This document shows, in pieces, positions 1 through 64,000 of a DNA stretch of 64,000 bases (its first letter is position 1; each line of letters starts with the position of its first letter). The translations under genes were made by a program, and so were the position numbers. The DNA lies in assembly GCF_000024125.1 (NCBI RefSeq), contig NC_013222.1, positions 3,365,501-3,429,500 of the forward strand. The letters are read 5' to 3'. A model generated the notes under the pieces. It was not told the origin of the DNA. It saw nothing but the letters and a program-made list of their open reading frames with translations, and did not search any database. The DNA comes from Robiginitalea biformata HTCC2501 (GTDB lineage Bacteria; Bacteroidota; Bacteroidia; Flavobacteriales; Flavobacteriaceae).

Positions 1-2
1 CT

Positions 3-2774
3 ATCGGGGCCAATAACGTACAGATTGCCATTCAACAATTAAAAGATGAATTGGATGCCGGGGGCGGCGGAACCCAAAATCTCACCAGCGTCCTGACGTT
101 TGGGAATGATGCCGGAGGTACCGGGATCATAAACCTCCCGGACCCGACCCTGGCACAGGATGCCGCAACGAAGGCCTATGTGGATGCCGTTGCGGGCGGC
201 GGTGCCGTAGAGGTAGCCGACCAGGTAACCATCACCGGCGTGGGAACTGTAGGCGATCCCTTCAAGGTAGCCGACGGAGGGGTGGGCACAACCCAACTGG
301 CCGATGCTGGGGTTACGGGCGCCAAAATCGCACCCGGGGTGGACGGCGAAGTATTGACTACGGTTGGAGGGATTGCGGTCTGGTCCGCTCCTTCTGCAGG
401 TGGTGTTACCACTGACGGAACCACGATTGAAGGTGATGGGGACGTGACCCCGCTTTCCGTTGTTGCCGGCGGCATAAGCGCCAATGAACTGGCAGATGAC
501 GCAGTGACTACCGCCAAAATCCTAGACGGCCAGGTCCAGACCCCAGATCTGGCCGATGCCGCCGTTACCGCAATAAAAATCAACCCGGGGGCCGACGGAC
601 AGGTTCTTACCACTGTTGGAACTACTACAGTTTGGGCGGACCCGGCGGCAACCGGCGGGGCTGTCACCGCAGATGAAACAACTATCACCGGTGATGGGGA
701 TGCCACCCCACTCTCCGTACTGCCCGCGGGAATAACTTCGAACGAATTGGCAGATGACGCCGTGACCCCGGCAAAATTGCTAGCGGGAAATGATGACGAA
801 GTCCTGTTAAGCAGCGGAGGCGCCGTTGCCTGGACGCCCCTGGCCGGCCTGTCGCACAGCGATGAGCCCACCGGAATCTTTTTTGGGGACGGTTCCGGGG
901 CGCCCGTCACGAATGCCCCGAACTTCTTCTGGGATCCGGCCCTGCGAGTTGGTTTTGGAGGATTGGGTATCGGATTGGAGGCTACTTCCCACGCAGATAT
1001 TGCGAAGGTGCAAATTTCCGAGCGCCTGCCCCCAAGTGCTATGACCTATCCGCTGCACATCAACAATACATTCGGCAATGATGGCTCTAATGTGGGCATC
1101 CTTTTTGGGACTAGCACAAATACCGCCGTAGCCAAAGGCGCCATTGTATACGAGCGCGACCAGAGCCTTTTTAACGGTCGCGGGGACTTCCACATCTTGC
1201 AAAATCAAACCAATACCATTGGCGCGCTGCCCACAATCGCAGATGCTGTTTTTACGGTGACTTCTATTGGAAATGTAGGTGTCGGGACACCAGCACCACA
1301 GTCTAAATTAGATGTCGCCGGCGCTACACGAACTCAAAGCCTGGAGCTTCTTGGTGGTATCGTTGATAATGCATTAAGCAATGGAACTCCTGGCGACGTA
1401 TTAAGCATTGACGGGGGCGGCCAGGTGGTTTGGGCTACAGCTTCAGCAGGAGCTGTTCAATCCGATGCTACGCTTTCTGGGGATGGAACGGGAGGGAGCC
1501 TCCTGAGTGTTGCCGACAATGGTATAAATACCAGCAAAATCCTGAATGGGACCATCCTTGAAGAAGACTTTGCAGACAATGCAGTAGCAACCGCAAAAAT
1601 CCAGAATGCTGCCGTCACCGAAGTCAAAATTGCCCCTGGAGTTGATGGTGAAGTACTCACAACTGTGGGCGGCATTACTGCGTGGGCTGCACCAGCGGCA
1701 GGGAATGACGATCAGGAAGCATTCGAAGTTCCTTGGGATAATACAAATGTCACCGGTTTTGTGGCCACAAATGTGCAAGCTGCCTTAGATGAAATCATCA
1801 ATAATGTTCCTCCGCTACAAGATGCAGTGGATGTCCCATATGATAATGTTTCCTCCGGATTGACAGGGGATAATGTGCAAGCGGCATTGGACGAAATTGT
1901 CGCGAATATCCCCAGCGACAATCAAATGGCGGATGAGGTGAATTTAAATCCAGGGATAGATGTAGACGGTGACCTCGTTAATGAAACAACCGTTCAGGAA
2001 GCATTCGAGGACCTGGTGGCCTCCGGAATTGGTGCAAATTTGGCCAATATTGACCTTGTACAAGAACCTGAGGATCGTAACTATGACCTGAACGGTCAGA
2101 ACTTAATCTTTGGCGGGGTTGGTGGTTCAGTTGGAATAGGGGATTTTGGTGGCGGTGGCCCTGCGAGTCCGGCAAGTAAATTGGACGTGGATGGTCAAAT
2201 TCAAGCAAGATTTGGGTTTGCTTCAACAGAGGGATCCGCAGGTCAACCGGCCTATGGATTTTACACCAATGGTGATACAAATACTGGGATGTTTCGGATA
2301 GCTGATGATCACCTTGGATTTTCCACCGCGGGAACACTTGCGATGGAAATTGAGGATATTGATGGAACGAATAGTAATGTGAGAATTGTAGGTAACCTCA
2401 CAGTAACTGGAACATCTACTTCTACAAATTACCCCGACTACGTCTTCCAATCCTATTTCACCGGGGCTTCAGAAATCAAACCGGATTACGAAATGCCCAG
2501 CCTGGATGCTGTTCGGGAATTTGTGGAGAAACATCACCACCTGCCAGGCGTAACTTCAATTGCAGATGTAAAGGAACAAGGCGGCATCATCCTCAATGAG
2601 GCCACTACACAAAACCTCGAAAAAATCGAAGAGCTCTTTTTGCACACCATCGAGCAGGAGGCCAAAATACGGTCCCTGAAAGAGGAGAATGCGTCCCTTG
2701 CCACGGAATTGGAGGACCTCAAGGCGCGCATGGCACGCATCGAGAGCCTGCTGTCTAACCAAATCGAGGAATAG
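3..2774 (+). CDS. Repetitive fibre-like surface protein, 5' end cut by window
   Basis: The frame is open from the window edge, so the true start lies upstream; 923 residues are visible. The protein is rich in Gly, Ala, Asp, Thr and Val and holds degenerate modules: LADDAVT/AKI, a DGEVLTTVGG/W module, and NVQAALDEI (near 1780 and 1875). Around residues 300-450 it changes to a head-like segment with VGVGTPAPQSKLDVAG. The C-terminus has DYVFQSYF, then HHHLPGVTSIADV, then a heptad-like coiled coil of about 60 residues. In Bacteroidetes this ending is typical of tail-fibre-like or adhesin-like proteins. Its stop is 1 nt before the next gene, a CHU_C protein, so the two are probably co-translated. 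Base composition turns AT-richer from about 1050 to 2450. The exact function is unknown; surface exposure is inferred. Confidence 0.8.
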   Translation: MGANNVQIAIQQLKDELDAGGGGTQNLTSVLTFGNDAGGTGIINLPDPTLAQDAATKAYVDAVAGGGAVEVADQVTITGVGTVGDPFKVADGGVGTTQLADAGVTGAKIAPGVDGEVLTTVGGIAVWSAPSAGGVTTDGTTIEGDGDVTPLSVVAGGISANELADDAVTTAKILDGQVQTPDLADAAVTAIKINPGADGQVLTTVGTTTVWADPAATGGAVTADETTITGDGDATPLSVLPAGITSNELADDAVTPAKLLAGNDDEVLLSSGGAVAWTPLAGLSHSDEPTGIFFGDGSGAPVTNAPNFFWDPALRVGFGGLGIGLEATSHADIAKVQISERLPPSAMTYPLHINNTFGNDGSNVGILFGTSTNTAVAKGAIVYERDQSLFNGRGDFHILQNQTNTIGALPTIADAVFTVTSIGNVGVGTPAPQSKLDVAGATRTQSLELLGGIVDNALSNGTPGDVLSIDGGGQVVWATASAGAVQSDATLSGDGTGGSLLSVADNGINTSKILNGTILEEDFADNAVATAKIQNAAVTEVKIAPGVDGEVLTTVGGITAWAAPAAGNDDQEAFEVPWDNTNVTGFVATNVQAALDEIINNVPPLQDAVDVPYDNVSSGLTGDNVQAALDEIVANIPSDNQMADEVNLNPGIDVDGDLVNETTVQEAFEDLVASGIGANLANIDLVQEPEDRNYDLNGQNLIFGGVGGSVGIGDFGGGGPASPASKLDVDGQIQARFGFASTEGSAGQPAYGFYTNGDTNTGMFRIADDHLGFSTAGTLAMEIEDIDGTNSNVRIVGNLTVTGTSTSTNYPDYVFQSYFTGASEIKPDYEMPSLDAVREFVEKHHHLPGVTSIADVKEQGGIILNEATTQNLEKIEELFLHTIEQEAKIRSLKEENASLATELEDLKARMARIESLLSNQIEE

Positions 2775-2775
2775 G

Positions 2776-3921
2776 ATGCGCCTGATCTGCACATATTGTC
2801 TCCTGTTAATGGGCAGCGGCCTCTTGGCCCAGCCCGCCCTGCAGCACTATGGGAACATGCAGCTGCACGGCGGGGCCCAACTGGGGCTGCACACCAACCT
2901 GGTGAACCAGGCGCCTTTTGACCAGAACCTGGGGCTGCTCGGCTTTTACGGGTCCACCCCCCTGCGGGTCAGCGGGGGGTTCGCGCCGGGGGCTTTTGAC
3001 GTGGAGATTGCCAATGATGCCGGCGTGGACCTGGACTTGCCGATTTTTATAGCCAATAACCTGAACTTTATCTCGGGGGATTTCCGGACAGACCGGACGC
3101 TGGCAGACCAGTATATCGGGCTCCTGCAGGATGGCTTTACCGTAGGGGAATCCGATGCCTCCAAGGTGGACGGCTTTGTGCAGGGGGTCCAGCAACCCGC
3201 CTTTGTATTCCCCGTGGGCGATGCCTCCCAATTGCGGGCCCTCACCTACCAGGCATCCGGCACGGTACCTGTGGCCCGATGCGCCTATTTCCGGGAGGAC
3301 CCTACCGTCACCACCCCTTACGGATTTTTTAACCCGGACCTCCGGCCGCGGACCATCGAGGCCGTTGGCCAGAATGAATACTGGCGTTTGGAGGGTGCGG
3401 TTTCCGGGACGGTTACCATCAGCTGGAATCCGCAAAGCAATATGGCCGGAATTGCCACAGACATTAGCCAGATTGTTATCCTGGGATGGAATAAATCCGG
3501 GGGTCGGTGGATTTCCCTCGGCACATCCAGTGTGGCGGGCGACCTGATGAACGGATTTGCGGTTTCCGAACCCTTTGTCCCGGATGATTTCCACGTGATT
3601 ACCTTTGGCAGCCTCTCTGAAATCGAAGAGGTGGCTTCCCTGCCCAACTACTACGTCAGCCCGAACGATGACGGCATCAACGATTTCTTGCAAATCGACG
3701 AGCTGGCCGACTCCCCCAACAACCAACTTCGAATCTACGACCGCCGGGGCCTGCTGGTTTTTACCCAGGACAATTACACGGACCAGTTCAACGGCATTTC
3801 CAATGTGGACGGTCTGGTTTTTGACCGGGATGCCGGCCTGCCGGAAGGCGTGTACTTCTACGTGGTCCGCCTTCTGGACCTGGGAACCGAATATCAGGGT
3901 TTTTTGTACTTACGCCGATAG
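2776..3921 (+). CDS. Exported protein with CHU_C type IX sorting domain (first copy)
   Basis: 381 residues starting at the ATG 1 nt after the preceding stop. Residues 1-19 are a signal peptide ending LLAQ. The middle is a beta-rich domain with no name I recognise, opening with a YGNMQLHGGAQ motif. Residues about 290-381 match the gliding-motility-associated C-terminal domain (CHU_C, TIGR04131 type): YYVSPNDDGIND, LRIYDRRG, GVYFYVV and a terminal YLRR. That domain directs export through the type IX system in Bacteroidetes. The protein is a clear paralogue of the one at 7641-8810 in signal peptide, opening motif and layout. It may anchor or cap the upstream fibre protein; this rests on adjacency only. 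Confidence 0.87.
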   Translation: MRLICTYCLLLMGSGLLAQPALQHYGNMQLHGGAQLGLHTNLVNQAPFDQNLGLLGFYGSTPLRVSGGFAPGAFDVEIANDAGVDLDLPIFIANNLNFISGDFRTDRTLADQYIGLLQDGFTVGESDASKVDGFVQGVQQPAFVFPVGDASQLRALTYQASGTVPVARCAYFREDPTVTTPYGFFNPDLRPRTIEAVGQNEYWRLEGAVSGTVTISWNPQSNMAGIATDISQIVILGWNKSGGRWISLGTSSVAGDLMNGFAVSEPFVPDDFHVITFGSLSEIEEVASLPNYYVSPNDDGINDFLQIDELADSPNNQLRIYDRRGLLVFTQDNYTDQFNGISNVDGLVFDRDAGLPEGVYFYVVRLLDLGTEYQGFLYLRR

Positions 3922-3947
3922 GTTTCGAATCAGCAGCATGTCGTTGT

Positions 3948-3969
3948 AACGCCTGATTTTTCAGGTGTT
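3948..3969 (+). terminator. Weak hairpin terminator after first fibre/CHU_C pair
   Basis: AACGCCTGA (3948-3956), a TTTT loop and TCAGGTGTT (3961-3969) form a 9-bp stem with one G-T pair. The following T tract is short (TTTG), so termination may be partial. Confidence 0.4.
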
Positions 3970-4045
3970 TGAAGCGATATGCCATCTTCACAACACTTAG
4001 CCGTTACTTCACAACAATTCTTTATGACCTGGGCCCGGTCGGATA

Positions 4046-4053
4046 TAACTTTA
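4046..4053 (+). promoter_or_regulatory. Possible -7 promoter element of second fibre gene
   Basis: TAACTTTA differs at the last base from the Bacteroidetes -7 consensus TAnnTTTG and lies about 29 nt before the ATG at 4082. With the hairpin at 3948-3969 it suggests that the second pair is its own transcription unit. Confidence 0.3.
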
Positions 4054-4081
4054 GTTCACAAAACCCGAATTGGACCTCGTC

Positions 4082-7000
4082 ATGAGCAAAAAATATCTAC
4101 TTATCCTATTCTTGTTTTCGGCATTTGTCGGTTCCTCTCAATTAAAAGTGGGGAATCGGCCGGAGCAAATCCACCCGAATTCCGTCCTGGAACTCGAGGG
4201 ATCGGATAAAGCACTTGTACTTACCAGGGTGACGGACCTGCAAATGCAATCGATGAAACCGCTGCACGGTGCAATTGTCTATAACACCGATCAGAAAGCG
4301 CTCTATTATTTTGATTCCACCAAATGGAAGCCTGCCGGATCCGGTGGGGACACTACTGATATCCGATTTGAAAATAATGACGACGGCACTTTCACAGTAT
4401 ACTTTGAGGACGGTCGTAGTTTTACCTCGAATGTTCAGGCCGGGCCCGTTGGACCACAGGGACCCCAGGGGCCTCAGGGCGACCAGGGAATCCCCGGTCC
4501 GAAAGGGGATCCCGGCGACCCGGCATCAGACGACCAGGCACTTAACCTCTCCGGCAACACACTAACCCTGGAGAACGGAGGCACCGTAGACCTTACTGCC
4601 TACCTCGATAACACGGACGATCAGCAAATCACCGATTTCAGCATTTCAGGCAACGTCCTGACCCTGACCCTGGAAGACGGCGGCAGCCAAACCGTGGACC
4701 TTTCCGCTTACCAGGACAATACCGACGACCAGGCCCTGAGCCTTTCCGGGAATACCCTGACTCTGGAGGACGGAGGTACCGTGGACCTTTCCACCTACCT
4801 CGATAACACGGACGATCAGCAAATCACCGATTTCAGCATTTCAGGCAACGTCCTGACTCTGACCCTGGAAGATGGCGGCACCCAGACCGTGGACCTTTCC
4901 GCTTATCAGGACAATACCGACGATCAGGCCCTTACCCTGTCCGGCAATACGCTGACTTTAGAGGACGGAGGCACCGTAGATCTTACGCCTTACCTTGACA
5001 ACACAGACAGTCAGAATATCTCGCTTTCAGGTAACACTTTGACGTTGGACAATGGAGGCACCGTTGATCTTACCGCCTACCTCGACAACACGGATGACCA
5101 GCAAATCACCGATTTCAGCATTTCAGGCAACGTCCTGACCCTGACCCTCGAAGATGGAGGCACCCAGACCGTAGACCTTTCGGCTTACCAGGACAACACC
5201 GATGACCAGGCGCTGAGCCTGTCTGGGAATACGTTAACCCTGGAGGACGGGGGCACTGTTGACCTTTCGACTTACTTGGATAACACCGACAGCCAGAACA
5301 TTTCGCTCTCGGGAAACACATTGACCCTTGACAACGGAGGGACTGTAGACCTTACCGCCTATCTTGACAACACGGATGACCAGCAAATCACCGATTTCAG
5401 CCTGGCTGGAGATATCCTGACCCTGACCCTGGAAGACGGGGGCACTCAGACCGTAGACCTATCCGCTTACCAGGACAACACCGATGACCAGGCGTTGAGC
5501 CTGTCCGGCAACACATTGACCCTGGAAGATGGCGGGACTGTGGACCTAACTGCCTACTTGGACAACACCGACGATCAACAAATCACAGACTTCAGCATTT
5601 CAGGCAACGTCCTGACCCTGACCCTCGAAGACGGGGGCACCCAGACTGTGGACCTTTCCGCTTACCAGGACAACACCGATGACCAGGCCCTGAGCCTGTC
5701 TGGGAATACGTTAACCCTGGAGGACGGGGGCACTGTTGACCTTTCGACTTACTTGGATAACACCGATAGCCAGAACATTTCGCTTTCGGGCAACACATTG
5801 ACCCTCGATAACGGAGGGACTGTAGACCTAACTGCCTACCTCGATAACACCGACGACCAGCAAATCATCGATTTCAGCCTGGCTGGAGATATCCTGACCC
5901 TGACCCTGGAAGACGGGGGCACTCAGACCGTAGACCTTTCCGCTTACCAGGACAACACGGATGACCAGGCGCTTAGCCTTTCCGGCAACACATTGACCCT
6001 GGAAGATGGCGGGACCGTGGACCTTTCGACTTACTTGGATAACACCGATAGCCAGAACATTTCGCTTTCCGGCAACACATTGACCCTCGATAACGGAGGC
6101 ACCGTAGACCTAACTGCCTACCTCGATAACACGGACGATCAGCAAATCACCGATTTCAGCATTTCAGGCAACGTCCTGACCCTGACCCTCGAAGATGGAG
6201 GCACCCAGACCGTAGACCTTTCGGCTTACCAGGACAACACCGATGACCAGGCGCTCAGCCTTTCCGGGAATACGCTGACTCTGGAAGATGGGGGCACTGT
6301 TGACCTTTCCACCTACCTCGATAACACGGACGATCAGCAAATCACCGATTTCAGCATTTCAGGCAACGTCCTGACCCTGACCCTCGAAGATGGAGGCACC
6401 CAGACCGTAGACCTTTCGGCTTACCAGGACAACACCGATGACCAGGCGCTCAGCCTTTCCGGGAATACACTGACCCTGGAGGACGGAGGCACCGTTGATC
6501 TTGCGCCTTACCTTGACAACACAGACAGTCAGAATATCTCGCTTTCAGGTAACACTTTGACGTTGGACAATGGAGGCACCGTTGATCTTACCGCCTACCT
6601 CGACAACACGGATGACCAGCAAATCACCGACTTCAGTATTTCAGGTAATGATCTGACAATAACCCTCGAAGATGGCGGAACCCAGACTGTAGACCTTTCC
6701 GCTTACCAGGACAACACCGATGATCAGGCCCTGAGCCTTTCCGGGAATACGTTAACCCTGGAGGACGGGGGCACTGTTGACCTTTCGACTTACTTGGACA
6801 ATACCGATGACCAGGTCTTGAGCCTTTCCGGGAATACCCTGACTCTGGAGGACGGAGGCACTGTTGACCTAACTGCCTACCTGGACAATACGGATGACCA
6901 GCAAATCACCGATTTCAGCCTGGCTGGAGATATCCTGACCCTGACCCTGGAAGACGGGGGCACTCAGACCGTGGACCTATCCGCTTACCAGGACAACACC

Positions 7001-7636
7001 GATGACCAGGCGCTCAGCCTGTCCGGGAATACCCTGACTTTAGAGGACGGAGGCACCGTGGACCTTTCCACCTACCTGGACAATACCGATGATCAGGACG
7101 CCACAGAAGTATCCTACGACAATACGACGTCAGGACTGGGGTCTTCCAATGTTCAGGAGGCGCTGGATGAAATTGCAACAAACCTTCCCAGTATGCAGCC
7201 ACGTGTCTGGATGGGGGCCATTCGCATTACTTCGAGCGGCACGATGGATGTAACGGGCATCCCTTTCCAACCCACAAGCATCAGCTTTTCGGCTCATGCC
7301 AATGTGGAGAACTTTAATCTGGATTCTGACAATGGTACGCGCAACAACGACTCGGGCATCAGTAACGCATTCGGAACCATGAACGGTTTTGTTCAGGATA
7401 CCGGCAGTGGTTTGAACCAGCAGGTGATCTACGTTGGGGGAAGTGGTAACTCAATCAACGATATTTCCCGATTCGCCTCCAACTCGCACTGTATTGGCCT
7501 GCGTTACAGCAACCAGAATGGTGACAAGCTGGGGCTTACCAGGGCTCGTGTTACCCAAATGAATTCCGACGGCTTCCGTTTGATTACGGACAATTATGCA
7601 GAAGACGTTGTCATCCTTTATCAGGCATATCGTTAA
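4082..7636 (+). CDS. Giant repeat fibre protein with collagen-like segment and 27 tandem units
   Basis: 1184 residues. I chose the ATG at 4082 rather than an in-frame TTG 12 nt upstream because it gives a clean signal peptide (MSKKYLLILFLFSAFVGSSQ). Residues about 20-85 form an N-terminal domain (VLELEG, GAIVYNTDQKALYYFDS) typical of Bacteroidetes fibre proteins. Residues about 120-148 are collagen-like Gly-X-Y (GPQGPQGPQGDQG, GPKGDPGDP). Residues 150-1002 hold 27 units of 29 or 36 residues, each built on SGN-LTL-EDGGT-VDL-YLDNT. Residues 1003-1184 are a non-repetitive end containing NVQEALDEIATNLP, a module shared with the fibre gene at 3-2774. The stop lies 4 nt before the next ATG. Asp/Thr-rich repeats ending DNTDDQ suggest calcium binding, which is inferred. 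Likely an exported adhesin or fibre. Confidence 0.82.
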   Translation: MSKKYLLILFLFSAFVGSSQLKVGNRPEQIHPNSVLELEGSDKALVLTRVTDLQMQSMKPLHGAIVYNTDQKALYYFDSTKWKPAGSGGDTTDIRFENNDDGTFTVYFEDGRSFTSNVQAGPVGPQGPQGPQGDQGIPGPKGDPGDPASDDQALNLSGNTLTLENGGTVDLTAYLDNTDDQQITDFSISGNVLTLTLEDGGSQTVDLSAYQDNTDDQALSLSGNTLTLEDGGTVDLSTYLDNTDDQQITDFSISGNVLTLTLEDGGTQTVDLSAYQDNTDDQALTLSGNTLTLEDGGTVDLTPYLDNTDSQNISLSGNTLTLDNGGTVDLTAYLDNTDDQQITDFSISGNVLTLTLEDGGTQTVDLSAYQDNTDDQALSLSGNTLTLEDGGTVDLSTYLDNTDSQNISLSGNTLTLDNGGTVDLTAYLDNTDDQQITDFSLAGDILTLTLEDGGTQTVDLSAYQDNTDDQALSLSGNTLTLEDGGTVDLTAYLDNTDDQQITDFSISGNVLTLTLEDGGTQTVDLSAYQDNTDDQALSLSGNTLTLEDGGTVDLSTYLDNTDSQNISLSGNTLTLDNGGTVDLTAYLDNTDDQQIIDFSLAGDILTLTLEDGGTQTVDLSAYQDNTDDQALSLSGNTLTLEDGGTVDLSTYLDNTDSQNISLSGNTLTLDNGGTVDLTAYLDNTDDQQITDFSISGNVLTLTLEDGGTQTVDLSAYQDNTDDQALSLSGNTLTLEDGGTVDLSTYLDNTDDQQITDFSISGNVLTLTLEDGGTQTVDLSAYQDNTDDQALSLSGNTLTLEDGGTVDLAPYLDNTDSQNISLSGNTLTLDNGGTVDLTAYLDNTDDQQITDFSISGNDLTITLEDGGTQTVDLSAYQDNTDDQALSLSGNTLTLEDGGTVDLSTYLDNTDDQVLSLSGNTLTLEDGGTVDLTAYLDNTDDQQITDFSLAGDILTLTLEDGGTQTVDLSAYQDNTDDQALSLSGNTLTLEDGGTVDLSTYLDNTDDQDATEVSYDNTTSGLGSSNVQEALDEIATNLPSMQPRVWMGAIRITSSGTMDVTGIPFQPTSISFSAHANVENFNLDSDNGTRNNDSGISNAFGTMNGFVQDTGSGLNQQVIYVGGSGNSINDISRFASNSHCIGLRYSNQNGDKLGLTRARVTQMNSDGFRLITDNYAEDVVILYQAYR
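4529..7087 (+). repeat. 27-unit coding tandem repeat with 759-bp super-period
   Basis: Two unit lengths alternate: A (29 residues, 87 bp; opens DDQ or, as A', DSQN) and B (36 residues, 108 bp; opens DDQQITDFS). There are 12 A, 5 A' and 10 B, which exactly fill 2559 bp. After a first A-B, the order is three times AB + AA'B + AA'B (A replaces A' in the last), then a final A. Super-units are 4724-5482, 5483-6241 and 6242-7000. A 127-nt block at 4986-5112 recurs unchanged at 6504-6630, exactly 1518 bp (2 x 759) away. Confidence 0.95.
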
Positions 7637-7640
7637 TTCC

Positions 7641-8810
7641 ATGAAGGTTTTGCCGACATATTTTATTCTCCTGCTCGGGGCCTTCCTCATGCCATTGGCC
7701 GGGATAGCCCAATCGGGTATTGCCAATCACGGAGCCATGCAACTCCACGGGGATGGATCCGCGGGTTTCCATGCCGATTTCCAAAATGACGGGCCCTTTG
7801 AAAACCTGGAGGGGCTGGTGGGTTTCTACAATGAAACCGGCTCCCTGAAGGTGTCTGGCGGCCATACCCCGGTATTGTTCGATGTTGAGTTTTCCGCTGT
7901 TAAGGGGGTTTACCTGGAAACGCCCGTAGAAGTAGGCAACAATGCCAACCTGGTGCACGGGAACCTGAAAACTTCCCGCAGCACCCCGGAAAACTATCCC
8001 GTATTCGATTTTGATTCCTTCTACACGGGCGAAAGCAGCGTGTCCAAAGTGGACGGATATGCCGCCCTGCAGAACAAACAGGACTTCGTTTTCCCGATTG
8101 GCGACATAGACCGGTTGCGACCCCTGAAAATTCAATCCCAGGCTATTAACGCCCGTGCCACAAGCGCGTATTTTGCCGAGGACCCACAGGCCCCCGTTAG
8201 CCTGAATGGCCGTTTTGACGTGGGGTCTACCGTTGATCCCGGCCTGCGGGTGGGTCGCAGCGAGTTCTGGACGCTGGACGCCGATATCCCCTCCCGGGTA
8301 ACCCTGACCTGGGACGTATACAGCAATGTGGCCGGGGTGGTAAAGTTTTTCGGGGACTTACGCGTGGTGGGTTGGAGCCGGGAAAAACAAGCCTGGGTAA
8401 ACCTGGGCAATACCGCCGTGGAAGGCGGCCGCGACTACGGTTCGCTCACCTCCGATTATTTTGTGCCCAGTGAATACGAAATAATTACCATTGGCGGGAC
8501 GGGCGAATCCGAAAACTACCGGACCGTGGAATTGGACAATTACTACCTCTCCCCCAACGGCGACGGGGTCAATGAAACCCTGGAAATCGAGGCCGCCCGG
8601 GAAATGCCCGGGAACAATTTGCAGATTTACAATCGCTACGGTCAGCTGGTTTACCAAAAGGATAATTACACAGGTGGTTTTGACGGGCAGTCGAATACCG
8701 ATCTGGTCGTTCAACGCCAATCCGGGCTGGAACCGGGTATCTACTTCTATATCATTACGTTTCCCGAACTCCGGGAGCGGCACCAGGGGTATTTCTACCT
8801 CAACGATTGA
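7641..8810 (+). CDS. Exported protein with CHU_C type IX sorting domain (second copy)
   Basis: 389 residues; the ATG 4 nt after the preceding stop gives a signal peptide (ILLLGAFLMPLAGIAQ). The start of the mature protein (NHGAMQLHGDGSAGFHADF) parallels the first copy's YGNMQLHGG segment. Residues about 300-389 are a CHU_C domain: NYYLSPNGDGVNE, LQIYNRYGQLVYQK, PGIYFYIIT and terminal YFYLND. Such domains are recognised by the type IX translocon, and porT occurs at 35179. Being paired twice with a fibre-like gene suggests an obligate partner or anchor, but no partner-binding motif is visible. Confidence 0.87.
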   Translation: MKVLPTYFILLLGAFLMPLAGIAQSGIANHGAMQLHGDGSAGFHADFQNDGPFENLEGLVGFYNETGSLKVSGGHTPVLFDVEFSAVKGVYLETPVEVGNNANLVHGNLKTSRSTPENYPVFDFDSFYTGESSVSKVDGYAALQNKQDFVFPIGDIDRLRPLKIQSQAINARATSAYFAEDPQAPVSLNGRFDVGSTVDPGLRVGRSEFWTLDADIPSRVTLTWDVYSNVAGVVKFFGDLRVVGWSREKQAWVNLGNTAVEGGRDYGSLTSDYFVPSEYEIITIGGTGESENYRTVELDNYYLSPNGDGVNETLEIEAAREMPGNNLQIYNRYGQLVYQKDNYTGGFDGQSNTDLVVQRQSGLEPGIYFYIITFPELRERHQGYFYLND

Positions 8811-8901
8811 TGGGGCTTGGGACCTGCTGGTGAATTGCAGGAGTACGGTGTATCTTGAAACCGGGCGGGCGGGGCCACCCCCGGAAAATCCCAAAATTAA
8901 G

Positions 8902-8909
8902 TACCTTAG
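8902..8909 (+). promoter_or_regulatory. Possible -7 element TACCTTAG before M15 peptidase
   Basis: TACCTTAG is a one-base variant of TAnnTTTG, 24 nt before the ATG at 8934. The same TTAG variant stands before the genes at 48278 and 54215. Confidence 0.4.
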
Positions 8910-8933
8910 TACCCGGGCTTAATCCCCCACAAT

Positions 8934-9677
8934 ATGAAAAGACGCACCTTTATCCGAAACAGCGGCATGGCGGGCCTGGCACTGGGCCTGCCCATATCCG
9001 GCTTTCCGGCCCATACCGCAAGTGGCCAGGACTATTACACGCCGGAAGAACTCATGGGCAAGACGGACCTGGAACTTTTCGGGGAAGGGATCAATCTCCG
9101 CAAGGAAGCCCATGAAGCCTTTGTGCGGATGAAGCGGGCTGCCTACCAGGACGGGATCGATATTTCCGTGGTGAGCAGCTACCGGAATTTTGAACGGCAG
9201 CGCGCCATTTTTGAACGCAAATACATCGCGTTTACAGACGAAGGGCTGGAACCCCTGGAAGCGATCGACAAGATCATCGAATACTCTACCATCCCGGGGA
9301 CCAGCCGCCACCACTGGGGTACGGACGTAGACCTGATCGACGCTTCGAAGCCGGCGGACGGGGACGTCCTAGTTGCCGACAAGTTTGAATCCGGCGGGCC
9401 GTTTGAAGATTTTAAAACCTGGATGGATGCCAACAGCGAATCCTACGGCTTCTACCTCGTATACACAGACAACCCCCGGAGGCGCGGCTTTAAATACGAG
9501 CCCTGGCATTACTCCTATGCCCCGATTTCCCGGGACATGCTCGCGGAGTACCGGCGGCTGAACCTCATCCGCCTGATGGAAGAAGAGGATTTCCTGGGAA
9601 GCGAGCACTTCACAACGGGTTTTTTGCGCACGTATTTTACCGACAACATCCTGGATATCAACCCGGACTTGCTTTAG
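8934..9677 (+). CDS. D,D-carboxypeptidase, LdcB/VanY (M15B) family
   Basis: 247 residues. M15B enzymes are zinc peptidases that trim D-Ala from peptidoglycan stem peptides in the periplasm. The metal and catalytic motifs are present: SYRNFERQ, SRHHWGTDVDL (His and Asp ligands) and EPWHYSY (catalytic Glu, His ligand). The N-terminus RRTFIRNSGMAGLALGLP looks like a Tat signal. It stands alone with its own possible promoter, 41 nt before the next gene. Specificity (D,D versus L,D) cannot be read from the sequence. Confidence 0.85.
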   Translation: MKRRTFIRNSGMAGLALGLPISGFPAHTASGQDYYTPEELMGKTDLELFGEGINLRKEAHEAFVRMKRAAYQDGIDISVVSSYRNFERQRAIFERKYIAFTDEGLEPLEAIDKIIEYSTIPGTSRHHWGTDVDLIDASKPADGDVLVADKFESGGPFEDFKTWMDANSESYGFYLVYTDNPRRRGFKYEPWHYSYAPISRDMLAEYRRLNLIRLMEEEDFLGSEHFTTGFLRTYFTDNILDINPDLL

Positions 9678-9718
9678 GGAATTTTGTATTTTACCGGTAA
9701 CAACCCATCCGATAATCC

Positions 9719-10480
9719 ATGAGGCGAGGCAATTGGAAAATCCGCATATTCATCGGCCTGGCCATTGTGGCCTTTGCCTTTATCCAGCGTTGTGGCGACC
9801 AGGAAGAAAATCCGTATACCGGCCGGACCCAGACCATCAATATGTCGGCACAGCAGGAAATTGCCATCGGCCTGCAATCGGCCCCGGAAATAGCACAGCA
9901 ACACGGCGGCCTCTACCGGGACAACCGGCTGCAGAGCTCTGTGGACGCCGTCGGCAACCGACTGGTGGAAAGCAGTATCGCAGAGGAAACCCCGTATCAA
10001 TACGAGTTTCACTTACTTGCGGATGAGCAGACGGTCAATGCCTTCGCCCTGCCGGGCGGGCAGATTTTTATCACCTATGCGCTTTTCTCCCGTCTGAACG
10101 AAGCCCAGCTGGCCGGGGTCCTCGGCCACGAAATCGGGCATGTCATCGGCCGGCATTCCGCCGAGCGCATTGCCGAGACGAATTTTTGGAAAACGCTGTC
10201 GATGGGAGCCTCCGTGGGTGCGGACATGGGGAACGTTGTAGCCGGGATCGGGCAAACAACACTGCTTACCAACGGTCGGGACGACGAACTCGAGAGCGAC
10301 GAACTCGGCGTGTTGATCATGCTACAGGCGGGATACGACCCGGAAGAATTGATCCGCGTGATGGAAATCCTCAAGGAAGCCTCCGGCGGGAACCGCGTCC
10401 CGGAATTCCAGAGTACCCACCCGGATCCGGACAACCGGATCGAACGGATTCGCAAGGCCATCGAGAAATATCGCAGTTAA
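9719..10480 (+). CDS. M48-family periplasmic metalloprotease
   Basis: 253 residues. It has an N-terminal hydrophobic segment followed by FIQRCGD, which may be a lipobox, so it is probably exported and perhaps a lipoprotein. The zinc motif HEIGHVIGRHSAE lies near residue 137 and the third ligand is probably in ESDELGVLIMLQAGYDP. The length and N-terminus (NPYTGRTQTINMS) match the small LoiP/YcaL/BepA-type M48 proteins that handle misfolded outer-membrane proteins; that role is inferred from family. It ends TQHP-like (FQSTHPDPDNRIERI), usual for the family. Confidence 0.88.
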   Translation: MRRGNWKIRIFIGLAIVAFAFIQRCGDQEENPYTGRTQTINMSAQQEIAIGLQSAPEIAQQHGGLYRDNRLQSSVDAVGNRLVESSIAEETPYQYEFHLLADEQTVNAFALPGGQIFITYALFSRLNEAQLAGVLGHEIGHVIGRHSAERIAETNFWKTLSMGASVGADMGNVVAGIGQTTLLTNGRDDELESDELGVLIMLQAGYDPEELIRVMEILKEASGGNRVPEFQSTHPDPDNRIERIRKAIEKYRS

Positions 10481-10605
10481 TCGAATTAAACGGGCAGTAA
10501 TCGGGTGGCCGGGCTTTTTTGCTATCTTTACGTACTCCCGAATCTTTGTGATCCATTTTACCTTTTGCGCTTGAAGCGAGACATGGCAAAGGCTGAATGC
10601 GTTCA

Positions 10606-10633
10606 TTGCCCCGATTTAACCCTTATAGCTTTG
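10606..10633 (+). promoter_or_regulatory. Bacteroidetes-type promoter of the 55-residue gene
   Basis: TTG (10606-10608), a 17-nt spacer and TAGCTTTG (10626-10633) match the flavobacterial form TTG-N17-23-TAnnTTTG. The ATG at 10657 is 23 nt downstream. Confidence 0.5.
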
Positions 10634-10656
10634 ATTTATTTAATAAACGAGACTAT

Positions 10657-10824
10657 ATGGGAACACTATTGCATTTTAAGGAATTGTACATGCACGCCTT
10701 CGACGGTTGCAAACCGTCTTTCGTAGTCGTGCTGCTGAAGGGTTATTCTGTTTTTTGCGCCCTGATGCTGACCATGGCATTGTATGCCTTTATCTACCGG
10801 GCGTTAACCGGCTTCGATTTCTGA
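10657..10824 (+). CDS. Small membrane protein, DUF6747-like
   Basis: 55 residues starting at the ATG after an AT-rich leader; an in-frame start 60 nt further upstream would run into the promoter. The N-terminus is short and amphipathic (LLHFKELYMHAF), followed by one membrane helix (VFCALMLTMALYAFIY) and the ending RALTGFDF. From memory this ending is typical of a small flavobacterial family of unknown function (I believe DUF6747). A good promoter and a strong terminator bracket it, supporting a real single-gene unit. No function can be assigned. Confidence 0.68.
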   Translation: MGTLLHFKELYMHAFDGCKPSFVVVLLKGYSVFCALMLTMALYAFIYRALTGFDF

Positions 10825-10880
10825 CCGGCCGCCCGCGGACTCTTTTACCAGAACACGAAAAGCCACAGGCTTTGAAAATG

Positions 10881-10911
10881 AAAACCCCGGCCATGAGCGC
10901 CGGGGTTTTTT
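10881..10911 (+). terminator. Strong hairpin terminator between convergent genes
   Basis: AAAACCCCGGC (10881-10891) and GCCGGGGTTTT (10899-10909) enclose a 7-nt loop, followed by T residues to 10911. The A-rich left side could also serve the convergent ankyrin gene. Confidence 0.85.
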
Positions 10912-10920
10912 GATTGATGA
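10907..10920. repeat. 14-mer direct repeat, copy 1
   Basis: TTTTTGATTGATGA, 16 nt beyond the stop of the ankyrin gene. The identical 14-mer recurs at 11343-11356 and 45222-45235. Copies 1 and 3 match over a longer stretch (10905-10929 versus 45220-45244, 24 of 25 positions). Confidence 0.8.
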
Positions 10921-10936
10921 GTAAACTCCTTCTGTC

Positions 10937-11332
10937 TCACGCTTTTTTCGCCTGCCGCAGGACCTGCATGGCCTCGGTGGCGTTGGATAATTCGGCATAT
11001 TTCATCGCTGAGTGCCCCTTGTCGCATCGGATCGTCGGGTCGGCCCCGTTTTCCAGGAGCATTTTCAGGATTTCCGGTTGGTTGTAGCGGGCCGCAAAAA
11101 TTACCGGGGTCTTCCCGAGGGATTTGCGGTTTACGTCTTCGCCCAGTTGGATCATTTTTTCCACTGTGGCGGCATCCCCATTCATGATGGCTTTGCAAAA
11201 CGGGGTGAGCCCGGAAACGGCCAGTTCGGTTTCCGGTACGGGATCTGTCGGAGCCAGGGAATTGCTCATGGCTGAGAGTTGGGCGGCAGTAAATAAGGCA
11301 AGCACTGCAGCCATTGCTGAAGATGTCTTCAT
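10937..11332 (-). CDS. Exported ankyrin-repeat protein
   Basis: 131 residues. Residues 1-21 form a signal peptide (MAAVLALFTAAQLSA), so it should act in the periplasm. Residues about 45-125 hold two clear ankyrin repeats (GKTPVIFAARYNQPEILKML and ENGADPTIRCDKGHSAMKYA) with flanking partial ones. Ankyrin repeats mediate protein contacts; no enzyme motif is present. It is monocistronic and convergent with the small membrane gene. The same 14-nt sequence stands on both sides of the gene. Confidence 0.8.
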   Translation of the reverse strand: MKTSSAMAAVLALFTAAQLSAMSNSLAPTDPVPETELAVSGLTPFCKAIMNGDAATVEKMIQLGEDVNRKSLGKTPVIFAARYNQPEILKMLLENGADPTIRCDKGHSAMKYAELSNATEAMQVLRQAKKA

Positions 11333-11342
11333 AACGCGTCGA

Positions 11343-11356
11343 TTTTTGATTGATGA
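11343..11356. repeat. 14-mer direct repeat, copy 2
   Basis: TTTTTGATTGATGA on the plus strand, that is TCATCAATCAAAAA reading toward the ankyrin gene, ending 10 nt before its ATG. It may be a leader element. Confidence 0.7.
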
Positions 11357-11415
11357 TGAATAATAAATACGTACTATATAAATATAGACGAATCCTATGC
11401 GTAAGTGTTTCAGGA

Positions 11416-11426
11416 TTAACAGTTAA
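11416..11426. promoter_or_regulatory. Short palindrome in divergent spacer
   Basis: TTAACAGTTAA is an 11-nt palindrome in the AT-rich spacer between the divergent ankyrin gene and gpmI. It resembles the TTAAC/GTTAA half-sites at 52581 and 59341. Operator function is speculative. Confidence 0.25.
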
Positions 11427-11590
11427 ATAACGAAACTTTAACATCCCGACAGGGTCCCCGGCGGCGGCCGCAGCCCGGTGCCGGGATTGTCTTTACAGCC
11501 CGGTCCGAACAGGCGAAAGAAATGCCCCAAATAGTGGCAAAGCTTCCGATTTCCCCCTATTTTTAAGGCCGCATTGTAAAACCGCAGCTG

Positions 11591-13114
11591 ATGAATTCCA
11601 AAGCCATACTGATGATCCTGGACGGATGGGGAATCTCCCCGGACCCGAAAGTCTCCGCCATTGAGCAGGCCGACACCCCGTTTGTAGATTCCCTCTATGA
11701 GAAATATCCCCACGCCACGCTGCTTACCGATGGCATGCATGTGGGGCTGCCCGACGGGCAGATGGGGAATTCCGAAGTGGGCCATATGAACCTCGGGGCG
11801 GGCCGTATTGTCTACCAGGATCTGGCCAAGATCAACCTGGCGGTTTCCAACAACAGCCTCAAGGATGCCCCGGCATTGAAGGAAGCTTTCCGGTATGCCG
11901 TTGAAAACGACAAACCCGTACATTTTCTGGGACTCCTTTCCGACGGAGGCGTACACAGCCATATCGACCACCTGAAAGGCCTGATCCGCGCGGCCGACGA
12001 AGCAGGGGTTCCCGCTTCCTATGTCCATGCGTTTACCGACGGACGCGACGTGGATCCAAAAAGCGGGGTGGGCTTTGTACGAGACCTGATGGAATTTGCC
12101 CGGCCTACGCGCACCAGGCTTGCCTCCGTGGTAGGGCGGTATTTCGCCATGGACCGGGACAAGCGATGGGAACGCGTCAAAAAGGCGTATGACCTGTTGG
12201 TCAACGGCACGGGGACGGCCACGGACAACCCGGTTGCCGCCCTGGAAGCCAGCTATGCCGCGGGAACCACGGACGAGTTTGTGGAGCCCATTGCGGTTGC
12301 CGGGACAGACGGCAAACCCCTGGCGCAGATCCGGGACGGGGACGTGGTGGTCTTTTTCAATTTCCGTACAGACCGTGGCCGGGAGCTGACCCTGGCATTG
12401 AGCCAGGAGGCTTTCCACGAACAAAACATGCACCCGCTCAAGTTGCACTACGTGACGATGACCAATTACGACGATACGTTTAAAGACGTCCATGTGGTCT
12501 ACGACAAGGAAAACATCAAGGATACGCTCGGGGAAGTTCTCGCCCGGGCCGGAAAGAAACAGATTCGGATTGCGGAGACCGAAAAATACCCGCACGTCAC
12601 CTTCTTTTTCAACGGGGGCCGGGAAGCTCCTTTTGAAGGGGAATCCCGGATCCTCTGTCCCTCGCCCAAGGTAGCCACTTACGACCTGCAGCCAGAAATG
12701 AGCGCCTACGACATTCGAGACGCCATCCTCCCGGAACTGGCCAAAGGCGAAGCGGATTTTGTCTGCCTGAACTTCGCCAACCCGGACATGGTGGGGCATA
12801 CCGGCGACCTGCAGGCTGCTATCAAAGCCTGTGAGACGGTGGATGCCTGTGCCCGGGACGTAATCACCGCCGGCCTGGAGAACGGGTATACCACCCTGGT
12901 GATTGCCGATCACGGCAACTGCGACACCATGGTAAACCCGGACGGCAGCCCCAACACCGCCCACACCACAAACCCGGTGCCGCTGATCCTGGTGGATCCC
13001 GACCGAAAATCCATAAAATCGGGGGTCCTCGGCGACATGGCCCCGACCATCCTGGAGATTATCGGCGTTGCGCAACCCGAACTGATGACCCAGAAATCCC
13101 TATTGGTTTCATGA
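11591..13114 (+). CDS. gpmI: 2,3-bisphosphoglycerate-independent phosphoglycerate mutase
   Basis: 507 residues, the usual length. Interconverts 3- and 2-phosphoglycerate in cytosolic glycolysis with two Mn2+ ions. Visible motifs: ILDGWG (metal Asp11), LPDGQMGNSEVGH with the phosphorylated nucleophile Ser61, FTDGRDVDPKSG, GRYFAMDRDKRWER, FFFNGGRE, FANPDMVGHTGD and IADHGNCD, all in family order. Its last codon overlaps the start of the next gene by 4 nt (ATGA), implying translational coupling. Confidence 0.97.
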   Translation: MNSKAILMILDGWGISPDPKVSAIEQADTPFVDSLYEKYPHATLLTDGMHVGLPDGQMGNSEVGHMNLGAGRIVYQDLAKINLAVSNNSLKDAPALKEAFRYAVENDKPVHFLGLLSDGGVHSHIDHLKGLIRAADEAGVPASYVHAFTDGRDVDPKSGVGFVRDLMEFARPTRTRLASVVGRYFAMDRDKRWERVKKAYDLLVNGTGTATDNPVAALEASYAAGTTDEFVEPIAVAGTDGKPLAQIRDGDVVVFFNFRTDRGRELTLALSQEAFHEQNMHPLKLHYVTMTNYDDTFKDVHVVYDKENIKDTLGEVLARAGKKQIRIAETEKYPHVTFFFNGGREAPFEGESRILCPSPKVATYDLQPEMSAYDIRDAILPELAKGEADFVCLNFANPDMVGHTGDLQAAIKACETVDACARDVITAGLENGYTTLVIADHGNCDTMVNPDGSPNTAHTTNPVPLILVDPDRKSIKSGVLGDMAPTILEIIGVAQPELMTQKSLLVS

Positions 13115-13719
13115 AGCATCTGACCCTCCCCCGAATGGTTACACGGAACTCCCTTGCACGGGCTCTGACGCCCCTGCTCACTCCCACGTACCTGCTGCTG
13201 GCGGCGTGTACGGTCCTGCTGGCCGGTTGCAAGGCCCAGCCCGCCCATACTGCAGTCCGGATGCCGGACCAGGGGACTGAAATCCTGGTGGGTACCGCGG
13301 CCATTGATTCCCTACACGCGCAGCCCTTTGCCGGGTGGTATGAGCCCAATCTGGCCGCCTACGAGCCGGACCCTGAAAAAATTGCCGAACTGGAAGACCT
13401 GTTGGAAGGGATCGACATTACGCTGTTTATGGGTACCTGGTGCGAAGACAGCCAGCGGGAAGTCCCCCGGTTTGTAAAGATCCTCGAAAAAGCCGGCTAC
13501 CCGGCCGACGAGGTGGAACTGATTACCATGACCCGGGAGAAGGATACCCCCCAGGGCTACGAAGAGGGATTTGGAATCATCAACGTCCCCACGTTTATCT
13601 TTTACCGGGACGGGGAGGAACTGGGGCGGATTGTTGAATATCCCATCGAAGGCCTGGAAACCGATATGGTGAAAATCCTCAGCGGGGCGCCCTACCGCCA
13701 CGCCTACGACTGGGATTAA
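13111..13719 (+). CDS. Thioredoxin-fold lipoprotein with a single active-site cysteine
   Basis: 202 residues. A hydrophobic N-terminal segment ends in LLAGC at about residue 39, a lipobox, so the protein is probably a lipoprotein. Residues about 90-190 have a thioredoxin-like layout: LFMGTWCEDSQREVPRF at the active site, INVPTFIFYRDGEELGRI with the cis-Pro, and an alpha-beta end. The active site reads C-E-D-S, so the resolving cysteine of CxxC is absent, as in some monothiol flavobacterial relatives. It overlaps gpmI by 4 nt. Redox or thiol-binding activity is inferred. Confidence 0.75.
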   Translation: MKHLTLPRMVTRNSLARALTPLLTPTYLLLAACTVLLAGCKAQPAHTAVRMPDQGTEILVGTAAIDSLHAQPFAGWYEPNLAAYEPDPEKIAELEDLLEGIDITLFMGTWCEDSQREVPRFVKILEKAGYPADEVELITMTREKDTPQGYEEGFGIINVPTFIFYRDGEELGRIVEYPIEGLETDMVKILSGAPYRHAYDWD

Positions 13720-13733
13720 CCGGCAGGACTTCC

Positions 13734-13741
13734 TATCTTTG
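13734..13741 (+). promoter_or_regulatory. -7 promoter element TATCTTTG immediately before map
   Basis: TATCTTTG is an exact TAnnTTTG match ending 6 nt before the ATG at 13748. Transcription would begin at or next to the start codon, suggesting a leaderless mRNA. Confidence 0.55.
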
Positions 13742-13747
13742 CACCCT

Positions 13748-14572
13748 ATGTCTGCGATTCAAATCAAATCGGCCGAGGAAATTGAACTCATGCGCGAGAG
13801 CGCACTGGTCGTTTCCAAAACACTCGGGATGCTGGCCGCCGAGATCAAACCCGGGGTTACCGGGCTCCAGCTCGATAAACTGGCGGAAACCTTTATCCGC
13901 GACCAGGGAGCCGAACCGGGGTTCCTCGGCATGTACGATTTCCCGAACACCCTGAACATCAGCCCGAATGCCCAGGTAGTCCACGGCATTCCCAACGATA
14001 CGCCTTTTGAGGAAGGGGATATCATATCGGTGGATTGCGGGGCATTGAAAAACGGATTTTACGGGGACCATGCCTATACGTTCCCCATTGGGGAGGTGGC
14101 CCCGGAAACCCTGAAATTGTTGGAGGTCACCAAGGAATCGCTCTATGTGGGCATCCGGGAATTCCGGGCCGGCAACCGCGTAGGCGATGTGGCCTGGGCC
14201 ATCCAGGACCACTGTGAAAAACACGGATACGGCGTGGTGCGCGAGCTGGTAGGGCACGGGCTGGGACGCAAACTGCACGAAGCCCCGGAGATGCCCAATT
14301 ACGGCAAACGCGGCCGCGGAAAAAAGTTTGTAGACGGAATGGTGGTGGCCATCGAGCCGATGATCAACAGGGGTACCCGCCGGATTCGGCAACTCCGGGA
14401 CGGGTGGACCATCCTCACGGCCGACGGCCAGCCAAGCGCCCACTTTGAGCACGATGTGGCGCTGGTTGACGGGAAGCCGGAACTGCTCTCCACGTTTGCC
14501 TATATCTACGAGGCCCTGGGGATTGAATCGGACGAGGAAACGGCCTTTCGGGCCGCCCCGTTAACTACCTGA
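13748..14572 (+). CDS. map: Methionine aminopeptidase, type I
   Basis: 274 residues. Removes N-terminal Met from nascent proteins using a two-metal site. Ligand motifs appear in order: VDCGALKNGFYGDHA (two Asp), GHGLGRKLHE (His), VVAIEPMI (Glu) and AHFEHDVAL (Glu). I chose the ATG at 13748 because an in-frame TTG 9 nt upstream lies inside the promoter. The length is slightly above the E. coli enzyme owing to about 25 residues after the last ligand. The next gene starts 5 nt downstream. Confidence 0.96.
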   Translation: MSAIQIKSAEEIELMRESALVVSKTLGMLAAEIKPGVTGLQLDKLAETFIRDQGAEPGFLGMYDFPNTLNISPNAQVVHGIPNDTPFEEGDIISVDCGALKNGFYGDHAYTFPIGEVAPETLKLLEVTKESLYVGIREFRAGNRVGDVAWAIQDHCEKHGYGVVRELVGHGLGRKLHEAPEMPNYGKRGRGKKFVDGMVVAIEPMINRGTRRIRQLRDGWTILTADGQPSAHFEHDVALVDGKPELLSTFAYIYEALGIESDEETAFRAAPLTT

Positions 14573-14577
14573 GGGTT

Positions 14578-15375
14578 GTGAAGCGGCTCTTTAAATGGGC
14601 CCTGGGCATTTTTCCCAGGCCGGTGCTGATCCGACTGAGCTTTGCAATCCGCCCCGTATTGTCGCTGCTCCTGAGGGGCAACCGCTACACCGACCCGATC
14701 GACGGAAAAAGTTACCGGACCTTTTTACCTTACGGCTATGAAAAACCGCGGGAAAATGTCCTTTCCCCATCCACGTTATCCCTGGAACGCCACCGGCTCC
14801 TGTGGCTCTACCTGAAGCAGGAGACGGATTTTTTTACGGCGCCGCTGCGGTTGCTTCACTTTGCCCCCGAACAGGCGTTTCACCGGCGCTTCCGCCGGAT
14901 GCCCAACCTGGAGTACACCACCACGGACCTGAATTCCCCCCTGGCGGACGTCAAGGCCGATATCTGCCAGCTGCCCTTTAAAGACAATTCCTTTGACGTC
15001 ATCCTCTGCAACCATGTCCTGGAACACATCCCGGACCACCGCCAGGCACTTTCCGAATTGTATCGGGTGATGAAACCCGGGGGGTGGGGGGTCTTCCAGG
15101 TCCCCCAGGATTTGGATCGGGAAACGACTTTTGAGGACCCGGGCATTACCGACCCGCAGGAGCGGCGTCGGATCTTTGGCCAGTACGACCACGTCCGGGT
15201 ATACGGCCGCGATTATTTCGATATCTTAAGGCAGGCCGGTTTTATGGCCGAAGGCGTAGACTATACGCGGGGGTTTACACCCGAACAACTCGAGCGGTAC
15301 CGGCTGGCTCCCGGGGAACTGATCCCCCTGGTGCGCAAACCCGTCGGGGAAGCAGGCGCTTTGGGAAAGGCGTAA
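14578..15375 (+). CDS. Class I SAM-dependent methyltransferase
   Basis: 265 residues starting at GTG, 5 nt after map. The fold is a methyltransferase-11 type: LLHFAPEQAFHRRF replaces the usual glycine-rich motif I, ADICQLPFKDNSFDVILCNHVLEHI is motif II plus the substrate face, and ELYRVMKPGGWGVFQVP is motif III. An N-terminal helix of about 35 residues may be membrane-associated. In related genomes such proteins often sit in polysaccharide or lipid pathways; the substrate cannot be inferred here. Confidence 0.78.
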   Translation: MKRLFKWALGIFPRPVLIRLSFAIRPVLSLLLRGNRYTDPIDGKSYRTFLPYGYEKPRENVLSPSTLSLERHRLLWLYLKQETDFFTAPLRLLHFAPEQAFHRRFRRMPNLEYTTTDLNSPLADVKADICQLPFKDNSFDVILCNHVLEHIPDHRQALSELYRVMKPGGWGVFQVPQDLDRETTFEDPGITDPQERRRIFGQYDHVRVYGRDYFDILRQAGFMAEGVDYTRGFTPEQLERYRLAPGELIPLVRKPVGEAGALGKA

Positions 15376-15407
15376 ACTGCGGGCGTATTTAACCGGATAG
15401 AAAGGGG

Positions 15408-16496
15408 TCAGCGTGCGATTCGGGAGCGGAATCCTTCCGTGACAAACTCCCGGGTATTCCCCTCCGCGTCCAGGTAGATGATATAGGCCTCCAGGTCCCC
15501 GGAATTATCGAGGAGTTCCCGGCTGGCTTCCAGGTCCATGGCCATAAATGCCGTGGCATAGCCGTCTGCCACCATACAGGTGGGCGCTATCACCGAAACG
15601 GCAAGGATATTTGAATCGCGGGTAAACCCGGTAAGCGGGTCGATGGTATGCACGTACCGCCTGCCCGTTTGCGGATCTTCCCGGAATTTTCGGTAGTTTC
15701 CGGAAGAGGCCATGGAAGCGTCTTCCAATTCCACCACCTGTTTAATCTGCCGCGCCCCGGTAGCCTGAGGGTCATCGATACCCACCCGCCAGGGCTGGTC
15801 CTTTTCCGGCTGCCTGCCCCGGGTGCGTACCTCGCCCCCCACTTCCACCAGAAAATGTTCGGAGCCGGCCTGCTCCAAAAGCAGGGCCAGGCGGTCTATG
15901 GCATACCCCTTGGCAATGGCGTTGAAGTCCAGGCGGATGCCGGTTGTTTCCTTGCGGATCCGGTTATCCGGGGTCCGGGTGATTTTGTCCAGCCCCACGT
16001 ACTGCCGCAAGCTGTCTACGGTGGTACTGTCCATTTCCAGGGCCGCCCCCGGGCCGAAACCCCAGGCGTCTACCAGGATGCCTACGGTCGGGTCAAACCG
16101 GCCCCCTGTAGCCCGGTGGATTTCCCGGGAAGCCGCGAGGACTTCCCGGAACATTTCGTCTACCACCACGGTCGTATCCCCCTCGTTGATGCGGGAAATG
16201 TCCGAACCGGGCAGGTAGGTGGACATGGACTGGTTCAGGACGGTAAACACCGAATCGATCTGCGGCCCGAGGTCTTTCCGGTCCGCCCCGAATACGGTGA
16301 TTGCATAGGTGGTCCCCAGGGCCTGCCCCCGGTAATCCCGCCGTTGCAGCTCCGGCCGGGAACAACCCGCGGCCACCGCCAGGACCAGGGCCAGGCACCC
16401 CGTGCCAAGCTTCGCGGAAACCCGGCCGATACAGGCCCACCCCCGGGTAGATTTAAATCTCGATAAGGCCTTCATAGTCCACGATGTATTTTTCAT
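15408..16496 (-). CDS. apbE: FAD:protein FMN transferase (ApbE)
   Basis: Up to 362 residues. Transfers FMN from FAD to a threonine in NqrB, NqrC and similar proteins, in the periplasm. The N-terminus has a hydrophobic stretch and lipobox (LAVAAGC), so it is probably a lipoprotein. Family motifs: ALGTTYAI, DISRIN, GGRFDPTVG, DFNAIAKGYA, VEVGGEVRTRG, SSGNYRKF, HTIDPLTG and APTCMVADGYATAFM. The start at 16496 overlaps the upstream gene by 44 nt; a second ATG at 16475 reduces this to 23 nt. Position downstream of nqr fits a role in NQR maturation. Confidence 0.94.
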   Translation of the reverse strand: MKNTSWTMKALSRFKSTRGWACIGRVSAKLGTGCLALVLAVAAGCSRPELQRRDYRGQALGTTYAITVFGADRKDLGPQIDSVFTVLNQSMSTYLPGSDISRINEGDTTVVVDEMFREVLAASREIHRATGGRFDPTVGILVDAWGFGPGAALEMDSTTVDSLRQYVGLDKITRTPDNRIRKETTGIRLDFNAIAKGYAIDRLALLLEQAGSEHFLVEVGGEVRTRGRQPEKDQPWRVGIDDPQATGARQIKQVVELEDASMASSGNYRKFREDPQTGRRYVHTIDPLTGFTRDSNILAVSVIAPTCMVADGYATAFMAMDLEASRELLDNSGDLEAYIIYLDAEGNTREFVTEGFRSRIAR

Positions 16497-16809
16497 TCAA
16501 AAATACCGGGGCATTCCGGTCTGCGGCATTCGATAGCCCCACCCCGGCATAGTAGGTTCGCGCCTCGAAATTCTCGGCATGGGTCTTAACCCGGGCCATC
16601 AGGCCCGCATCGTATTCCCGCGGGTTGTCCGGATAGGCCACGGGCCGCACCACGATAAAGTGCAGTACTTTTTCCTTCAGGCAGACAAATTGCGGGTTTT
16701 TGCCGGGCTTGCTGTTGACCCCCATAAACTCATAGCCGTCGGCTTCCAGTTCCCGCCCCACGATGTTCATCGCCAGGTTGTGCAATTCCTGCTCGGTGAG
16801 TGCTTGCAT
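16453..16809 (-). CDS. Conserved NQR-locus protein of unknown function
   Basis: 118 residues, with no signal peptide or membrane segment. From memory, Bacteroidetes genomes carry a similar protein beside nqrF/apbE, sometimes misnamed NqrF; it has none of NqrF's cysteines or FAD motifs. Visible segments: LHNLAMNIVGRELEADGYEF, KNPQFVCLK, HFIVVRP, TYYAGVGLSNAADRN and EKYIVDYEGLIEI. A compact alpha/beta fold is likely. It follows nqrF after a terminator and overlaps apbE, so it may assist flavinylation or assembly, an inference from context only. Confidence 0.72.
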   Translation of the reverse strand: MQALTEQELHNLAMNIVGRELEADGYEFMGVNSKPGKNPQFVCLKEKVLHFIVVRPVAYPDNPREYDAGLMARVKTHAENFEARTYYAGVGLSNAADRNAPVFLNEKYIVDYEGLIEI

Positions 16810-16824
16810 TTTTTATCGTATAAA

Positions 16825-16851
16825 AAAACCGATATGCAGCATATCGGTTTT
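16825..16851 (-). terminator. Terminator of the nqr operon
   Basis: Read on the minus strand, AAAACCGATAT, a 5-nt loop and ATATCGGTTTT form an 11-bp perfect stem followed by a T tract (16824-16822). It separates nqrF from the small gene and apbE. Confidence 0.8.
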
Positions 16852-16870
16852 AAGATGAATTCGTACGGGA

Positions 16871-18178
16871 TTATCCCCCGAAATCGTCAAAGCGGATATG
16901 CTCGTCCGGGATTCCGAAATCTTCTCCCATCTTCTGCACCGCCTTGTTCATCAGGGGCGGGCCGCAGAAATACAATTCGATGTCTTCGGGGGCCTCGTGG
17001 TGGTCCAGGTAGTGCTCGATCACACAGTTGTGGATAAAGCCCACAAACCCGTCACCCGGGGCATCGATATTTTCCTTCACCTTCCAGTTGTCCTCTTCCA
17101 AAGGCTCGGAAAGGGCCATGTAGAATTTGAAATTCGGGAATTCCTCCTCGAGTCGCTTAAAGTGGTCGATATAGAAAAGCTCCCGCTTGGAGCGGCCACC
17201 GTACCAGTAGGTCACCTTCCGGTTGGTCTTCAGGGTCTTGAAGAGGTGGTAGAGGTGCGAACGCATCGGCGCCATCCCGGCACCCCCGCCCACATAGAGC
17301 ATTTCGGATTCCGATTCGTTGATGAAGAATTCCCCGTAAGGGCCTGAAATCGTCACCTTATCCCCGGGCTTGCGGGCAAAGATATAAGACGAAGCGATTC
17401 CCGGGTTCACGTCCATCCAGCCGTTCTTGGAACGGTCCCAGGGCGGGGTGGCGATCCGCACGTTCAGCATGATCTCGCGACCCTCTGCCGGGTAAGAGGC
17501 CATGGAATAGGCGCGCTCCACCGTCTCAGGGTTTTTCATTACCAGCGGCCAGAGGCCGAATTTATCCCATTCCGTCTGGAACTTGTCCGGCGTCTCGTGT
17601 TCCTCCGGGTGGGCCGTGATGTCGATATCCTTATAAGGCACCTCGCAGGGCGGGATCTCGATCTGGATATATCCCCCCGCCTTGTAATTCATGTCCTCGG
17701 GGATTTCCACTACGAATTCCTTGATAAACGAAGCCACATTGTAGTTCCGCACCACGGTGGCCTCCCATTTCTTGATCCCGAAAACCTCTTCGGGGATGGT
17801 GATTTCCATGTCCTGCTTCACCTTCACCTGGCAGGCCAGGCGGGCCCCCTCATTGAGTTCCCGCTTGGAAAAGTGGGGCGTTTCGGTAGGCAGCGCTTCC
17901 CCTCCGCCGGAGAGGACATGACACTCGCACTGGATGCAGGTACCTCCGCCACCGCAGGCGGAAGGCAGGAAGATCTTCTTGTTTCCCAGGGTCGACAGCA
18001 GGGAACTTCCCGACGCCACCTCAATCTCCTTCTCCCCATTGATCTTGATAGTCACGGGCCCGGAAGGGGACAGCTTCTCCTTGGTAAAAAGCAAGAGGGA
18101 TACCAACAGCAGCACCAGGATCAGAAAGGCGATGATGGTAATGGTGATGGTCCCGAGGGTACTTGTAGCTAGAATCAT
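16871..18178 (-). CDS. nqrF: Na+-NQR subunit F, NADH-oxidising flavoprotein
   Basis: 435 residues. Takes a hydride from NADH onto FAD and passes electrons through a 2Fe-2S cluster. Order: one N-terminal membrane helix (residues 9-31), a ferredoxin domain with cysteines 75, 81, 84 and 116, an FAD domain with RAYSMASYP, and an NADH domain with [15 protein letters not shown] and FCGPPLMN, ending RFDDFGG. Its ATG directly follows the stop of nqrE with no spacer. Last gene of the operon before the terminator at 16825. Confidence 0.97.
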
Positions 18179-18961
18179 TTACTCGTTATTTACAACGTCG
18201 TTATACGAAAGGACTTGTTCTTCTTCGCGGCTGGGTTGTTCCAGATTGTCGGCAGCTGCTTCGGTGCCGGGCGTTTCTGTGTTTTCAGGTTCCCTGATGG
18301 TTTCCACGGCCATCTCTTCAGCGGCATCTGCGGTTTCGTCCCCCCCGGTGAGCATTCCCCCGAAACTCTGGAATCCGATGCCCATCAGGCCGGTGATGAT
18401 AAAGGTGATCCCGAGCCCGCGCAGGGGCGGCGGCACATTGGAATAACGGATCTTTTCCCGGATGGCGGCGATGGCCAGGATGGCCAGAAACCAGCCGATC
18501 CCGGAACTCACCCCGTAATTGAAGGCCAGCCCCAGGGTGGCGATCTCCCGGGCCTGCATAAAGAGCGAACCGCCCAGGATGGCGCAGTTCACCGCAATCA
18601 GCGGCAGGAAAATCCCGAGGGAGTTATACAGGGATGGCGAAAATTTCTCCACCACAATCTCCACGAGTTGTACCATGGTGGCAATCGTGGCGATAAAGAG
18701 GATAAAGGAGAGGAAGCTCAGATCGTAGTCCGCGTATTCCGGCCCCAGCCAGGTAAGCGCCCCGGGTTGCAGGAGGTACTGGTCTAACAGCCAGTTCAGC
18801 GGGACGGTTACGGCCAGTACAAAGATGACCGCCGCCCCCAGTCCCACAGCCGTGGAGACCTTCTTGGAAACCGCCAGGTAGGAACACATCCCCAGGAATA
18901 CGGCAAACACCATATTGTCGATGAAGATGGACTTGAAAAATAATTCTACGTGCTCTAACAT
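18179..18961 (-). CDS. nqrE: Na+-NQR subunit E with acidic C-terminal tail
   Basis: 260 residues, versus about 200 in Vibrio. Six membrane helices occupy residues 1-202. Cys26 (FLGMCSYLA) and Cys126 (LIAVNCAILGG) match the cysteines that, with those of NqrD, hold the intramembrane iron centre. Residues about 205-260 are an added hydrophilic, Glu-rich tail (ETADAAEEMAVETIREPE and onward to YNDVVNNE) absent from the classical subunit. The tail is in frame and ends exactly at nqrF, so it is not an assembly artefact by appearance. Confidence 0.95.
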   Translation of the reverse strand: MLEHVELFFKSIFIDNMVFAVFLGMCSYLAVSKKVSTAVGLGAAVIFVLAVTVPLNWLLDQYLLQPGALTWLGPEYADYDLSFLSFILFIATIATMVQLVEIVVEKFSPSLYNSLGIFLPLIAVNCAILGGSLFMQAREIATLGLAFNYGVSSGIGWFLAILAIAAIREKIRYSNVPPPLRGLGITFIITGLMGIGFQSFGGMLTGGDETADAAEEMAVETIREPENTETPGTEAAADNLEQPSREEEQVLSYNDVVNNE

Positions 18962-18987
18962 AATCCGTTCAATTCAGTATTTCCCGA

Positions 18988-19635
18988 TCAGTTCTCTTCG
19001 ATGAGCGACCGGTTCCGGGAGCGCTGCACCCAGATAATGATGCCCACCACAATCAGGGCGGCAGGCGGTATAATCATAAACCCGTTGTTTTCGTATCCGA
19101 TGGAATACACCCCGGTCTTTGCAATCGGGTCGCCCAGCACCTTGAAGCCGAACAGCGTCCCGGACCCGAGCAATTCCCGGAAAAACCCGACGATGACCAG
19201 GATCACCCCGTAGCCCAGGGCGTTCCCGATGCCGTCCAAAAAGGACTTCCAGGGTCCGTTCCCCAGGGCAAAGGCCTCAAAGCGGCCCATGATGATACAG
19301 TTTGTGATGATCAGGCCCACAAAGACGGCCAGGGTCTTGCTCAGTTCGTAGGCAAATGCCTTGAGGACCTGGTCTACGATGATCACCAGGGTGGCCACCA
19401 CAATCAGCTGGACGATAATCCGGATCTTGGAGGGAATGATATTCCGCATCAGGGAGATCACCACGTTCCCGACCCCGAGGACGAAGATCACCGACAAGGC
19501 CATCACGACGGAGGGCTTCAGCTCGGCGGTAATCGCCAGGGCGGAGCAGATCCCGAGTACCTGGATGGTGATCGGGTTGTTGTCCGCGAGCGGGTCGAGG
19601 ATCAGGTTTGTGTCTTTTTTGCTCAGTAATGCCAT
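18988..19635 (-). CDS. nqrD: Na+-NQR subunit D
   Basis: 215 residues, six predicted membrane helices, homologous to NqrE in inverted topology. Cys30 (LGICSALAIT) and Cys113 (LIITNCIIMGRFEAFA) correspond to the ligands of the iron centre shared with NqrE. Gap to nqrE is 26 nt; it begins 1 nt after nqrC. Confidence 0.96.
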   Translation of the reverse strand: MALLSKKDTNLILDPLADNNPITIQVLGICSALAITAELKPSVVMALSVIFVLGVGNVVISLMRNIIPSKIRIIVQLIVVATLVIIVDQVLKAFAYELSKTLAVFVGLIITNCIIMGRFEAFALGNGPWKSFLDGIGNALGYGVILVIVGFFRELLGSGTLFGFKVLGDPIAKTGVYSIGYENNGFMIIPPAALIVVGIIIWVQRSRNRSLIEEN

Positions 19636-19636
19636 A

Positions 19637-20386
19637 TTATTGCGTGCTTATGGATTGGAGATAGTCTTTGTAGAGGTTCACCGTTTCCGATATCATGGCA
19701 GAAACCCCGTTGCCGGTAATAGTGGCCCCGGCAAGCGCATCTACCTGGTTGTCATCCTTGTCCTGGTTCAGCGGGTCGTTGTTGCCCTTGGCTACTTCGA
19801 TCCCCGCATAACGGGTGCCGTCCAGAATGGATTCCCCGGCGAAGTCGTCCATAAAGTAGCGCGCCTTGATATTGGCGCCCAGGCCGGGTGTTTCCCCTTT
19901 GTGGTCAAAGTACACCCCCTGGACCACCAGGTTGTTATCCAGGGCGATGTGCCCCCAGATAGCATCCCAGAGCCCCTTCCCGTACATGGGGATGATGTAG
20001 AAGGTCTTCCCGTCCTTCTCCCCGATCATCACCGGCAAACTCGGGGTATCCCCGGATTTGGCAATGGCCAGTTGTTTTTTCATGTCTATCAGGTAGGCTT
20101 CATCGTCTTCGGCAATGGAGTCGCCCTTGATGACGAGCTGCCGGGTAATGTACTGCGAGAAGACCTCCTCCACCTCTTCGGTGGAAATGAAATTCACGGA
20201 ACCTTCGTCCTCATTTTCATTGACCCCCATGGCGTAGAGGATGTTCTGCTGCTTCTCAAAACGCTCGTTCTCCTGGATGCGGGGCTTCAGGGCAGATGCC
20301 AAAAAGGCCAGGATGGAACCCACCACTACCACCATGCCGGTGGCAAAGAGGACGGTGTAAACGTTTTTGTCGGTATTGATTGCCAT
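19637..20386 (-). CDS. nqrC: Na+-NQR subunit C, covalent FMN carrier
   Basis: 249 residues. One N-terminal membrane helix (residues about 10-34) and a periplasmic FMN domain. The flavinylation site is DALAGATIT, with Thr222 as the expected FMN acceptor for ApbE. YFDHKGETPGLGANI is the FMN-binding-domain signature. It lies 3 nt after nqrB and 1 nt before nqrD. Confidence 0.96.
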   Translation of the reverse strand: MAINTDKNVYTVLFATGMVVVVGSILAFLASALKPRIQENERFEKQQNILYAMGVNENEDEGSVNFISTEEVEEVFSQYITRQLVIKGDSIAEDDEAYLIDMKKQLAIAKSGDTPSLPVMIGEKDGKTFYIIPMYGKGLWDAIWGHIALDNNLVVQGVYFDHKGETPGLGANIKARYFMDDFAGESILDGTRYAGIEVAKGNNDPLNQDKDDNQVDALAGATITGNGVSAMISETVNLYKDYLQSISTQ

Positions 20387-20389
20387 ATC

Positions 20390-21667
20390 TTATGCGGTTT
20401 CTGCTTGCAGTTCTTCGGCCTTTCCATCCGTGGTACGGGGGAAAATACGGGCCGTCTTGAGTCGTTTCATGCGCTTTTTCACATTGGCGCGGATTACATA
20501 GTGGTCGATGGTGGGCGCAAATACGTTCATCAAAAGGATCGCGAGGAAAACCCCTTCCGGATAGGCCGGGTTGAATACCCGGATCATTACGGAGAGGAAT
20601 CCGATCAGGAACCCGTAGACCCATTTGCCGCGATTCGTTTGCGACCCGGTTACCGGATCGGTGGCCATATACACAATCCCGAAGGCCAGCCCCCCGACAA
20701 TCAGGTGTTGCCAGAATTCAAAGCTCATCAGGCTGTAGAAGCGGCTGCTCTCGGTTACCCAACCAGCATCGGCCACCCCGTTGAAGATCAGGCCCATCAC
20801 CAGGGCCCCGATCACGGCGCTCAGCATGATGCGCCAGCTGGCGATCCTGGAAAATACCAGGAACAGGCCGCCCAGCAGGATCAGGAAAGCCGATGTCTCG
20901 CCCACCGACCCCGGGATAAATCCAAAGAACATATCGGCCGTGCTGTAGCCGTGTTCGGCGTTTTGCGCCAGGGACCCCAGGATGGTTTCCCCGGAAATCG
21001 CGTCGGCCGTACCGGCGCGTTCCACGGCTTCGTGAACCCATACCTTGTCCCCGCTCATCCAGGTTGGATAGGCAAAGAACAAAAAGGCCCGGATGGTCAG
21101 GGCGGGGTTCAGGATATTCATCCCGGTCCCCCCGAAAACCTCCTTGCCGATCACCACCCCGAATACCACGGCTACCGCCAGCATCCACAAGGGGGTATCC
21201 ACGGGAACGATCAGCGGTACGAGCATCCCGGTTACCAGGTAGCCCTCCTCCACTTCGTGGCCTTTGATTACGGCAAAGATGAACTCCACCAGCAGGCCGA
21301 CCCCGTAGGATACGATTACCAGCGGGATCACCTGGGTAAAGCCCAGCCAGAAATTCTCCCATGTCAGGAAGTTCCCGAACAGGTCCAGTTCCCTGGGGGC
21401 CCCGTTGGCAGCCTCGATGGCCGCGTAATGCTGGTATCCGGTATTGAAGAAGGAGAACAACAGCACGGGGATCAGCGCCATGATCACCGTATTCATCGTC
21501 CGCTTCAGGTCGTCTGCGCCCCGTACGTGGGCCCCGTTGTGCGTGGTCTCGTCCGGGGTGTACAAAAAGGTGTGGAAGGCATTGAATGCCGGCGCCACCT
21601 TCTTGCCCCGCAAGCGGTGCTTGATGATGTGGAGGCGTTTCTTCAGTGTCAGTCTCTTGTCGCTCAT
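20390..21667 (-). CDS. nqrB: Na+-NQR subunit B, membrane channel subunit
   Basis: 425 residues with about ten membrane helices; it carries the Na+ path, a covalent FMN and riboflavin. The region VFGGTGMNILNPAL is typical. The flavinylation site reads DAISGETILG, so Thr228 is in place but the residue before it is Glu rather than the Ala of the usual SGAT core. nqrA ends 4 nt upstream. Confidence 0.96.
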   Translation of the reverse strand: MSDKRLTLKKRLHIIKHRLRGKKVAPAFNAFHTFLYTPDETTHNGAHVRGADDLKRTMNTVIMALIPVLLFSFFNTGYQHYAAIEAANGAPRELDLFGNFLTWENFWLGFTQVIPLVIVSYGVGLLVEFIFAVIKGHEVEEGYLVTGMLVPLIVPVDTPLWMLAVAVVFGVVIGKEVFGGTGMNILNPALTIRAFLFFAYPTWMSGDKVWVHEAVERAGTADAISGETILGSLAQNAEHGYSTADMFFGFIPGSVGETSAFLILLGGLFLVFSRIASWRIMLSAVIGALVMGLIFNGVADAGWVTESSRFYSLMSFEFWQHLIVGGLAFGIVYMATDPVTGSQTNRGKWVYGFLIGFLSVMIRVFNPAYPEGVFLAILLMNVFAPTIDHYVIRANVKKRMKRLKTARIFPRTTDGKAEELQAETA

Positions 21668-21671
21668 ATCG

Positions 21672-23024
21672 CTATCCTATTTCTTTATGCAGCAGGTCGA
21701 GTCCCTGCCGGATGATCTGCTGGTGCGGTTGCTTGGAGATGCAGATAAACTCGGTCAGCGAAAAGTCCTCCGGGGACACTTCGTAGAGGCCGAGCTGTTC
21801 CATCTCGTCGATATCCTGGACCATACAGGCTTTGAGCAGTTGCATGGGGTAGATATCCAGGGGGAAGACCTTCTCGTACTGGCCGGTAACCACAAAGGCC
21901 CGGTGCTCCCCGTTTGTATTGGTGTCCAGGTCGTATTTTTTCCTGGGGTTCAGCCAGGAAAACGTCAGTGCCCGGGTAGTGGAGATCTTGTCGAAAACCG
22001 GCTTGTTCCACCCAAATAATTCGTAGTCGTCCCCCTCGGGGATCACCGTTACGGTGTTGTTGTAAAAACCGAGATGGCCATCCGGGCGGGACTTGCTGCC
22101 GGTAAGCACATCCCCGTTGATCACCCGGATATTCTTCTGGGTGACGCCGCTGGCGTACAGGAAGGTGGAGATTTCCGCCCCGATCCGCGTGGTGTAATAC
22201 TGGGGTTTTTTGACCCCGGAACCGGCCAGGGCCACCACGCGCTGCGGGTTGTATTTCCCGGTAAGCAGCGCTTCCCCGATAATGACCAGGTCCTGGGGGG
22301 AAAGCGTCCAGACGCGTTCGCCCTTGTTGATCGGGTCGATCCGGTTAATCTGCGTGCCCACCAGGCCGGCCGGGTGCGGCCCGCTTACCCGGTGGATTTC
22401 GATATCCTTCAGCCCGTTGAAAATATTGTCCTCTCCCTTGCCGACACCCACGCGCACCTTACCGGGGGTGAGTTTGGAAAGGGCCGTCAGGGCTGCCTGC
22501 AGTTCGGCTTCCCTGCCCTTGAGGGAATAGTTGATGTCCGCTGCCAGGGGAGCGGTGATATAGGCCGAAATAAAGATGGCCTTCGGGACCACCTCCGGGT
22601 CCGCAATCCGATCGTAGGGACGCTGCCGGATAAAGGGCCAGCAACCTGTTTGCAACAGGAAATTCCGGATGGCCTCCGCATCTGCCTTTTCAGGATTCAG
22701 CGGGGTGTGCTCGAGGGTTTTCTGCTCCTTGTCCGCGAGGATCCGAAGGGTCAGGATTCGGCGGCGCGCGCCGCGTTCAATTTCGACGAGTTCCCCGCTG
22801 ACCGGAGAACAGAAAAGCATTTCCTCGATATCCTTGTTGTAGAAAAGCGCCTCCCCGGCTTTGACCTCAGCACCCGTTTTCACGAGCATCTTAGGGGTCA
22901 GGCCATGGAAATCATTGAGGTTAATGGCGTAAACGTTACTGGAAACAGCTTTGGAAGTCGAAGGTTCTGCAGCGCCGACGAGGTTGATGTTCAACCCCTT
23001 TTTTATTCGGATGTCAGTTGACAT
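21672..23024 (-). CDS. nqrA: Na+-NQR subunit A, quinone-site subunit
   Basis: 450 residues, soluble and cytoplasmic, first gene of the nqr operon. Starts MSTDIRIKKGLNINLVG, a usual NqrA opening, and contains VKTGAEVKAGEALFY and a VISTYITAPL-like segment (FISAYITAPLAAD). The family binds ubiquinone or menaquinone near NqrB. A TATTTTTG element lies 36 nt upstream. All six genes follow in the standard A-B-C-D-E-F order with short gaps. Confidence 0.97.
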   Translation of the reverse strand: MSTDIRIKKGLNINLVGAAEPSTSKAVSSNVYAINLNDFHGLTPKMLVKTGAEVKAGEALFYNKDIEEMLFCSPVSGELVEIERGARRRILTLRILADKEQKTLEHTPLNPEKADAEAIRNFLLQTGCWPFIRQRPYDRIADPEVVPKAIFISAYITAPLAADINYSLKGREAELQAALTALSKLTPGKVRVGVGKGEDNIFNGLKDIEIHRVSGPHPAGLVGTQINRIDPINKGERVWTLSPQDLVIIGEALLTGKYNPQRVVALAGSGVKKPQYYTTRIGAEISTFLYASGVTQKNIRVINGDVLTGSKSRPDGHLGFYNNTVTVIPEGDDYELFGWNKPVFDKISTTRALTFSWLNPRKKYDLDTNTNGEHRAFVVTGQYEKVFPLDIYPMQLLKACMVQDIDEMEQLGLYEVSPEDFSLTEFICISKQPHQQIIRQGLDLLHKEIG

Positions 23025-23059
23025 ATGATCGTGGACCTTTGGTTATAAAAATGTGCGCC

Positions 23060-23067
23060 CAAAAATA
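23060..23067 (-). promoter_or_regulatory. -7 promoter element of nqrABCDEF
   Basis: Minus-strand TATTTTTG matches TAnnTTTG exactly, 36 nt before the nqrA start, in an AT-rich spacer between divergent genes. Confidence 0.5.
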
Positions 23068-23150
23068 CTACTTAAAAGAAAGTTATCATAATTATTACCC
23101 CTTTTTTTGGGCATTCCGCCCGGGGCGAATCGGCGGGCATGGTTTTTGTT

Positions 23151-23158
23151 TACCTTTG
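23151..23158 (+). promoter_or_regulatory. -7 promoter element of the DUF5103 gene
   Basis: TACCTTTG matches TAnnTTTG, 19 nt before the ATG at 23178. Confidence 0.55.
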
Positions 23159-23177
23159 CCCCAAAATTACGCCCCGC

Positions 23178-24422
23178 ATGCCGTTGAAACTTAAACAAAT
23201 CCCGCTGTTTTTATGGGGTTTCGGATTGCTCGCCCAGGTCCAGACCGAAGTGGCCCCGCCCGAACATATCCGGTCGGTGATTTTCAAGGGGCCCACCGAC
23301 GACCAGTTCCCGATTGTCCGGCTGGGGGAACCCATCCTCCTGGAGTTCGACGACCTCTCGGCCAGCGAGCAGGACTTCTACTACCGCATCATCCACTGCG
23401 ACTACGACTGGCAGCCTTCACAGCTGCTTAAATCCCAGTACCTGGACGGGATCGACAACCAGCGGATCATCAATTACGGCAACAGTTACAACACGCTCCA
23501 GCCCTACTCCAACTACCGGCTGCAACTGCCCAATGAGCAGGTGCGGCTCCGGGTCAGCGGCAATTTTGTCCTGGAGATCTACAATTCGGCCGGCGACCTG
23601 CAGTTCTCCCGGCGGTTTGTGGTCTATCAGGACCAGGTGAGCGTCCCGGCCGTGGTGCGCCGCTCCCGGGATTTTAAATTCCTGACGGAAAAACAGTCCG
23701 TGCAGTTCAGCGTCATCCCCTCGGGAGTCCAGCTGATCAACCCCAAAAAGGAAGTCCGCGTGGCCATCCTCCAGAATTTCCACTGGCCCACGGCGCGATA
23801 CGACATCCCGCCCCAGTTCACCATCGGGAATGAACTCGTTTACAAGTACGACCAGGAAACCGCATTTTTTGGTGGGAACGAGTACCTGAATTTCGACACG
23901 AGCGACCTGCGGACCCCCACGGCGGCCATCTCCCGGATCGGCTTTGAGGACCTCTACCAGCACTACCTCTTCCGGGACGACTACCGGTACGACGAGCCCT
24001 ACACGTACTTCCCGGACATCAACGGGGATTTCCGGGTCCGCACGCTACAGGGACAGGACGACTCCCGGGAAGGCGAATACACCCGGGTGCATTTCCGGCT
24101 GCCCTACGAGGAGGTACTCGCAATGGACAAGGTCTACGTCTTCGGGAAATTCAACAACTACGAGATCGGGGAAGAAAACCGGATGACATTTAACCGGGAA
24201 ACGGGCGACATGGAACTTTCCCTGCTGCTCAAACAGGGGTTCTACAACTACAAATACGTTTTGGAGCGGGAGGACGGGACTGTGGAACTCAACGCCGTAG
24301 GGGGGAATTTCCACTTTACGGAGAACACCTACACAATACTGGTTTATTATCGGAATTTTGGGGATATTTATGACAGCGTAATCGGGGTGGGTACCGCGAA
24401 TTCGCGGACCATCAGCAACTAA
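23178..24422 (+). CDS. Exported DUF5103 protein
   Basis: 414 residues. I chose the ATG at 23178 because it gives a signal peptide (LFLWGFGLLAQ) and follows the promoter; the upstream in-frame ATG lies in the promoter. The whole mature chain resembles the Bacteroidetes DUF5103 family: IRSVIFKG, YYRIIHCDYDW, DGIDNQRI, SFNTLQPYS-like NSYNTLQPYSNY, GNFVLEIY, VYVFGKFNNYE and a terminal YYRNFGDIYD. It is beta-rich, probably two Ig/CBM-like domains. Function unknown; the 48-like glycogen-binding fold near VFGKFNNYE is a guess. Confidence 0.85.
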   Translation: MPLKLKQIPLFLWGFGLLAQVQTEVAPPEHIRSVIFKGPTDDQFPIVRLGEPILLEFDDLSASEQDFYYRIIHCDYDWQPSQLLKSQYLDGIDNQRIINYGNSYNTLQPYSNYRLQLPNEQVRLRVSGNFVLEIYNSAGDLQFSRRFVVYQDQVSVPAVVRRSRDFKFLTEKQSVQFSVIPSGVQLINPKKEVRVAILQNFHWPTARYDIPPQFTIGNELVYKYDQETAFFGGNEYLNFDTSDLRTPTAAISRIGFEDLYQHYLFRDDYRYDEPYTYFPDINGDFRVRTLQGQDDSREGEYTRVHFRLPYEEVLAMDKVYVFGKFNNYEIGEENRMTFNRETGDMELSLLLKQGFYNYKYVLEREDGTVELNAVGGNFHFTENTYTILVYYRNFGDIYDSVIGVGTANSRTISN

Positions 24423-24452
24423 CCAATAGCTTTGACCAGCCAGGAAGACCGT

Positions 24453-25592
24453 ATGGAAACAAAGCCGGCCAGATACGGGGGGAGATACAAACTGAAATAC
24501 CGGGGCACGGAGTGCCTGAACTGCGGGTTCCAGCTGGATATCAGCGACCGCTTCTGCCCGAATTGCTCTCAGGCGAACAGCACCAAGAAACTGACCCTGA
24601 AGGATTATATCGAAGAGTTCTTTGCCAGTTTTATCGACTACGATTCCCGCCTGCTCAAGACCGTCAAAGCGCTGCTGCTGCGCCCGGGGGTAATCACTTT
24701 GGACTATGTGGCCGGCAAGCGCCAGCGCTACACAAACCCCTTCCGCTTCCTCCTGAGCCTGGCATTTATCTATTTCCTGCTGATGAGCCTGAGCGGCGAT
24801 TTTACGGCCCTGGACCGATTTAACCTGGACCAGCGTACCCGCGACGCCGAGGTGCCGGATATGTCCTTCAACTTTGAACTGGACAGCCCGGAAGAAGAGC
24901 AGGCCCTGTCCGTGCTGGATTCACTGGGGATGCGATCCGGGGATTCCCTGAATTTCGGGGCCGGGATCAACGCGGCCAAACGGCGGAAGGATTCGCTGAT
25001 CCAGGCAGACCCAAAAGCCTATTTCGCCGGGGTGGACGGTAGTTTTTTCGGGCGTGTGGGCACCAAGAGCGATGCGTTTTTAAACCTGATCCGCAAGGAT
25101 ACTATTTACACCTTCGACGAGGCCCTGGAGCGGTACGAGGTGGAGGACACCCGGGAGAACCGGATCAGTTTCAGCACGGCCCGCTCCCTGAAACGCGCTT
25201 TGGAGCGCCCCGGGAGCTTTTTGAGCGACCTGTTGGCGCGGCTGCCGTTCGCCACTTTTTTCTTCCTTCCGGTCTTCTCCTTGTTCATTACCCTGGCGTA
25301 CATCAGAAAAAAATACACCTACACCGATAATCTGGTTTTTAGTTTCCACATTCAGTCCCTGTTCTTTATCTTGCTCATCATTGGTTATTTGATTGACAGC
25401 CTGATAGGGCTCGATATCTACTGGTTGTGCTTTATCGCATTCGCCGTGTATCTTTTTGCAGCGATGCGCAAATTTTACAGGCAGGGGGTATTTAAAACTA
25501 TCATAAAGTACCTGTTTCTCAATACCATTTTTGTTATTTTAGCTACCATGACCGCGATAGCTCTGCTAATTGGAAGTGCGGTCACCTATTAG
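24453..25592 (+). CDS. DUF3667 membrane protein with N-terminal zinc ribbon
   Basis: 379 residues from the ATG at 24453; an in-frame TTG at 24432 would add seven residues. Residues about 20-50 form a zinc ribbon (CLNCGFQLDISDRFCPNCSQ), followed by LKDYIEEFFASF and a first helix (FLLSLAFIYFLLMSL). A variable soluble stretch of about 130 residues follows, then four helices (FATFFFLPVFSLFITLAYI to the end). This matches DUF3667, found widely in Bacteroidetes without known function. It starts 30 nt after the DUF5103 gene and may share its transcript with apaG. Confidence 0.85.
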   Translation: METKPARYGGRYKLKYRGTECLNCGFQLDISDRFCPNCSQANSTKKLTLKDYIEEFFASFIDYDSRLLKTVKALLLRPGVITLDYVAGKRQRYTNPFRFLLSLAFIYFLLMSLSGDFTALDRFNLDQRTRDAEVPDMSFNFELDSPEEEQALSVLDSLGMRSGDSLNFGAGINAAKRRKDSLIQADPKAYFAGVDGSFFGRVGTKSDAFLNLIRKDTIYTFDEALERYEVEDTRENRISFSTARSLKRALERPGSFLSDLLARLPFATFFFLPVFSLFITLAYIRKKYTYTDNLVFSFHIQSLFFILLIIGYLIDSLIGLDIYWLCFIAFAVYLFAAMRKFYRQGVFKTIIKYLFLNTIFVILATMTAIALLIGSAVTY

Positions 25593-25597
25593 AGATC

Positions 25598-25984
25598 ATG
25601 TTTACGCAAGTCACCAAAGGGATAAAGATTTCAGTCGATACGAGTTTTGAAGGCACGTTCTTCAAGAACTACAAGATGCATTTTGCCTTCGGCTACACGA
25701 TCACCATTGAAAACCAGAGTAAGGATTCCGTTCAGCTCACCTCCCGTCACTGGAAGGTTTTTGACGCCCTGAGCGATATGGAGGTTCTGGATGGCGAAGG
25801 CGTGATCGGCAAAAAACCGGTCATCCGCCCGGGCGAATCCCACACCTACAGTTCCGGCTGCCTGCTGGCTTCCCCAATCGGCGCCATGAAGGGCCATTAC
25901 AACATGGTGAATTTTGCGTCTACCGAGAAATTCCGGGTCTACGTACCCACCTTCAAACTGAGCGCCCCCTTCGCACTCAATTAA
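25598..25984 (+). CDS. apaG: ApaG domain protein
   Basis: 128 residues, the usual size. The fold is a fibronectin-III-like sandwich; the family is linked to Co2+/Mg2+ tolerance in enterics. Visible: YTITIENQSKDSVQLTSRHW, GEGVIGKKPVIRPGESHTY, SSGCLLASPIGAMKGHY and FALN end. It follows the DUF3667 gene by 5 nt. Confidence 0.93.
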   Translation: MFTQVTKGIKISVDTSFEGTFFKNYKMHFAFGYTITIENQSKDSVQLTSRHWKVFDALSDMEVLDGEGVIGKKPVIRPGESHTYSSGCLLASPIGAMKGHYNMVNFASTEKFRVYVPTFKLSAPFALN

Positions 25985-25986
25985 AC

Positions 25987-26015
25987 CGGGATCCGGCCGT
26001 CCCGCTTGTTTTTTT
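25987..26015 (+). terminator. Possible weak terminator after apaG
   Basis: A short CGGGA/TCCCG stem (25987-25991, 26000-26004) precedes TTG and seven T residues. The stem is only 5 bp and the T run overlaps the upstream part of the next promoter. Confidence 0.3.
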
Positions 26016-26040
26016 AAGGCTAAGCCATTTTGTACCTTTG
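26007..26040 (+). promoter_or_regulatory. Promoter of pruA
   Basis: TTG (26007-26009) and TACCTTTG (26033-26040) with a 23-nt spacer fit the flavobacterial consensus; the ATG is at 26073. Confidence 0.55.
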
Positions 26041-26072
26041 ACGGAAATCTATAAACCGCAAAAAAATACACT

Positions 26073-27701
26073 ATGGCGAACGGATTTTTCAGAGTCCCCC
26101 CGGCGTATAACGAACCGGTAAAAAGCTACGCCCCCGGCTCCCCGGAACGGGAGGCAGTCCTTAAGCAATACGATGCGTACTACAACAGCAACAGAGATAT
26201 CCCGCTGACTATCGGCGGGGAGAAAGTGCGCACCGGCAACACCCGGCCGATTGCCCCGCCCCACGACCATCAACACCAGGTAGGCCAGTACCACCTGGCT
26301 TCCGAAAAAGAGGTGCGCCAGGCCATCGACACGGCCCTGGCCGCTCGCGCCTCCTGGGCGGCCCTCCCCTGGGAACAGCGGGCCTCGGTCTTTTTAAAAG
26401 CTGCCGAACTCATCGCCGGGCCCTACCGGGACCGGATCAATGCGGCAACCATGATGGCCCAGTCCAAAACCGTCCACCAGGCCGAGATTGACTCCGCCTG
26501 TGAGCTGATCGACTTTTTGCGTTTCAATGCGGAATTCATGAGCCAGATCTACCAGGAGCAACCGGAATCCTCCGAAGGGATCTGGAACCGGGTGGAATAC
26601 CGCCCGCTCGAAGGCTTTGTCTATGCAGTCACCCCGTTCAATTTCACGGCCATCGCCGGGAACCTGCCGGCCAGCGCGGCCATGATGGGGAACGTGGTGA
26701 TCTGGAAACCCAGCGACCACCAGGTGTTCTCCGCCCAGGTCATCGTGGATATCTTTGAGGAAGCCGGCCTGCCGGCCGGGGTGATCAACTGCATCTACGG
26801 CGACCCGGCCATGATCACGGACATCCTGCTCGCCCACCCGGAATTCTCCGGCATCCACTACACCGGGTCTACCGAAGTGTTCAAGGGCATCTGGAAAAAG
26901 ATCGGGGATAACATCAACACCTATAAAACCTATCCGCGCATCGTGGGTGAAACCGGGGGCAAGGATTTTATCATCGCCCACCCCACGGCCAACCCGCGCC
27001 AGGTGGCCACAGCCATCACACGCGGGGCGTTTGAGCTGCAGGGTCAAAAATGCAGCGCCGCTTCCCGGGTATACCTGCCCAAATCCATCGCAGACGACGT
27101 GCTGGAAGGGGTGAAAAAGGACCTTAAATCGATAAATAAACCCGGCTCGCCTGCCGACCTGAGCAACTTTGTGACGGCGGTAATTCACGAAGGGGCCTTT
27201 GACAAACTCGCCGGTTACATCGATCGGGCCAAATCCGACGAAGACGCGGAAATTATTGCCGGTGGCGGGTACGACAAATCGGTCGGGTATTTTGTGGAAC
27301 CCACGGTGATCCTCACCACGGACCCGCATTACGTGACCATGGAAACCGAACTCTTTGGCCCGGTGGTTACCGTTTACGTCTACGAGGACGCAGATTGGGA
27401 CACCACCCTGGAACTGGTAGACCAAACCTCGGAATACGCCCTGACCGGGGCCGTGATTTCCGGCGACCGCTATGCGATACAGCAGGCCACGCGGGTACTG
27501 GAGAATTGTGCGGGGAATTTCTACATCAACGACAAGCCCACAGGGGCCGTGGTGGGGCAACAGCCGTTTGGCGGTGCCCGGGCCTCCGGAACCAACGACA
27601 AGGCAGGTTCCGCCCAAAACCTGATGCGCTGGGTATCTCCCCGGCTGATCAAGGAGACCTTTGTGAGCCCGGAAGATTACCGCTACCCTTTCCTGGGGTA
27701 G
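26073..27701 (+). CDS. pruA: 1-pyrroline-5-carboxylate dehydrogenase
   Basis: 542 residues, as in other single-function P5C dehydrogenases. Oxidises glutamate gamma-semialdehyde to glutamate with NAD+, in proline catabolism. Aldehyde dehydrogenase motifs: TPFNFTAIAGNLP, IWKPSDHQ, GSTEVFKGIW, VGETGGKDF (catalytic Glu) and LQGQKCSAASRVY (catalytic Cys), then TELFGPVVTVYVY and FGGARASGTNDKAG. No proline dehydrogenase domain is fused. Own promoter and terminator. Confidence 0.96.
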   Translation: MANGFFRVPPAYNEPVKSYAPGSPEREAVLKQYDAYYNSNRDIPLTIGGEKVRTGNTRPIAPPHDHQHQVGQYHLASEKEVRQAIDTALAARASWAALPWEQRASVFLKAAELIAGPYRDRINAATMMAQSKTVHQAEIDSACELIDFLRFNAEFMSQIYQEQPESSEGIWNRVEYRPLEGFVYAVTPFNFTAIAGNLPASAAMMGNVVIWKPSDHQVFSAQVIVDIFEEAGLPAGVINCIYGDPAMITDILLAHPEFSGIHYTGSTEVFKGIWKKIGDNINTYKTYPRIVGETGGKDFIIAHPTANPRQVATAITRGAFELQGQKCSAASRVYLPKSIADDVLEGVKKDLKSINKPGSPADLSNFVTAVIHEGAFDKLAGYIDRAKSDEDAEIIAGGGYDKSVGYFVEPTVILTTDPHYVTMETELFGPVVTVYVYEDADWDTTLELVDQTSEYALTGAVISGDRYAIQQATRVLENCAGNFYINDKPTGAVVGQQPFGGARASGTNDKAGSAQNLMRWVSPRLIKETFVSPEDYRYPFLG

Positions 27702-27756
27702 TTCCCGGACAAGTATACGGTTGAATCCAGCCGCACATACTGACGCATAACAATGC

Positions 27757-27784
27757 AAAGCCCCGGTGTTCCGGGGCTTTTTTT
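27757..27784 (+). terminator. Terminator of pruA
   Basis: AAAGCCCCGG (27757-27766), TGTT loop and CCGGGGCTTT (27771-27780) followed by TTTT. Confidence 0.88.
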
Positions 27785-27804
27785 GGTATTTGGTTGCGCA
27801 ACCC

Positions 27805-27865
27805 GCAGGGTATGAGGTACTAGGACCTATTACCTGGACGTATTACCTGCAGGGTATGAGGTACT
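27805..27865. repeat. Two direct repeats in pruA-rsmG spacer
   Basis: GCAGGGTATGAGGTACT occurs at 27805-27821 and 27849-27865, 44 bp apart. Each is followed by a related GGAC, and a degenerate third start (ACCCGCTGGGT) follows near 27876. No coding or RNA structure explains it. Confidence 0.7.
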
Positions 27866-27985
27866 CGGACGCGCTACCCGCTGGGTTTGCGGAATTTGGA
27901 CAGGCCATCGCCCGGGACATACTTTCAATGTAAATTTAACGTTATTAATTTGTAAATTAATGTTTAACAAACGTACTTTTACACT

Positions 27986-28114
27986 ATGAAGTCCCAGATG
28001 CACATCCCTGAGAAAGAGGCAATAGCCAAAACGTGGGCCGAAAAGGTATTTGAGCGGATGCGTCATTACGCCAGGTGCTGCCGGCACACTTACCGCACGA
28101 TCCTGAATACCTGA
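27986..28114 (+). CDS. Possible 42-residue basic protein
   Basis: ATG at 27986 opens 42 codons (starts MKSQMHIPEKEAIAK, ends CCRHTYRTILNT). Upstream is a strongly AT-rich 60 nt with TACTTTTA, near the -7 consensus, ending just before the ATG. The product is basic with a Cys pair and a predicted helix. I recognise no homologue. The remainder of the 27702-28132 spacer holds only the terminator and repeats. It may be non-coding. Confidence 0.3.
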   Translation: MKSQMHIPEKEAIAKTWAEKVFERMRHYARCCRHTYRTILNT

Positions 28115-28132
28115 AACCCCCGGGAACCGGGC

Positions 28133-28771
28133 TTACCGGCACGCTGTTTCCGGCAGGTACACCACTTGCTTTGTTTCGAAAAACGGGTCCTGAAAATAAT
28201 CGGACAATGGATAGGTACGGGCCTGCGGGTACGGAGCCAGCTCCTCGGACAGGTCCCCGCCTTTCAGGTACAGGATGCCGTTGGCCAGCCCGCCGGGTTT
28301 CCCGCCCGGGCGCAGGCGGTCCCGGGTCCAGAGCACAAAGGTGGGCATGGCGGCTACCGCCCGGCTCACCACAAAATCGAACGAACCCTTCATCGCCTCC
28401 GCCCGGACCTGCCGGGCCGAAGCATTTTCCAGCCCGAGCCCCTCGATTACATCGTTGACAACCCGGATTTTCTTCCCGATGGCGTCTACCAGGGTAAACT
28501 GAACCTGCGGAAAAAGAATGGCCAGGGGGATTCCCGGGAACCCGCCGCCGGTACCCACGTCGAGCACCTCCGTCCCGGGCAGGAAGGAATGCACCCGGGC
28601 AATGCCCAGGGAATGCAGTACGTGGCGCAGGTAGAGCTCGTCGATATCCTTGCGGGAAACCACATTGATTTTCCGGTTCCAATCGGCGTATAAATCGCCG
28701 ATCCGGAGGAACTGGTCTTTCTGGGTATCGGATAAATTGGGAAAATTTTGGAAGACCGTTTCGGCTGTCAT
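28133..28771 (-). CDS. rsmG: 16S rRNA (guanine-527 N7) methyltransferase
   Basis: 212 residues. Methylates G527 of 16S rRNA with SAM. SAM motif VLDVGTGGGFPGIPLAILFP, then FTLVDAIGKKIRVVNDVIE and VVSRAVAAMPTFVLW are typical of RsmG/GidB. Divergent from the desaturase. Confidence 0.95.
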   Translation of the reverse strand: MTAETVFQNFPNLSDTQKDQFLRIGDLYADWNRKINVVSRKDIDELYLRHVLHSLGIARVHSFLPGTEVLDVGTGGGFPGIPLAILFPQVQFTLVDAIGKKIRVVNDVIEGLGLENASARQVRAEAMKGSFDFVVSRAVAAMPTFVLWTRDRLRPGGKPGGLANGILYLKGGDLSEELAPYPQARTYPLSDYFQDPFFETKQVVYLPETACR

Positions 28772-28774
28772 TGG

Positions 28775-28782
28775 TATCTTTG
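28775..28782 (+). promoter_or_regulatory. -7 promoter element of the desaturase
   Basis: TATCTTTG, an exact TAnnTTTG match, starts 4 nt upstream of the divergent rsmG start codon. The desaturase ATG at 28874 would have a leader of about 85 nt. Confidence 0.5.
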
Positions 28783-28873
28783 TACTTCGAATACAAATTT
28801 ACGATATTCACGGGCAGACCAAAACATGCGGTTTACCGTTATAATATCAATAGAAATCAAGGAGCCTCTACTC

Positions 28874-29977
28874 ATGTCTGAAAACGCCATTCGATTCTCC
28901 CGCACTGAATCCCCCCAATTTTTCCGAACGCTGAACAAGCGCGTAAACGCCTATTTTAAAGAAAACGGTTTGAAAAAAACCGGCAACTGGCAACTCTACC
29001 TGAAAACGGCCGTGATGTTTTCCCTCCTCCTGGCCCCGTATTTCCTGATCCTGACCCTCGGGCTGCCCACCTGGGCCAACCTGTTGCTCACCATGCTGAT
29101 GGGCGTGGGGATGGCCGGCGTGGGGATGAACGTCATGCACGACGGCAACCACGGCACCTATTCCTCCCGTAAATGGATCAACAAGCTCATGGGCGGCAGT
29201 ATTTACCTGCTGGCCGGGAACGTATACAACTGGCAGGTACAGCACAACGTCCTGCACCATACCTATACGAATATTCACGAGCACGACGAAGACCTGGAAG
29301 CCGGACGGATTCTGCGCTTTTCAAAACACGCCAAATGGCATCGGTTCCACCGGTTCCAGCACTATTATTCGGTCTTCCTCTACGGCCTGCTCACTTTTAA
29401 CTGGGCCATCACCACGGATTTTCAACAGATGTACCGCTACACCAAGCGCAAGCTCGCCTACGGCAAGTTTCCCAACCCGGTTCTGAACTGGAGCGTGCTG
29501 GTCATCACCAAGCTCATCTACCTGTTTATATGGATCGCCCTGCCGATCATCATCATGGACATCGCCTGGTGGAAAGTGGTCCTCGGCTTCTTTATCATGC
29601 ACTATGTGGCCGGTGTCATCCTCAGCGTGGTTTTCCAGCTGGCGCACGTGGTAGACCACGCGGACATGCCGCTGCCGGAAAAAGACGGCACCATGAAAAA
29701 CAGCTGGGCCATCCACCAGTTGCGCACCACCGTTAACTTTGGTACGCGCAACCGCATTGTCAACTGGTTTACGGGCGGGCTCAACCACCAGGTGGAGCAC
29801 CACATCTTCCCGAATATTTCCCACGTCCACTACACAAAAATTTCCAAAATTGTGAAACAGACGGCACGGGAGTTCAATTTGCCCTACAACGAATATAAAA
29901 CTACGCGAAAAGCTATAATTTCGCACTTCAGACACCTGCGGGAACTGGGGAAAAAACCCTCCCTGCAACTACAGTAA
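28874..29977 (+). CDS. Membrane fatty-acid desaturase
   Basis: 367 residues from the ATG at 28874; an upstream ATG at 28826 gives a poorer N-terminus. Three di-iron histidine boxes are present: HDGNHGTYSS, HNVLHHTYTN and NHQVEHHIFP. The Q/N-HxxHH form of the third box is typical of front-end acyl desaturases. Four or more membrane helices separate the boxes (FSLLLAPYFLILTLGLP, LIYLFIWIALPIIIMDIAW). There is no cytochrome b5 domain, so an external ferredoxin or b5-like donor is needed. Acyl regiospecificity is not readable. Confidence 0.92.
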   Translation: MSENAIRFSRTESPQFFRTLNKRVNAYFKENGLKKTGNWQLYLKTAVMFSLLLAPYFLILTLGLPTWANLLLTMLMGVGMAGVGMNVMHDGNHGTYSSRKWINKLMGGSIYLLAGNVYNWQVQHNVLHHTYTNIHEHDEDLEAGRILRFSKHAKWHRFHRFQHYYSVFLYGLLTFNWAITTDFQQMYRYTKRKLAYGKFPNPVLNWSVLVITKLIYLFIWIALPIIIMDIAWWKVVLGFFIMHYVAGVILSVVFQLAHVVDHADMPLPEKDGTMKNSWAIHQLRTTVNFGTRNRIVNWFTGGLNHQVEHHIFPNISHVHYTKISKIVKQTAREFNLPYNEYKTTRKAIISHFRHLRELGKKPSLQLQ

Positions 29978-29992
29978 ATACGCAGCAGACTT

Positions 29993-31180
29993 ATGAAGCA
30001 ATTTCTCTCCGACCGGATCAACAACATGGCCACGTCGGCCACCCTGGCTATGGCCGCAAAGGCCCGGGAACTGAGACAGGAAGGAAAAGACATCATCGGC
30101 CTGAGCCTTGGGGAACCCGATTTCAACATTCCGGAATTCATCCGGGAGGCGGCCAAAGAGGCCATCGACCAGAACTACAGCAGCTATTCTCCTGTAGACG
30201 GCTATGGCGATTTAAAACAGGCCATTTCCAGGAAATTTGCCCGGGACAACGGCCTCCAGTACGGCATCGACCAGATCGTAGTCTCCACGGGCGCCAAGCA
30301 GTCGCTTGCCAACGTGGCCATGGTAATGCTCAACGAGGGGGATGAAGTGATCCTCCCCGCCCCCTACTGGGTGAGTTATTCAGACATTGTAAAACTCGCA
30401 GGCGGCGTGCCGGTGGAAGTCCCCACCAGTATCGACACGGATTTCAAGATGACCCCGGACCAACTGCGGGAGGCGATTACGCCCCGGACCAAAATGATCT
30501 GGTACAGCTCGCCCTGCAACCCGAGCGGCTCCGTATACAGCAAACCCGAACTGGAAGGCCTCGCTGCCGTATTGCGGGAACACCCCGGGATCTTTGTGGT
30601 GTCCGACGAGATTTACGAACACATCAATTTCCGGGAAGGCCATGTGAGCATGGCCGGCCTGGAGGGTATGTACGACCGCACGATTACCGTAAACGGGGTT
30701 TCCAAAGCCTACGCGATGACCGGTTGGCGGATTGGCTTTATCGGGGCGCCGGCATGGGTGGCCAAGGCCTGTACGAAATTCCAGGGGCAGATCACCAGCG
30801 GGGCAAACGCCATCGCCCAGCGGGCAACCATTGCCGCCCTGGATGCCCCCATTGAGAAGATCCGGTACATGATCGATAAATTCCACGAGCGGCGGGACCT
30901 GATCCTGGAATTGCTCGGGGAAATCCCCGGGTTCAACCTGAACGTGCCGGAAGGGGCCTTCTACGTATTCCCGGACATATCATCGTATTTCGGGAAAACC
31001 CTGGGCGGGAAAACAATTGCCAACGCCTCGGATTTTGCCCTCTACCTGCTCGAAGCAGCCGGGGTGGCAACCGTAACCGGCGAGGCCTTCGGCAACCCGA
31101 ACTGCATCCGCATTTCCTATGCGGCTTCCGAGGAGGAGATCCGGGAAGCGGTGCGCAGGATGCAGGAAGCCCTGGCTTAG
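29993..31180 (+). CDS. Class I aspartate/aromatic-type aminotransferase
   Basis: 395 residues. PLP-dependent fold type I: LGEPDFNIPEFI, YSPVDGYGDLKQAI, STGAKQSLANV, APYWVSYSDIVKLAGG, WYSSPCNPSGSVYS, VSDEIYEHI and the PLP lysine in GVSKAYAMTGWRIGF. The Ia aspartate aminotransferase family of Thermus-type enzymes matches best. It begins 15 nt after the desaturase. Aspartate as substrate is likely but not proven. Confidence 0.9.
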   Translation: MKQFLSDRINNMATSATLAMAAKARELRQEGKDIIGLSLGEPDFNIPEFIREAAKEAIDQNYSSYSPVDGYGDLKQAISRKFARDNGLQYGIDQIVVSTGAKQSLANVAMVMLNEGDEVILPAPYWVSYSDIVKLAGGVPVEVPTSIDTDFKMTPDQLREAITPRTKMIWYSSPCNPSGSVYSKPELEGLAAVLREHPGIFVVSDEIYEHINFREGHVSMAGLEGMYDRTITVNGVSKAYAMTGWRIGFIGAPAWVAKACTKFQGQITSGANAIAQRATIAALDAPIEKIRYMIDKFHERRDLILELLGEIPGFNLNVPEGAFYVFPDISSYFGKTLGGKTIANASDFALYLLEAAGVATVTGEAFGNPNCIRISYAASEEEIREAVRRMQEALA

Positions 31181-31413
31181 GGAATCTTCTGCTCAGGCAT
31201 CCCTCCGGGCGTCTTTCGCAAAACACAGCAGCGCTACGTTCAGGAAAGACATCCATAAGAGCGGAGAAATGGGCCAAAAAATGCAACTTCCAGCTTCAGC
31301 AAAACGCGTAAGCCCCGGGAGCGAGGTGGCCAAACCCCGTTGACACGGAAAGAAACTCCGGATAGATCGGCTTCCGGCCCAACGGACCGGGACGACCAGA
31401 CCCCGCACCTACA

Positions 31414-32904
31414 TCAGGTTCGCTTCCAGAAGTAAGGTGTCAGCAGGATCAGGACGGTAAACAACTCGAGCCTCCCTGCCAACATCAGAAAGCCGCACCA
31501 CCATTTCCCGAGCGCCGGCAAACCGTTGAAGTTGCTCAGGGGGTGCAGCGAGCCAAAGGCCGGGCCCACATTCCCCAGGGAAGAAGCCGCCCCCCCGATG
31601 GCGGATACAAAATCCAGGCCGAGCAGGCTTAAAACAAGCGCGCCGATGATAAACAGGAGCATATAGAGGACAAAGAAGGCGATGATGTTGTAGACAATGT
31701 GTTCGGTCACCGTCTTGTCGTTGTACCGCACGGGGATGATGGCGCTCGGGTGGAGCGTCCGCTTGAACTCGAGCAAGCCGTTTTTGATGATCAGGATATG
31801 CCGCATGATCTTGATGCCCCCGGCCGTGGAGCCTGCGGACCCCCCGGCAAACATCAACCCGAAAAAGAACACCGTCAGGAAGGGCGTCCAGTTGGTAAAA
31901 TCGGCGGTGACAAACCCCGTGGTGGTCACTACGGCCACTACCTGGAAAAGCCCATGGCGGAAGGCGCTTTCCCCGGCACCCCAGACCATCGGGTGGTACT
32001 CCGACTCGGGCACGTCGGCCCGGAAATAAATCACCAGGGCCGCCATGATGGCAAACACCACAACCATCAGGCCGAATACCTTGAATTCCTCGTCCCGCAA
32101 AACCTTCTGCACCCTGCCCTTAAAGGCAAAATAACTCAACACGAAATTGGACCCTGCCAAAAACATGAAGACAATGATGATATACTGGATGAGCGGCTGG
32201 CTGTTCCAATAGGCGATACTGGCATTTTTGGTGGAAAACCCGCCGGTTGAAAGCGTGGCCAGGGCGTGGTTGATGGCGTCGAAAAAGGACATCCCGGCCA
32301 GGCGGAGCAACAGCGTTTCCGCCAGGGTATACCCCACATAGATCAGCCAGAGCCGTTTGGCGGTATCCGTAATCCGCGGGTGGAGCTTATCTCCCGTGGG
32401 CCCGGGCGCCTCGGCGGCAAAGAGTTGCATCCCCCCGATACCCAGCAGCGGCAGGATCGCAATGGCCAGGACGATGATCCCCATGCCCCCGATCCAATGC
32501 GTCAGGCTTCGCCAGAAGAGGATGCCCTCGGGCAGGCGTTCAATGTCGTCCAGGATGGAGGCCCCGGTAGTTGTATAGCCCGAAATCGTTTCGAAAAACG
32601 CATTGGTGACATCCGGGATCGCCCCCGAAAAGAGGTACGGCAACACGCCGGAGACGGACATCACGATCCACCCGAAGGTCACGATGATATACCCCTCCTT
32701 CCGTTTAACTTCCTTTTTATGGCCGCGCGTAAAGTACATGGCCACCGTGCCCGCAAAGAGCGTGGTGATGGCAGCCAGGGAAATCTGGTAGGTGACCCCG
32801 TCCTGGTAAATCCCGCTCACCAGGGCCGCCAGCAGCATGAACCCGCCGTTGAAAAGCAGGAGCAACCCCATCAGGTGCAGAATAATCCGCGTGTTCAGGG
32901 ACAT
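31414..32904 (-). CDS. trkH: TrkH-type potassium uptake channel subunit
   Basis: 496 residues with about ten membrane helices in four M1-P-M2 repeats. Filter-like segments include SGYTTTGASILDD, STGGFSTKNAS and TTTGFVTADFTNW, with AGGSAGSTAGGIKI at the gating loop. Works with TrkA, encoded 1 nt upstream. Confidence 0.95.
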   Translation of the reverse strand: MSLNTRIILHLMGLLLLFNGGFMLLAALVSGIYQDGVTYQISLAAITTLFAGTVAMYFTRGHKKEVKRKEGYIIVTFGWIVMSVSGVLPYLFSGAIPDVTNAFFETISGYTTTGASILDDIERLPEGILFWRSLTHWIGGMGIIVLAIAILPLLGIGGMQLFAAEAPGPTGDKLHPRITDTAKRLWLIYVGYTLAETLLLRLAGMSFFDAINHALATLSTGGFSTKNASIAYWNSQPLIQYIIIVFMFLAGSNFVLSYFAFKGRVQKVLRDEEFKVFGLMVVVFAIMAALVIYFRADVPESEYHPMVWGAGESAFRHGLFQVVAVVTTTGFVTADFTNWTPFLTVFFFGLMFAGGSAGSTAGGIKIMRHILIIKNGLLEFKRTLHPSAIIPVRYNDKTVTEHIVYNIIAFFVLYMLLFIIGALVLSLLGLDFVSAIGGAASSLGNVGPAFGSLHPLSNFNGLPALGKWWCGFLMLAGRLELFTVLILLTPYFWKRT

Positions 32905-32905
32905 A

Positions 32906-34255
32906 TCACAGGAATAGTTTTTCTACTTTGGGGATGGCACTCGGCAGGCAGCAAACCACAACCCGGTCGCCCTGCCGGATCCGGAAATCCCCCAGGGCGA
33001 TAATCCCCTCCCCGGAGCGGATCACCCCACCGATGATGGCCTCCCGCGGAAAATCGAGTTCCTTGATCAATTCGCCGTTGACCTCCGAGGTCTCGTTCAC
33101 CACGAATTCCAGGATTTCCGCATTCAGGTTGTTCAGCCGGGTAAGGGCCACCACCTCCCCCTTCCGGATGTGGCGGAAAATATTGTTGGCCGCCAGCAGT
33201 TTCTTGTTGATAAGCGTATCCACGCCGATGGAATGGGATAGCTGGAAGTAATCCATATTCTCCACCAGCGCGATGGTCTTTTTGATGTTCTTGGACTTGG
33301 CCACCAGGCAGCTCATGATATTGGTCTCCGAATTCCCGGTGACCGCGATAAACGCATCCATGGATTCGAGCGACTCCTCCTCGAGCAGCTCCACATTCCG
33401 GCAATCCCCGTTGATGACCAGGGCGTTTGGCAGCAAATCCGCAATATCGAAAGCCTTGGTTTTGTCCTGCTCTATGAGCTTTACGTTGAATCGTTTCTCG
33501 CAGAGGTCGCGCGCCGCTTTGACCCCCACCTTGCTCCCGCCCAAAACCATGACGTTGCGGATCTCCTCCTTCTTTTTCCCGGTGAGCTTGTAGAGTTCGT
33601 CCACCCCTTTGCGGTCCGTGATAAAGTACACCTGGTCCTCTTCCCGGAATTCGGTGTCCCCCCGGGGGATCAGCGTATACTGGGTCCCACGCCGCTGCAG
33701 GGCGATGGGCATAAAATGCAGTTCGGGAAAGACCCGGGCAGCCTCCTTCACCATTTTTCCGATAAAAGGCGCCCCCCTGGGCAGGGATACCCCCACCATG
33801 ATCAGCAGGCCCTCCTCAAACTCGTACGTGTCGTTAAAGGCGGACTGGTTCAGGAGTAGCTGAATCTCCGCAGCCGCCAGCTCTTCGGGCGATATCAGCT
33901 CGTCTATCCCCAGTTCCGTGAAGGCGATCTCGTCCCGGTACTCGACGAATTCCGTATTGGAGATCCGCGCAATGGTTCGCTTGGAACCGAGTTGCTTGGC
34001 CAGCATGCAGAGGGTAATATTCGTGGTTTCCGATGCGGTGACGCCGATCACCAGGTCCGAATGGTCCACATGGGCCTCCTTCAGGACGCTGATACTGGTC
34101 GCATCCCCTTTGAGGACACGGATATCCAGGTGGCCTTCCGCATAGGAAAGGCTTTCCTTGTTCGTATCGATCAGCGTGATGTCCTGGGATTCGTAAGAAA
34201 GTAATTTCGCGAGATGGAAGCCTACCTCTCCTGCTCCTGCAATAATGATCTTCAT
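32906..34255 (-). CDS. trkA: Trk system peripheral K+ regulator TrkA
   Basis: 449 residues, a tandem of RCK-N/RCK-C domains. The first NAD motif is IIIAGAGEVGFHLAKLL, the second VMVLGGSKVGVKAARDL. Cytoplasmic ring subunit gating TrkH. The pair is a two-gene operon, divergent from ubiE with a 190-nt spacer. Confidence 0.95.
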   Translation of the reverse strand: MKIIIAGAGEVGFHLAKLLSYESQDITLIDTNKESLSYAEGHLDIRVLKGDATSISVLKEAHVDHSDLVIGVTASETTNITLCMLAKQLGSKRTIARISNTEFVEYRDEIAFTELGIDELISPEELAAAEIQLLLNQSAFNDTYEFEEGLLIMVGVSLPRGAPFIGKMVKEAARVFPELHFMPIALQRRGTQYTLIPRGDTEFREEDQVYFITDRKGVDELYKLTGKKKEEIRNVMVLGGSKVGVKAARDLCEKRFNVKLIEQDKTKAFDIADLLPNALVINGDCRNVELLEEESLESMDAFIAVTGNSETNIMSCLVAKSKNIKKTIALVENMDYFQLSHSIGVDTLINKKLLAANNIFRHIRKGEVVALTRLNNLNAEILEFVVNETSEVNGELIKELDFPREAIIGGVIRSGEGIIALGDFRIRQGDRVVVCCLPSAIPKVEKLFL

Positions 34256-34418
34256 TCAGTATAAATTGATACGGGTAGCTGGCTGTCCGCCGGTCCGCGG
34301 CATGCGGAAGTCCGCCCGGCAAAAGTACGCAATTTTATCATTCTCACCGATACAGGCGGGAATCGTCCCCCGGTTTTCGGAGGCCTTTCCAGCCTGCTGC
34401 CAAGCCGGTGCATTGTCG

Positions 34419-34426
34419 TATCTTTG
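34419..34426 (+). promoter_or_regulatory. -7 promoter element of ubiE-porT
   Basis: TATCTTTG, 19 nt before the ATG at 34446. Confidence 0.55.
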
Positions 34427-34445
34427 CGCGCAAAAGAGCACCCGA

Positions 34446-35174
34446 ATGGCAAAGGAAATCCTCCCGTACGACGATTCCGGGGAGAGTAAAAAGCAGCAGG
34501 TCCGAAACATGTTCGATACGATTTCGGACAAATACGACGGGCTGAACCGCGTGATCAGCCTGGGTATCGACCGGCGCTGGCGCAAACGTCTGGTGGGGCT
34601 GGTGGTCGATAAAAACCCCGGATCCGTCCTGGACATTGCCACGGGTACCGGCGACCTGGCCCTGTCCCTGGCCCAAGCGGGGGTCAAAGAGGTAGTTGGC
34701 CTGGACCTGGCGCCCGGCATGCTCGAAGTAGGACGCAGGAAGGTCCGGGATTCCGGACTGGACGGCCAAATCGAGATGGTGCTAGGCGACAGCGAAGCCC
34801 TGGAGTTCCCGGACAACCGGTTCGATGCGGTGACAGTGGCCTTCGGGGTGCGCAATTTCGAGGACCTGGAAAAAGGCCTGACGGAGATTTACCGGGTGCT
34901 GCGGCCCGGGGGTACCCTGGCCGTTCTGGAAACCTCCGTCCCGGAGAAGCAGCCGTTCCGCTGGGGCTATAATATCTACTGCCGGCACTTCCTGCCGCGG
35001 GTGGGCCGATGGTTCTCCAAAGACCCGTCGGCGTACAGCTACCTGTCCCGGTCGGCGGCCGCATTCCCCCACGGGGAACGGTTCAACAATATTTTGGGGA
35101 AAATCGGGTTTATAGCTATGGAACACCGGCCCCAGACGTTCGGGGCAGCCGCCATTTATACGGCAACAAAATAA
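34446..35174 (+). CDS. ubiE: Demethylmenaquinone/2-polyprenyl-benzoquinol methyltransferase
   Basis: 242 residues starting at the ATG at 34446; longer frames run into the promoter. C-methylates the quinone ring, in flavobacteria the last step to menaquinone (menG). Motifs: MFDTISDKYDGLNRVISLGI, DIATGTGDLAL, GLDLAPGML and VAFGVRNFEDLEKGLTEIYR. porT starts 4 nt later. Confidence 0.95.
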   Translation: MAKEILPYDDSGESKKQQVRNMFDTISDKYDGLNRVISLGIDRRWRKRLVGLVVDKNPGSVLDIATGTGDLALSLAQAGVKEVVGLDLAPGMLEVGRRKVRDSGLDGQIEMVLGDSEALEFPDNRFDAVTVAFGVRNFEDLEKGLTEIYRVLRPGGTLAVLETSVPEKQPFRWGYNIYCRHFLPRVGRWFSKDPSAYSYLSRSAAAFPHGERFNNILGKIGFIAMEHRPQTFGAAAIYTATK

Positions 35175-35178
35175 ATGT

Positions 35179-35871
35179 ATGAGGAACCTCCTGCCGCTCT
35201 GTTTCCTGATAATCCTGTGCCAGTCCGGCCAGGCCCAATTCCGGGAAAACCCCATCCTGAACTTGCAGAACGAAGACAAGGCGCTCCTGAACTGGGGGTA
35301 TTACCTGGGTTTCAACCAGTACGATTTCAAATTTGAATACAAAAACGACCTCCCGGATATCGTCGTGGACAAATCCTTCGGGTTCAATGTCGGGCTGATC
35401 GGGGAACTCCGCCTGAATGAATTCCTGGACCTGCGTTTTGAGCCCGGGCTGTTCTATTCCCGGAGGCTGCTGGGCTTCCCGGGGTTCGCTTCGGACAACG
35501 ACGCCCTGAGGGAGGTGAAATCCACCTACATCAGTTTCCCCCTGCTCCTCAAGGCAGGTACCCGCCGTTTCGGCAACATCAAACCCTTTATCATCGGCGG
35601 GGCCGGCGTGGCGCTCAACCTGGGCTCCAACCAGGATTCCATGGAGGACAACAGCAGCGGAACCTTCCGGATGAAAAAGACGGTGGTGAACTACGAATTG
35701 GGGTTCGGCATTGACTTTTACCTGGAATACTTCAAGTTTTCGCCTTCCATTCGCGGGGTTTTTGCCCTGACGGACGAACTGGTGCCCGACGACGACCCGC
35801 AGAGCCCCTGGACCGGGAATATCGAGGCGCTGAAAACCCGGGGCATCTTTATCAACTTTACTTTCGAGTAG
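35179..35871 (+). CDS. porT: PorT/SprT, type IX secretion outer-membrane protein
   Basis: 230 residues with a signal peptide (FLIILCQSGQAQ), then an eight-strand-type beta barrel (outer membrane beta-barrel domain) ending IFINFTFE with terminal aromatic. Sequence features such as NLQNEDKALLNWGYYLGFNQYDF match PorT of flavobacteria, which is needed for type IX secretion. The ubiE-porT neighbourhood is recurrent in the group as I recall. Its 3' end overlaps the convergent SpoU gene by 14 nt. Confidence 0.88.
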   Translation: MRNLLPLCFLIILCQSGQAQFRENPILNLQNEDKALLNWGYYLGFNQYDFKFEYKNDLPDIVVDKSFGFNVGLIGELRLNEFLDLRFEPGLFYSRRLLGFPGFASDNDALREVKSTYISFPLLLKAGTRRFGNIKPFIIGGAGVALNLGSNQDSMEDNSSGTFRMKKTVVNYELGFGIDFYLEYFKFSPSIRGVFALTDELVPDDDPQSPWTGNIEALKTRGIFINFTFE

Positions 35872-36571
35872 CCCGTCGTATTTCGTAGAGCAGGATGGCA
35901 GCCGCGGTTGCCACGTTCAGGCTTTCGGCCCGGCCGAAAGACGGGATGGCCCAGGTTTGCGACAACCGGTCCCGGACCGGCCCGGAGAGTCCGTGCGATT
36001 CACTCCCCATCACCAGGATACCCGGCGAAAGCGGTTGCTCCCCCCCGATGGCCTCGCCTTCCATACTGGCTCCGTAGACCGGCAAGCCGCTTGCGTCCAG
36101 GGTCTCCGCCAGGTCTTTGTACACCACCCGTACCCGGGCAATGGACCCCATGGTAGCCTGCAGTACTTTCGGGTTGTAGCAGTCCACGGTGTCCGGGGAA
36201 CAGAGCAATTCGCCAATACCGAACCAATCGCACAGGCGGATCAGTGTCCCGAGATTCCCCGGGTCCCGGACCCCGTCCAGGGCGAGTGTCCAACCCTCAA
36301 ATGTCAGCGGTTCCGGGTCGGGTATCGGGAAGACCCCGAGCACCCCGCTGGGGCGGACCAGGGCGCTCGCCTTCCGGAGCTCCCCCTCGGTGATCGGCTG
36401 CGACCCGGGAAGCTCCTCCGGGGCCGTGCTGTACAGCCCAACCGGCTCCAATCCCGAATCGAGCAGCTCGCCAACCAGTTTCATCCCTTCGGCCAGAAAT
36501 TGCCCTTCCCGTATCCGGTACTTTTTTTGATGCAGACTCCTTATTCGTTTTAATTCGCTTTTTGCAACCAT
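35858..36571 (-). CDS. SpoU/TrmH-family RNA 2'-O-methyltransferase
   Basis: 237 residues. SPOUT knotted methyltransferase with all three motifs: LDGVRDPGNLGTLIRLCDWF, VMGSESHGLS and IPSFGRAESLNVATAAAILLYE. An N-terminal substrate-binding domain (SLHQKKYRIREGQFLAEG) suggests an rRNA or tRNA target in the RlmB/TsnR group. Divergent from tamL with only 24 nt between start codons. Confidence 0.92.
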   Translation of the reverse strand: MVAKSELKRIRSLHQKKYRIREGQFLAEGMKLVGELLDSGLEPVGLYSTAPEELPGSQPITEGELRKASALVRPSGVLGVFPIPDPEPLTFEGWTLALDGVRDPGNLGTLIRLCDWFGIGELLCSPDTVDCYNPKVLQATMGSIARVRVVYKDLAETLDASGLPVYGASMEGEAIGGEQPLSPGILVMGSESHGLSGPVRDRLSQTWAIPSFGRAESLNVATAAAILLYEIRRATRK

Positions 36572-36589
36572 ACAAATAGCTTAATTTTG
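36562..36589 (+). promoter_or_regulatory. Promoter of tamL inside the divergent start region
   Basis: TTG (36562-36564), 17-nt spacer, TAATTTTG (36582-36589). The -33 part lies within the first codons of the divergent SpoU gene, and the ATG of tamL is 6 nt after the -7 box, so the mRNA is probably leaderless. Confidence 0.55.
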
Positions 36590-36595
36590 GGGGTT

Positions 36596-39184
36596 ATGAA
36601 GGTTTATCCTCCCTTTGTGAACCTCCCGGCTAAAATAGGATTATTCTTGCTGTGCCTGGTTATCTGTTCCTGCAACGCGCTGAAAAGGGTCGAAGAGGAT
36701 GAACAACTCCTGACCGAGTACAGCATCCACGCGGACGGGGAAAAAATCACCGATCCGCTGGTGAACAGCCTCGTGCTCCAGAAACCCAACAGCCGGTTGC
36801 TCGGGATCCCGCTCCGGCTGCACCTCTACAACCTCGCCAAAAAAGATGCCGACTCCTCCTACCAGGCCTGGCTCAATCGCAAGGATGGCCGCCGGGAACG
36901 GCTCGAATCACTGCTTTCCAAAAAACAGGTAAAACGCCTGGGGGAATCTTTTTTTGTCAGCGGGTACAGCGATTGGCTCAAGCGGGTTGGGGAAGCCCCT
37001 GCTGTTATCGACACGGCGCGGATCAACCGGTCTGTCCAGCGCCTGAGTTCCTATTATACGAACCGGGGGTATTTCAACAACTCGGGAAGTTACCAGCTGG
37101 ACAGCACGGGAAGGCAACGGGCTGCGGTCCGGTACCAGCTGGACCTCGGGGAACCCTACCTTGTGGACTCCCTGAGCCGGCGGATCGCCTCCCCGGCCAT
37201 CGACTCCATCTACGCCCTCAACCGGGACGCTTCCCTGGTGCGCGAAGGAGATGTATTTGACCTGGGCAATTTTACCCAGGAGCGGGAACGCCTCACCACG
37301 CTGTTCCGGAATTCCGGGGTCTGGAATTTCCAGGAGAGTTCCATTACCTACGACATCCTCCGCGACACCCTCAGCCGGGATGACCAGCAGATGCATGTGG
37401 AGCTCAACATCGACAACCTGCGCCGACGGGGCGACAGTGCTGTGACGGACGAAGCCTACCGGGTCCGCCGCATGGGAAATATCCACATTTACCCGGACCA
37501 CCGGTTCCAGGACGGCACACAGAAAGCGGATACCGTCCGGTACGACAACTACATCATCCATTTTGACGGTCGGCTGCGCTACAAACCCAAAGTCCTGGCC
37601 GATGCGATCTTCCTGGATCAGGACAGCGTCTACCGGGACATCGACCGGCTCAGGACCTACCGGCAAATCAGCAACCTGAACACCTTCCGGTACCCGAATA
37701 TCGAACTGATCGAAGCCCCGGGGGACCGACTGGATGCAAACGTCTACCTGAGTGCGCGTCCCCGGAATTCCCTGGCAGTGGATTTTGACGTGACCCATTC
37801 CAACATCCAGCGCCTGGGCTTTGGCCTGGGAGCCTCCCTGATTACCCGGAATGTTTTCGGGGGGGCCGAAACCCTGAGCCTGTCTGCAAGGGGCACGTTC
37901 GGGCTGCTGAGCGATGATACCCAGGGAGAGGATTTCTTTTCGGAAATCGGCGGGGACATCAACCTGATTTTTCCGCGAATCTGGTTCCCGCTGGTAGACG
38001 GGGGCAATATCATCCCGTACTACATGCTGCCCAAAACCCGGATGACCGTAGGTACCAGTTTCCAGAAGAATATCGGCCTGGACAAGCAGACCCTCAATGC
38101 CGTATTGGGTTACAGCTGGTCCTCTACCGACTTCAAAAAACACCTGATTGAATTGCTGAACATCCAGTTTGTCCGCAACGTCAACCCGGACCGTTTTTTC
38201 AATGTCTACCAGAGCTCCTACGGCCGCCTGAACGATGTGGCGAGCGACCCGGAGTATTTGAACAACCCGGACCTGGCCGGGTTCTACGAACCCGGGGACA
38301 CCCCCGAGGACCCGCCGAATCTGACCATCCCGGAAGGGACTACCGGGTTTACGGACGCCATCATCAACCAGGGGCTGGCGCCCACGGATTCGCAGGACTA
38401 CGCAGATGTCTTCCGGGTAGAGGAACGCCGGCAGCGCCTTACGGAAAACAACCTGATTTTCACCTCCAACTACACCTACACGAAAAACTCCAAGACCGGG
38501 ATCAACGACAATAGCTTTTACCAGATCCGCTGGAAATTGGAAGGGGCCGGCAACCTGCTGGCGGTCTTTACCAATATTGTTCCCTTTAACGAAAACGACT
38601 CGGGCAAAAAGCTCGTATTCGGCGTGCCTTTTTCCCAGTACCTGAAAGGGGAGTTCGATTTTATCCGGCACTGGGAACTCAATGCCACCGACGTTCTCGC
38701 CTTCCGCACCTTCATTGGCCTGGCGGTCCCATACGGGAATTCTGACGACATCCCGTTTGTCCGATCGTACTTCGGCGGGGGGTCCAACGACAACCGGGCC
38801 TGGTTCCCGTATTCCCTCGGACCGGGGAGTACCAGCAACCTGAACGACTTCAACGATGCGAATTTTAAACTGGCGATGAACCTGGAATACCGTTTCCCCC
38901 TGGTCGGCGACCTGAAAGCGGCCCTGTTCAGCGATGTGGGGAACATCTGGAATGTCTGGGACAGCGAAGACGACCCAGCCGCCACCTTCAACGGGTTCTC
39001 CTCCCTGGAGGAACTCGCCCTCGGGACGGGCTTTGGCCTCCGGTACGACTTTACCTATTTCGTCTTCCGGGCAGACCTGGGCTTCAAGACCTACAACCCG
39101 GCCGAACCCGTTGGAAAAAGATGGTTCCGGGACTACAATTTTGCCAACTCCGTACTGCAGATCGGAATAAATTATCCGTTTTAA
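36596..39184 (+). CDS. tamL: TamL-type Omp85 lipoprotein (BamA/TamA family)
   Basis: 862 residues. The N-terminus CLVICSCNALKRV has a lipobox, which in Bacteroidetes marks TamL, the lipidated TamA counterpart. POTRA-like repeats cover residues about 40-380 (YTNRGYFNNSGSY, FRNSGVWNFQES). The rest is a 16-strand barrel ending SVLQIGINYPF with terminal Phe. It should work in outer-membrane assembly or lipid transport with a TamB protein, which is not in this window. Confidence 0.88.
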   Translation: MKVYPPFVNLPAKIGLFLLCLVICSCNALKRVEEDEQLLTEYSIHADGEKITDPLVNSLVLQKPNSRLLGIPLRLHLYNLAKKDADSSYQAWLNRKDGRRERLESLLSKKQVKRLGESFFVSGYSDWLKRVGEAPAVIDTARINRSVQRLSSYYTNRGYFNNSGSYQLDSTGRQRAAVRYQLDLGEPYLVDSLSRRIASPAIDSIYALNRDASLVREGDVFDLGNFTQERERLTTLFRNSGVWNFQESSITYDILRDTLSRDDQQMHVELNIDNLRRRGDSAVTDEAYRVRRMGNIHIYPDHRFQDGTQKADTVRYDNYIIHFDGRLRYKPKVLADAIFLDQDSVYRDIDRLRTYRQISNLNTFRYPNIELIEAPGDRLDANVYLSARPRNSLAVDFDVTHSNIQRLGFGLGASLITRNVFGGAETLSLSARGTFGLLSDDTQGEDFFSEIGGDINLIFPRIWFPLVDGGNIIPYYMLPKTRMTVGTSFQKNIGLDKQTLNAVLGYSWSSTDFKKHLIELLNIQFVRNVNPDRFFNVYQSSYGRLNDVASDPEYLNNPDLAGFYEPGDTPEDPPNLTIPEGTTGFTDAIINQGLAPTDSQDYADVFRVEERRQRLTENNLIFTSNYTYTKNSKTGINDNSFYQIRWKLEGAGNLLAVFTNIVPFNENDSGKKLVFGVPFSQYLKGEFDFIRHWELNATDVLAFRTFIGLAVPYGNSDDIPFVRSYFGGGSNDNRAWFPYSLGPGSTSNLNDFNDANFKLAMNLEYRFPLVGDLKAALFSDVGNIWNVWDSEDDPAATFNGFSSLEELALGTGFGLRYDFTYFVFRADLGFKTYNPAEPVGKRWFRDYNFANSVLQIGINYPF

Positions 39185-39197
39185 CGGGTATTATTAT

Positions 39198-39205
39198 TAC
39201 TTTTG
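39198..39205 (+). promoter_or_regulatory. -7 promoter element of fbaA
   Basis: TACTTTTG matches TAnnTTTG, 34 nt before the ATG at 39240. Confidence 0.5.
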
Positions 39206-39239
39206 TCGCAGCGAACTACCAACCCAAAAAACGCAAAAC

Positions 39240-40307
39240 ATGCCGCATTCCATCAAGCCGGGCGTTGCCACTGGTGAAGAAGTACAGGAAATATTCAGCT
39301 ATGCAAAGTCCAAAGGCTTTGCCCTGCCAGCCGTAAACGTCATCGGCTCGGATACCATCAATGCAGTCCTGGAAACAGCTGCTGAACTCAAGGCACCGGT
39401 TATCCTGCAGTTTTCAAACGGGGGTGCCCAGTTCAACGCGGGGAAAGGCCTGTCCAACGAAGGGCAGCGCGCCGCCATCAAGGGGGCCATTGCCGGAGCC
39501 CGGCACGTGCACGAACTGGCCGAAGCCTACGGGGCAACGGTAATCCTCCACACAGACCACTGTGCCAAGAAACTTTTGCCGTGGATCGACGGCCTGCTCG
39601 ACGCGAGCGAGGCGCATTTCAACGCCACGGGCAAATCCCTGTTCAGCTCGCACATGATCGACCTGTCGGAGGAACCCATCGAAGAAAACATCGCCCTTTG
39701 CAAGGACTACCTGGCCCGCATGAGCAAGATGAACATGACCCTGGAAATCGAACTCGGCATCACCGGAGGGGAGGAAGACGGCGTCGACAATACGGACGTG
39801 GACGACTCCAAGCTCTACACCCAGCCCGAGGAAGTGGCCTACGCCTATGAAGAGCTCTCCAAGGTAAGCCATCGCTTTACAGTAGCTGCCGCTTTCGGAA
39901 ATGTACACGGGGTTTACAAGCCGGGAAATGTGAAACTGACCCCGAAAATCCTCAAGAATTCCCAGGAATTCATCAGCGAAAAATACAAGGTGGGCCATAA
40001 CCACATCGATTTTGTCTTTCACGGCGGCTCGGGTTCCACCCTGGAGGAAATCCGCGAGGCCATCGGGTACGGGGTGATCAAAATGAACATCGACACGGAC
40101 TTGCAGTACGCCTTCATGACCGGCGTACGCGATTATATGAAAGAAAAGGAGGGCTACCTCCAGGCGCAGATCGGCAACCCGGAAGGCGCCGATTCGCCCA
40201 ACAAAAAATACTACGACCCCCGGGTCTGGCTGCGGGAAGGGGAAAAAACCTTTGTCGCCCGGCTCAAGAAGGCCTTCGAGGACCTGAACAACGTGGGCAC
40301 GCTCTAG
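39240..40307 (+). CDS. fbaA: Fructose-bisphosphate aldolase, class II
   Basis: 355 residues. Zinc aldolase of glycolysis. ILHTDHCAKKL (Asp and His), ELGITGGEEDGVDN, FGNVHGVYKPGNVKL (His) and FHGGSGSTLEEI (His and phosphate loop) are in place; the length matches the class IIA enzymes of E. coli type. Cytosolic. Confidence 0.96.
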   Translation: MPHSIKPGVATGEEVQEIFSYAKSKGFALPAVNVIGSDTINAVLETAAELKAPVILQFSNGGAQFNAGKGLSNEGQRAAIKGAIAGARHVHELAEAYGATVILHTDHCAKKLLPWIDGLLDASEAHFNATGKSLFSSHMIDLSEEPIEENIALCKDYLARMSKMNMTLEIELGITGGEEDGVDNTDVDDSKLYTQPEEVAYAYEELSKVSHRFTVAAAFGNVHGVYKPGNVKLTPKILKNSQEFISEKYKVGHNHIDFVFHGGSGSTLEEIREAIGYGVIKMNIDTDLQYAFMTGVRDYMKEKEGYLQAQIGNPEGADSPNKKYYDPRVWLREGEKTFVARLKKAFEDLNNVGTL

Positions 40308-40378
40308 GCAGGCCTGCATCGGAATTGCGCGGGCATCCTTCGGGCATGCCCCGATACGTGGAATTGAAATAGCACATT

Positions 40379-41257
40379 ATGTCATCCTGGTTCAAGAGAA
40401 AAGAAAAAGGAATACAAACCGCCACTGAGGAAAAGAAGGACACCCCCAGGGGCCTTTGGTACAAATCGCCCACAGGGAAAATTGTCGAATCCGAGGAACT
40501 GGCGAAGAACCACTACGTCAGCCCGGAGGACGACTACCATGTGCGCATCGGCAGCAAGGAGTATTTCCAGATACTTTTTGACGACAACAAATTCACCGAA
40601 ATGGATGCCGGGCTTTCCTCCAAGGACCCGTTGAAATTCGAGGATACCAAGAAATACAAGGACCGGCTCAAGGAGGCCGAAAAGAAAACCGGGCTCAAGG
40701 ATGCCGTCCGCACGGCCTACGGCAAGTCCATGGGCCGGGACCTGGTAATCGCCTGTATGGATTTCAGCTTTATTGGCGGATCCATGGGGAGCGTGGTCGG
40801 CGAAAAAATTGCCCGGGCTATCGATAAGGCTATCGAGAAAAAAGTGCCCTTTGTAATGATCTCCAAATCCGGCGGGGCCCGGATGATGGAAGCGGCCCTG
40901 TCCCTGATGCAACTGGCCAAGACCAGTGCCAAACTGGCTCAGCTGGCCGAAGCCGGATTGCCGTATATCTCACTATGCACGGACCCCACCACTGGCGGGA
41001 CAACCGCATCCTATGCGATGCTTGGGGATATCAATATTGCCGAACCCGGGGCGCTGATCGGATTTGCAGGTCCGCGGGTGGTCAAGGAGGCCACCGGCAA
41101 GGAACTGCCCGAAGGTTTTCAGACGGCAGAATTCGTATTGGAACACGGCTTTTTGGATTTTATCGTCCATCGCCGGGAACTGAAAAAGAAAATCAACCTC
41201 TACCTGGACCTGGTACTCAACCAGCCGGTACGCGTGGAAGAAGTGCCGGAAGAATAA
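40379..41257 (+). CDS. accD: Acetyl-CoA carboxylase carboxyltransferase beta subunit, no zinc ribbon
   Basis: 292 residues. With AccA it moves CO2 from biotin to acetyl-CoA, the first step of fatty-acid synthesis. The crotonase-like core is strongly conserved ([57 protein letters not shown]). The four zinc-ribbon cysteines of E. coli AccD are absent: the KCDSCG site reads KSPTG (residues 29-33) and the VCPKC site reads VSPED (47-51). No Cys occurs in about the first 120 residues. From memory other flavobacterial AccD share this. Confidence 0.95.
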
Positions 41258-41321
41258 GCGGGAAGCCATTGGGACATAAAATTTCCCGGGACCGCCCGGA
41301 TAGAAATCCTGAAATTATTCC

Positions 41322-41329
41322 TATCTTTG
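41322..41329 (+). promoter_or_regulatory. -7 promoter element of rpsO
   Basis: TATCTTTG, leaving a leader of about 50 nt before the rpsO ATG at 41384. Confidence 0.55.
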
Positions 41330-41333
41330 CGGC

Positions 41334-41352
41334 CTGATTGAAAATCAATCGG
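41334..41352 (+). promoter_or_regulatory. Small leader hairpin before rpsO
   Basis: CTGATTG and CAATCGG pair over 7 bp with one G-T and an AAAAT loop, directly after the transcription start region. S15 often binds its own leader; this may be such a site, but the evidence is only the structure and place. Confidence 0.3.
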
Positions 41353-41383
41353 ATACATAAAAATCATTTACAACAATATTGGC

Positions 41384-41653
41384 ATGTATTTAACCAAAGA
41401 GAAAAAAGCCGAAATCTTTAAGAAATTCGGCGGATCGGACAGCAACACCGGCTCCACCGAGGGCCAGATTGCGCTGTTCACGGAACGGATCAACCACCTG
41501 ACCGGGCACCTGAAGAAGAACCAGAAAGACTACAACACCGAGCGTTCCCTGGTTCGCCTGGTGGGTAAACGCCGCAGCCTGCTGGACTATCTGAAGAAAA
41601 AGGATATTGAGAAATATCGGAGCCTGATCAAGGAACTGAATATTCGTAAATAA
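41384..41653 (+). CDS. rpsO: 30S ribosomal protein S15
   Basis: 89 residues, full length. Family motifs GSTEGQIALFTERINHLTGHL and LVRLVGKRRSLLDYLKKKD with end LIKELNIRK. Binds 16S rRNA early in 30S assembly. pnp follows, as in many bacteria, but a hairpin separates them. Confidence 0.97.
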   Translation: MYLTKEKKAEIFKKFGGSDSNTGSTEGQIALFTERINHLTGHLKKNQKDYNTERSLVRLVGKRRSLLDYLKKKDIEKYRSLIKELNIRK

Positions 41654-41660
41654 CTTATTG

Positions 41661-41692
41661 CAGGGGAGCCCGTCGGGCTCCCCTGTTTGTTT
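41661..41692 (+). terminator. Hairpin between rpsO and pnp
   Basis: CAGGGGAGCCC (41661-41671), GTC loop, GGGCTCCCCTG (41675-41685), then TTTGTTT. An 11-bp perfect stem, possibly also an RNase processing or stability site for the rpsO message. Confidence 0.75.
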
Positions 41693-41844
41693 ACCGGCGG
41701 CTTGCCCGCCACCCCGAAGTCCCTGCCTTTGCAGGGCAACATAAAAAGCTCACTTCCGGTTTTTCATTGGTCGACCTGCACAACACAACACCGCAGACCA
41801 TTGTTTAACATTCTCCCGGTAGCTCGGGAGGCTAATTCCATTTT

Positions 41845-44097
41845 ATGATTCCAGAAGCTTTTCAGGAGGTCATCGACCTCGGAGACGGTAGGGAGATCTC
41901 TATCGAAACCGGAAAACTTGCCAAGCAGGCCCACGGGTCGGTTGTGGTACGGTCCGGGAACTGTATGCTGCTTTGTACGGTTGTATCCAACTACAAGGCC
42001 AGCGATTTGGATTTTCTGCCCCTGACGGTAGATTACCGCGAAAAATTTCACGCGTCCGGGCGGTACCCGGGCGGATTCTTCAAGCGCGAAGCGCGTCCCA
42101 GTACCGGGGAAATCCTGGTCATGCGGCTGGTAGACCGCGTACTGCGCCCGCTCTTTCCTAAAAATTATCACTGCGAAACCCAGGTGATGATCCAGCTGAT
42201 GTCCCACGACGACGACGTCATGCCGGATGCCATGGCCGGCCTGGCCGCCTCGGCTGCTATCCAGCTTTCGGACTTTCCGTTTGAATGCCCCATCTCCGAA
42301 GTACGGGTGGGCCGCGTGGATGGCGAATTCATCATCAACCCCACCCGGACCCAACTCGAGTCCTCGGATATCGACATGATTGTCGGGGCTTCCGAAGATT
42401 CCGTTATGATGGTAGAGGGGGAAATGGACGAAATCTCGGAGGAGGACATGACCGAGGCGATCAAGTTTGCCCACGAAGCCGTAAAAGTTCAGATCGCCGC
42501 GCAAAACCGGCTGGCCGACAAGGCAGGCCGCAAGGAAGTACGCGAATACGAAATCGAGGAGGAGAACGAAGCAGTTGAGAAGAAAATCCGCGATATCGCT
42601 TACGACAAGGCCTACGCCATTGCCAAGGCCGGTTCGGCCAAGCAGGAACGCAGCGCCGCGTTCAGCGAACTCAAGGAAGAGGTCCTGGCTGCCTTCAGCG
42701 AGGAGGAGCAGGAAGAATTGGGCGACCTGATCAAGAAATACTACTACAAGGTAGAGAAGGAGGCCGTCCGCAACCTGACCCTGGACGAGCAGATCCGGCT
42801 CGACGGCCGCAAGACCGACGAGATCCGGCCCATCTGGTGCGAGGTGGACTACCTGCCTTCTACCCACGGCTCCGCGATCTTCACCCGGGGGGAAACCCAG
42901 GCCCTGGCCACGGTAACCCTGGGGACTTCCCGCGAGGCAAACATTATCGACATGCCTTCCTTTGAAGGGGAAGAACGATTCTACCTGCACTACAACTTCC
43001 CTCCGTTCTCCACAGGGGAAGCCCGCCCGATCCGCGGGACGTCCCGTCGTGAGATCGGCCACGGAAACCTGGCACAACGGGCCCTGTCCCGCCAGGTACC
43101 GGAAGATTGCCCCTATACCGTACGGGTGGTATCGGAAGTGCTGGAAAGCAACGGATCCTCATCCATGGCAACGGTTTGCGCCGGAACCATGGCCCTGATG
43201 GATGCCGGGGTAAAACTCCGCAAACCGGTATCCGGGATCGCCATGGGGCTGATTTCCGATCCGGAGTCCGGTAAATATGCCGTATTGTCCGACATCCTCG
43301 GGGACGAAGACCACCTGGGCGACATGGATTTTAAAGTGACCGGGACGGCCGACGGCATCACCGCCTGCCAGATGGACATCAAAATCAAGGGGCTTTCCTA
43401 TGAAATCCTGATCAAGGCGCTGAAACAGGCCCGGGACGGACGGCTGCATATCCTGTCCAAGCTGACAGATACCATTGCTGCCCCTGCCGAAGACGTGAAG
43501 CCGCATGCGCCGAAAATGGTGACCCGCATCATCCCGAACGAGTATATCGGGGCGGTCATTGGCAAAGGTGGCGAAGTGATCCAGGAATTGCAGAAAGAAA
43601 CCGGCACTACCATCGTGATCAACGAAGACCCGGCAACCGGCGAAGGGATTGTTGAAATCCTCGGGACCGACCAGGGGGGTATCGACAAGGTTTTGGCCAA
43701 GATCGATTCCATCATGTTTACGCCCGAAGAAGGCAGCGTGTATGAGGTAAAAGTGATTAAAATGCTCGATTTTGGGGCCGTGGTGGAATACCTCGACGCC
43801 CCGGGCAACGAAATCCTGCTGCACGTTTCCGAACTCGCGTGGGAACGCACGGAAAATGTAGAGGATGTGTTGAGCATGGGCGACGTCTTTGACGTCAAAT
43901 ACATGGGCATCGACCCGCGTACCCGTAAGGAACGCGTTTCACGCCGGGCGCTCCTGCCCAAGCCGGAAGGCTGGGAGGAACGTCCCTCGCGTCGGGATGG
44001 CGGCCGTGGCGGAGATCGCCGTGGTGGCGGAGATCGCCGCGGCGGTGGAGACCGACGGGGCGGAGATCGCCGGGGCGGAAATCGGCGCCGCGATTGA
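41845..44097 (+). CDS. pnp: Polyribonucleotide nucleotidyltransferase with RGG-like tail
   Basis: 750 residues. Phosphorolytic 3'-5' exonuclease. Order: first RNase PH domain (residues 1-220), helical linker, second RNase PH domain (about 320-540; [31 protein letters not shown]), KH domain ([15 protein letters not shown]), S1 domain ([40 protein letters not shown]). It then ends in an Arg/Gly/Asp-rich tail of about 35 residues made of GGDRRGG-type repeats. The tail is likely RNA-binding. Confidence 0.96.
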
Positions 44098-44120
44098 TCC
44101 CCAAACGTCTATTTAAACGT

Positions 44121-44147
44121 AAAACCCCTGGCAACAGGGGTTTTTTT
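44121..44147 (+). terminator. Terminator of pnp
   Basis: AAAACCCCTG (44121-44130), GCAA tetraloop, CAGGGGTTTT (44135-44144) and further T to 44147. Confidence 0.9.
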
Positions 44148-44257
44148 ATGCGTTTTAACCAAAAAATCAACTTTTTGTAACCCCTGTGTAACATTTGCAC
44201 AATTTATACGTATAACTAATGCAGTAGGCACTATTTATATAGGATAAGGATCGATAC

Positions 44258-45121
44258 ATGAGACAACTAAAGATTACCAAGCAGGTTACCAATCGCGAAA
44301 CCGCTTCCCTGGACAAATACCTCCAGGAGATCGGAAAAGTAGACCTGATTACCGCCGATGAGGAAGTGGAACTGGCCCAGCGCATTAAAGCGGGCGACCA
44401 GGCAGCTTTGGAAAAACTCACCAAGGCGAACCTCCGTTTTGTCGTTTCGGTAGCCAAACAGTACCAGAACCAGGGCCTGACCCTCCCCGACCTGATCAAC
44501 GAGGGCAACCTGGGGCTGATCAAGGCAGCCCAGCGCTTTGACGAAACCCGGGGGTTTAAATTTATATCATATGCCGTTTGGTGGATCCGGCAATCCATCC
44601 TGCAGGCACTGGCGGAGCAGTCGCGGATTGTTCGCCTCCCCCTGAACAAAATCGGGTCGATCAACAAGATCAACAAGACGTTTGCATTTTTGGAGCAGGC
44701 CCACGAACGGGTACCCTCGGCAGAGGAGATTGCCAAGGAACTCGACATGACCGTGGAAGACGTAAAACAGTCCCTGAAAAACTCCGGGCGCCACGTATCC
44801 ATGGATGCGCCCCTGATCGACGGGGAGGATTCCAACCTCTACGACGTACTCAGGAGTGGCGAATCCCCGAACCCGGATAAGGAATTGCTGCACGAATCCC
44901 TGCGCACGGAAATCGAACGTGCCCTGGAAACCCTGACCCCCCGGGAAGCGGATGTGATCCGCCTGTATTTCGGGCTGGCCGGGCAACATTCCATGACCCT
45001 GGAAGAAATCGGCGAAACCTTCGACCTGACCCGCGAACGCGTCCGTCAGATCAAGGAAAAGGCCATCCGCCGACTCAAGCATACCTCTCGTTCCAAGATA
45101 CTTAAAACGTATCTCGGATAA
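44258..45121 (+). CDS. rpoD: Primary sigma factor, short Bacteroidetes type
   Basis: 287 residues, matching the size of Bacteroidetes primary sigma factors, which lack region 1.1 and the long non-conserved insert. Region 1.2 [18 protein letters not shown]; region 2 [49 protein letters not shown]; region 3 [12 protein letters not shown]; region 4 [14 protein letters not shown] and [20 protein letters not shown]. It should recognise the TAnnTTTG promoters noted here. Confidence 0.95.
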
Positions 45122-45129
45122 GGGAGGAA

Positions 45130-45190
45130 TACAAATTACATGTTAAATAAACGATAAATTGGAAATCTGGTATAAAGTTTGTAATTTGTA
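45130..45190. repeat. Perfect 11-bp inverted repeat after rpoD
   Basis: TACAAATTACA (45130-45140) and TGTAATTTGTA (45180-45190) pair over 11 nt around a 39-nt AT-rich loop, in the 117-nt stretch between rpoD and the terminator at 45238. It could be a 3' UTR stem or an operator pair. Confidence 0.55.
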
Positions 45191-45221
45191 ACCCACAACA
45201 GCAGTTATCATGACTGTTCGT

Positions 45222-45235
45222 TTTTTGATTGATGA
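45222..45235. repeat. 14-mer direct repeat, copy 3
   Basis: TTTTTGATTGATGA, just before the terminator hairpin at 45238; see copies at 10907 and 11343. Confidence 0.75.
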
Positions 45236-45237
45236 AT

Positions 45238-45265
45238 AAACTCCGGCTGATTACCGGAGTTTTTC
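45238..45265 (+). terminator. Terminator downstream of rpoD
   Basis: AAACTCCGG (45238-45246), 7-nt loop, CCGGAGTTT (45254-45262), followed by TT. It lies 116 nt after the rpoD stop. Confidence 0.75.
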
Positions 45266-45388
45266 ATTTTAGGGCCCCTGAACAGGGCTTTTTCCCGTTT
45301 ATGGGGCTGCCCTGGTCGATTCCAGGGTTATTCGCTTCCCGGGGTCGCCGGGAAAAATGTATTTTTGAGAAACCGCATCTCCTATCCC

Positions 45389-46051
45389 ATGAAACATCCG
45401 ATAATTGCCCCTTCCCTGCTGGCCGCGGATTTCGGCAACCTGCAGCAGGCTGTGGAAATGGTGGAACAAAGCCAGGCGGGCTGGCACCATATCGACGTGA
45501 TGGACGGCCTGTTCGTCCCCAACATCTCCTATGGTATGCCCGTGATCCAGGCCATCGGGAAGCATGCCTCCAAGCCCCTGGACGTCCACCTGATGATCGT
45601 CGACCCGGACCGCTATATCGACACCTTTGCCGATTTAGGCGCTGCCACGCTAACGGTCCACCTGGAGGCCTGTACGCACCTGCACAGGAGCCTGCAGCGG
45701 ATCCGGGACGCCGGGATGAAGGCCGGCGTGGCCCTGAACCCCCATTCGCCCGTAAGCCTGCTTTCCGAAGTAGCCGAAATGGCAGACCTGGTGCTGGTTA
45801 TGAGTGTAAATCCCGGGTTCGGCGGGCAATCTTTCATTGAAAATACCTACCGGAAGATCGAAGAATTGCGGAAGCTGCTGAGCGAACGCAACAGCCAAGC
45901 GCTCATCGAGGTAGACGGCGGGGTGACCCTGGAAAATGCCCACGCCCTGGTTGCAGCCGGCGCAGATGTCCTGGTGGCGGGGAGTACGGTGTTCCGTTCC
46001 GACGATCCGGCCGGCACCATTGCCAGACTCGCGGCGGCCGGCCAAAAGTAG
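45389..46051 (+). CDS. rpe: Ribulose-phosphate 3-epimerase
   Basis: 220 residues from the ATG at 45389, giving the standard opening IIAPSLLAADFGNL. Zinc TIM barrel of the pentose phosphate pathway: HIDVMDGLFVPNISYG, DVHLMIVDPDRYI, GVALNPHSPV, LVMSVNPGFGGQSF and EVDGGVTLENA. Monocistronic after the upstream terminator. Confidence 0.96.
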   Translation: MKHPIIAPSLLAADFGNLQQAVEMVEQSQAGWHHIDVMDGLFVPNISYGMPVIQAIGKHASKPLDVHLMIVDPDRYIDTFADLGAATLTVHLEACTHLHRSLQRIRDAGMKAGVALNPHSPVSLLSEVAEMADLVLVMSVNPGFGGQSFIENTYRKIEELRKLLSERNSQALIEVDGGVTLENAHALVAAGADVLVAGSTVFRSDDPAGTIARLAAAGQK

Positions 46052-46168
46052 GCCGGAATCCGCCCGGCCGGCAAGTCTTGTTTGCGGTGAATTCAAACTT
46101 CCCCGGGAAAAAAGCAGCTGTAGCGAATCTTTCGGATTCAGGAGGCATCATTACGGAATGAAGCGGTA

Positions 46169-46594
46169 TTAATACTGATCCAAAAGGTATTTAATCACGT
46201 CCGTAGTGGTTACAATGCCTATAAGTTCCCCGTCACGACAAACCGGCAACGCGTGGAATTCCTCTTTGCTGAATATTTCCGCCACCTCCTTGATGGTTGC
46301 ATCCGGACCGACCGACCGCAAATTCTTCACCATGACCTGCGGGACGGTAAACATGTCGTAGACGATGGATTCAATAGCTTCCTCATCCTCGTAGGACCCG
46401 TCTACAAAACTGATGCGCAACAGGTCCGTCAGGCTGAGCATGCCCACGATCTTTTTACTGCTGACCACCGGGATATGGCGGATGCGGTGTTTCTTGAATA
46501 ATTTTTCAGCTTTTTCCAGACTGTCGGTGGTATTGAGCACCACCAGTTGGGTGCTCATGATACTGGATACCGGGATACGTTCTTTTACGCTCAT
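46169..46594 (-). CDS. Two-CBS-domain protein
   Basis: 141 residues, nearly all of it two CBS domains (VSSIMSTQLVVLNTTDSL to SLTDLLRI; MVKNLRSVGPDATIKEVAEI to GIVTTTDVIKYLL). CBS pairs bind adenylates. No channel, transporter or enzyme domain is attached, so its partner is unknown. Monocistronic, convergent with rpe. Confidence 0.88.
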   Translation of the reverse strand: MSVKERIPVSSIMSTQLVVLNTTDSLEKAEKLFKKHRIRHIPVVSSKKIVGMLSLTDLLRISFVDGSYEDEEAIESIVYDMFTVPQVMVKNLRSVGPDATIKEVAEIFSKEEFHALPVCRDGELIGIVTTTDVIKYLLDQY

Positions 46595-46707
46595 GGCTGC
46601 ATGGTTTATGATGTATTAAAGATCCCATTTAACAGGCTTCCAAAGAATGATAATTGTCATACGGGCCCGCAGCGGTTCCTGATTGGGGCCATCCGGCCCA
46701 AAATGGT

Positions 46708-46715
46708 TAATTTTG
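46708..46715 (+). promoter_or_regulatory. -7 promoter element of ypdA-like gene
   Basis: TAATTTTG matches TAnnTTTG, 48 nt before the ATG at 46764. Confidence 0.5.
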
Positions 46716-46763
46716 CAACTCCCAGCGGGCCGGTTGCCTGGGGGAGGACCAAATCAGCGAGCT

Positions 46764-47747
46764 ATGGATTTAATTATCATCGGAGGGGGGCCCATTGGTA
46801 TTGCCTGTGGGCTGGAAGCGAAGAAAAAGGGGGTTTCCTACACCATCATCGAAAAGGGGCCCATCGTGAATTCGCTATTCAACTACCCGGTGAATATGCA
46901 GTTCTTCTCCTCCTCGGAGCGCCTGGAAATCGACGAAATACCCTTTATCAGCAAAGAAGCCAAACCCAAGCGCAACGAGGCGCTGGAATACTACCGGCGG
47001 ATTGTGACGTCCAACCAGCTGAACATCCGTCTCTTTGAAAAAGTCGGTGGGATACACCGGGGGGATGACGGTTTTACCGTGCAGACCAGCCGGGGGGAAT
47101 ACGCCGCCCGAAACGTCATTATCGCCACGGGGTTTTACGATTTGCCCAACCTGCTGGGTGTTCCCGGGGAAGACCTGCCCAAGGTGTCGCACTACTATAA
47201 GGATCCCCACTTTTACGCCAGTCAGAAACTCGCCGTGATCGGCGCCAGCAATTCCGCGGTGGATGCCGCCCTGGAATGCTGGAGGAAGGGGGCGGATGTC
47301 ACCATGATCGTCCGGGGGCCGGAAATCGGGCAACGGGTTAAATACTGGGTCCGGCCGGATATCCTCAACCGGATCGAAGAGGGCAGTATCCGGGCGTATT
47401 ACAACAGCGAGGTAACCCGCATTGACGAAGAATCCATTGAGATCCGCACGCCGGATGGAATCCGGAGCCTACCCAATGACTTCGTCCTGGCCCTTACCGG
47501 CTACCAACCCAATTTTGAGTTTCTGGAACAGGCGGGAATCCGCTTGTCCGACGATGCCAAACGACTGCCGGAATACAACCCGGAGACCATGGAAACCAAT
47601 GTTCCCGGACTCTATTTGGCAGGGGTGATATGCGGGGGTATGGAAACCCACAAATGGTTTATCGAAAATTCACGAGACCACGCCCGCCTGATCCTGGACC
47701 ATATTGCGGGGAACATGGAGGCCGCCGCCCTCCCGGGGAAACTGTAG
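46764..47747 (+). CDS. ypdA: YpdA-family bacillithiol disulfide reductase
   Basis: 327 residues from the ATG at 46764, which starts directly with the FAD motif (DLIIIGGGPIGIACGLEAKK). An NADPH motif is at LAVIGASNSAVDAALECWRK. Unlike thioredoxin reductase there is no CxxC. Features such as FNYPVNMQFFSSSERLEI match YpdA, which in Firmicutes and Bacteroidetes reduces bacillithiol disulfide. The BSH synthesis genes are not in this window, so the assignment rests on family resemblance. Confidence 0.82.
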   Translation: MDLIIIGGGPIGIACGLEAKKKGVSYTIIEKGPIVNSLFNYPVNMQFFSSSERLEIDEIPFISKEAKPKRNEALEYYRRIVTSNQLNIRLFEKVGGIHRGDDGFTVQTSRGEYAARNVIIATGFYDLPNLLGVPGEDLPKVSHYYKDPHFYASQKLAVIGASNSAVDAALECWRKGADVTMIVRGPEIGQRVKYWVRPDILNRIEEGSIRAYYNSEVTRIDEESIEIRTPDGIRSLPNDFVLALTGYQPNFEFLEQAGIRLSDDAKRLPEYNPETMETNVPGLYLAGVICGGMETHKWFIENSRDHARLILDHIAGNMEAAALPGKL

Positions 47748-47994
47748 CCCAAGCTACAGCCAGCCGGGGCCCGGATTGAGCCCCTGTTTTCTTCATTACA
47801 ACCCAAATGCCTCCAGGATAGCCTTTTACGGCATTATTTTGGGTGAAAAAACAAACCGGTCTCCTCCTATCGGCATACATTTATCTCAAGGAAATCCGAG
47901 TTGGCCAACCCAATCGGGTATTACCGCGTTTTGTACTCAGGCCAACCCGCAGGAATCAACCCATAAACTCACCCATTAATTAAAATTGAATAGT

Positions 47995-48147
47995 ATGTCG
48001 CTTCTCACCATAATATTGAACCTTTTGTTACCCCCTGTAGCGGTCTTTATGCAGCACGGGGTCGGCACCACCCTGTTGATAAGCATTTTACTCACGCTCC
48101 TGGGTTGGTTGCCCGGTGTCATCCACGCATTTTTGGTCAATAGTTGA
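47995..48147 (+). CDS. Pmp3/YqaE-family small membrane proteolipid
   Basis: 50 residues. Two membrane helices (LTIILNLLLPPVAVFM; TTLLISILLTLLGWLPG) around a short polar turn, with the family hallmark LPPVAVF and LGWLPGVIHAF. The Pmp3/UPF0057 family influences membrane potential and salt stress in yeast and plants. It is preceded by an AT-rich 40 nt and followed by a strong hairpin, so probably a single-gene unit. The 47748-47994 stretch before it holds nothing else clear. Confidence 0.85.
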   Translation: MSLLTIILNLLLPPVAVFMQHGVGTTLLISILLTLLGWLPGVIHAFLVNS

Positions 48148-48168
48148 TTGCAACATGCCCCCGGGAAA

Positions 48169-48213
48169 GCAACCCCCCCTGTGCGGATATCCGCACAGGG
48201 GGGTTGCATTTTT
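48169..48213 (+). terminator. Long GC-rich hairpin terminator after Pmp3-like gene
   Basis: Arms centred on the palindrome GTGCGGATATCCGCAC (48181-48196) extend outward through C7/G6 and GCAA/TTGC, about 18 bp in all, then ATTTTT. Confidence 0.88.
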
Positions 48214-48236
48214 GAAGCCCTGTTAAAAAAAGTATT

Positions 48237-48244
48237 TATCTTAG
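48237..48244 (+). promoter_or_regulatory. Possible -7 element TATCTTAG before the large lipoprotein
   Basis: TATCTTAG, a variant of TAnnTTTG, 33 nt before the ATG at 48278. Confidence 0.4.
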
Positions 48245-48277
48245 GGCTTCCCAGCCCGCATATCAACCCACCGACAG

Positions 48278-51200
48278 ATGTCCCATCCCTTTCGACGAAT
48301 TATCATCCCGATACTTGTTATTTCTACCCTGGCCGTTTTATCCGGCTGTTTTCGCTGGGATCAGGATCCCGTGGTTCCCGTGCGACAAGGCCAGTCTATC
48401 GTCTTCCTGGGCAATAACCTGCCTTCCCGAATGATGCATTACGGGTATTTTGAAGCAACCCTGCAAGCCGCTTACCCGGACAGCCTGCTGCAGATCCGCA
48501 ATATGGGGGACGGGGGGAATACCCCGGGGTTCCGGCCCCACTCCGGAAGGATGCACCCCTGGGCATTTCCGGAAGCGGAAGCACTTCTCGGGGAACTCTA
48601 CCCCCCTTCCGGGAGTGAGGGCCACCTGGAAAGTCCCGACGAGTGGCTCGCCCGGCTTCGGGCAGATGTCATCCTCGCGTTTTTCGGCTTTAACGAGGTT
48701 TTTCGCCCGGATAGTTACCGGGAAATTACCCGGGACGAACTCCGCGCATTTATATCCCACACGCGCTCCCAGCTGTACAACGGGGCTTCTCCGCCCCGGC
48801 TGGTACTCCTTTCCCCCACCGCAATGGAGGCGGTTACCGGCGGTCCGGACCTCCCGGATTTTCAGGAAACCAACAAAAAGCTGGAGGCCTACACCGCCAT
48901 GATGGAAACTGTGGCCGTCGAGGCCGGGGTGCCCTTCCTGGATCTGTTCCACCCCTCAAAAGAGTGGTTCGAAGGGGAAGAGAACCTGACCATCGACGGG
49001 CTGCAACTCAACGATGCCGGCTACCGCCAACTGTCCGCTTACCTGGCCGGGCAACTTTTTGGCGTCGACGCAGGGGTCCCCGAAGATGAGGCCCTCCTCG
49101 CAGCGGTCCGGGAAAAAAACTGGTTCTGGCACAACGATTTCAAAATCCCCAACGGCGTCCACGTTTTCGGGAGGCGGTACGACCCCTTTGGGCCGGACAA
49201 TTACCCTTACGAGCTCGAAAAGATCCGCCAGATGACCGCCGTCCGCGATACGGCTATCTGGAAGACCGCGGCAGGAGTGTCCTACGACGTGGCTGCTGCC
49301 GACTCGCTCACCCGTCCCCTGCCTCCGGTCCAGTCCAATTACAAGCCCGACCAGTACGGGCACGGAGGAGGTGAATACCTCTACGGGGAGGAAGCCCTGG
49401 CCACGTTTACGCTGCCACCGGGATATGAAATTTCACTCTTTGCCTCAGAATCGGATTTTCCGGAGCTCGCCAACCCGGTGCAGCTTTCCTTTGACGATGC
49501 CGGCCGCCTCTGGGTGGCCACCATGCCCTCCTACCCCCATTACCGGCCGGGCGATTCCAAACCGGATGACAAGCTGTTGATCCTGGAGGACCTCGACGGG
49601 GACGGCCGGGCCGATACGGCAAAAACCTGGGTGGACGGACTCCACCTGCCGGTGGGATTCGAATTGAGCCCGGAGGGCGTCTACATCTCCCAGGGCACCC
49701 ACCTGAAGCGCTACCGGGATACGGACGGGGACGACCGGGCCGATACCGAAGAGATCGTCTTCAGCGGGTTTGACGACCATGATACGCACCACGCCATCAG
49801 CGCATTCACTTCGGATCCGAGCGGTGCGATCTATATGGGGGAAGGCACCTTCCTCCATACAAACGTCGAGACCCCGTACGGCCCGGTCCGGGGCACGAAT
49901 GGCGGCTTTTACCGTTACAACCCGACCCGCCGGCACCTGGAACGGACCGCCCAGTTACCGATCCCAAACCCCTGGGGGATCGCCTTCGACCGGTGGGGCC
50001 AGCCCTTCTTCCTGGATACCTCCGGTCCGGCCCTGCGCTGGATGTTACCGGGAACCCTGCAACCTGAATACGGCATTTCCCACCCGCTACCGGCAGACAT
50101 GGTCCCCGATGCACACAAGGTCCGCCCCACCTCAGGGCTCGAATTTGTCTCGAGCCGCCATTTCCCGGATTCGGTCCAGGGAGATATCCTCCTGTGCAAC
50201 GACATCGGATTCCTCGGGATCAAACAACACGCCCTGCGGGAAACCGGAACCGGCTTCTCCCTGGAATTCCGGCAGGACCTGCTTCGGAGCAGCGACCCGA
50301 ATTTCCGCCCAGTGGACCTGGAATTCGCCCCCGACGGCAGCCTGTACGTGGTGGACTGGCACAATATCCTCATTGGCCATATGCAGCACAACGCCCGGGA
50401 CCCCTATCGCGACCACAGCCACGGCCGTATCTACCGCATCACCCATACGGAGCGGCCGCTGCTGTCCGCCCCGGACCTGCAGGCGGCCCCGGTTGAAGAA
50501 CTGGTCAGGGCCCTCGGAGCCCCGGAATACCGGACGCGATACCGGGCCCGTCGGGTGCTCAGGGGGCGCGACCCGGACGCGGTTTCCGAGGCATTGAGGA
50601 ACTGGACCGCCCGACTCAACCCGGCCCACCCGGAAGCGGAACACCAACTTCTGGAGGCCCTCTGGACCAGCTGGGGGATCGGCAGGCTCGATACGGCTTT
50701 GCTGCGGGAACTCCTGGATTCAGAAGACCCCCGGGTACGCGCAGCCGGGGTTCGGGCCGTCCGTTACAATACGCATTTGCTCCCGGACCATGTGAAAATA
50801 CTGGAAACGACGGCCGGTGATCCCCATGGTCGTGTTCGGATGGAGACCCTGGCGGCAGCATCCTGGCTACCGGATTCGACGGCCCGGAACATCCTGCAAA
50901 TCCTCGGCGAGTCCGGACTGGACAGCTGGAACCGCGAAGCCTTCCTTGCAGTAAGCAACCGGCTTTACGGCGAGAGGCAAAGCGATGTGGAGGACAAGGG
51001 CCCGCCAGTACCGGACGGATTCAGCGAACGAGACAGTACGTTATTTGTCAGCGGTCGGGAAATCTATCTGCGGGAAGGGTATTGCGCCACCTGCCACCAG
51101 GAAGACGGGCAGGGCCTGCCCGCTTCCGGTTTTCCGCCCCTGGCCAACAGTTCCTGGGCCACCGGTTCGCAAGAGCGCCTGATAAAACTAACGCTTAAAG

Positions 51201-51424
51201 GCCTGCAGGGCCCGCTGATGGTCAATGCCGTTCAGTACGACGGCAAGGTGCCGATGACGGCTTTTGAGGGTCTCCTCTCCGACGAGGAGATTGCCGCGGT
51301 GCTCACTTATGTGCGCAACGCCTTCGGGAACCGGGCCAAACCGGTGTATCCGGAATCCGTGGGGCGTATCCGGGAAGCGGTCCGGGAGAAAAAAGGATTT
51401 TATCACACAGAAGAACTGCAATAG
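48278..51424 (+). CDS. SGNH/beta-propeller/HEAT/cytochrome c lipoprotein
   Basis: 1048 residues. A lipobox (LAVLSGC) lies at about residue 24. Order: SGNH-hydrolase-like domain (residues about 40-260; GNNLPSRMMHYGYFEA, NMGDGGNTPGFRP, GFNEVF), propeller of the putative membrane-bound dehydrogenase type (about 370-730; GYEISLFASE, GRLWVATMPSYPHYRPG, DGDGRADTAKTWVDGL), HEAT-like helices (about 740-900) and a C-terminal cytochrome c with heme motif CATCH at EGYCATCHQEDGQGLP. The SGNH block V reads DGLQLN, with Gln where many SGNH enzymes have the catalytic His, so hydrolysis is doubtful. Periplasmic electron-linked oxidation of sugars is the usual idea for this family. The ThuA-like gene follows at 51447. 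Confidence 0.85.
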   Translation: MSHPFRRIIIPILVISTLAVLSGCFRWDQDPVVPVRQGQSIVFLGNNLPSRMMHYGYFEATLQAAYPDSLLQIRNMGDGGNTPGFRPHSGRMHPWAFPEAEALLGELYPPSGSEGHLESPDEWLARLRADVILAFFGFNEVFRPDSYREITRDELRAFISHTRSQLYNGASPPRLVLLSPTAMEAVTGGPDLPDFQETNKKLEAYTAMMETVAVEAGVPFLDLFHPSKEWFEGEENLTIDGLQLNDAGYRQLSAYLAGQLFGVDAGVPEDEALLAAVREKNWFWHNDFKIPNGVHVFGRRYDPFGPDNYPYELEKIRQMTAVRDTAIWKTAAGVSYDVAAADSLTRPLPPVQSNYKPDQYGHGGGEYLYGEEALATFTLPPGYEISLFASESDFPELANPVQLSFDDAGRLWVATMPSYPHYRPGDSKPDDKLLILEDLDGDGRADTAKTWVDGLHLPVGFELSPEGVYISQGTHLKRYRDTDGDDRADTEEIVFSGFDDHDTHHAISAFTSDPSGAIYMGEGTFLHTNVETPYGPVRGTNGGFYRYNPTRRHLERTAQLPIPNPWGIAFDRWGQPFFLDTSGPALRWMLPGTLQPEYGISHPLPADMVPDAHKVRPTSGLEFVSSRHFPDSVQGDILLCNDIGFLGIKQHALRETGTGFSLEFRQDLLRSSDPNFRPVDLEFAPDGSLYVVDWHNILIGHMQHNARDPYRDHSHGRIYRITHTERPLLSAPDLQAAPVEELVRALGAPEYRTRYRARRVLRGRDPDAVSEALRNWTARLNPAHPEAEHQLLEALWTSWGIGRLDTALLRELLDSEDPRVRAAGVRAVRYNTHLLPDHVKILETTAGDPHGRVRMETLAAASWLPDSTARNILQILGESGLDSWNREAFLAVSNRLYGERQSDVEDKGPPVPDGFSERDSTLFVSGREIYLREGYCATCHQEDGQGLPASGFPPLANSSWATGSQERLIKLTLKGLQGPLMVNAVQYDGKVPMTAFEGLLSDEEIAAVLTYVRNAFGNRAKPVYPESVGRIREAVREKKGFYHTEELQ

Positions 51425-51446
51425 TCTTTTGAAAAACGTCACGCCC

Positions 51447-52445
51447 ATGAAGTACGCCACACCCATAAAAAACGCCATCCTCGCGTCCGTTTGCCTGGTG
51501 GCATGCCTCCCCGGGATGGGTTGCAGGCAAGCGGCTGAACCGACAGGGCAGGCAGCAGAAACGGAAAAAAAACCCCATGTGGTATTTGTCATTGGGGACG
51601 AGGAATATCGCTCCGAGGAATCCATGCCGATGTTGGCCGGGATTCTCAAGAGGGAGCTGGACGCGGAGGTAACGCTCTGTTTCTCGGTAGATTCCAGCGG
51701 GGTGATCGACCCAAACCGCCTGGATCATATCCAGGGGCTCGCTGCCCTGGACAGCGCGGACCTGATGGTGTTGTTTACCCGATTCCGCGCGCTGCCTGAG
51801 GCCGAACTGGCCCACATTACCCGGTTTGCCGAATCCGGTAAACCGATGGTGGGGTTCCGGACGGCCACACATGCCTTTCTCTATCCGGATTCCACGGAAA
51901 ACGCCCGGATGAACAACGCCTGGCCGGCCCGGGTCTTTGGGCAGCAATGGATTACCCACCACGGACACTTCGAGGACGGGAATGACCCATTGACAGCTGT
52001 ATCCCTTGCGGAAGGCGTGGAGCATCCGATACTGACAGACGTGAATGCCTTCCAGGCGTATTCCTGGCTTTACCATGTGGACGGAGGCGATTGGGAGTTA
52101 CAGGGAGATGCCGCGCCCCTCCTCATTGGGAGGTCCCTGCGCTCCAAGCACGAGATGGACGGCCGCCTGGACGAATTCCCGCTGGTCAATCCGGTTGCCT
52201 GGACCAAATCCTATACAGGGGAATCGGGGAAAACGTCCCGGGTGTTCTTTACCACCCTCGGGCATCCTTATGATTTTCGAAACCCGAATATGCGCCGACT
52301 CGCCCTGAATGGCATCTACTGGGCCCTGGGACTCGAGGTACCGGAAGACATGGACGTGTCCTATACACAGCCCTACCAACCCAATAATTCCGGGTTCGGG
52401 GAGGTCTACAAAAAAGGCCTTTTGCCGGAAGGGCAGCTCCCCTAA
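51447..52445 (+). CDS. ThuA-domain lipoprotein
   Basis: 332 residues from the ATG at 51447, which gives a lipobox (CLPGMGC). The mature part is a ThuA-like (trehalose utilization, glutamine-amidotransferase-like) fold: HVVFVIGDEEYRSEESMPML, DLMVLFTRFRALPEAE, GKPMVGFRTATHAF, ITHHGHFEDGND, HPILTDVNAF and RVFFTTLGHPYDF. It starts 22 nt after the cytochrome fusion and is probably in the same operon; such pairs occur in sugar-oxidising loci. Substrate unknown. Confidence 0.85.
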   Translation: MKYATPIKNAILASVCLVACLPGMGCRQAAEPTGQAAETEKKPHVVFVIGDEEYRSEESMPMLAGILKRELDAEVTLCFSVDSSGVIDPNRLDHIQGLAALDSADLMVLFTRFRALPEAELAHITRFAESGKPMVGFRTATHAFLYPDSTENARMNNAWPARVFGQQWITHHGHFEDGNDPLTAVSLAEGVEHPILTDVNAFQAYSWLYHVDGGDWELQGDAAPLLIGRSLRSKHEMDGRLDEFPLVNPVAWTKSYTGESGKTSRVFFTTLGHPYDFRNPNMRRLALNGIYWALGLEVPEDMDVSYTQPYQPNNSGFGEVYKKGLLPEGQLP

Positions 52446-52567
52446 ACCCTGTGACGGTCAGGCTACAGGACGGCTCCTGAGACTCCCATGGATGACTCCG
52501 GCACGGCTGGTAACCCGGAGGATGGCTGAAAATCCCCGCAATACGGCACGAATTTCCATGATTTCTA

Positions 52568-52603
52568 TAATTTTGTTTATTGTTTAACATTAATTGTTAA
52601 ACA
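52568..52603 (+). promoter_or_regulatory. Promoter with a perfect palindromic operator-like site
   Basis: TAATTTTG (52568-52575) is an exact TAnnTTTG match. Directly downstream, TGTTTAACA (52581-52589), five bases and TGTTAAACA (52595-52603) form a perfect 9-bp inverted repeat that would cover the transcription start. It should control the Lacal_2735-like gene and possibly folE. Confidence 0.55.
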
Positions 52604-52638
52604 TTATGGGTACATTTTACCCTATAAACCGATATGAT

Positions 52639-52812
52639 ATGTTTGGATTCCTAAAATCCCGTACTCCCCGTGAGAAACTTGAGGTGCGGTACAAAAAACT
52701 CCTGGGGGAAGCCCACAAACTCTCCCAGACCAACCGCTCGCAGGGCGATGCAAAATACGCGGAGGCCGAGGCCGTCCTTAAAGAAATAGAAATGCTGGAT
52801 TCGGGTGCCTGA
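52639..52812 (+). CDS. Lacal_2735-like small protein
   Basis: 57 residues from the ATG at 52639. One long helix: MFGFLKSRTPREKLEVRYKK then LLGEAHKLSQTNRSQGDAKY and EAVLKEIEMLD. The pattern matches the Lacal_2735 family of flavobacteria as I remember it; no function is known. Its 3' end overlaps an alternative GTG start of folE by 8 nt. Confidence 0.78.
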   Translation: MFGFLKSRTPREKLEVRYKKLLGEAHKLSQTNRSQGDAKYAEAEAVLKEIEMLDSGA

Positions 52813-52837
52813 CCCGATTCCTCACAATAATCGATTC

Positions 52838-53527
52838 ATGCAAAAACTACCCACTACCCCACCCGTGCAGGTTAACGGGACACCCAGAGAAGGCACCGGG
52901 ACTGCATCGCTCCCCGAGCACCTGCAAACCCCGCTCTGCGAGGATGCCTTTGATCTGAGCGACGCCGAGAAAAAAGTCCGGATTGCATTCTATTTTCAGC
53001 GGATTATGGAAACCCTCGGTTTGGACCTCAACGACGATTCCCTCAGGGATACCCCTGCCCGGGTAGCCCGGATGTATGTGGAAGAGTCCTTTTCCGGCCT
53101 GGATCCAAAGAACAAACCCCAGGTATCCCTGTTCGAAAACACTTATCGCTACGGGCAAATGCTGGTAGAAAAGAATATTTTGTTCTATTCAAATTGCGAG
53201 CACCATTTTGTGCCCATTTTCGGAAAAGCCCATGTAGCCTATATCTCCTCCGGCAAGGTCATCGGCCTGTCCAAACTCAACCGTATAGTGCGCTACTATG
53301 CCCAACGGCCGCAGGTGCAGGAGAGGATGACCTGTCAGATCGGGGCCGAATTGCAAAACGTGTTGGGCACCCGGGACGTCGCGGTAATCCTCGATGCGAA
53401 ACACCTCTGTGTGGCGTCCCGGGGCGTACAGGACGATTGCTCGGAAACCCTCACCTCATTTTATGGAGGTTGCTTTGAAAGCCCCGAAAAAATGGCGGAA
53501 TTGCAATTCTACCTCCGGGGTTGCTGA
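52838..53527 (+). CDS. folE: GTP cyclohydrolase I
   Basis: 229 residues from the ATG at 52838; a GTG at 52805 would add 11 residues and overlap the previous gene. Opens the GTP ring to dihydroneopterin triphosphate for folate. The zinc and catalytic motifs are present: SNCEHHFVPIFGKAHVAYI, IGLSKLNRIV, RPQVQERM, LCVASRGVQ. The N-terminal 30 residues are variable. Confidence 0.96.
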   Translation: MQKLPTTPPVQVNGTPREGTGTASLPEHLQTPLCEDAFDLSDAEKKVRIAFYFQRIMETLGLDLNDDSLRDTPARVARMYVEESFSGLDPKNKPQVSLFENTYRYGQMLVEKNILFYSNCEHHFVPIFGKAHVAYISSGKVIGLSKLNRIVRYYAQRPQVQERMTCQIGAELQNVLGTRDVAVILDAKHLCVASRGVQDDCSETLTSFYGGCFESPEKMAELQFYLRGC

Positions 53528-53625
53528 GCAGTCCTTACAACCGCAATCGCACTTTTCACAACAAAAAGGAGCCCCGTGGGGCATAAATCGGTCGCCCGCC
53601 CGTTATGGTAAGCAAAATTCCGATT

Positions 53626-54138
53626 ATGCGAAGCTTATTTTTTTCGATACTCTTTCTGGGGATTGTCGCTACGGCCACCTCCCAGCAGGGATTTAAAATC
53701 GGGGCACACGGATCGTTGCCCGTCACCTCGGAGGTCAATGACGTGGTGAGCCTGGCCGTGGGGGTGGATGCCGGTTACCTGGCAGCCCTTGGGGAGGTGG
53801 TAGACCTTGGCGCCATGGTCGGGTTTATCAACGGGTTTCCCGAAAAATTTGACAGCGGGGGCGCGGACCTGCCCAGCGTTCAGTTCCTGCCCCTTGCCGG
53901 CAGCCTGCGTATCTGGCTGTCGAATTCCTTTTCTTTTGGGGGCGATGCCGGATATGCCCTGGGCCTGAATGACGGAAATGACGGCGGGTTGTACTACAAA
54001 CCCGTTATCGGATTCCTGATGGGGGCCCAGACAGAAGTAAACCTGTCCTACACAGGCATCGAAACCGACGGGAGTCCCTGGGCAACTGTCAATCTCGGGT
54101 TTCTCTACACCTTTCCGGAAGCGAACCGGTTTCGCTAA
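53626..54138 (+). CDS. Small outer-membrane beta-barrel-like protein
   Basis: 170 residues starting at the ATG at 53626, which begins the signal peptide (LFFSILFLGIVATATSQQ); an in-frame ATG at 53605 adds seven polar residues. The mature chain alternates hydrophobic and polar residues, with Gly-rich turns (FKIGAHGSLPV, AVGVDAGYLAAL, LPLAGSLRIWL, FGGDAGYALG, ATVNLGFLYTF), typical of a small 8-strand barrel. No family recognised. Monocistronic. Confidence 0.68.
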   Translation: MRSLFFSILFLGIVATATSQQGFKIGAHGSLPVTSEVNDVVSLAVGVDAGYLAALGEVVDLGAMVGFINGFPEKFDSGGADLPSVQFLPLAGSLRIWLSNSFSFGGDAGYALGLNDGNDGGLYYKPVIGFLMGAQTEVNLSYTGIETDGSPWATVNLGFLYTFPEANRFR

Positions 54139-54186
54139 ATTTCCCGGGGGCACGCGAAATCACCTGGCGTACTTTCCGGAAATCGC

Positions 54187-54194
54187 TATCTTAG
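54187..54194 (+). promoter_or_regulatory. Possible -7 element TATCTTAG before GMC gene
   Basis: TATCTTAG, a variant of TAnnTTTG, 20 nt before the ATG at 54215. Confidence 0.4.
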
Positions 54195-54214
54195 GCGCTG
54201 ACCAAACTCCTAAA

Positions 54215-55915
54215 ATGGCAAATTTTAATATCGATGCCCGCCAGGCGATGACCTACGACGCCATCGTGATCGGGTCGGGTATCAGCGGCGGATGGGCCGC
54301 CAAGGAATTGTGCGAAAAAGGGTTGAAGACCCTGGTCCTGGAACGGGGTCCGATTGTCGAGCATGTGGCGGACTACAAAACCATGAACGACGACCCCTGG
54401 GACCTGGAACTCCGGGAATCCCTGACCCCGGAGGAACGCCGGAAACACTACAAGGGTATCCGTTCGGGATTTATCGGCAAGTCCGTAGAGCATTTTTACG
54501 CAAACGACGCGGAGAACCCCTATACGGAAGTTAAGCCCTTTCTCTGGATCCGCGGCCACCAAATGGGCGGCCGATCCCTCCTTTGGGGGAAACAGACCTA
54601 CCGCTGGAGCGACTTGGACTTTGAAGCGAATGCCAGGGACGGCTATGGGGTGGACTGGCCCATCCGATACAAGGATATCGAACCCTGGTATACCTATGTG
54701 GAGAAGTTTGCCGGGATCAGCGGGGAACCCCTGGGTTTACCGCAGTTGCCCGACAGCCACTTCCTGCCACCGATGGAGTTGAACTGCGTGGAGAAACACG
54801 TAAAGAGCCGTATTGAAGAGCAATTCCCCGGGCGCCACATGATTATCGGCCGGGTGGCACACCTGACTGAGCCCCTCAATGGCCGCGGGAAGTGCCAGTA
54901 CCGGAACCGGTGCAGCCGGGGCTGTCCGTACGGAGCGTATTTCAGCAGCAATGCAGTGACCCTGCCGGCCGCCCAGGCCACGGGGAACCTGACAATCCGC
55001 CCCTACTCCATTGCCCAGTCCATCCTCTACGACGAAGAGAAGGGCCTGGCCAACGGGGTTCGCATTATCGACGCGGAAACCGGGGAGTCCATGGACTACC
55101 GGGCACGCATCGTTTTCTGCAATGCCTCCGCCCTGAGTACCACTCAAATCCTGCTGAACTCCAAATCGAACCGCTTCCCGGAAGGGATGGGGAACGACAG
55201 CGGGGAACTGGGGCATAACCTGATGGACCACACCTACCGGGTGGGGGCCACAGCGCGGGTCCCCGGGTTTGAGGATAAATATTACAGCGGCCGCAGGCCA
55301 AACGGCATCTATATCCCGCGTTACGTAAACGTGGACGAAGGTTCCAGGTCCCAGGATTTTGTCCGGGGCTTCGGCTTCCAGGGAGGCGGATATCGGGGAG
55401 GGAACCCGGCCAATATCCCTGAATTTGGGGCCGGTTTCAAGGACGAAATCCTCAAGCCGGGACCCTGGGAATTCTTTATTACCGGATTTGCAGAATGCCT
55501 TCCCTACCACGAAAACAAGGTGACCCTGGACACTGAAAACACGGATAAATGGGGCCAGCCTACATTGGCCATCGACTGCGAGTTCAAGGAAAACGAAAAA
55601 GCCCTGAACCGGCAGATCCGCAAGGATGCGGTTGAAATGCTCGAGAAGGCCGGCCTTGAAAATGTCATGGGTTTCGACAACGAGCATGAACCCGGCTACG
55701 GCATCCACGAAATGGGAACCGCCCGTATGGGTCGCGATCCCAAAACCTCCGTGCTGAACGGTACAAACCAGGTACACGCAGTGAAAAACGTCTTCGTCAC
55801 GGACGGGGCCTGTATGACCTCGTCTTCCTGCGTAAACCCTTCACTGACCTATATGGCATTGACCGCCCGTGCAGCGGACCACGCGGTATCCGAACTCAAC
55901 AAATTCAATATCTGA
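54215..55915 (+). CDS. GMC-family FAD oxidoreductase
   Basis: 566 residues. FAD motif DAIVIGSGISGGWAAKELCE; later RGHQMGGRSLLWGKQ and terminal VTDGACMTSSSCVNPSLTYM with GIHEMGTARMG, all GMC features. A CQYRNRCSRGCPYGAYF segment with clustered cysteines is present, as in the gluconate/sorbosone dehydrogenase branch. No signal peptide, so export may depend on its partner. The next gene starts 1 nt after the stop and encodes a gluconate 2-dehydrogenase subunit 3-type protein, suggesting a two-subunit sugar or polyol dehydrogenase. Confidence 0.92.
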   Translation: MANFNIDARQAMTYDAIVIGSGISGGWAAKELCEKGLKTLVLERGPIVEHVADYKTMNDDPWDLELRESLTPEERRKHYKGIRSGFIGKSVEHFYANDAENPYTEVKPFLWIRGHQMGGRSLLWGKQTYRWSDLDFEANARDGYGVDWPIRYKDIEPWYTYVEKFAGISGEPLGLPQLPDSHFLPPMELNCVEKHVKSRIEEQFPGRHMIIGRVAHLTEPLNGRGKCQYRNRCSRGCPYGAYFSSNAVTLPAAQATGNLTIRPYSIAQSILYDEEKGLANGVRIIDAETGESMDYRARIVFCNASALSTTQILLNSKSNRFPEGMGNDSGELGHNLMDHTYRVGATARVPGFEDKYYSGRRPNGIYIPRYVNVDEGSRSQDFVRGFGFQGGGYRGGNPANIPEFGAGFKDEILKPGPWEFFITGFAECLPYHENKVTLDTENTDKWGQPTLAIDCEFKENEKALNRQIRKDAVEMLEKAGLENVMGFDNEHEPGYGIHEMGTARMGRDPKTSVLNGTNQVHAVKNVFVTDGACMTSSSCVNPSLTYMALTARAADHAVSELNKFNI

Positions 55916-55916
55916 C

Positions 55917-56510
55917 ATGGATCGAAGAAGCGCGCTCAAGAGAACCGGACTGATGGCGGGGGCTGCCCTGGCCCTGCCAACTGCCCTGTCCCTCCTACAA
56001 TCCTGCCAAAAAGAAAAACGGCCGGACTGGAAACCGGAATTCCTCACGGCCAGCGAGGCAGCCCTGGTGGCCGCCCTGGTGGACACGGTCCTGCCCCGGA
56101 CGGAAACCCCGGGCGGGCTGGATGTAAAGGCCGATATGTTCATGGACAAAGTCTTCGCCCGGGTGTACGACCCGGAGGCCCGGGAGGCACTCCGCAGGGA
56201 ACTGGCCGCCTTTGATTCCCGGTGCATCGATGGGTATGGAGAGGTGTTTGCAGAACTCGGGGATACCGACCGCGCAGGTGTACTTAAAGCCGAGGAAGCC
56301 GCCGGCGGAAAATTCAACCCGGGGGTATGGGGGACGGCCGTCGGGGAACAGGAACCCGTCGGTTTTTACCGCAACCTGAAATCCATGATGGTCTGGGCGT
56401 ATTTCTCCTCGGAGGAAATCGGCAGGAATGTACTTAGCTACGACCCGATACCCGGGGCGTTCCAGGGGTGTATCCCCCTATCCGATGTGGGGTATCGCTG
56501 GAGCCTGTAG
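55917..56510 (+). CDS. Gluconate 2-dehydrogenase subunit 3 family protein
   Basis: 197 residues from the ATG at 55917. Tat-type signal (RRSALKRTGLMAGAALALP) followed by LLQSC, so probably a Tat-exported lipoprotein. The rest fits the subunit 3 family (LTASEAALVAALVDTVLPRTETPGG, DRAGVLKAEEAAGG, YFSSEEIGRNVLSYDPIPG). It likely carries the GMC subunit out by the Tat route, as in the Pseudomonas/Gluconobacter complexes. Its stop is 5 nt from that of the convergent xanthine-dehydrogenase-like gene. Confidence 0.85.
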   Translation: MDRRSALKRTGLMAGAALALPTALSLLQSCQKEKRPDWKPEFLTASEAALVAALVDTVLPRTETPGGLDVKADMFMDKVFARVYDPEAREALRRELAAFDSRCIDGYGEVFAELGDTDRAGVLKAEEAAGGKFNPGVWGTAVGEQEPVGFYRNLKSMMVWAYFSSEEIGRNVLSYDPIPGAFQGCIPLSDVGYRWSL

Positions 56511-56515
56511 CCGGC

Positions 56516-58726
56516 TTATCCGATAATCCGCCGTTCCCCGAAGAAAGGCTGTTCGTAATACCGCGTACCCGTCGCCTTGTAGAGCGCATTGGCCAGGGCC
56601 CCCTGGACAGGCGGCAGGGAAGGCTCCCCGAGACCCGTCGGGTCGATCCCGTTGTCCACAAAATACGTTTCAATGGATTTGGGCGCCTCGGCGTTGCGGA
56701 TTAGCCGGTAGGTATCAAAGTTTGATTGTTCTGCCCGGCCGTCCCGGAAGGAAAGCGCGCTGAATGTCGCATGCCCGATACCGTCGACGATACCACCTTC
56801 CACCTGGTTTTTGGCGCTGAGCGGATTGATAACGATACCGCAATCCACTGCGCAATACACTTTCTCCACCTTGGGCGTATTGGCTTCCACCTTCAAATCC
56901 AATACCTGGGCCACATAGGAATTGTGGCAGAAGTACGCCGCCACGCCGCGCGACAGGCCGCTGGGCGGCCCCGCTTCCCAATTCGATTTCTCCCTGACCA
57001 GTTTCAGCACACCTGCATAACGTTCCGGGTCGTAATCATTTGTTTCAGGGTCCCCGACCGGGTCGCTGATCGCCCGGTCAAAGAGTTCCAGGCGGAACTC
57101 GATCGGATCCTTACCCGCCGCCTCGGCAACTTCATCCATAAAGGCCTGCTCGGCCCCAGCGATAAAATTGGAGCGGGGCGCGCGCCAGGCTCCGGTGGTT
57201 ACCAGCGTCGGCAGGGCGTGTTTCTCGGCCAGGTAGTTGTCTACTGCACCGGCGGGGAAACGGTTCTCAAATACCAGGTCGTCGTTGGTACCCACCCCGC
57301 GGACATGCCAGGCAATCAGGTTGCCCGCTTCGTCCAGGCCGGCCTTGTAGCGTATTTTATAGGAGGGCCGGTAGGTGCCCTGGGTCATATCATCCTCCCG
57401 GGAGTAAACGAGCTTTACAGGTGCCTGCATCTTTTTGGAAATCATCGCTGCTTCAACGGCGAATGTTCCGTAGAGCCGCCGCCCGAAGCCGCCACCCATC
57501 CGGGTCATCATCACATCGATCTTCTCCTTGGGCATGCCCAGGACGGAAACCAGCGTATTCTCCAGGTATTCCGGAGTTTGTATGGGGCCGAGCAACTCGG
57601 CTTTCTCCGGGGTTACATGGGCAAAGAAATTCATGGGTTCCATCGTGTTGTGGGCCAGGTAGGGCGCACTGAAGGTGCTTTCCACCACTTTGGCCGCCTG
57701 TGCAAAGGCCCGATCCACATTGCCGTCCTTCCGCGCGGGTTTCTCGGGGGCGGTTGCCAGCAGCTTCTCGAGTTCTTCTTCGTGGAATGCCGTACTCTCC
57801 AGGGTCCCGTCTGCCTCCCACTCGGCCTGCAACGCCTTCTTGGCCTGCATGCACTGCCAGGTGCTTTCGCCTACAATAGCTATCATCTCGGGGATGGCTC
57901 CCCCGTCCGACCATTGCCTTTCGGCCCCTTCCGGGTAGACCACGATCGGGAACACATCCCGGATACCGGGCATGGATTTTACCGATTCCGCGTCAACGGA
58001 TTTTAATTTCATCCCGAATGCCGGCGGATGGGCCACCATGGCGATCAACATCCCCTCGCGTTGCACATCCAGGCCAAACAAGGGCTTGCCCGTTACAATC
58101 TTTGGGCCGTCCACGTTTTTGCGGTCCGTCCCGATTATCGTAAAATCCTTAGGTTCCTTCAACGCCACTTCCTCCGGGACTTCAAGCGCTGCAGCAGCAG
58201 ACGCCATTTCCCCGTACCCGGCCGATTGGCCGGAGGCTTTGTGATGAAGCATCCCCATCTCGGTGGTTACCTCCTCCACCGGGACCTCCCAGGCCCGGGC
58301 CGCTGCCTCTCGGAGCATCTGTCGGGCTGTCGCCCCGGCCAGCCTGAGACCCTGCCAACCCTGTCGGATGGACTGGCTGCCCCCGGCCAGTTGGCGCGTG
58401 AAGATATCGAGGTTCAGGGGGGCCTGCTCCACAATCACGCGTTCCCAATCAATATCCAACTCGTCTGCGACGATCATCGGCATGGCCGTCTTGACATTCT
58501 GCCCGATTTCCGGGTTGGGCGACATGATGGTCACCACCCCGTTGTCGCCAATCTTGAGGAAACCGTTGATTTCAAACCACTCGTCGGGCATGGCCAGGGC
58601 AGCTTCCCGGGCGGCCTCGTCCTTGCAGGAGGCGAGCCAGCTGAAGCCGAGCATCATGCCTCCCCCCGCCAGGGCGGAAGATTTTATAAACGAGCGTCGT
58701 CCGATGGATGTTTTTATCAGTGTCAT
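56516..58726 (-). CDS. Molybdopterin-binding subunit, IorB/xanthine dehydrogenase family
   Basis: 736 residues. Tat signal (IGRRSFIKSSALAGGG) followed by WLASC, so probably an exported lipoprotein. Molybdenum hydroxylase motifs: GGSQSIRQGWQGLRLAGATA, RMGGGFGRRLYG, GAWRAPRSNFIAGAEQAF and the catalytic Glu in GLGEPSLPPVQGALANAL. Size and layout match isoquinoline 1-oxidoreductase beta-type subunits that use a separate 2Fe-2S subunit and a cytochrome acceptor. The 2Fe-2S gene lies 83 nt upstream. Substrate unknown. Confidence 0.92.
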   Translation of the reverse strand: MTLIKTSIGRRSFIKSSALAGGGMMLGFSWLASCKDEAAREAALAMPDEWFEINGFLKIGDNGVVTIMSPNPEIGQNVKTAMPMIVADELDIDWERVIVEQAPLNLDIFTRQLAGGSQSIRQGWQGLRLAGATARQMLREAAARAWEVPVEEVTTEMGMLHHKASGQSAGYGEMASAAAALEVPEEVALKEPKDFTIIGTDRKNVDGPKIVTGKPLFGLDVQREGMLIAMVAHPPAFGMKLKSVDAESVKSMPGIRDVFPIVVYPEGAERQWSDGGAIPEMIAIVGESTWQCMQAKKALQAEWEADGTLESTAFHEEELEKLLATAPEKPARKDGNVDRAFAQAAKVVESTFSAPYLAHNTMEPMNFFAHVTPEKAELLGPIQTPEYLENTLVSVLGMPKEKIDVMMTRMGGGFGRRLYGTFAVEAAMISKKMQAPVKLVYSREDDMTQGTYRPSYKIRYKAGLDEAGNLIAWHVRGVGTNDDLVFENRFPAGAVDNYLAEKHALPTLVTTGAWRAPRSNFIAGAEQAFMDEVAEAAGKDPIEFRLELFDRAISDPVGDPETNDYDPERYAGVLKLVREKSNWEAGPPSGLSRGVAAYFCHNSYVAQVLDLKVEANTPKVEKVYCAVDCGIVINPLSAKNQVEGGIVDGIGHATFSALSFRDGRAEQSNFDTYRLIRNAEAPKSIETYFVDNGIDPTGLGEPSLPPVQGALANALYKATGTRYYEQPFFGERRIIG

Positions 58727-58809
58727 TTTCTTGGGATTAATTGGATTCTAACATGTTAAATGGGTGGCTCAAAACCCTGGATGGTGCCTGCAATTCTCTC
58801 AGGCGTACC

Positions 58810-59274
58810 TCAGGTAGCCGATTGGTCAGCAGCCATCCTGATGGCCTTTTTAATCCGCACATAGGTGCCGCACCGGCAAATATTGCCGTTCATAGCCGAT
58901 TCGATATCCGCATCGCTGGGGTTCGGGTTTCCCTTGAGCAAGGCGGCAGCCGACATGATCTGTCCGGCCTGACAGTACCCGCATTGGGGGACGTCCACTT
59001 CCAGCCAGGCCTTCTGGACCGGGTGATCGCCGTTCTCCGAAAGGCCTTCGATGGTGGTGACTTCCTGGTCGCCTACCGAGGATACCGGCAGCGAACAGGA
59101 ACGGGTTGCCGTGTCCCCGAGGTGTACCGTACAGGCACCGCACTGCGCTATCCCGCAGCCGTATTTGGTACCGACCATATTCAGATGGTCGCGCAATACC
59201 CACAAAAGCGGGGTGGACGGATCTGCATCCACCTCCATTGAGGTTCCGTTAATTTTCAGGTTATAAACTGCCAT
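58810..59274 (-). CDS. 2Fe-2S subunit of the molybdenum hydroxylase
   Basis: 154 residues with both clusters: Cys40, 45, 48 and 60 ([15 protein letters not shown]) and Cys98, 101, 133 and 135 ([19 protein letters not shown]). IorA-like. It has no signal, so it probably rides on its Tat-exported partner. Confidence 0.95.
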
Positions 59275-59340
59275 GGATAAAAATTTTGCAATAAGTTAGT
59301 GAGTTTACCAGAATTATACCCGGACGCTACTTTGATAAAC

Positions 59341-59364
59341 TGTTAAATCGACAGATATTTAACA
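59341..59364. promoter_or_regulatory. Inverted repeat between the divergent hydroxylase and NDH-2 genes
   Basis: TGTTAAAT (59341-59348), 8 nt, ATTTAACA (59357-59364): a perfect 8-bp inverted repeat, 32 nt before the ATG at 59396 and in the divergent spacer. Possible operator, with half-sites like those at 52581. Confidence 0.35.
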
Positions 59365-59395
59365 ATTATTAACAACGCTTCCGCATTCGAATTAC

Positions 59396-60697
59396 ATGGA
59401 AAACAAACCCCAGGTCGTGATCGTGGGCGCCGGCTTCGGCGGGATCGAACTCGCCAGGTCCCTTCGGCGTTTGCCCGTGGATGTCCTGCTGATTGACCGA
59501 AACAACTACCACAATTTCCAGCCGCTAATGTACCAGGTGGCAACTGGAGGGCTGGAGCCCGACAGCATAGCCTACCCGGTTCGGCGCATCTTCCGCCGGT
59601 TCCGCAATGTCCGGTGCCGGATGGCGGAGGTCAGCCTGGTGGACTGGGAGCGCAGCCGCTTGTTTACCTCCATCGGTACCGTGCCGTACGACTACCTGGT
59701 AATCGCCACGGGCAGCCGGACAAACTATTTCAACTTTGAATCCCTACAGGATCGGATGCTCACCCTCAAGTCGTTGCCGGATGCCCTGAACCTCCGGAGT
59801 TTCGTCTACCAGAACCTGGAAAAGGCCATCGCCAATTACAGCGGGGAGCCCCTGGAGGAAATCATGAATATCGCCATCGTGGGAGGCGGCCCTGCAGGCA
59901 TTGAACTGGCCGGGGCCCTTGCCGAGATGAAAAAACACGTTATCCCCAGGGATTTTCCCGACCTCGACACCTCCCTGATGAGCATCAACCTCTACCAGAG
60001 CGGCGATCGGGTCCTTAAGGCCATGTCGGAAATCGCCTCGGAAAAAGCCCGGGAGTACCTCGAGGACCTGGGCGTCAACGTCCTGCTCAATTCCCGGGTG
60101 GCCGATTACCGGGACGACCAGGTGCATTTATCGGACGGGACCCGGTTTCCCACCGACACGGTTATCTGGACGGCAGGGGTCCGGGCCGCCCCCTTAAATG
60201 GCTTGCCGGAATCCTGTCTGCTTAAGGGGAACCGCATTGCGGTAGACCCCTGCAACCGGGTAGCCGGCCTGGACAATGTTTTCGCCATTGGCGACGTAGC
60301 CGCCTGCATTGCGGAGGCAACCCCGCGCGGCCTGCCGATGCTGGCTCCGGTTGCCCAGCAACAGGGTCGCCACCTGGCCGGGAACCTGGGTCGCTTGTTA
60401 AGGCGTCGGGATTTAGTGCCTTTTGTTTACCGCGACCGGGGCGCGATGGCCACCGTTGGGAGGGCGCGGGCGGTAGCCGACCTGCCCAACTGGAAATTCC
60501 AGGGAACTTTTGCCTGGGTGGTCTGGATGGCCGTCCATATCTATTCCCTGGTCGGCTTCCGGAACAAACTCTCCGCCCTCTACCACTGGGCTTTTAATTA
60601 CCTGAGTTACGACCGCCCCCTGGGTTTGATCATCCGGCCATACCGAAGGGAAGCGCAGGATGCGGCCAGTGACAGGCGGCCGGGGCCCGGCGATTAA
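59396..60697 (+). CDS. ndh: Type II NADH dehydrogenase (NDH-2)
   Basis: 433 residues. Non-pumping NADH:quinone oxidoreductase. FAD motif VVIVGAGFGGIELARSL; NAD motif IAIVGGGPAGIELAGAL; NFQPLMYQVATGGLEP and FAIGDVAACIAEATPRGLPM are characteristic, as are AQQQGRHLAGNL and VWMAVHIYSLVGFRNKL near the C-terminus. The last 100 residues contain amphipathic helices for membrane binding. An alternative to Na+-NQR that would not conserve energy. Confidence 0.92.
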   Translation: MENKPQVVIVGAGFGGIELARSLRRLPVDVLLIDRNNYHNFQPLMYQVATGGLEPDSIAYPVRRIFRRFRNVRCRMAEVSLVDWERSRLFTSIGTVPYDYLVIATGSRTNYFNFESLQDRMLTLKSLPDALNLRSFVYQNLEKAIANYSGEPLEEIMNIAIVGGGPAGIELAGALAEMKKHVIPRDFPDLDTSLMSINLYQSGDRVLKAMSEIASEKAREYLEDLGVNVLLNSRVADYRDDQVHLSDGTRFPTDTVIWTAGVRAAPLNGLPESCLLKGNRIAVDPCNRVAGLDNVFAIGDVAACIAEATPRGLPMLAPVAQQQGRHLAGNLGRLLRRRDLVPFVYRDRGAMATVGRARAVADLPNWKFQGTFAWVVWMAVHIYSLVGFRNKLSALYHWAFNYLSYDRPLGLIIRPYRREAQDAASDRRPGPGD

Positions 60698-60841
60698 ACC
60701 CTGGCCCGGAATCGGCGTCTAACATCCTGGGGCCTGTTCCGGCGTACCCCCTGCGCAACCCGCCGGGGATTCCCCGGGAAGCACAAATTGCACAGCACCC
60801 GGAAAAACAACAAACCTAACATCCTTAAAAAACCAAACCTG

Positions 60842-62125
60842 ATGAAACAAATTAAACTACTGTTGATCCTTGCGATCCTGACGGGAACCAGCGGCACGAT
60901 CCTGGCCCAGAATGCCGGAAACTACAAGATTCTCGTCGAAGGCTTTGACTGGGGCCCGGCGGTGAACAAAGTTGTCCTGGAAATGGGGGAAACCCTCAGC
61001 GAACCCCCTACCGGAGATTTCTCAGTTCACGCCACGCGCACCACGGACCTGGCGGAAATACCGGAAGCCATGGCAGCCGGACCCCGGACCGTCCTGAGTA
61101 CGTACGTATCGGATGCCAACGGCAACCGGGTCGCAGCAGGTTCCCACCTGACGCTTGTCCTCGCTGTCGGGCCCCAAATGCCGATCGGATCGCCATTCCA
61201 GTATGCTCAGAACGAAAAGGTCCGGGGCAATTTCTGGGTGGACTACCGCGTGGCGGTTACCCACCTGCCCACACTGCGCACCTGGACCGAGAAAACGGGC
61301 CGGATCATGCCTCTGGCAGACTCCTTTGACCTGGAGGGCTCCTTTCAGTATGCCCCCGGAAAATCCATGTCCTACGCCGCTTTCAGCCCGGCTGCAGGGG
61401 GTGGCAAAAAACCACTCATCATCTGGCTCCACGGGGGCGGGGAAGGCGGGACAGACCCCACAGTGGCCCTGCTGGGCAACCGGGCCGCTAATTATGCATC
61501 CCCGGACATCCAGGTCCTCTTCGGGGGCGCGTATGTCCTGGTTCCCCAGGCTCCGACCTTCTGGATGAATCGGGAAGGCGGCGGCTATACCCGGGGGGAT
61601 GTCGAGGACATATACAACGAAGGATTGATGGACCTGATTAAGGCCTATGTCGCCGATAACCCGGGAATCGACCCGGACCGGATCTACGTGGGCGGCTGCA
61701 GCAACGGGGGCTATATGAGTCTCAAACTGCTGTTGAAGGACCCGGATTATTTTGCGGCGGCCTTCATCAGCGCACTGGCCTACCACGCCGAGTACGTTAC
61801 CGATGCGCAGATCCGCAGTATCCGGAAGGTGCCGATATGGTTTATCCATTCCAAGGACGACCCGGTGACCCTCCCGGAAGAAACAGCAGTACCCATTTAC
61901 AACCGCCTGCTGGAGGCGGGTGCCCGCAATGTGCATTTCTCCTATTACGACCACGTAACGGACATAACCAACCAGTATGGGGGGGAAGGCTTCCATTACA
62001 GCGGCCACTGGTCCTGGATCTATTCCCACGCCAATGTGGCCCGCCAGGATTTTGACGGGGGGCCTGTACTGGTAAACGGGCGGCCGGTTACGGTTATGGA
62101 ATGGCTGGCGGCCCAGGAGAATTGA
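60842..62125 (+). CDS. Exported alpha/beta-hydrolase with N-terminal Ig-like domain
   Basis: 427 residues from the ATG at 60842 with signal peptide ending TILAQ. Residues about 25-130 form an Ig-like domain (LVEGFDWGPAVNKVVLEMG), resembling EstA-type esterases. The catalytic domain shows the oxyanion region IIWLHGGGEGG, the nucleophile elbow GGCSNGGYMS and IHSKDDPVTLP (Asp), with a His in SGHWSWIY. Feruloyl-esterase or prolyl-oligopeptidase-like activity is likely, but the substrate is unknown. Confidence 0.86.
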   Translation: MKQIKLLLILAILTGTSGTILAQNAGNYKILVEGFDWGPAVNKVVLEMGETLSEPPTGDFSVHATRTTDLAEIPEAMAAGPRTVLSTYVSDANGNRVAAGSHLTLVLAVGPQMPIGSPFQYAQNEKVRGNFWVDYRVAVTHLPTLRTWTEKTGRIMPLADSFDLEGSFQYAPGKSMSYAAFSPAAGGGKKPLIIWLHGGGEGGTDPTVALLGNRAANYASPDIQVLFGGAYVLVPQAPTFWMNREGGGYTRGDVEDIYNEGLMDLIKAYVADNPGIDPDRIYVGGCSNGGYMSLKLLLKDPDYFAAAFISALAYHAEYVTDAQIRSIRKVPIWFIHSKDDPVTLPEETAVPIYNRLLEAGARNVHFSYYDHVTDITNQYGGEGFHYSGHWSWIYSHANVARQDFDGGPVLVNGRPVTVMEWLAAQEN

Positions 62126-62146
62126 TGCGCCGCCCGTGCCGGCCGG

Positions 62147-63073
62147 TCAATCTGCCGTCTCGTAGGCAAACTGAACGATTCGGGCAGGGCCTATAAAACC
62201 CTGCCCTTTGGAGGCATCCCACTCTGCGGTCAGGTTCATGGCCTGTACCTCTTCCAGGGATTTTCCGCTGTTACGCGCCGCCCGGACCCGGTTGCGGATG
62301 GTCGCTACCATATCCCGGAATTCCAGGAGTTCCGGCCGGCCCATTACGGGTCCGTGGCCCGGGATAATCCGCGTGTCGTCATCCACGATAAACAAGGCCA
62401 TATTCAGGTTGCGCAGCAGCCCGTCGATATCCCCTCCGGATGACTGGTCGATATACGGATACCCGTTTACAAAGTTGTCGCCCATGTGGATGGCGTTTTC
62501 CCCGGGGAAGTAGATATAGGTATCTCCGTCCGTATGAGCCGGGTCCACATGCATCAGGTGCATGCTGCGCCGGGGGCTCAGGTGCAGGGTCAGCTCGTCG
62601 TTGAACGTAATCCGGGATAACGCGGCATAGGGCGCTGGTTCGGACACTCCTCGTTCGCCCCGGTCTACGCGCATCCCCATGCGTTTCCGGACATTTTCGT
62701 GGGCCACTAAGATGGCACCCTGGTTTGCGAGGTTTTCATTGCCCCCAACGTGGTCGCCGTGCCAGTGGGTATTCACCACAAAACGCACGGGTTTGTCGGT
62801 GATTCCCGAAACCGTTTCCAGTATCTTCCCGGTCAGTTCGGCAAACTGGTCGTCGATGATATAGGCGTAATCGTCCCCGAGCGCCAGGCCGATATTCCCC
62901 CCGGCACCGAAAAGGACATACAGGCTGTCGGTAACCTGTTCCGCAGTAATCTGTACCTGGTCCCAATCGCGCTGGGCCGGAAGTTCATGTAAAGACAGGA
63001 AGGCCGCCGCAAGGAAGGTGAAAAGGCCTTTTAAGACGGGTATTCTTTGGCGGTGAGTCGCGGTCGCTGGCAT
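62147..63073 (-). CDS. Exported metallo-beta-lactamase-fold hydrolase
   Basis: 308 residues. N-terminal signal peptide (LFTFLAAAFLSLHELPAQ). Zinc motif NTHWHGDHVGGNENL; other ligands at HTDGDTYIYFPGENAIHMGD and IPGHGPV. Belongs to the MBL-fold group of periplasmic glyoxalase/quinoprotein-like enzymes, not necessarily a beta-lactamase. Convergent with the esterase. Confidence 0.9.
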   Translation of the reverse strand: MPATATHRQRIPVLKGLFTFLAAAFLSLHELPAQRDWDQVQITAEQVTDSLYVLFGAGGNIGLALGDDYAYIIDDQFAELTGKILETVSGITDKPVRFVVNTHWHGDHVGGNENLANQGAILVAHENVRKRMGMRVDRGERGVSEPAPYAALSRITFNDELTLHLSPRRSMHLMHVDPAHTDGDTYIYFPGENAIHMGDNFVNGYPYIDQSSGGDIDGLLRNLNMALFIVDDDTRIIPGHGPVMGRPELLEFRDMVATIRNRVRAARNSGKSLEEVQAMNLTAEWDASKGQGFIGPARIVQFAYETAD

Positions 63074-63161
63074 AACGGGATGGTTTTAAGTGTCCTGAAG
63101 ATAGCCAATTTCGATTTTAGTGGCAATTCCGTAGATTTAATACCGACCAAAGCCGCATCCC

Positions 63162-63851
63162 ATGGGGAACCGCATCCTCCTGATCGAAGACGAATACGCC
63201 ATTGCCTCCTTTGTTACCCAGGGATTGCAGGAATCGGGCTATGCGGTCGCGGTTTGCTACGACGGGGAAAAGGGGCTTGAAATGCTGCAGGATGGGGATT
63301 TCGACCTGGTCATCCTGGATATCGTCCTGCCTGGGATGGACGGACGGGAGGTGGCCCGTACTATCCGGGGCCAGGGTCTGGACCTTCCGATTCTGATGCT
63401 CACCGCCCTCGGTTCTACTGAAAACGTCGTCCGGGGTCTCGATTCGGGGGCGGATGACTACCTGGTCAAGCCATTTAAATTCAAAGAGCTCGAGGCGCGG
63501 GTCCGGGCCCTTTCCAGGCGCCGGTCTTCCGGTCCCCGGGGCAACCGCACCCTCTCAGCGGGCAACCTGGTTCTCGACCGGGATGCGAAAACCGTCAGAC
63601 GCGGAGAAGCGGATATCCACCTGACCGCTACCGAGTACCGCCTTCTGGAGTACCTTTTGCTCAATAAAAACCGGGTGCTGAGCCGGATTGACATCCTGGA
63701 AAGCGTCTGGGACATCACCTTCAACCTGGGGACCAATGTGGTGGATGTATACGTAAATTACCTGCGGAACAAAATCGACAAACCTTTCGATTCAAAACTG
63801 ATCCACACCGTGATCGGCATGGGGTACACCCTGAAAGACAACGAACCCTAA
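63162..63851 (+). CDS. OmpR-family response regulator
   Basis: 229 residues. Receiver domain with IEDE acidic pair, phosphorylated Asp53 (VILDIVLPGMDG) and Lys103 (DDYLVKPFKFKEL). Winged-helix domain (LTATEYRLLEYLLLNKNRVLSRIDILESVWD, VDVYVNYLRNKID, IHTVIGMGYTL). The sensor kinase starts 15 nt downstream, so they form a two-component pair. Confidence 0.95.
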   Translation: MGNRILLIEDEYAIASFVTQGLQESGYAVAVCYDGEKGLEMLQDGDFDLVILDIVLPGMDGREVARTIRGQGLDLPILMLTALGSTENVVRGLDSGADDYLVKPFKFKELEARVRALSRRRSSGPRGNRTLSAGNLVLDRDAKTVRRGEADIHLTATEYRLLEYLLLNKNRVLSRIDILESVWDITFNLGTNVVDVYVNYLRNKIDKPFDSKLIHTVIGMGYTLKDNEP

Positions 63852-63866
63852 AACCCGGACCCACTC

Positions 63867-64000
63867 ATGCGCCTGCGAACCCGGATCACCGCCATTTTTG
63901 TCCTGCTGACCGCCCTGTTGCTCCTGGGGGTCTTTACCTTTATTTTCCTGTTTTCCGGGTTTTATACCCAAAGGGAATTCCAGGTCCGGATGGAGGGTCG
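63867..64000 (+). CDS. Sensor histidine kinase, N-terminal part only
   Basis: The frame runs to the window end. The first 44 residues have a membrane helix (FVLLTALLLLGVFTFIFLF) and the start of a periplasmic part. Place after a response regulator and this topology fit a kinase; no kinase motifs are visible in the window. Confidence 0.7.
   Translation, partial: MRLRTRITAIFVLLTALLLLGVFTFIFLFSGFYTQREFQVRMEG

Follow-up and report, generated by a model that had tools for sequence, protein, structure and literature searches.

Long, repetitive fibre proteins that lack a recognised sorting signal raise the question of how they leave the cell and what holds them at its surface. We addressed this question at the start of the window, the 64,000-nucleotide stretch of the Robiginitalea biformata HTCC2501 chromosome analysed here, where a fibre gene is followed by a small gene for a CHU_C protein twice in a row. 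This layout of two consecutive pairs was confirmed directly on the window sequence, and the spacing of 1–4 nt given in the first-pass annotation was reproduced, with gaps of 1 and 4 nt. All window features described below are on the + strand.

The first pair forms an alpha cassette. Of fibre 1 (3..2774), a protein of 1363 aa, the window contains the final 923 codons, as its edge cuts the gene; the full gene (L001:8184-12275) starts 1318 bases upstream of the window, and its product has a head scoring 130.8 bits against head alignment A2 and a coiled-coil C-end (HLPG...EKIEELFLHTIEQE). The stop codon ends at 2774 and, after 1 nt, CHU_C partner 1 (alpha clade) starts at 2776. This partner (2776..3921, 381 aa) comprises a signal peptide recognised by eye, a partner domain and a T9SS type B sorting domain at 3640..3912 (PF13585, E 1.8e-24; residues 290-380 in the frame read from 2773), and it scores 38.8 bits against TIGR04131 (cut-off 35).

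The second pair forms a beta cassette. Fibre 2 (4082..7636, 1184 aa) consists of a signal peptide, a head module (QLKVGNRPEQI...YYFDSTKW) at 4139..4339 scoring 119 bits against alignment A2, a short collagen-like GPQ/GPK stretch at 4439..4522 (residues 120-147; PF01391, E 0.0007, under the curated cut-off), a stalk of tandem repeats at 4532..7099 in which Tandem Repeats Finder reported overlapping units of 87, 195, 282 and 477 bases, an NVQEALDEI module read from the sequence at 7148..7174, and a C-terminal tip at 7193..7636 that is predicted to be a beta domain. The single-chain model of this tip (pLDDT 88.4) bears a weak likeness to phage fibre and tailspike ends and to H-type lectins. Fibre 2 ends at 7636 and, with 4 nt between, CHU_C partner 2 (beta clade; 7641..8810, 389 aa) starts at 7641; an in-frame ATG at 7596 provides an alternative start, from which partner 2 would overlap fibre 2. 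The sorting domain of partner 2 lies at 8532..8801 (PF13585, E 2.5e-25; residues 313-402 in the frame read from 7596), and the protein scores 42.9 bits against TIGR04131 (cut-off 35), with a single-chain model pLDDT of 82.6.

The PF13585 matches bear out the CHU_C ends that had been claimed for both small proteins, and the likeness in their layout also held, the two being 39% identical throughout. Both contain the MQLHG motif, but it is not their opening, as had been stated: it stands at residues 28 and 33, just after the signal peptide. Similarity between the two fibres is confined to the initial 83 aa, which cover signal peptide and head (49%), and to the surroundings of NVQ.ALDEI. The NVQ(A/E)ALDEI module is present in both, as noted before, but the head is the more specific feature, because a third fibre of the genome has the module too. 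In agreement with the earlier description of fibres without a CHU_C domain, no T9SS signal was found in either window fibre.

Linkage was then assessed with 44 strong relatives of the CHU_C partner, retrieved from 28 of 149 genomes of the family. A head-bearing fibre gene lies upstream in the same run for 27 of the 44; in 15 cases the contig stops inside a fibre-like ORF (judged by eye), in one the fibre is interrupted by a stretch of N, and in one the fibre lies downstream. In a set of named genomes, a fibre-like gene precedes all 47 assessable partners (49 in total). Conversely, among 50 strong-head fibres, 16 are cut by contig ends and 30 of the 34 assessable ones are followed by a partner within the run; the other four (L107, L109, L105 and L067) are not, and in L105 and L067 the partner stands in front. 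Both families occur in 26 of the 149 genomes and neither in 119; each occurs by itself in 2. Fibre–partner linkage exceeds chance. The small protein is not widespread without a fibre, nor is the pair unlinked in related genomes, and the proposal that it is a functional unit is supported. The unit is often larger than a pair, however: up to seven extra genes lie between the head-bearing fibre and the partner, and in one locus (L065) a single partner closes a run of eight genes with differing C-ends. The spread of the linkage over numerous genera, with the partner closing the run, argues against two co-regulated but separate surface proteins encoded side by side without binding, in which the fibres leave by another route or signal, for example in the conserved head, and the CHU_C proteins by T9SS.

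Sorting signals are divided unequally between the two families. Every tested linked partner carries one: a type B T9SS signal (TIGR04131 and CHU_C) in 43 of 44, and in the remaining one (L067, genome G143) a match to the type A model at 23.2 bits (cut-off 23). None of 42 complete fibres matched TIGR04131, TIGR04183 or the type C model (E ≤ 0.01). In the window pairs, Sec signal peptides were recognised by eye in fibres and partners alike. The C-terminal TIGR04131/PF13585 domain that defines type B membership is found in the partners, including both in the window, and from this domain composition the partner is most likely secreted by T9SS as a type B substrate. A phmmer search that used a single SprF from the same genome as query detected no SprF gene adjoining any of the 44 strong partners; among the named genomes, one partner (L172) adjoins an SprF-like gene on the opposite strand. 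Because orphan type B substrates are known, a missing adjacent SprF does not exclude type B membership. The R. biformata genome has eight PorP/SprF genes, five of them beside other CHU_C genes. Among ordinary type B/SprF genes, four weak partner matches were seen, only two of which lie behind a fibre-like gene (L070 and L072; not L071 and L073).

The partner therefore carries an export tag that the fibre lacks, which suggests that it delivers the fibre to the surface or retains it there. Type B substrates use PorP/SprF for both secretion and anchoring (PMC9143113, PMC12618676), and known examples stay bound to the PorP/SprF barrel at the outer membrane (PMC9143113). We favour, with a probability of about 0.5, a surface adhesin fibre held, and perhaps co-exported, by a dedicated T9SS partner. 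The fibre would enter the periplasm through its own Sec signal peptide and form a long stalk whose N-terminal head is conserved and whose tip varies. The partner, as a type B substrate, would be placed on the cell surface by T9SS. There it would bind the fibre, with the conserved head as the likeliest contact site, and hold it so that the tip points outward; the two may pass through the outer membrane together. The available portions of the T9SS literature yielded no precedent for the export of a 1000–3000-aa stalk bound to another protein.

The chromosomal setting bears on the origin of the locus. Genomes of a group of marine bacteria carry one to three fibre and partner cassettes, mostly at one fixed site, and the conserved flanking genes are 6.6–29.5 kb apart with the locus versus 1.5–5.6 kb without it; the position of the fibre cassettes between conserved flanking genes is a new observation. 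In the window, the downstream flank consists of a VanY-type carboxypeptidase (8934..9677, PF02557), probably outside the fibre system, an M48 peptidase (9719..10480, PF01435) and a third marker at 11591..13114, identified by conserved gene order, which we take to be a phosphoglycerate mutase (GpmI). Domesticated phage tail genes, left by a prophage or tail-like particle whose fibres were released by lysis, would account for the phage-like fibre modules and for the fibre 2 tip model, which resembles phage proteins (best BFVD match E 2.8e-6). Such an origin is very improbable: Sec signal peptides are recognisable by eye in fibres and partners, the type of the sorting domain is cellular, and locus maps inspected by eye, one of them viewed in part, displayed only fibre, partner and other secreted genes and conserved cellular flanks, with no other phage gene seen between the flanks.

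In the tree, a branch with 100/99 support separates the two window partners, so their duplication looks old. The alpha and beta clades occur together in 12 genomes, and the duplication claimed for the pair was borne out, most simply as an event long ago. Whole cassettes stay together. Judged by eye, the HLPG coiled-coil end precedes 13 of 20 alpha partners and none of the 24 beta/gamma ones, so that partner clade tracks the kind of fibre C-end. This would fit a chaperone or tip adhesin capping the distal fibre end, as would the match of some fibre modules to PHROG tail fibre families and a gene order shared with phages, in which small genes follow tail fibre genes (T4 gp38/Tfa). The C-end correlation may, however, be mere inheritance of whole cassettes, and the single partner of L065 closes a run of eight genes with different C-ends. 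In known cases, moreover, the type B domain is retained at the outer membrane (PMC9143113), which would put the partner at the fibre base. The role of anchor or cap first proposed is compatible with the data, and we regard a distal cap as unlikely.

At least six kinds of C-end can be told apart by eye among the fibres, and the head is the part common to them, as separate export through a signal in the head would have it. Head and partner divergence are correlated within clades (r 0.44 and 0.48, Mantel p 0.0015 and 0.0025, 14 pairs each), but not significantly with VanY distance as species proxy (partial r 0.20/0.35, p 0.08/0.09; 13 and 9 genomes), which also favours separate proteins. As a control, 43 fibre genes with a related QVGIGTTTP head were examined: the gene behind is on the opposite strand in 19, another such head in 8 and another same-strand gene in 16, three of which have a type A signal. 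A recognised sorting-signal gene directly behind is thus absent for 40 of the 43 (two neighbours were cut), so fibres of this wider kind leave without one or never leave. Against separate proteins, two different CHU_C families sit behind fibre genes. The third R. biformata fibre precedes a gene of a second, longer CHU_C family (679 aa) and SprF. This family has 21 relatives including its own; all 18 readable ones follow a frame ending LINVVFV, as in the 3140-aa fibre, and 16 of the 18 have SprF (by motif) downstream. Taken together, separate proteins are possible, though we hold this reading doubtful.

Tentatively, the favoured reading may extend to a T9SS two-partner arrangement, in which a separate signal-bearing protein takes signal-less phage-tail-like fibres through the outer membrane and mounts them. 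At least two signal-bearing families would share such a split of signal and load; a shuttle of its own accompanies one of them but not the other. T9SS substrates are described in PMC12618676 as having their own C-terminal sorting domain; load and signal on two genes, if true, would widen the range of T9SS export and explain how repetitive signal-less fibres arrive at the surface. The locus is a ready test bed: its site is mostly fixed, the number of cassettes and their tips vary, and several of the marine genera are in culture.

Among known systems, long phage tail fibres are alike in having a modular stalk, an end that varies and a small gene following the fibre gene, and there are PHROG tail fibre matches; here, signal peptides are present, the small protein bears a T9SS domain, and the site has no phage genes in view. 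T9SS type B substrates with a cognate PorP/SprF shuttle (SprB-SprF, Fjoh_3952-Fjoh_3951, PG1035-PorP) resemble the partner in its signal peptide and TIGR04131/PF13585 domain. In contrast to SprB-SprF type pairs, the fixed neighbour is a signal-less fibre and not SprF. Orphan type B substrates (Fjoh_1123, Fjoh_1720 and Fjoh_4934 with the shared Fjoh_1677) likewise lack an adjacent SprF; they are likened by domain type and differ in that the available text of PMC12618676 describes no fibre partner for them. By analogy, it is a natural guess that a shared shuttle would serve the partner. Two-partner secretion and collagen-like adhesins (Scl, Lcl, BclA) offer a passenger with an adjoining helper gene, and 8 of 42 fibres match collagen-adhesin models and 2 of 42 the BclA C-terminal domain; unlike in two-partner secretion, the helper here looks like a T9SS substrate rather than an outer-membrane pore.

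Genes were called with a simple longest-frame script; signal peptides, C-end classes and whether a cut frame counted as fibre-like were decided by eye. The genome carrying the window forms one contig (C1) of 3,530,383 bases, in which the window occupies positions 3365501-3429500. The two consecutive fibre/CHU_C pairs described in the first-pass annotation are borne out by the sequence, which runs fibre 1, a 1-nt gap, CHU_C-1, 160 nt, fibre 2, a 4-nt gap and CHU_C-2. Fibre 1 comprises 1363 aa, and its gene extends upstream beyond the window edge. CHU_C-1 and CHU_C-2 are 39% identical over their full length, and the best named relatives of the window's small CHU_C protein are Robiginitalea proteins. 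The two fibres share 49% identity over their first 83 aa (signal peptide and conserved N-terminal head) as well as an NVQ.ALDEI module, and are unlike elsewhere: fibre 2 has a long tandem array and a C-end of its own, and the C-end of fibre 1 is a coiled coil. A single cysteine follows the signal peptide in most CHU_C partners (within ..CAYF) and is missing from CHU_C-2; two (C54, C67) occur in 26 of 28 fibre heads, and fibre 2 lacks both. These losses in partners and heads do not track one another, and the partners' lone exported cysteine hints at a link to another protein.

To follow the two families across genomes, profile A1, covering the part of the CHU_C protein ahead of the CHU_C domain, was searched in 149 genomes of the family and matched in 39 at E<=1e-10. 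Forty-four matches in 28 genomes were strong (at least 223 bits; next best, 78 bits), and the surroundings of all 44 were fetched and read upstream. Small proteins occurring widely without the fibre would have spoken against a unit, and this was not what the loci showed: 27 of the 44 had a fibre gene with the head of the window fibres (F1) upstream on the same strand, either adjacent or further up the run beyond other genes, and for 15 the contig ended inside an open frame that was fibre-like by repeats or C-end, as judged by eye; contig breaks end many loci, as expected for repetitive genes. In one further locus (L044) the fibre is interrupted by a run of N, and in another (L067, genome G143) it lies downstream of the partner. 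The L067 partner (L067:2883-3914) joins the partner-family N-terminal domain to a type A sorting domain in place of CHU_C (TIGR04183, 23.2 bits; cut-off 23).

The two families also co-occur, as the annotation had suggested checking: a strong head (>100 bits) and a strong partner were found together in 26 of the 149 genomes, each without the other in two, and neither in 119, counts that are not independent events because the genomes are related. Of the four exceptions, the fibre is cut by the contig end in G103 and G106, and in G037 and G082 the head lies at the contig end, the partner position falling beyond the visible sequence. Viewed from the fibre, 30 of 50 strong heads are followed by a partner within their run (28 nearest pairs and two in the G135 run), contig ends interrupt the gene or run of another 16, and four (L107, L109, L105 and L067) have no partner behind them, the partner standing directly in front in L105 and L067.

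When named genomes were scanned with profile A6, which is narrower, 38 loci emerged, four of which (L145, L156, L175 and L178) are contigs already in the first set, identical in length. The 38 loci contain 49 partners: 23 are preceded in the run by an F1 fibre, 22 stand at the start of the stretch behind an open frame (fibre-like by eye), two (L151, L160) follow a fibre with a second head type, and two (L148, L157), themselves at a contig edge, fall outside the linkage count. Genera represented include Maribacter, Zobellia, Flagellimonas, Allomuricauda, Muriicola, Robiginitalea, Kriegella, Lentiprolixibacter, Sediminicola, Euzebyella, Pseudozobellia, Cerina and Eudoraea. A MazEF-like toxin-antitoxin pair separates fibre and partner gene in Cerina litoralis (L171:2283-2842). 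In Robiginitalea sediminis (L163) the frame ahead of the partner is collagen-like with a masked stretch; positions 3235-8640 encode a beta fibre whose LSGNTLTLEDGGTVDL repeats and tip are both of the kind found in window fibre 2, with masked stretches in the repeats. In Pseudozobellia sp. WGM2 (L172) the partner is adjoined by an SprF-like gene of opposite strand, the sole such case among the loci mapped.

As a control, we examined fibres with a related head, QVGIGTTTP..., which were weaker matches in the head search; 34 loci (L111-L144), a subset of those matched, were fetched, and 33 contained 43 such genes. The next gene lay on the opposite strand in 19 cases, carried another such head in eight and was another same-strand gene in 16, two of these cut by the stretch end; among the matches listed, three of the 16 matched the type A model TIGR04183, and a single type B match might stand outside that listing. 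These counts indicate a strong tie to a sorting-signal gene in the window's fibre family and an occasional one among fibres of the wider kind, in an uneven comparison, since whole runs were read for strong heads and only the next gene for weak ones. One of the three type A proteins, 652 aa long, is encoded 38 nt behind its control fibre at L113:950-3738 (G125); the two look like a further fibre-plus-signal pair, perhaps of the same design with another partner.

The annotation's reading of the pair as a functional unit is supported by linkage, with the correction that the unit is often larger than a pair: up to seven genes (in L065), often small fibres with the second head type F2 (IDGxLLLGL...), separate the F1 fibre from the partner, which comes last. 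The nine-gene L065 run (L065:2579-15761, G003) begins with an F1 fibre and ends with one partner; of the seven diverse proteins between them, several have an EGD.Y.G head. This run may encode a multi-part surface structure.

Most partner loci have their cassettes flanked on one side by what we take to be an M1-type peptidase gene and carboxypeptidase-regulatory-like genes, and on the other by VanY, M48 and a putative GpmI. In 22 of 28 partner genomes only a few kilobases separate VanY from a partner, and VanY is not directly behind the partner in six (G003, G051, G059, G076, G119 and G143). On single contigs, the M1-VanY distance is 6.6-29.5 kb with the locus (11 genomes) versus 1.5-5.6 kb, median 3.4, without it (38 genomes), indicating that the flanks are old neighbours, with gain or loss of cassettes between them.

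A maximum-likelihood tree of the 44 partners separates the two window partners by a 100/99 branch into an alpha clade of 20 rows (with CHU_C-1) and a beta/gamma clade of 24 (with CHU_C-2), the placement of the two L044 partners differing between two tree programs. Both kinds occur in twelve genomes, and alpha is upstream in all seven with both on one contig. Most simply, then, the duplication proposed by the annotation predates these genera; cassettes may also have been transferred between genera. An HLPG coiled-coil end, scored by eye, precedes 13 of 20 alpha and none of 24 beta/gamma partners, which suggests joint inheritance of fibre and partner as a single block.

A third fibre, of 3140 aa with similar repeats, lies elsewhere in the genome, with genes for a 679-aa CHU_C protein and then PorP/SprF behind it (arrangement at L074:971-10453 and L002:6974-9974). 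The 679-aa protein has twenty-one relatives, its own entry included, at E below 1e-230, three of them unreadable. A frame ending in LINVVFV, like the 3140-aa fibre, precedes all 18 readable ones (10 caught by a stricter fibre-end pattern, the others read directly from their C-ends), and SprF, identified by motif, lies behind 16 of the 18.

According to PMC9143113 and PMC12618676, type B substrates require a PorP/SprF barrel and remain bound to it at the surface. The partner, as a type B substrate, would therefore be expected to be held at the cell surface, at the outer membrane. Since the head is the conserved end of the fibre and the tip the variable one, the simplest picture is that the partner would contact the head, with the tip pointing outward; co-divergence of head and partner speaks faintly for such contact. 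The neighbourhood search found no SprF adjoining the window's partners. Their own genome has eight PorP/SprF genes, five beside other CHU_C genes; the three without an adjoining CHU_C gene (G000:C1:44411, 2381583 and 2748792) are candidates for a shuttle that the window's partners might share. With no SprF next door, these partners resemble three F. johnsoniae type B orphans that, according to PMC12618676, share one shuttle.
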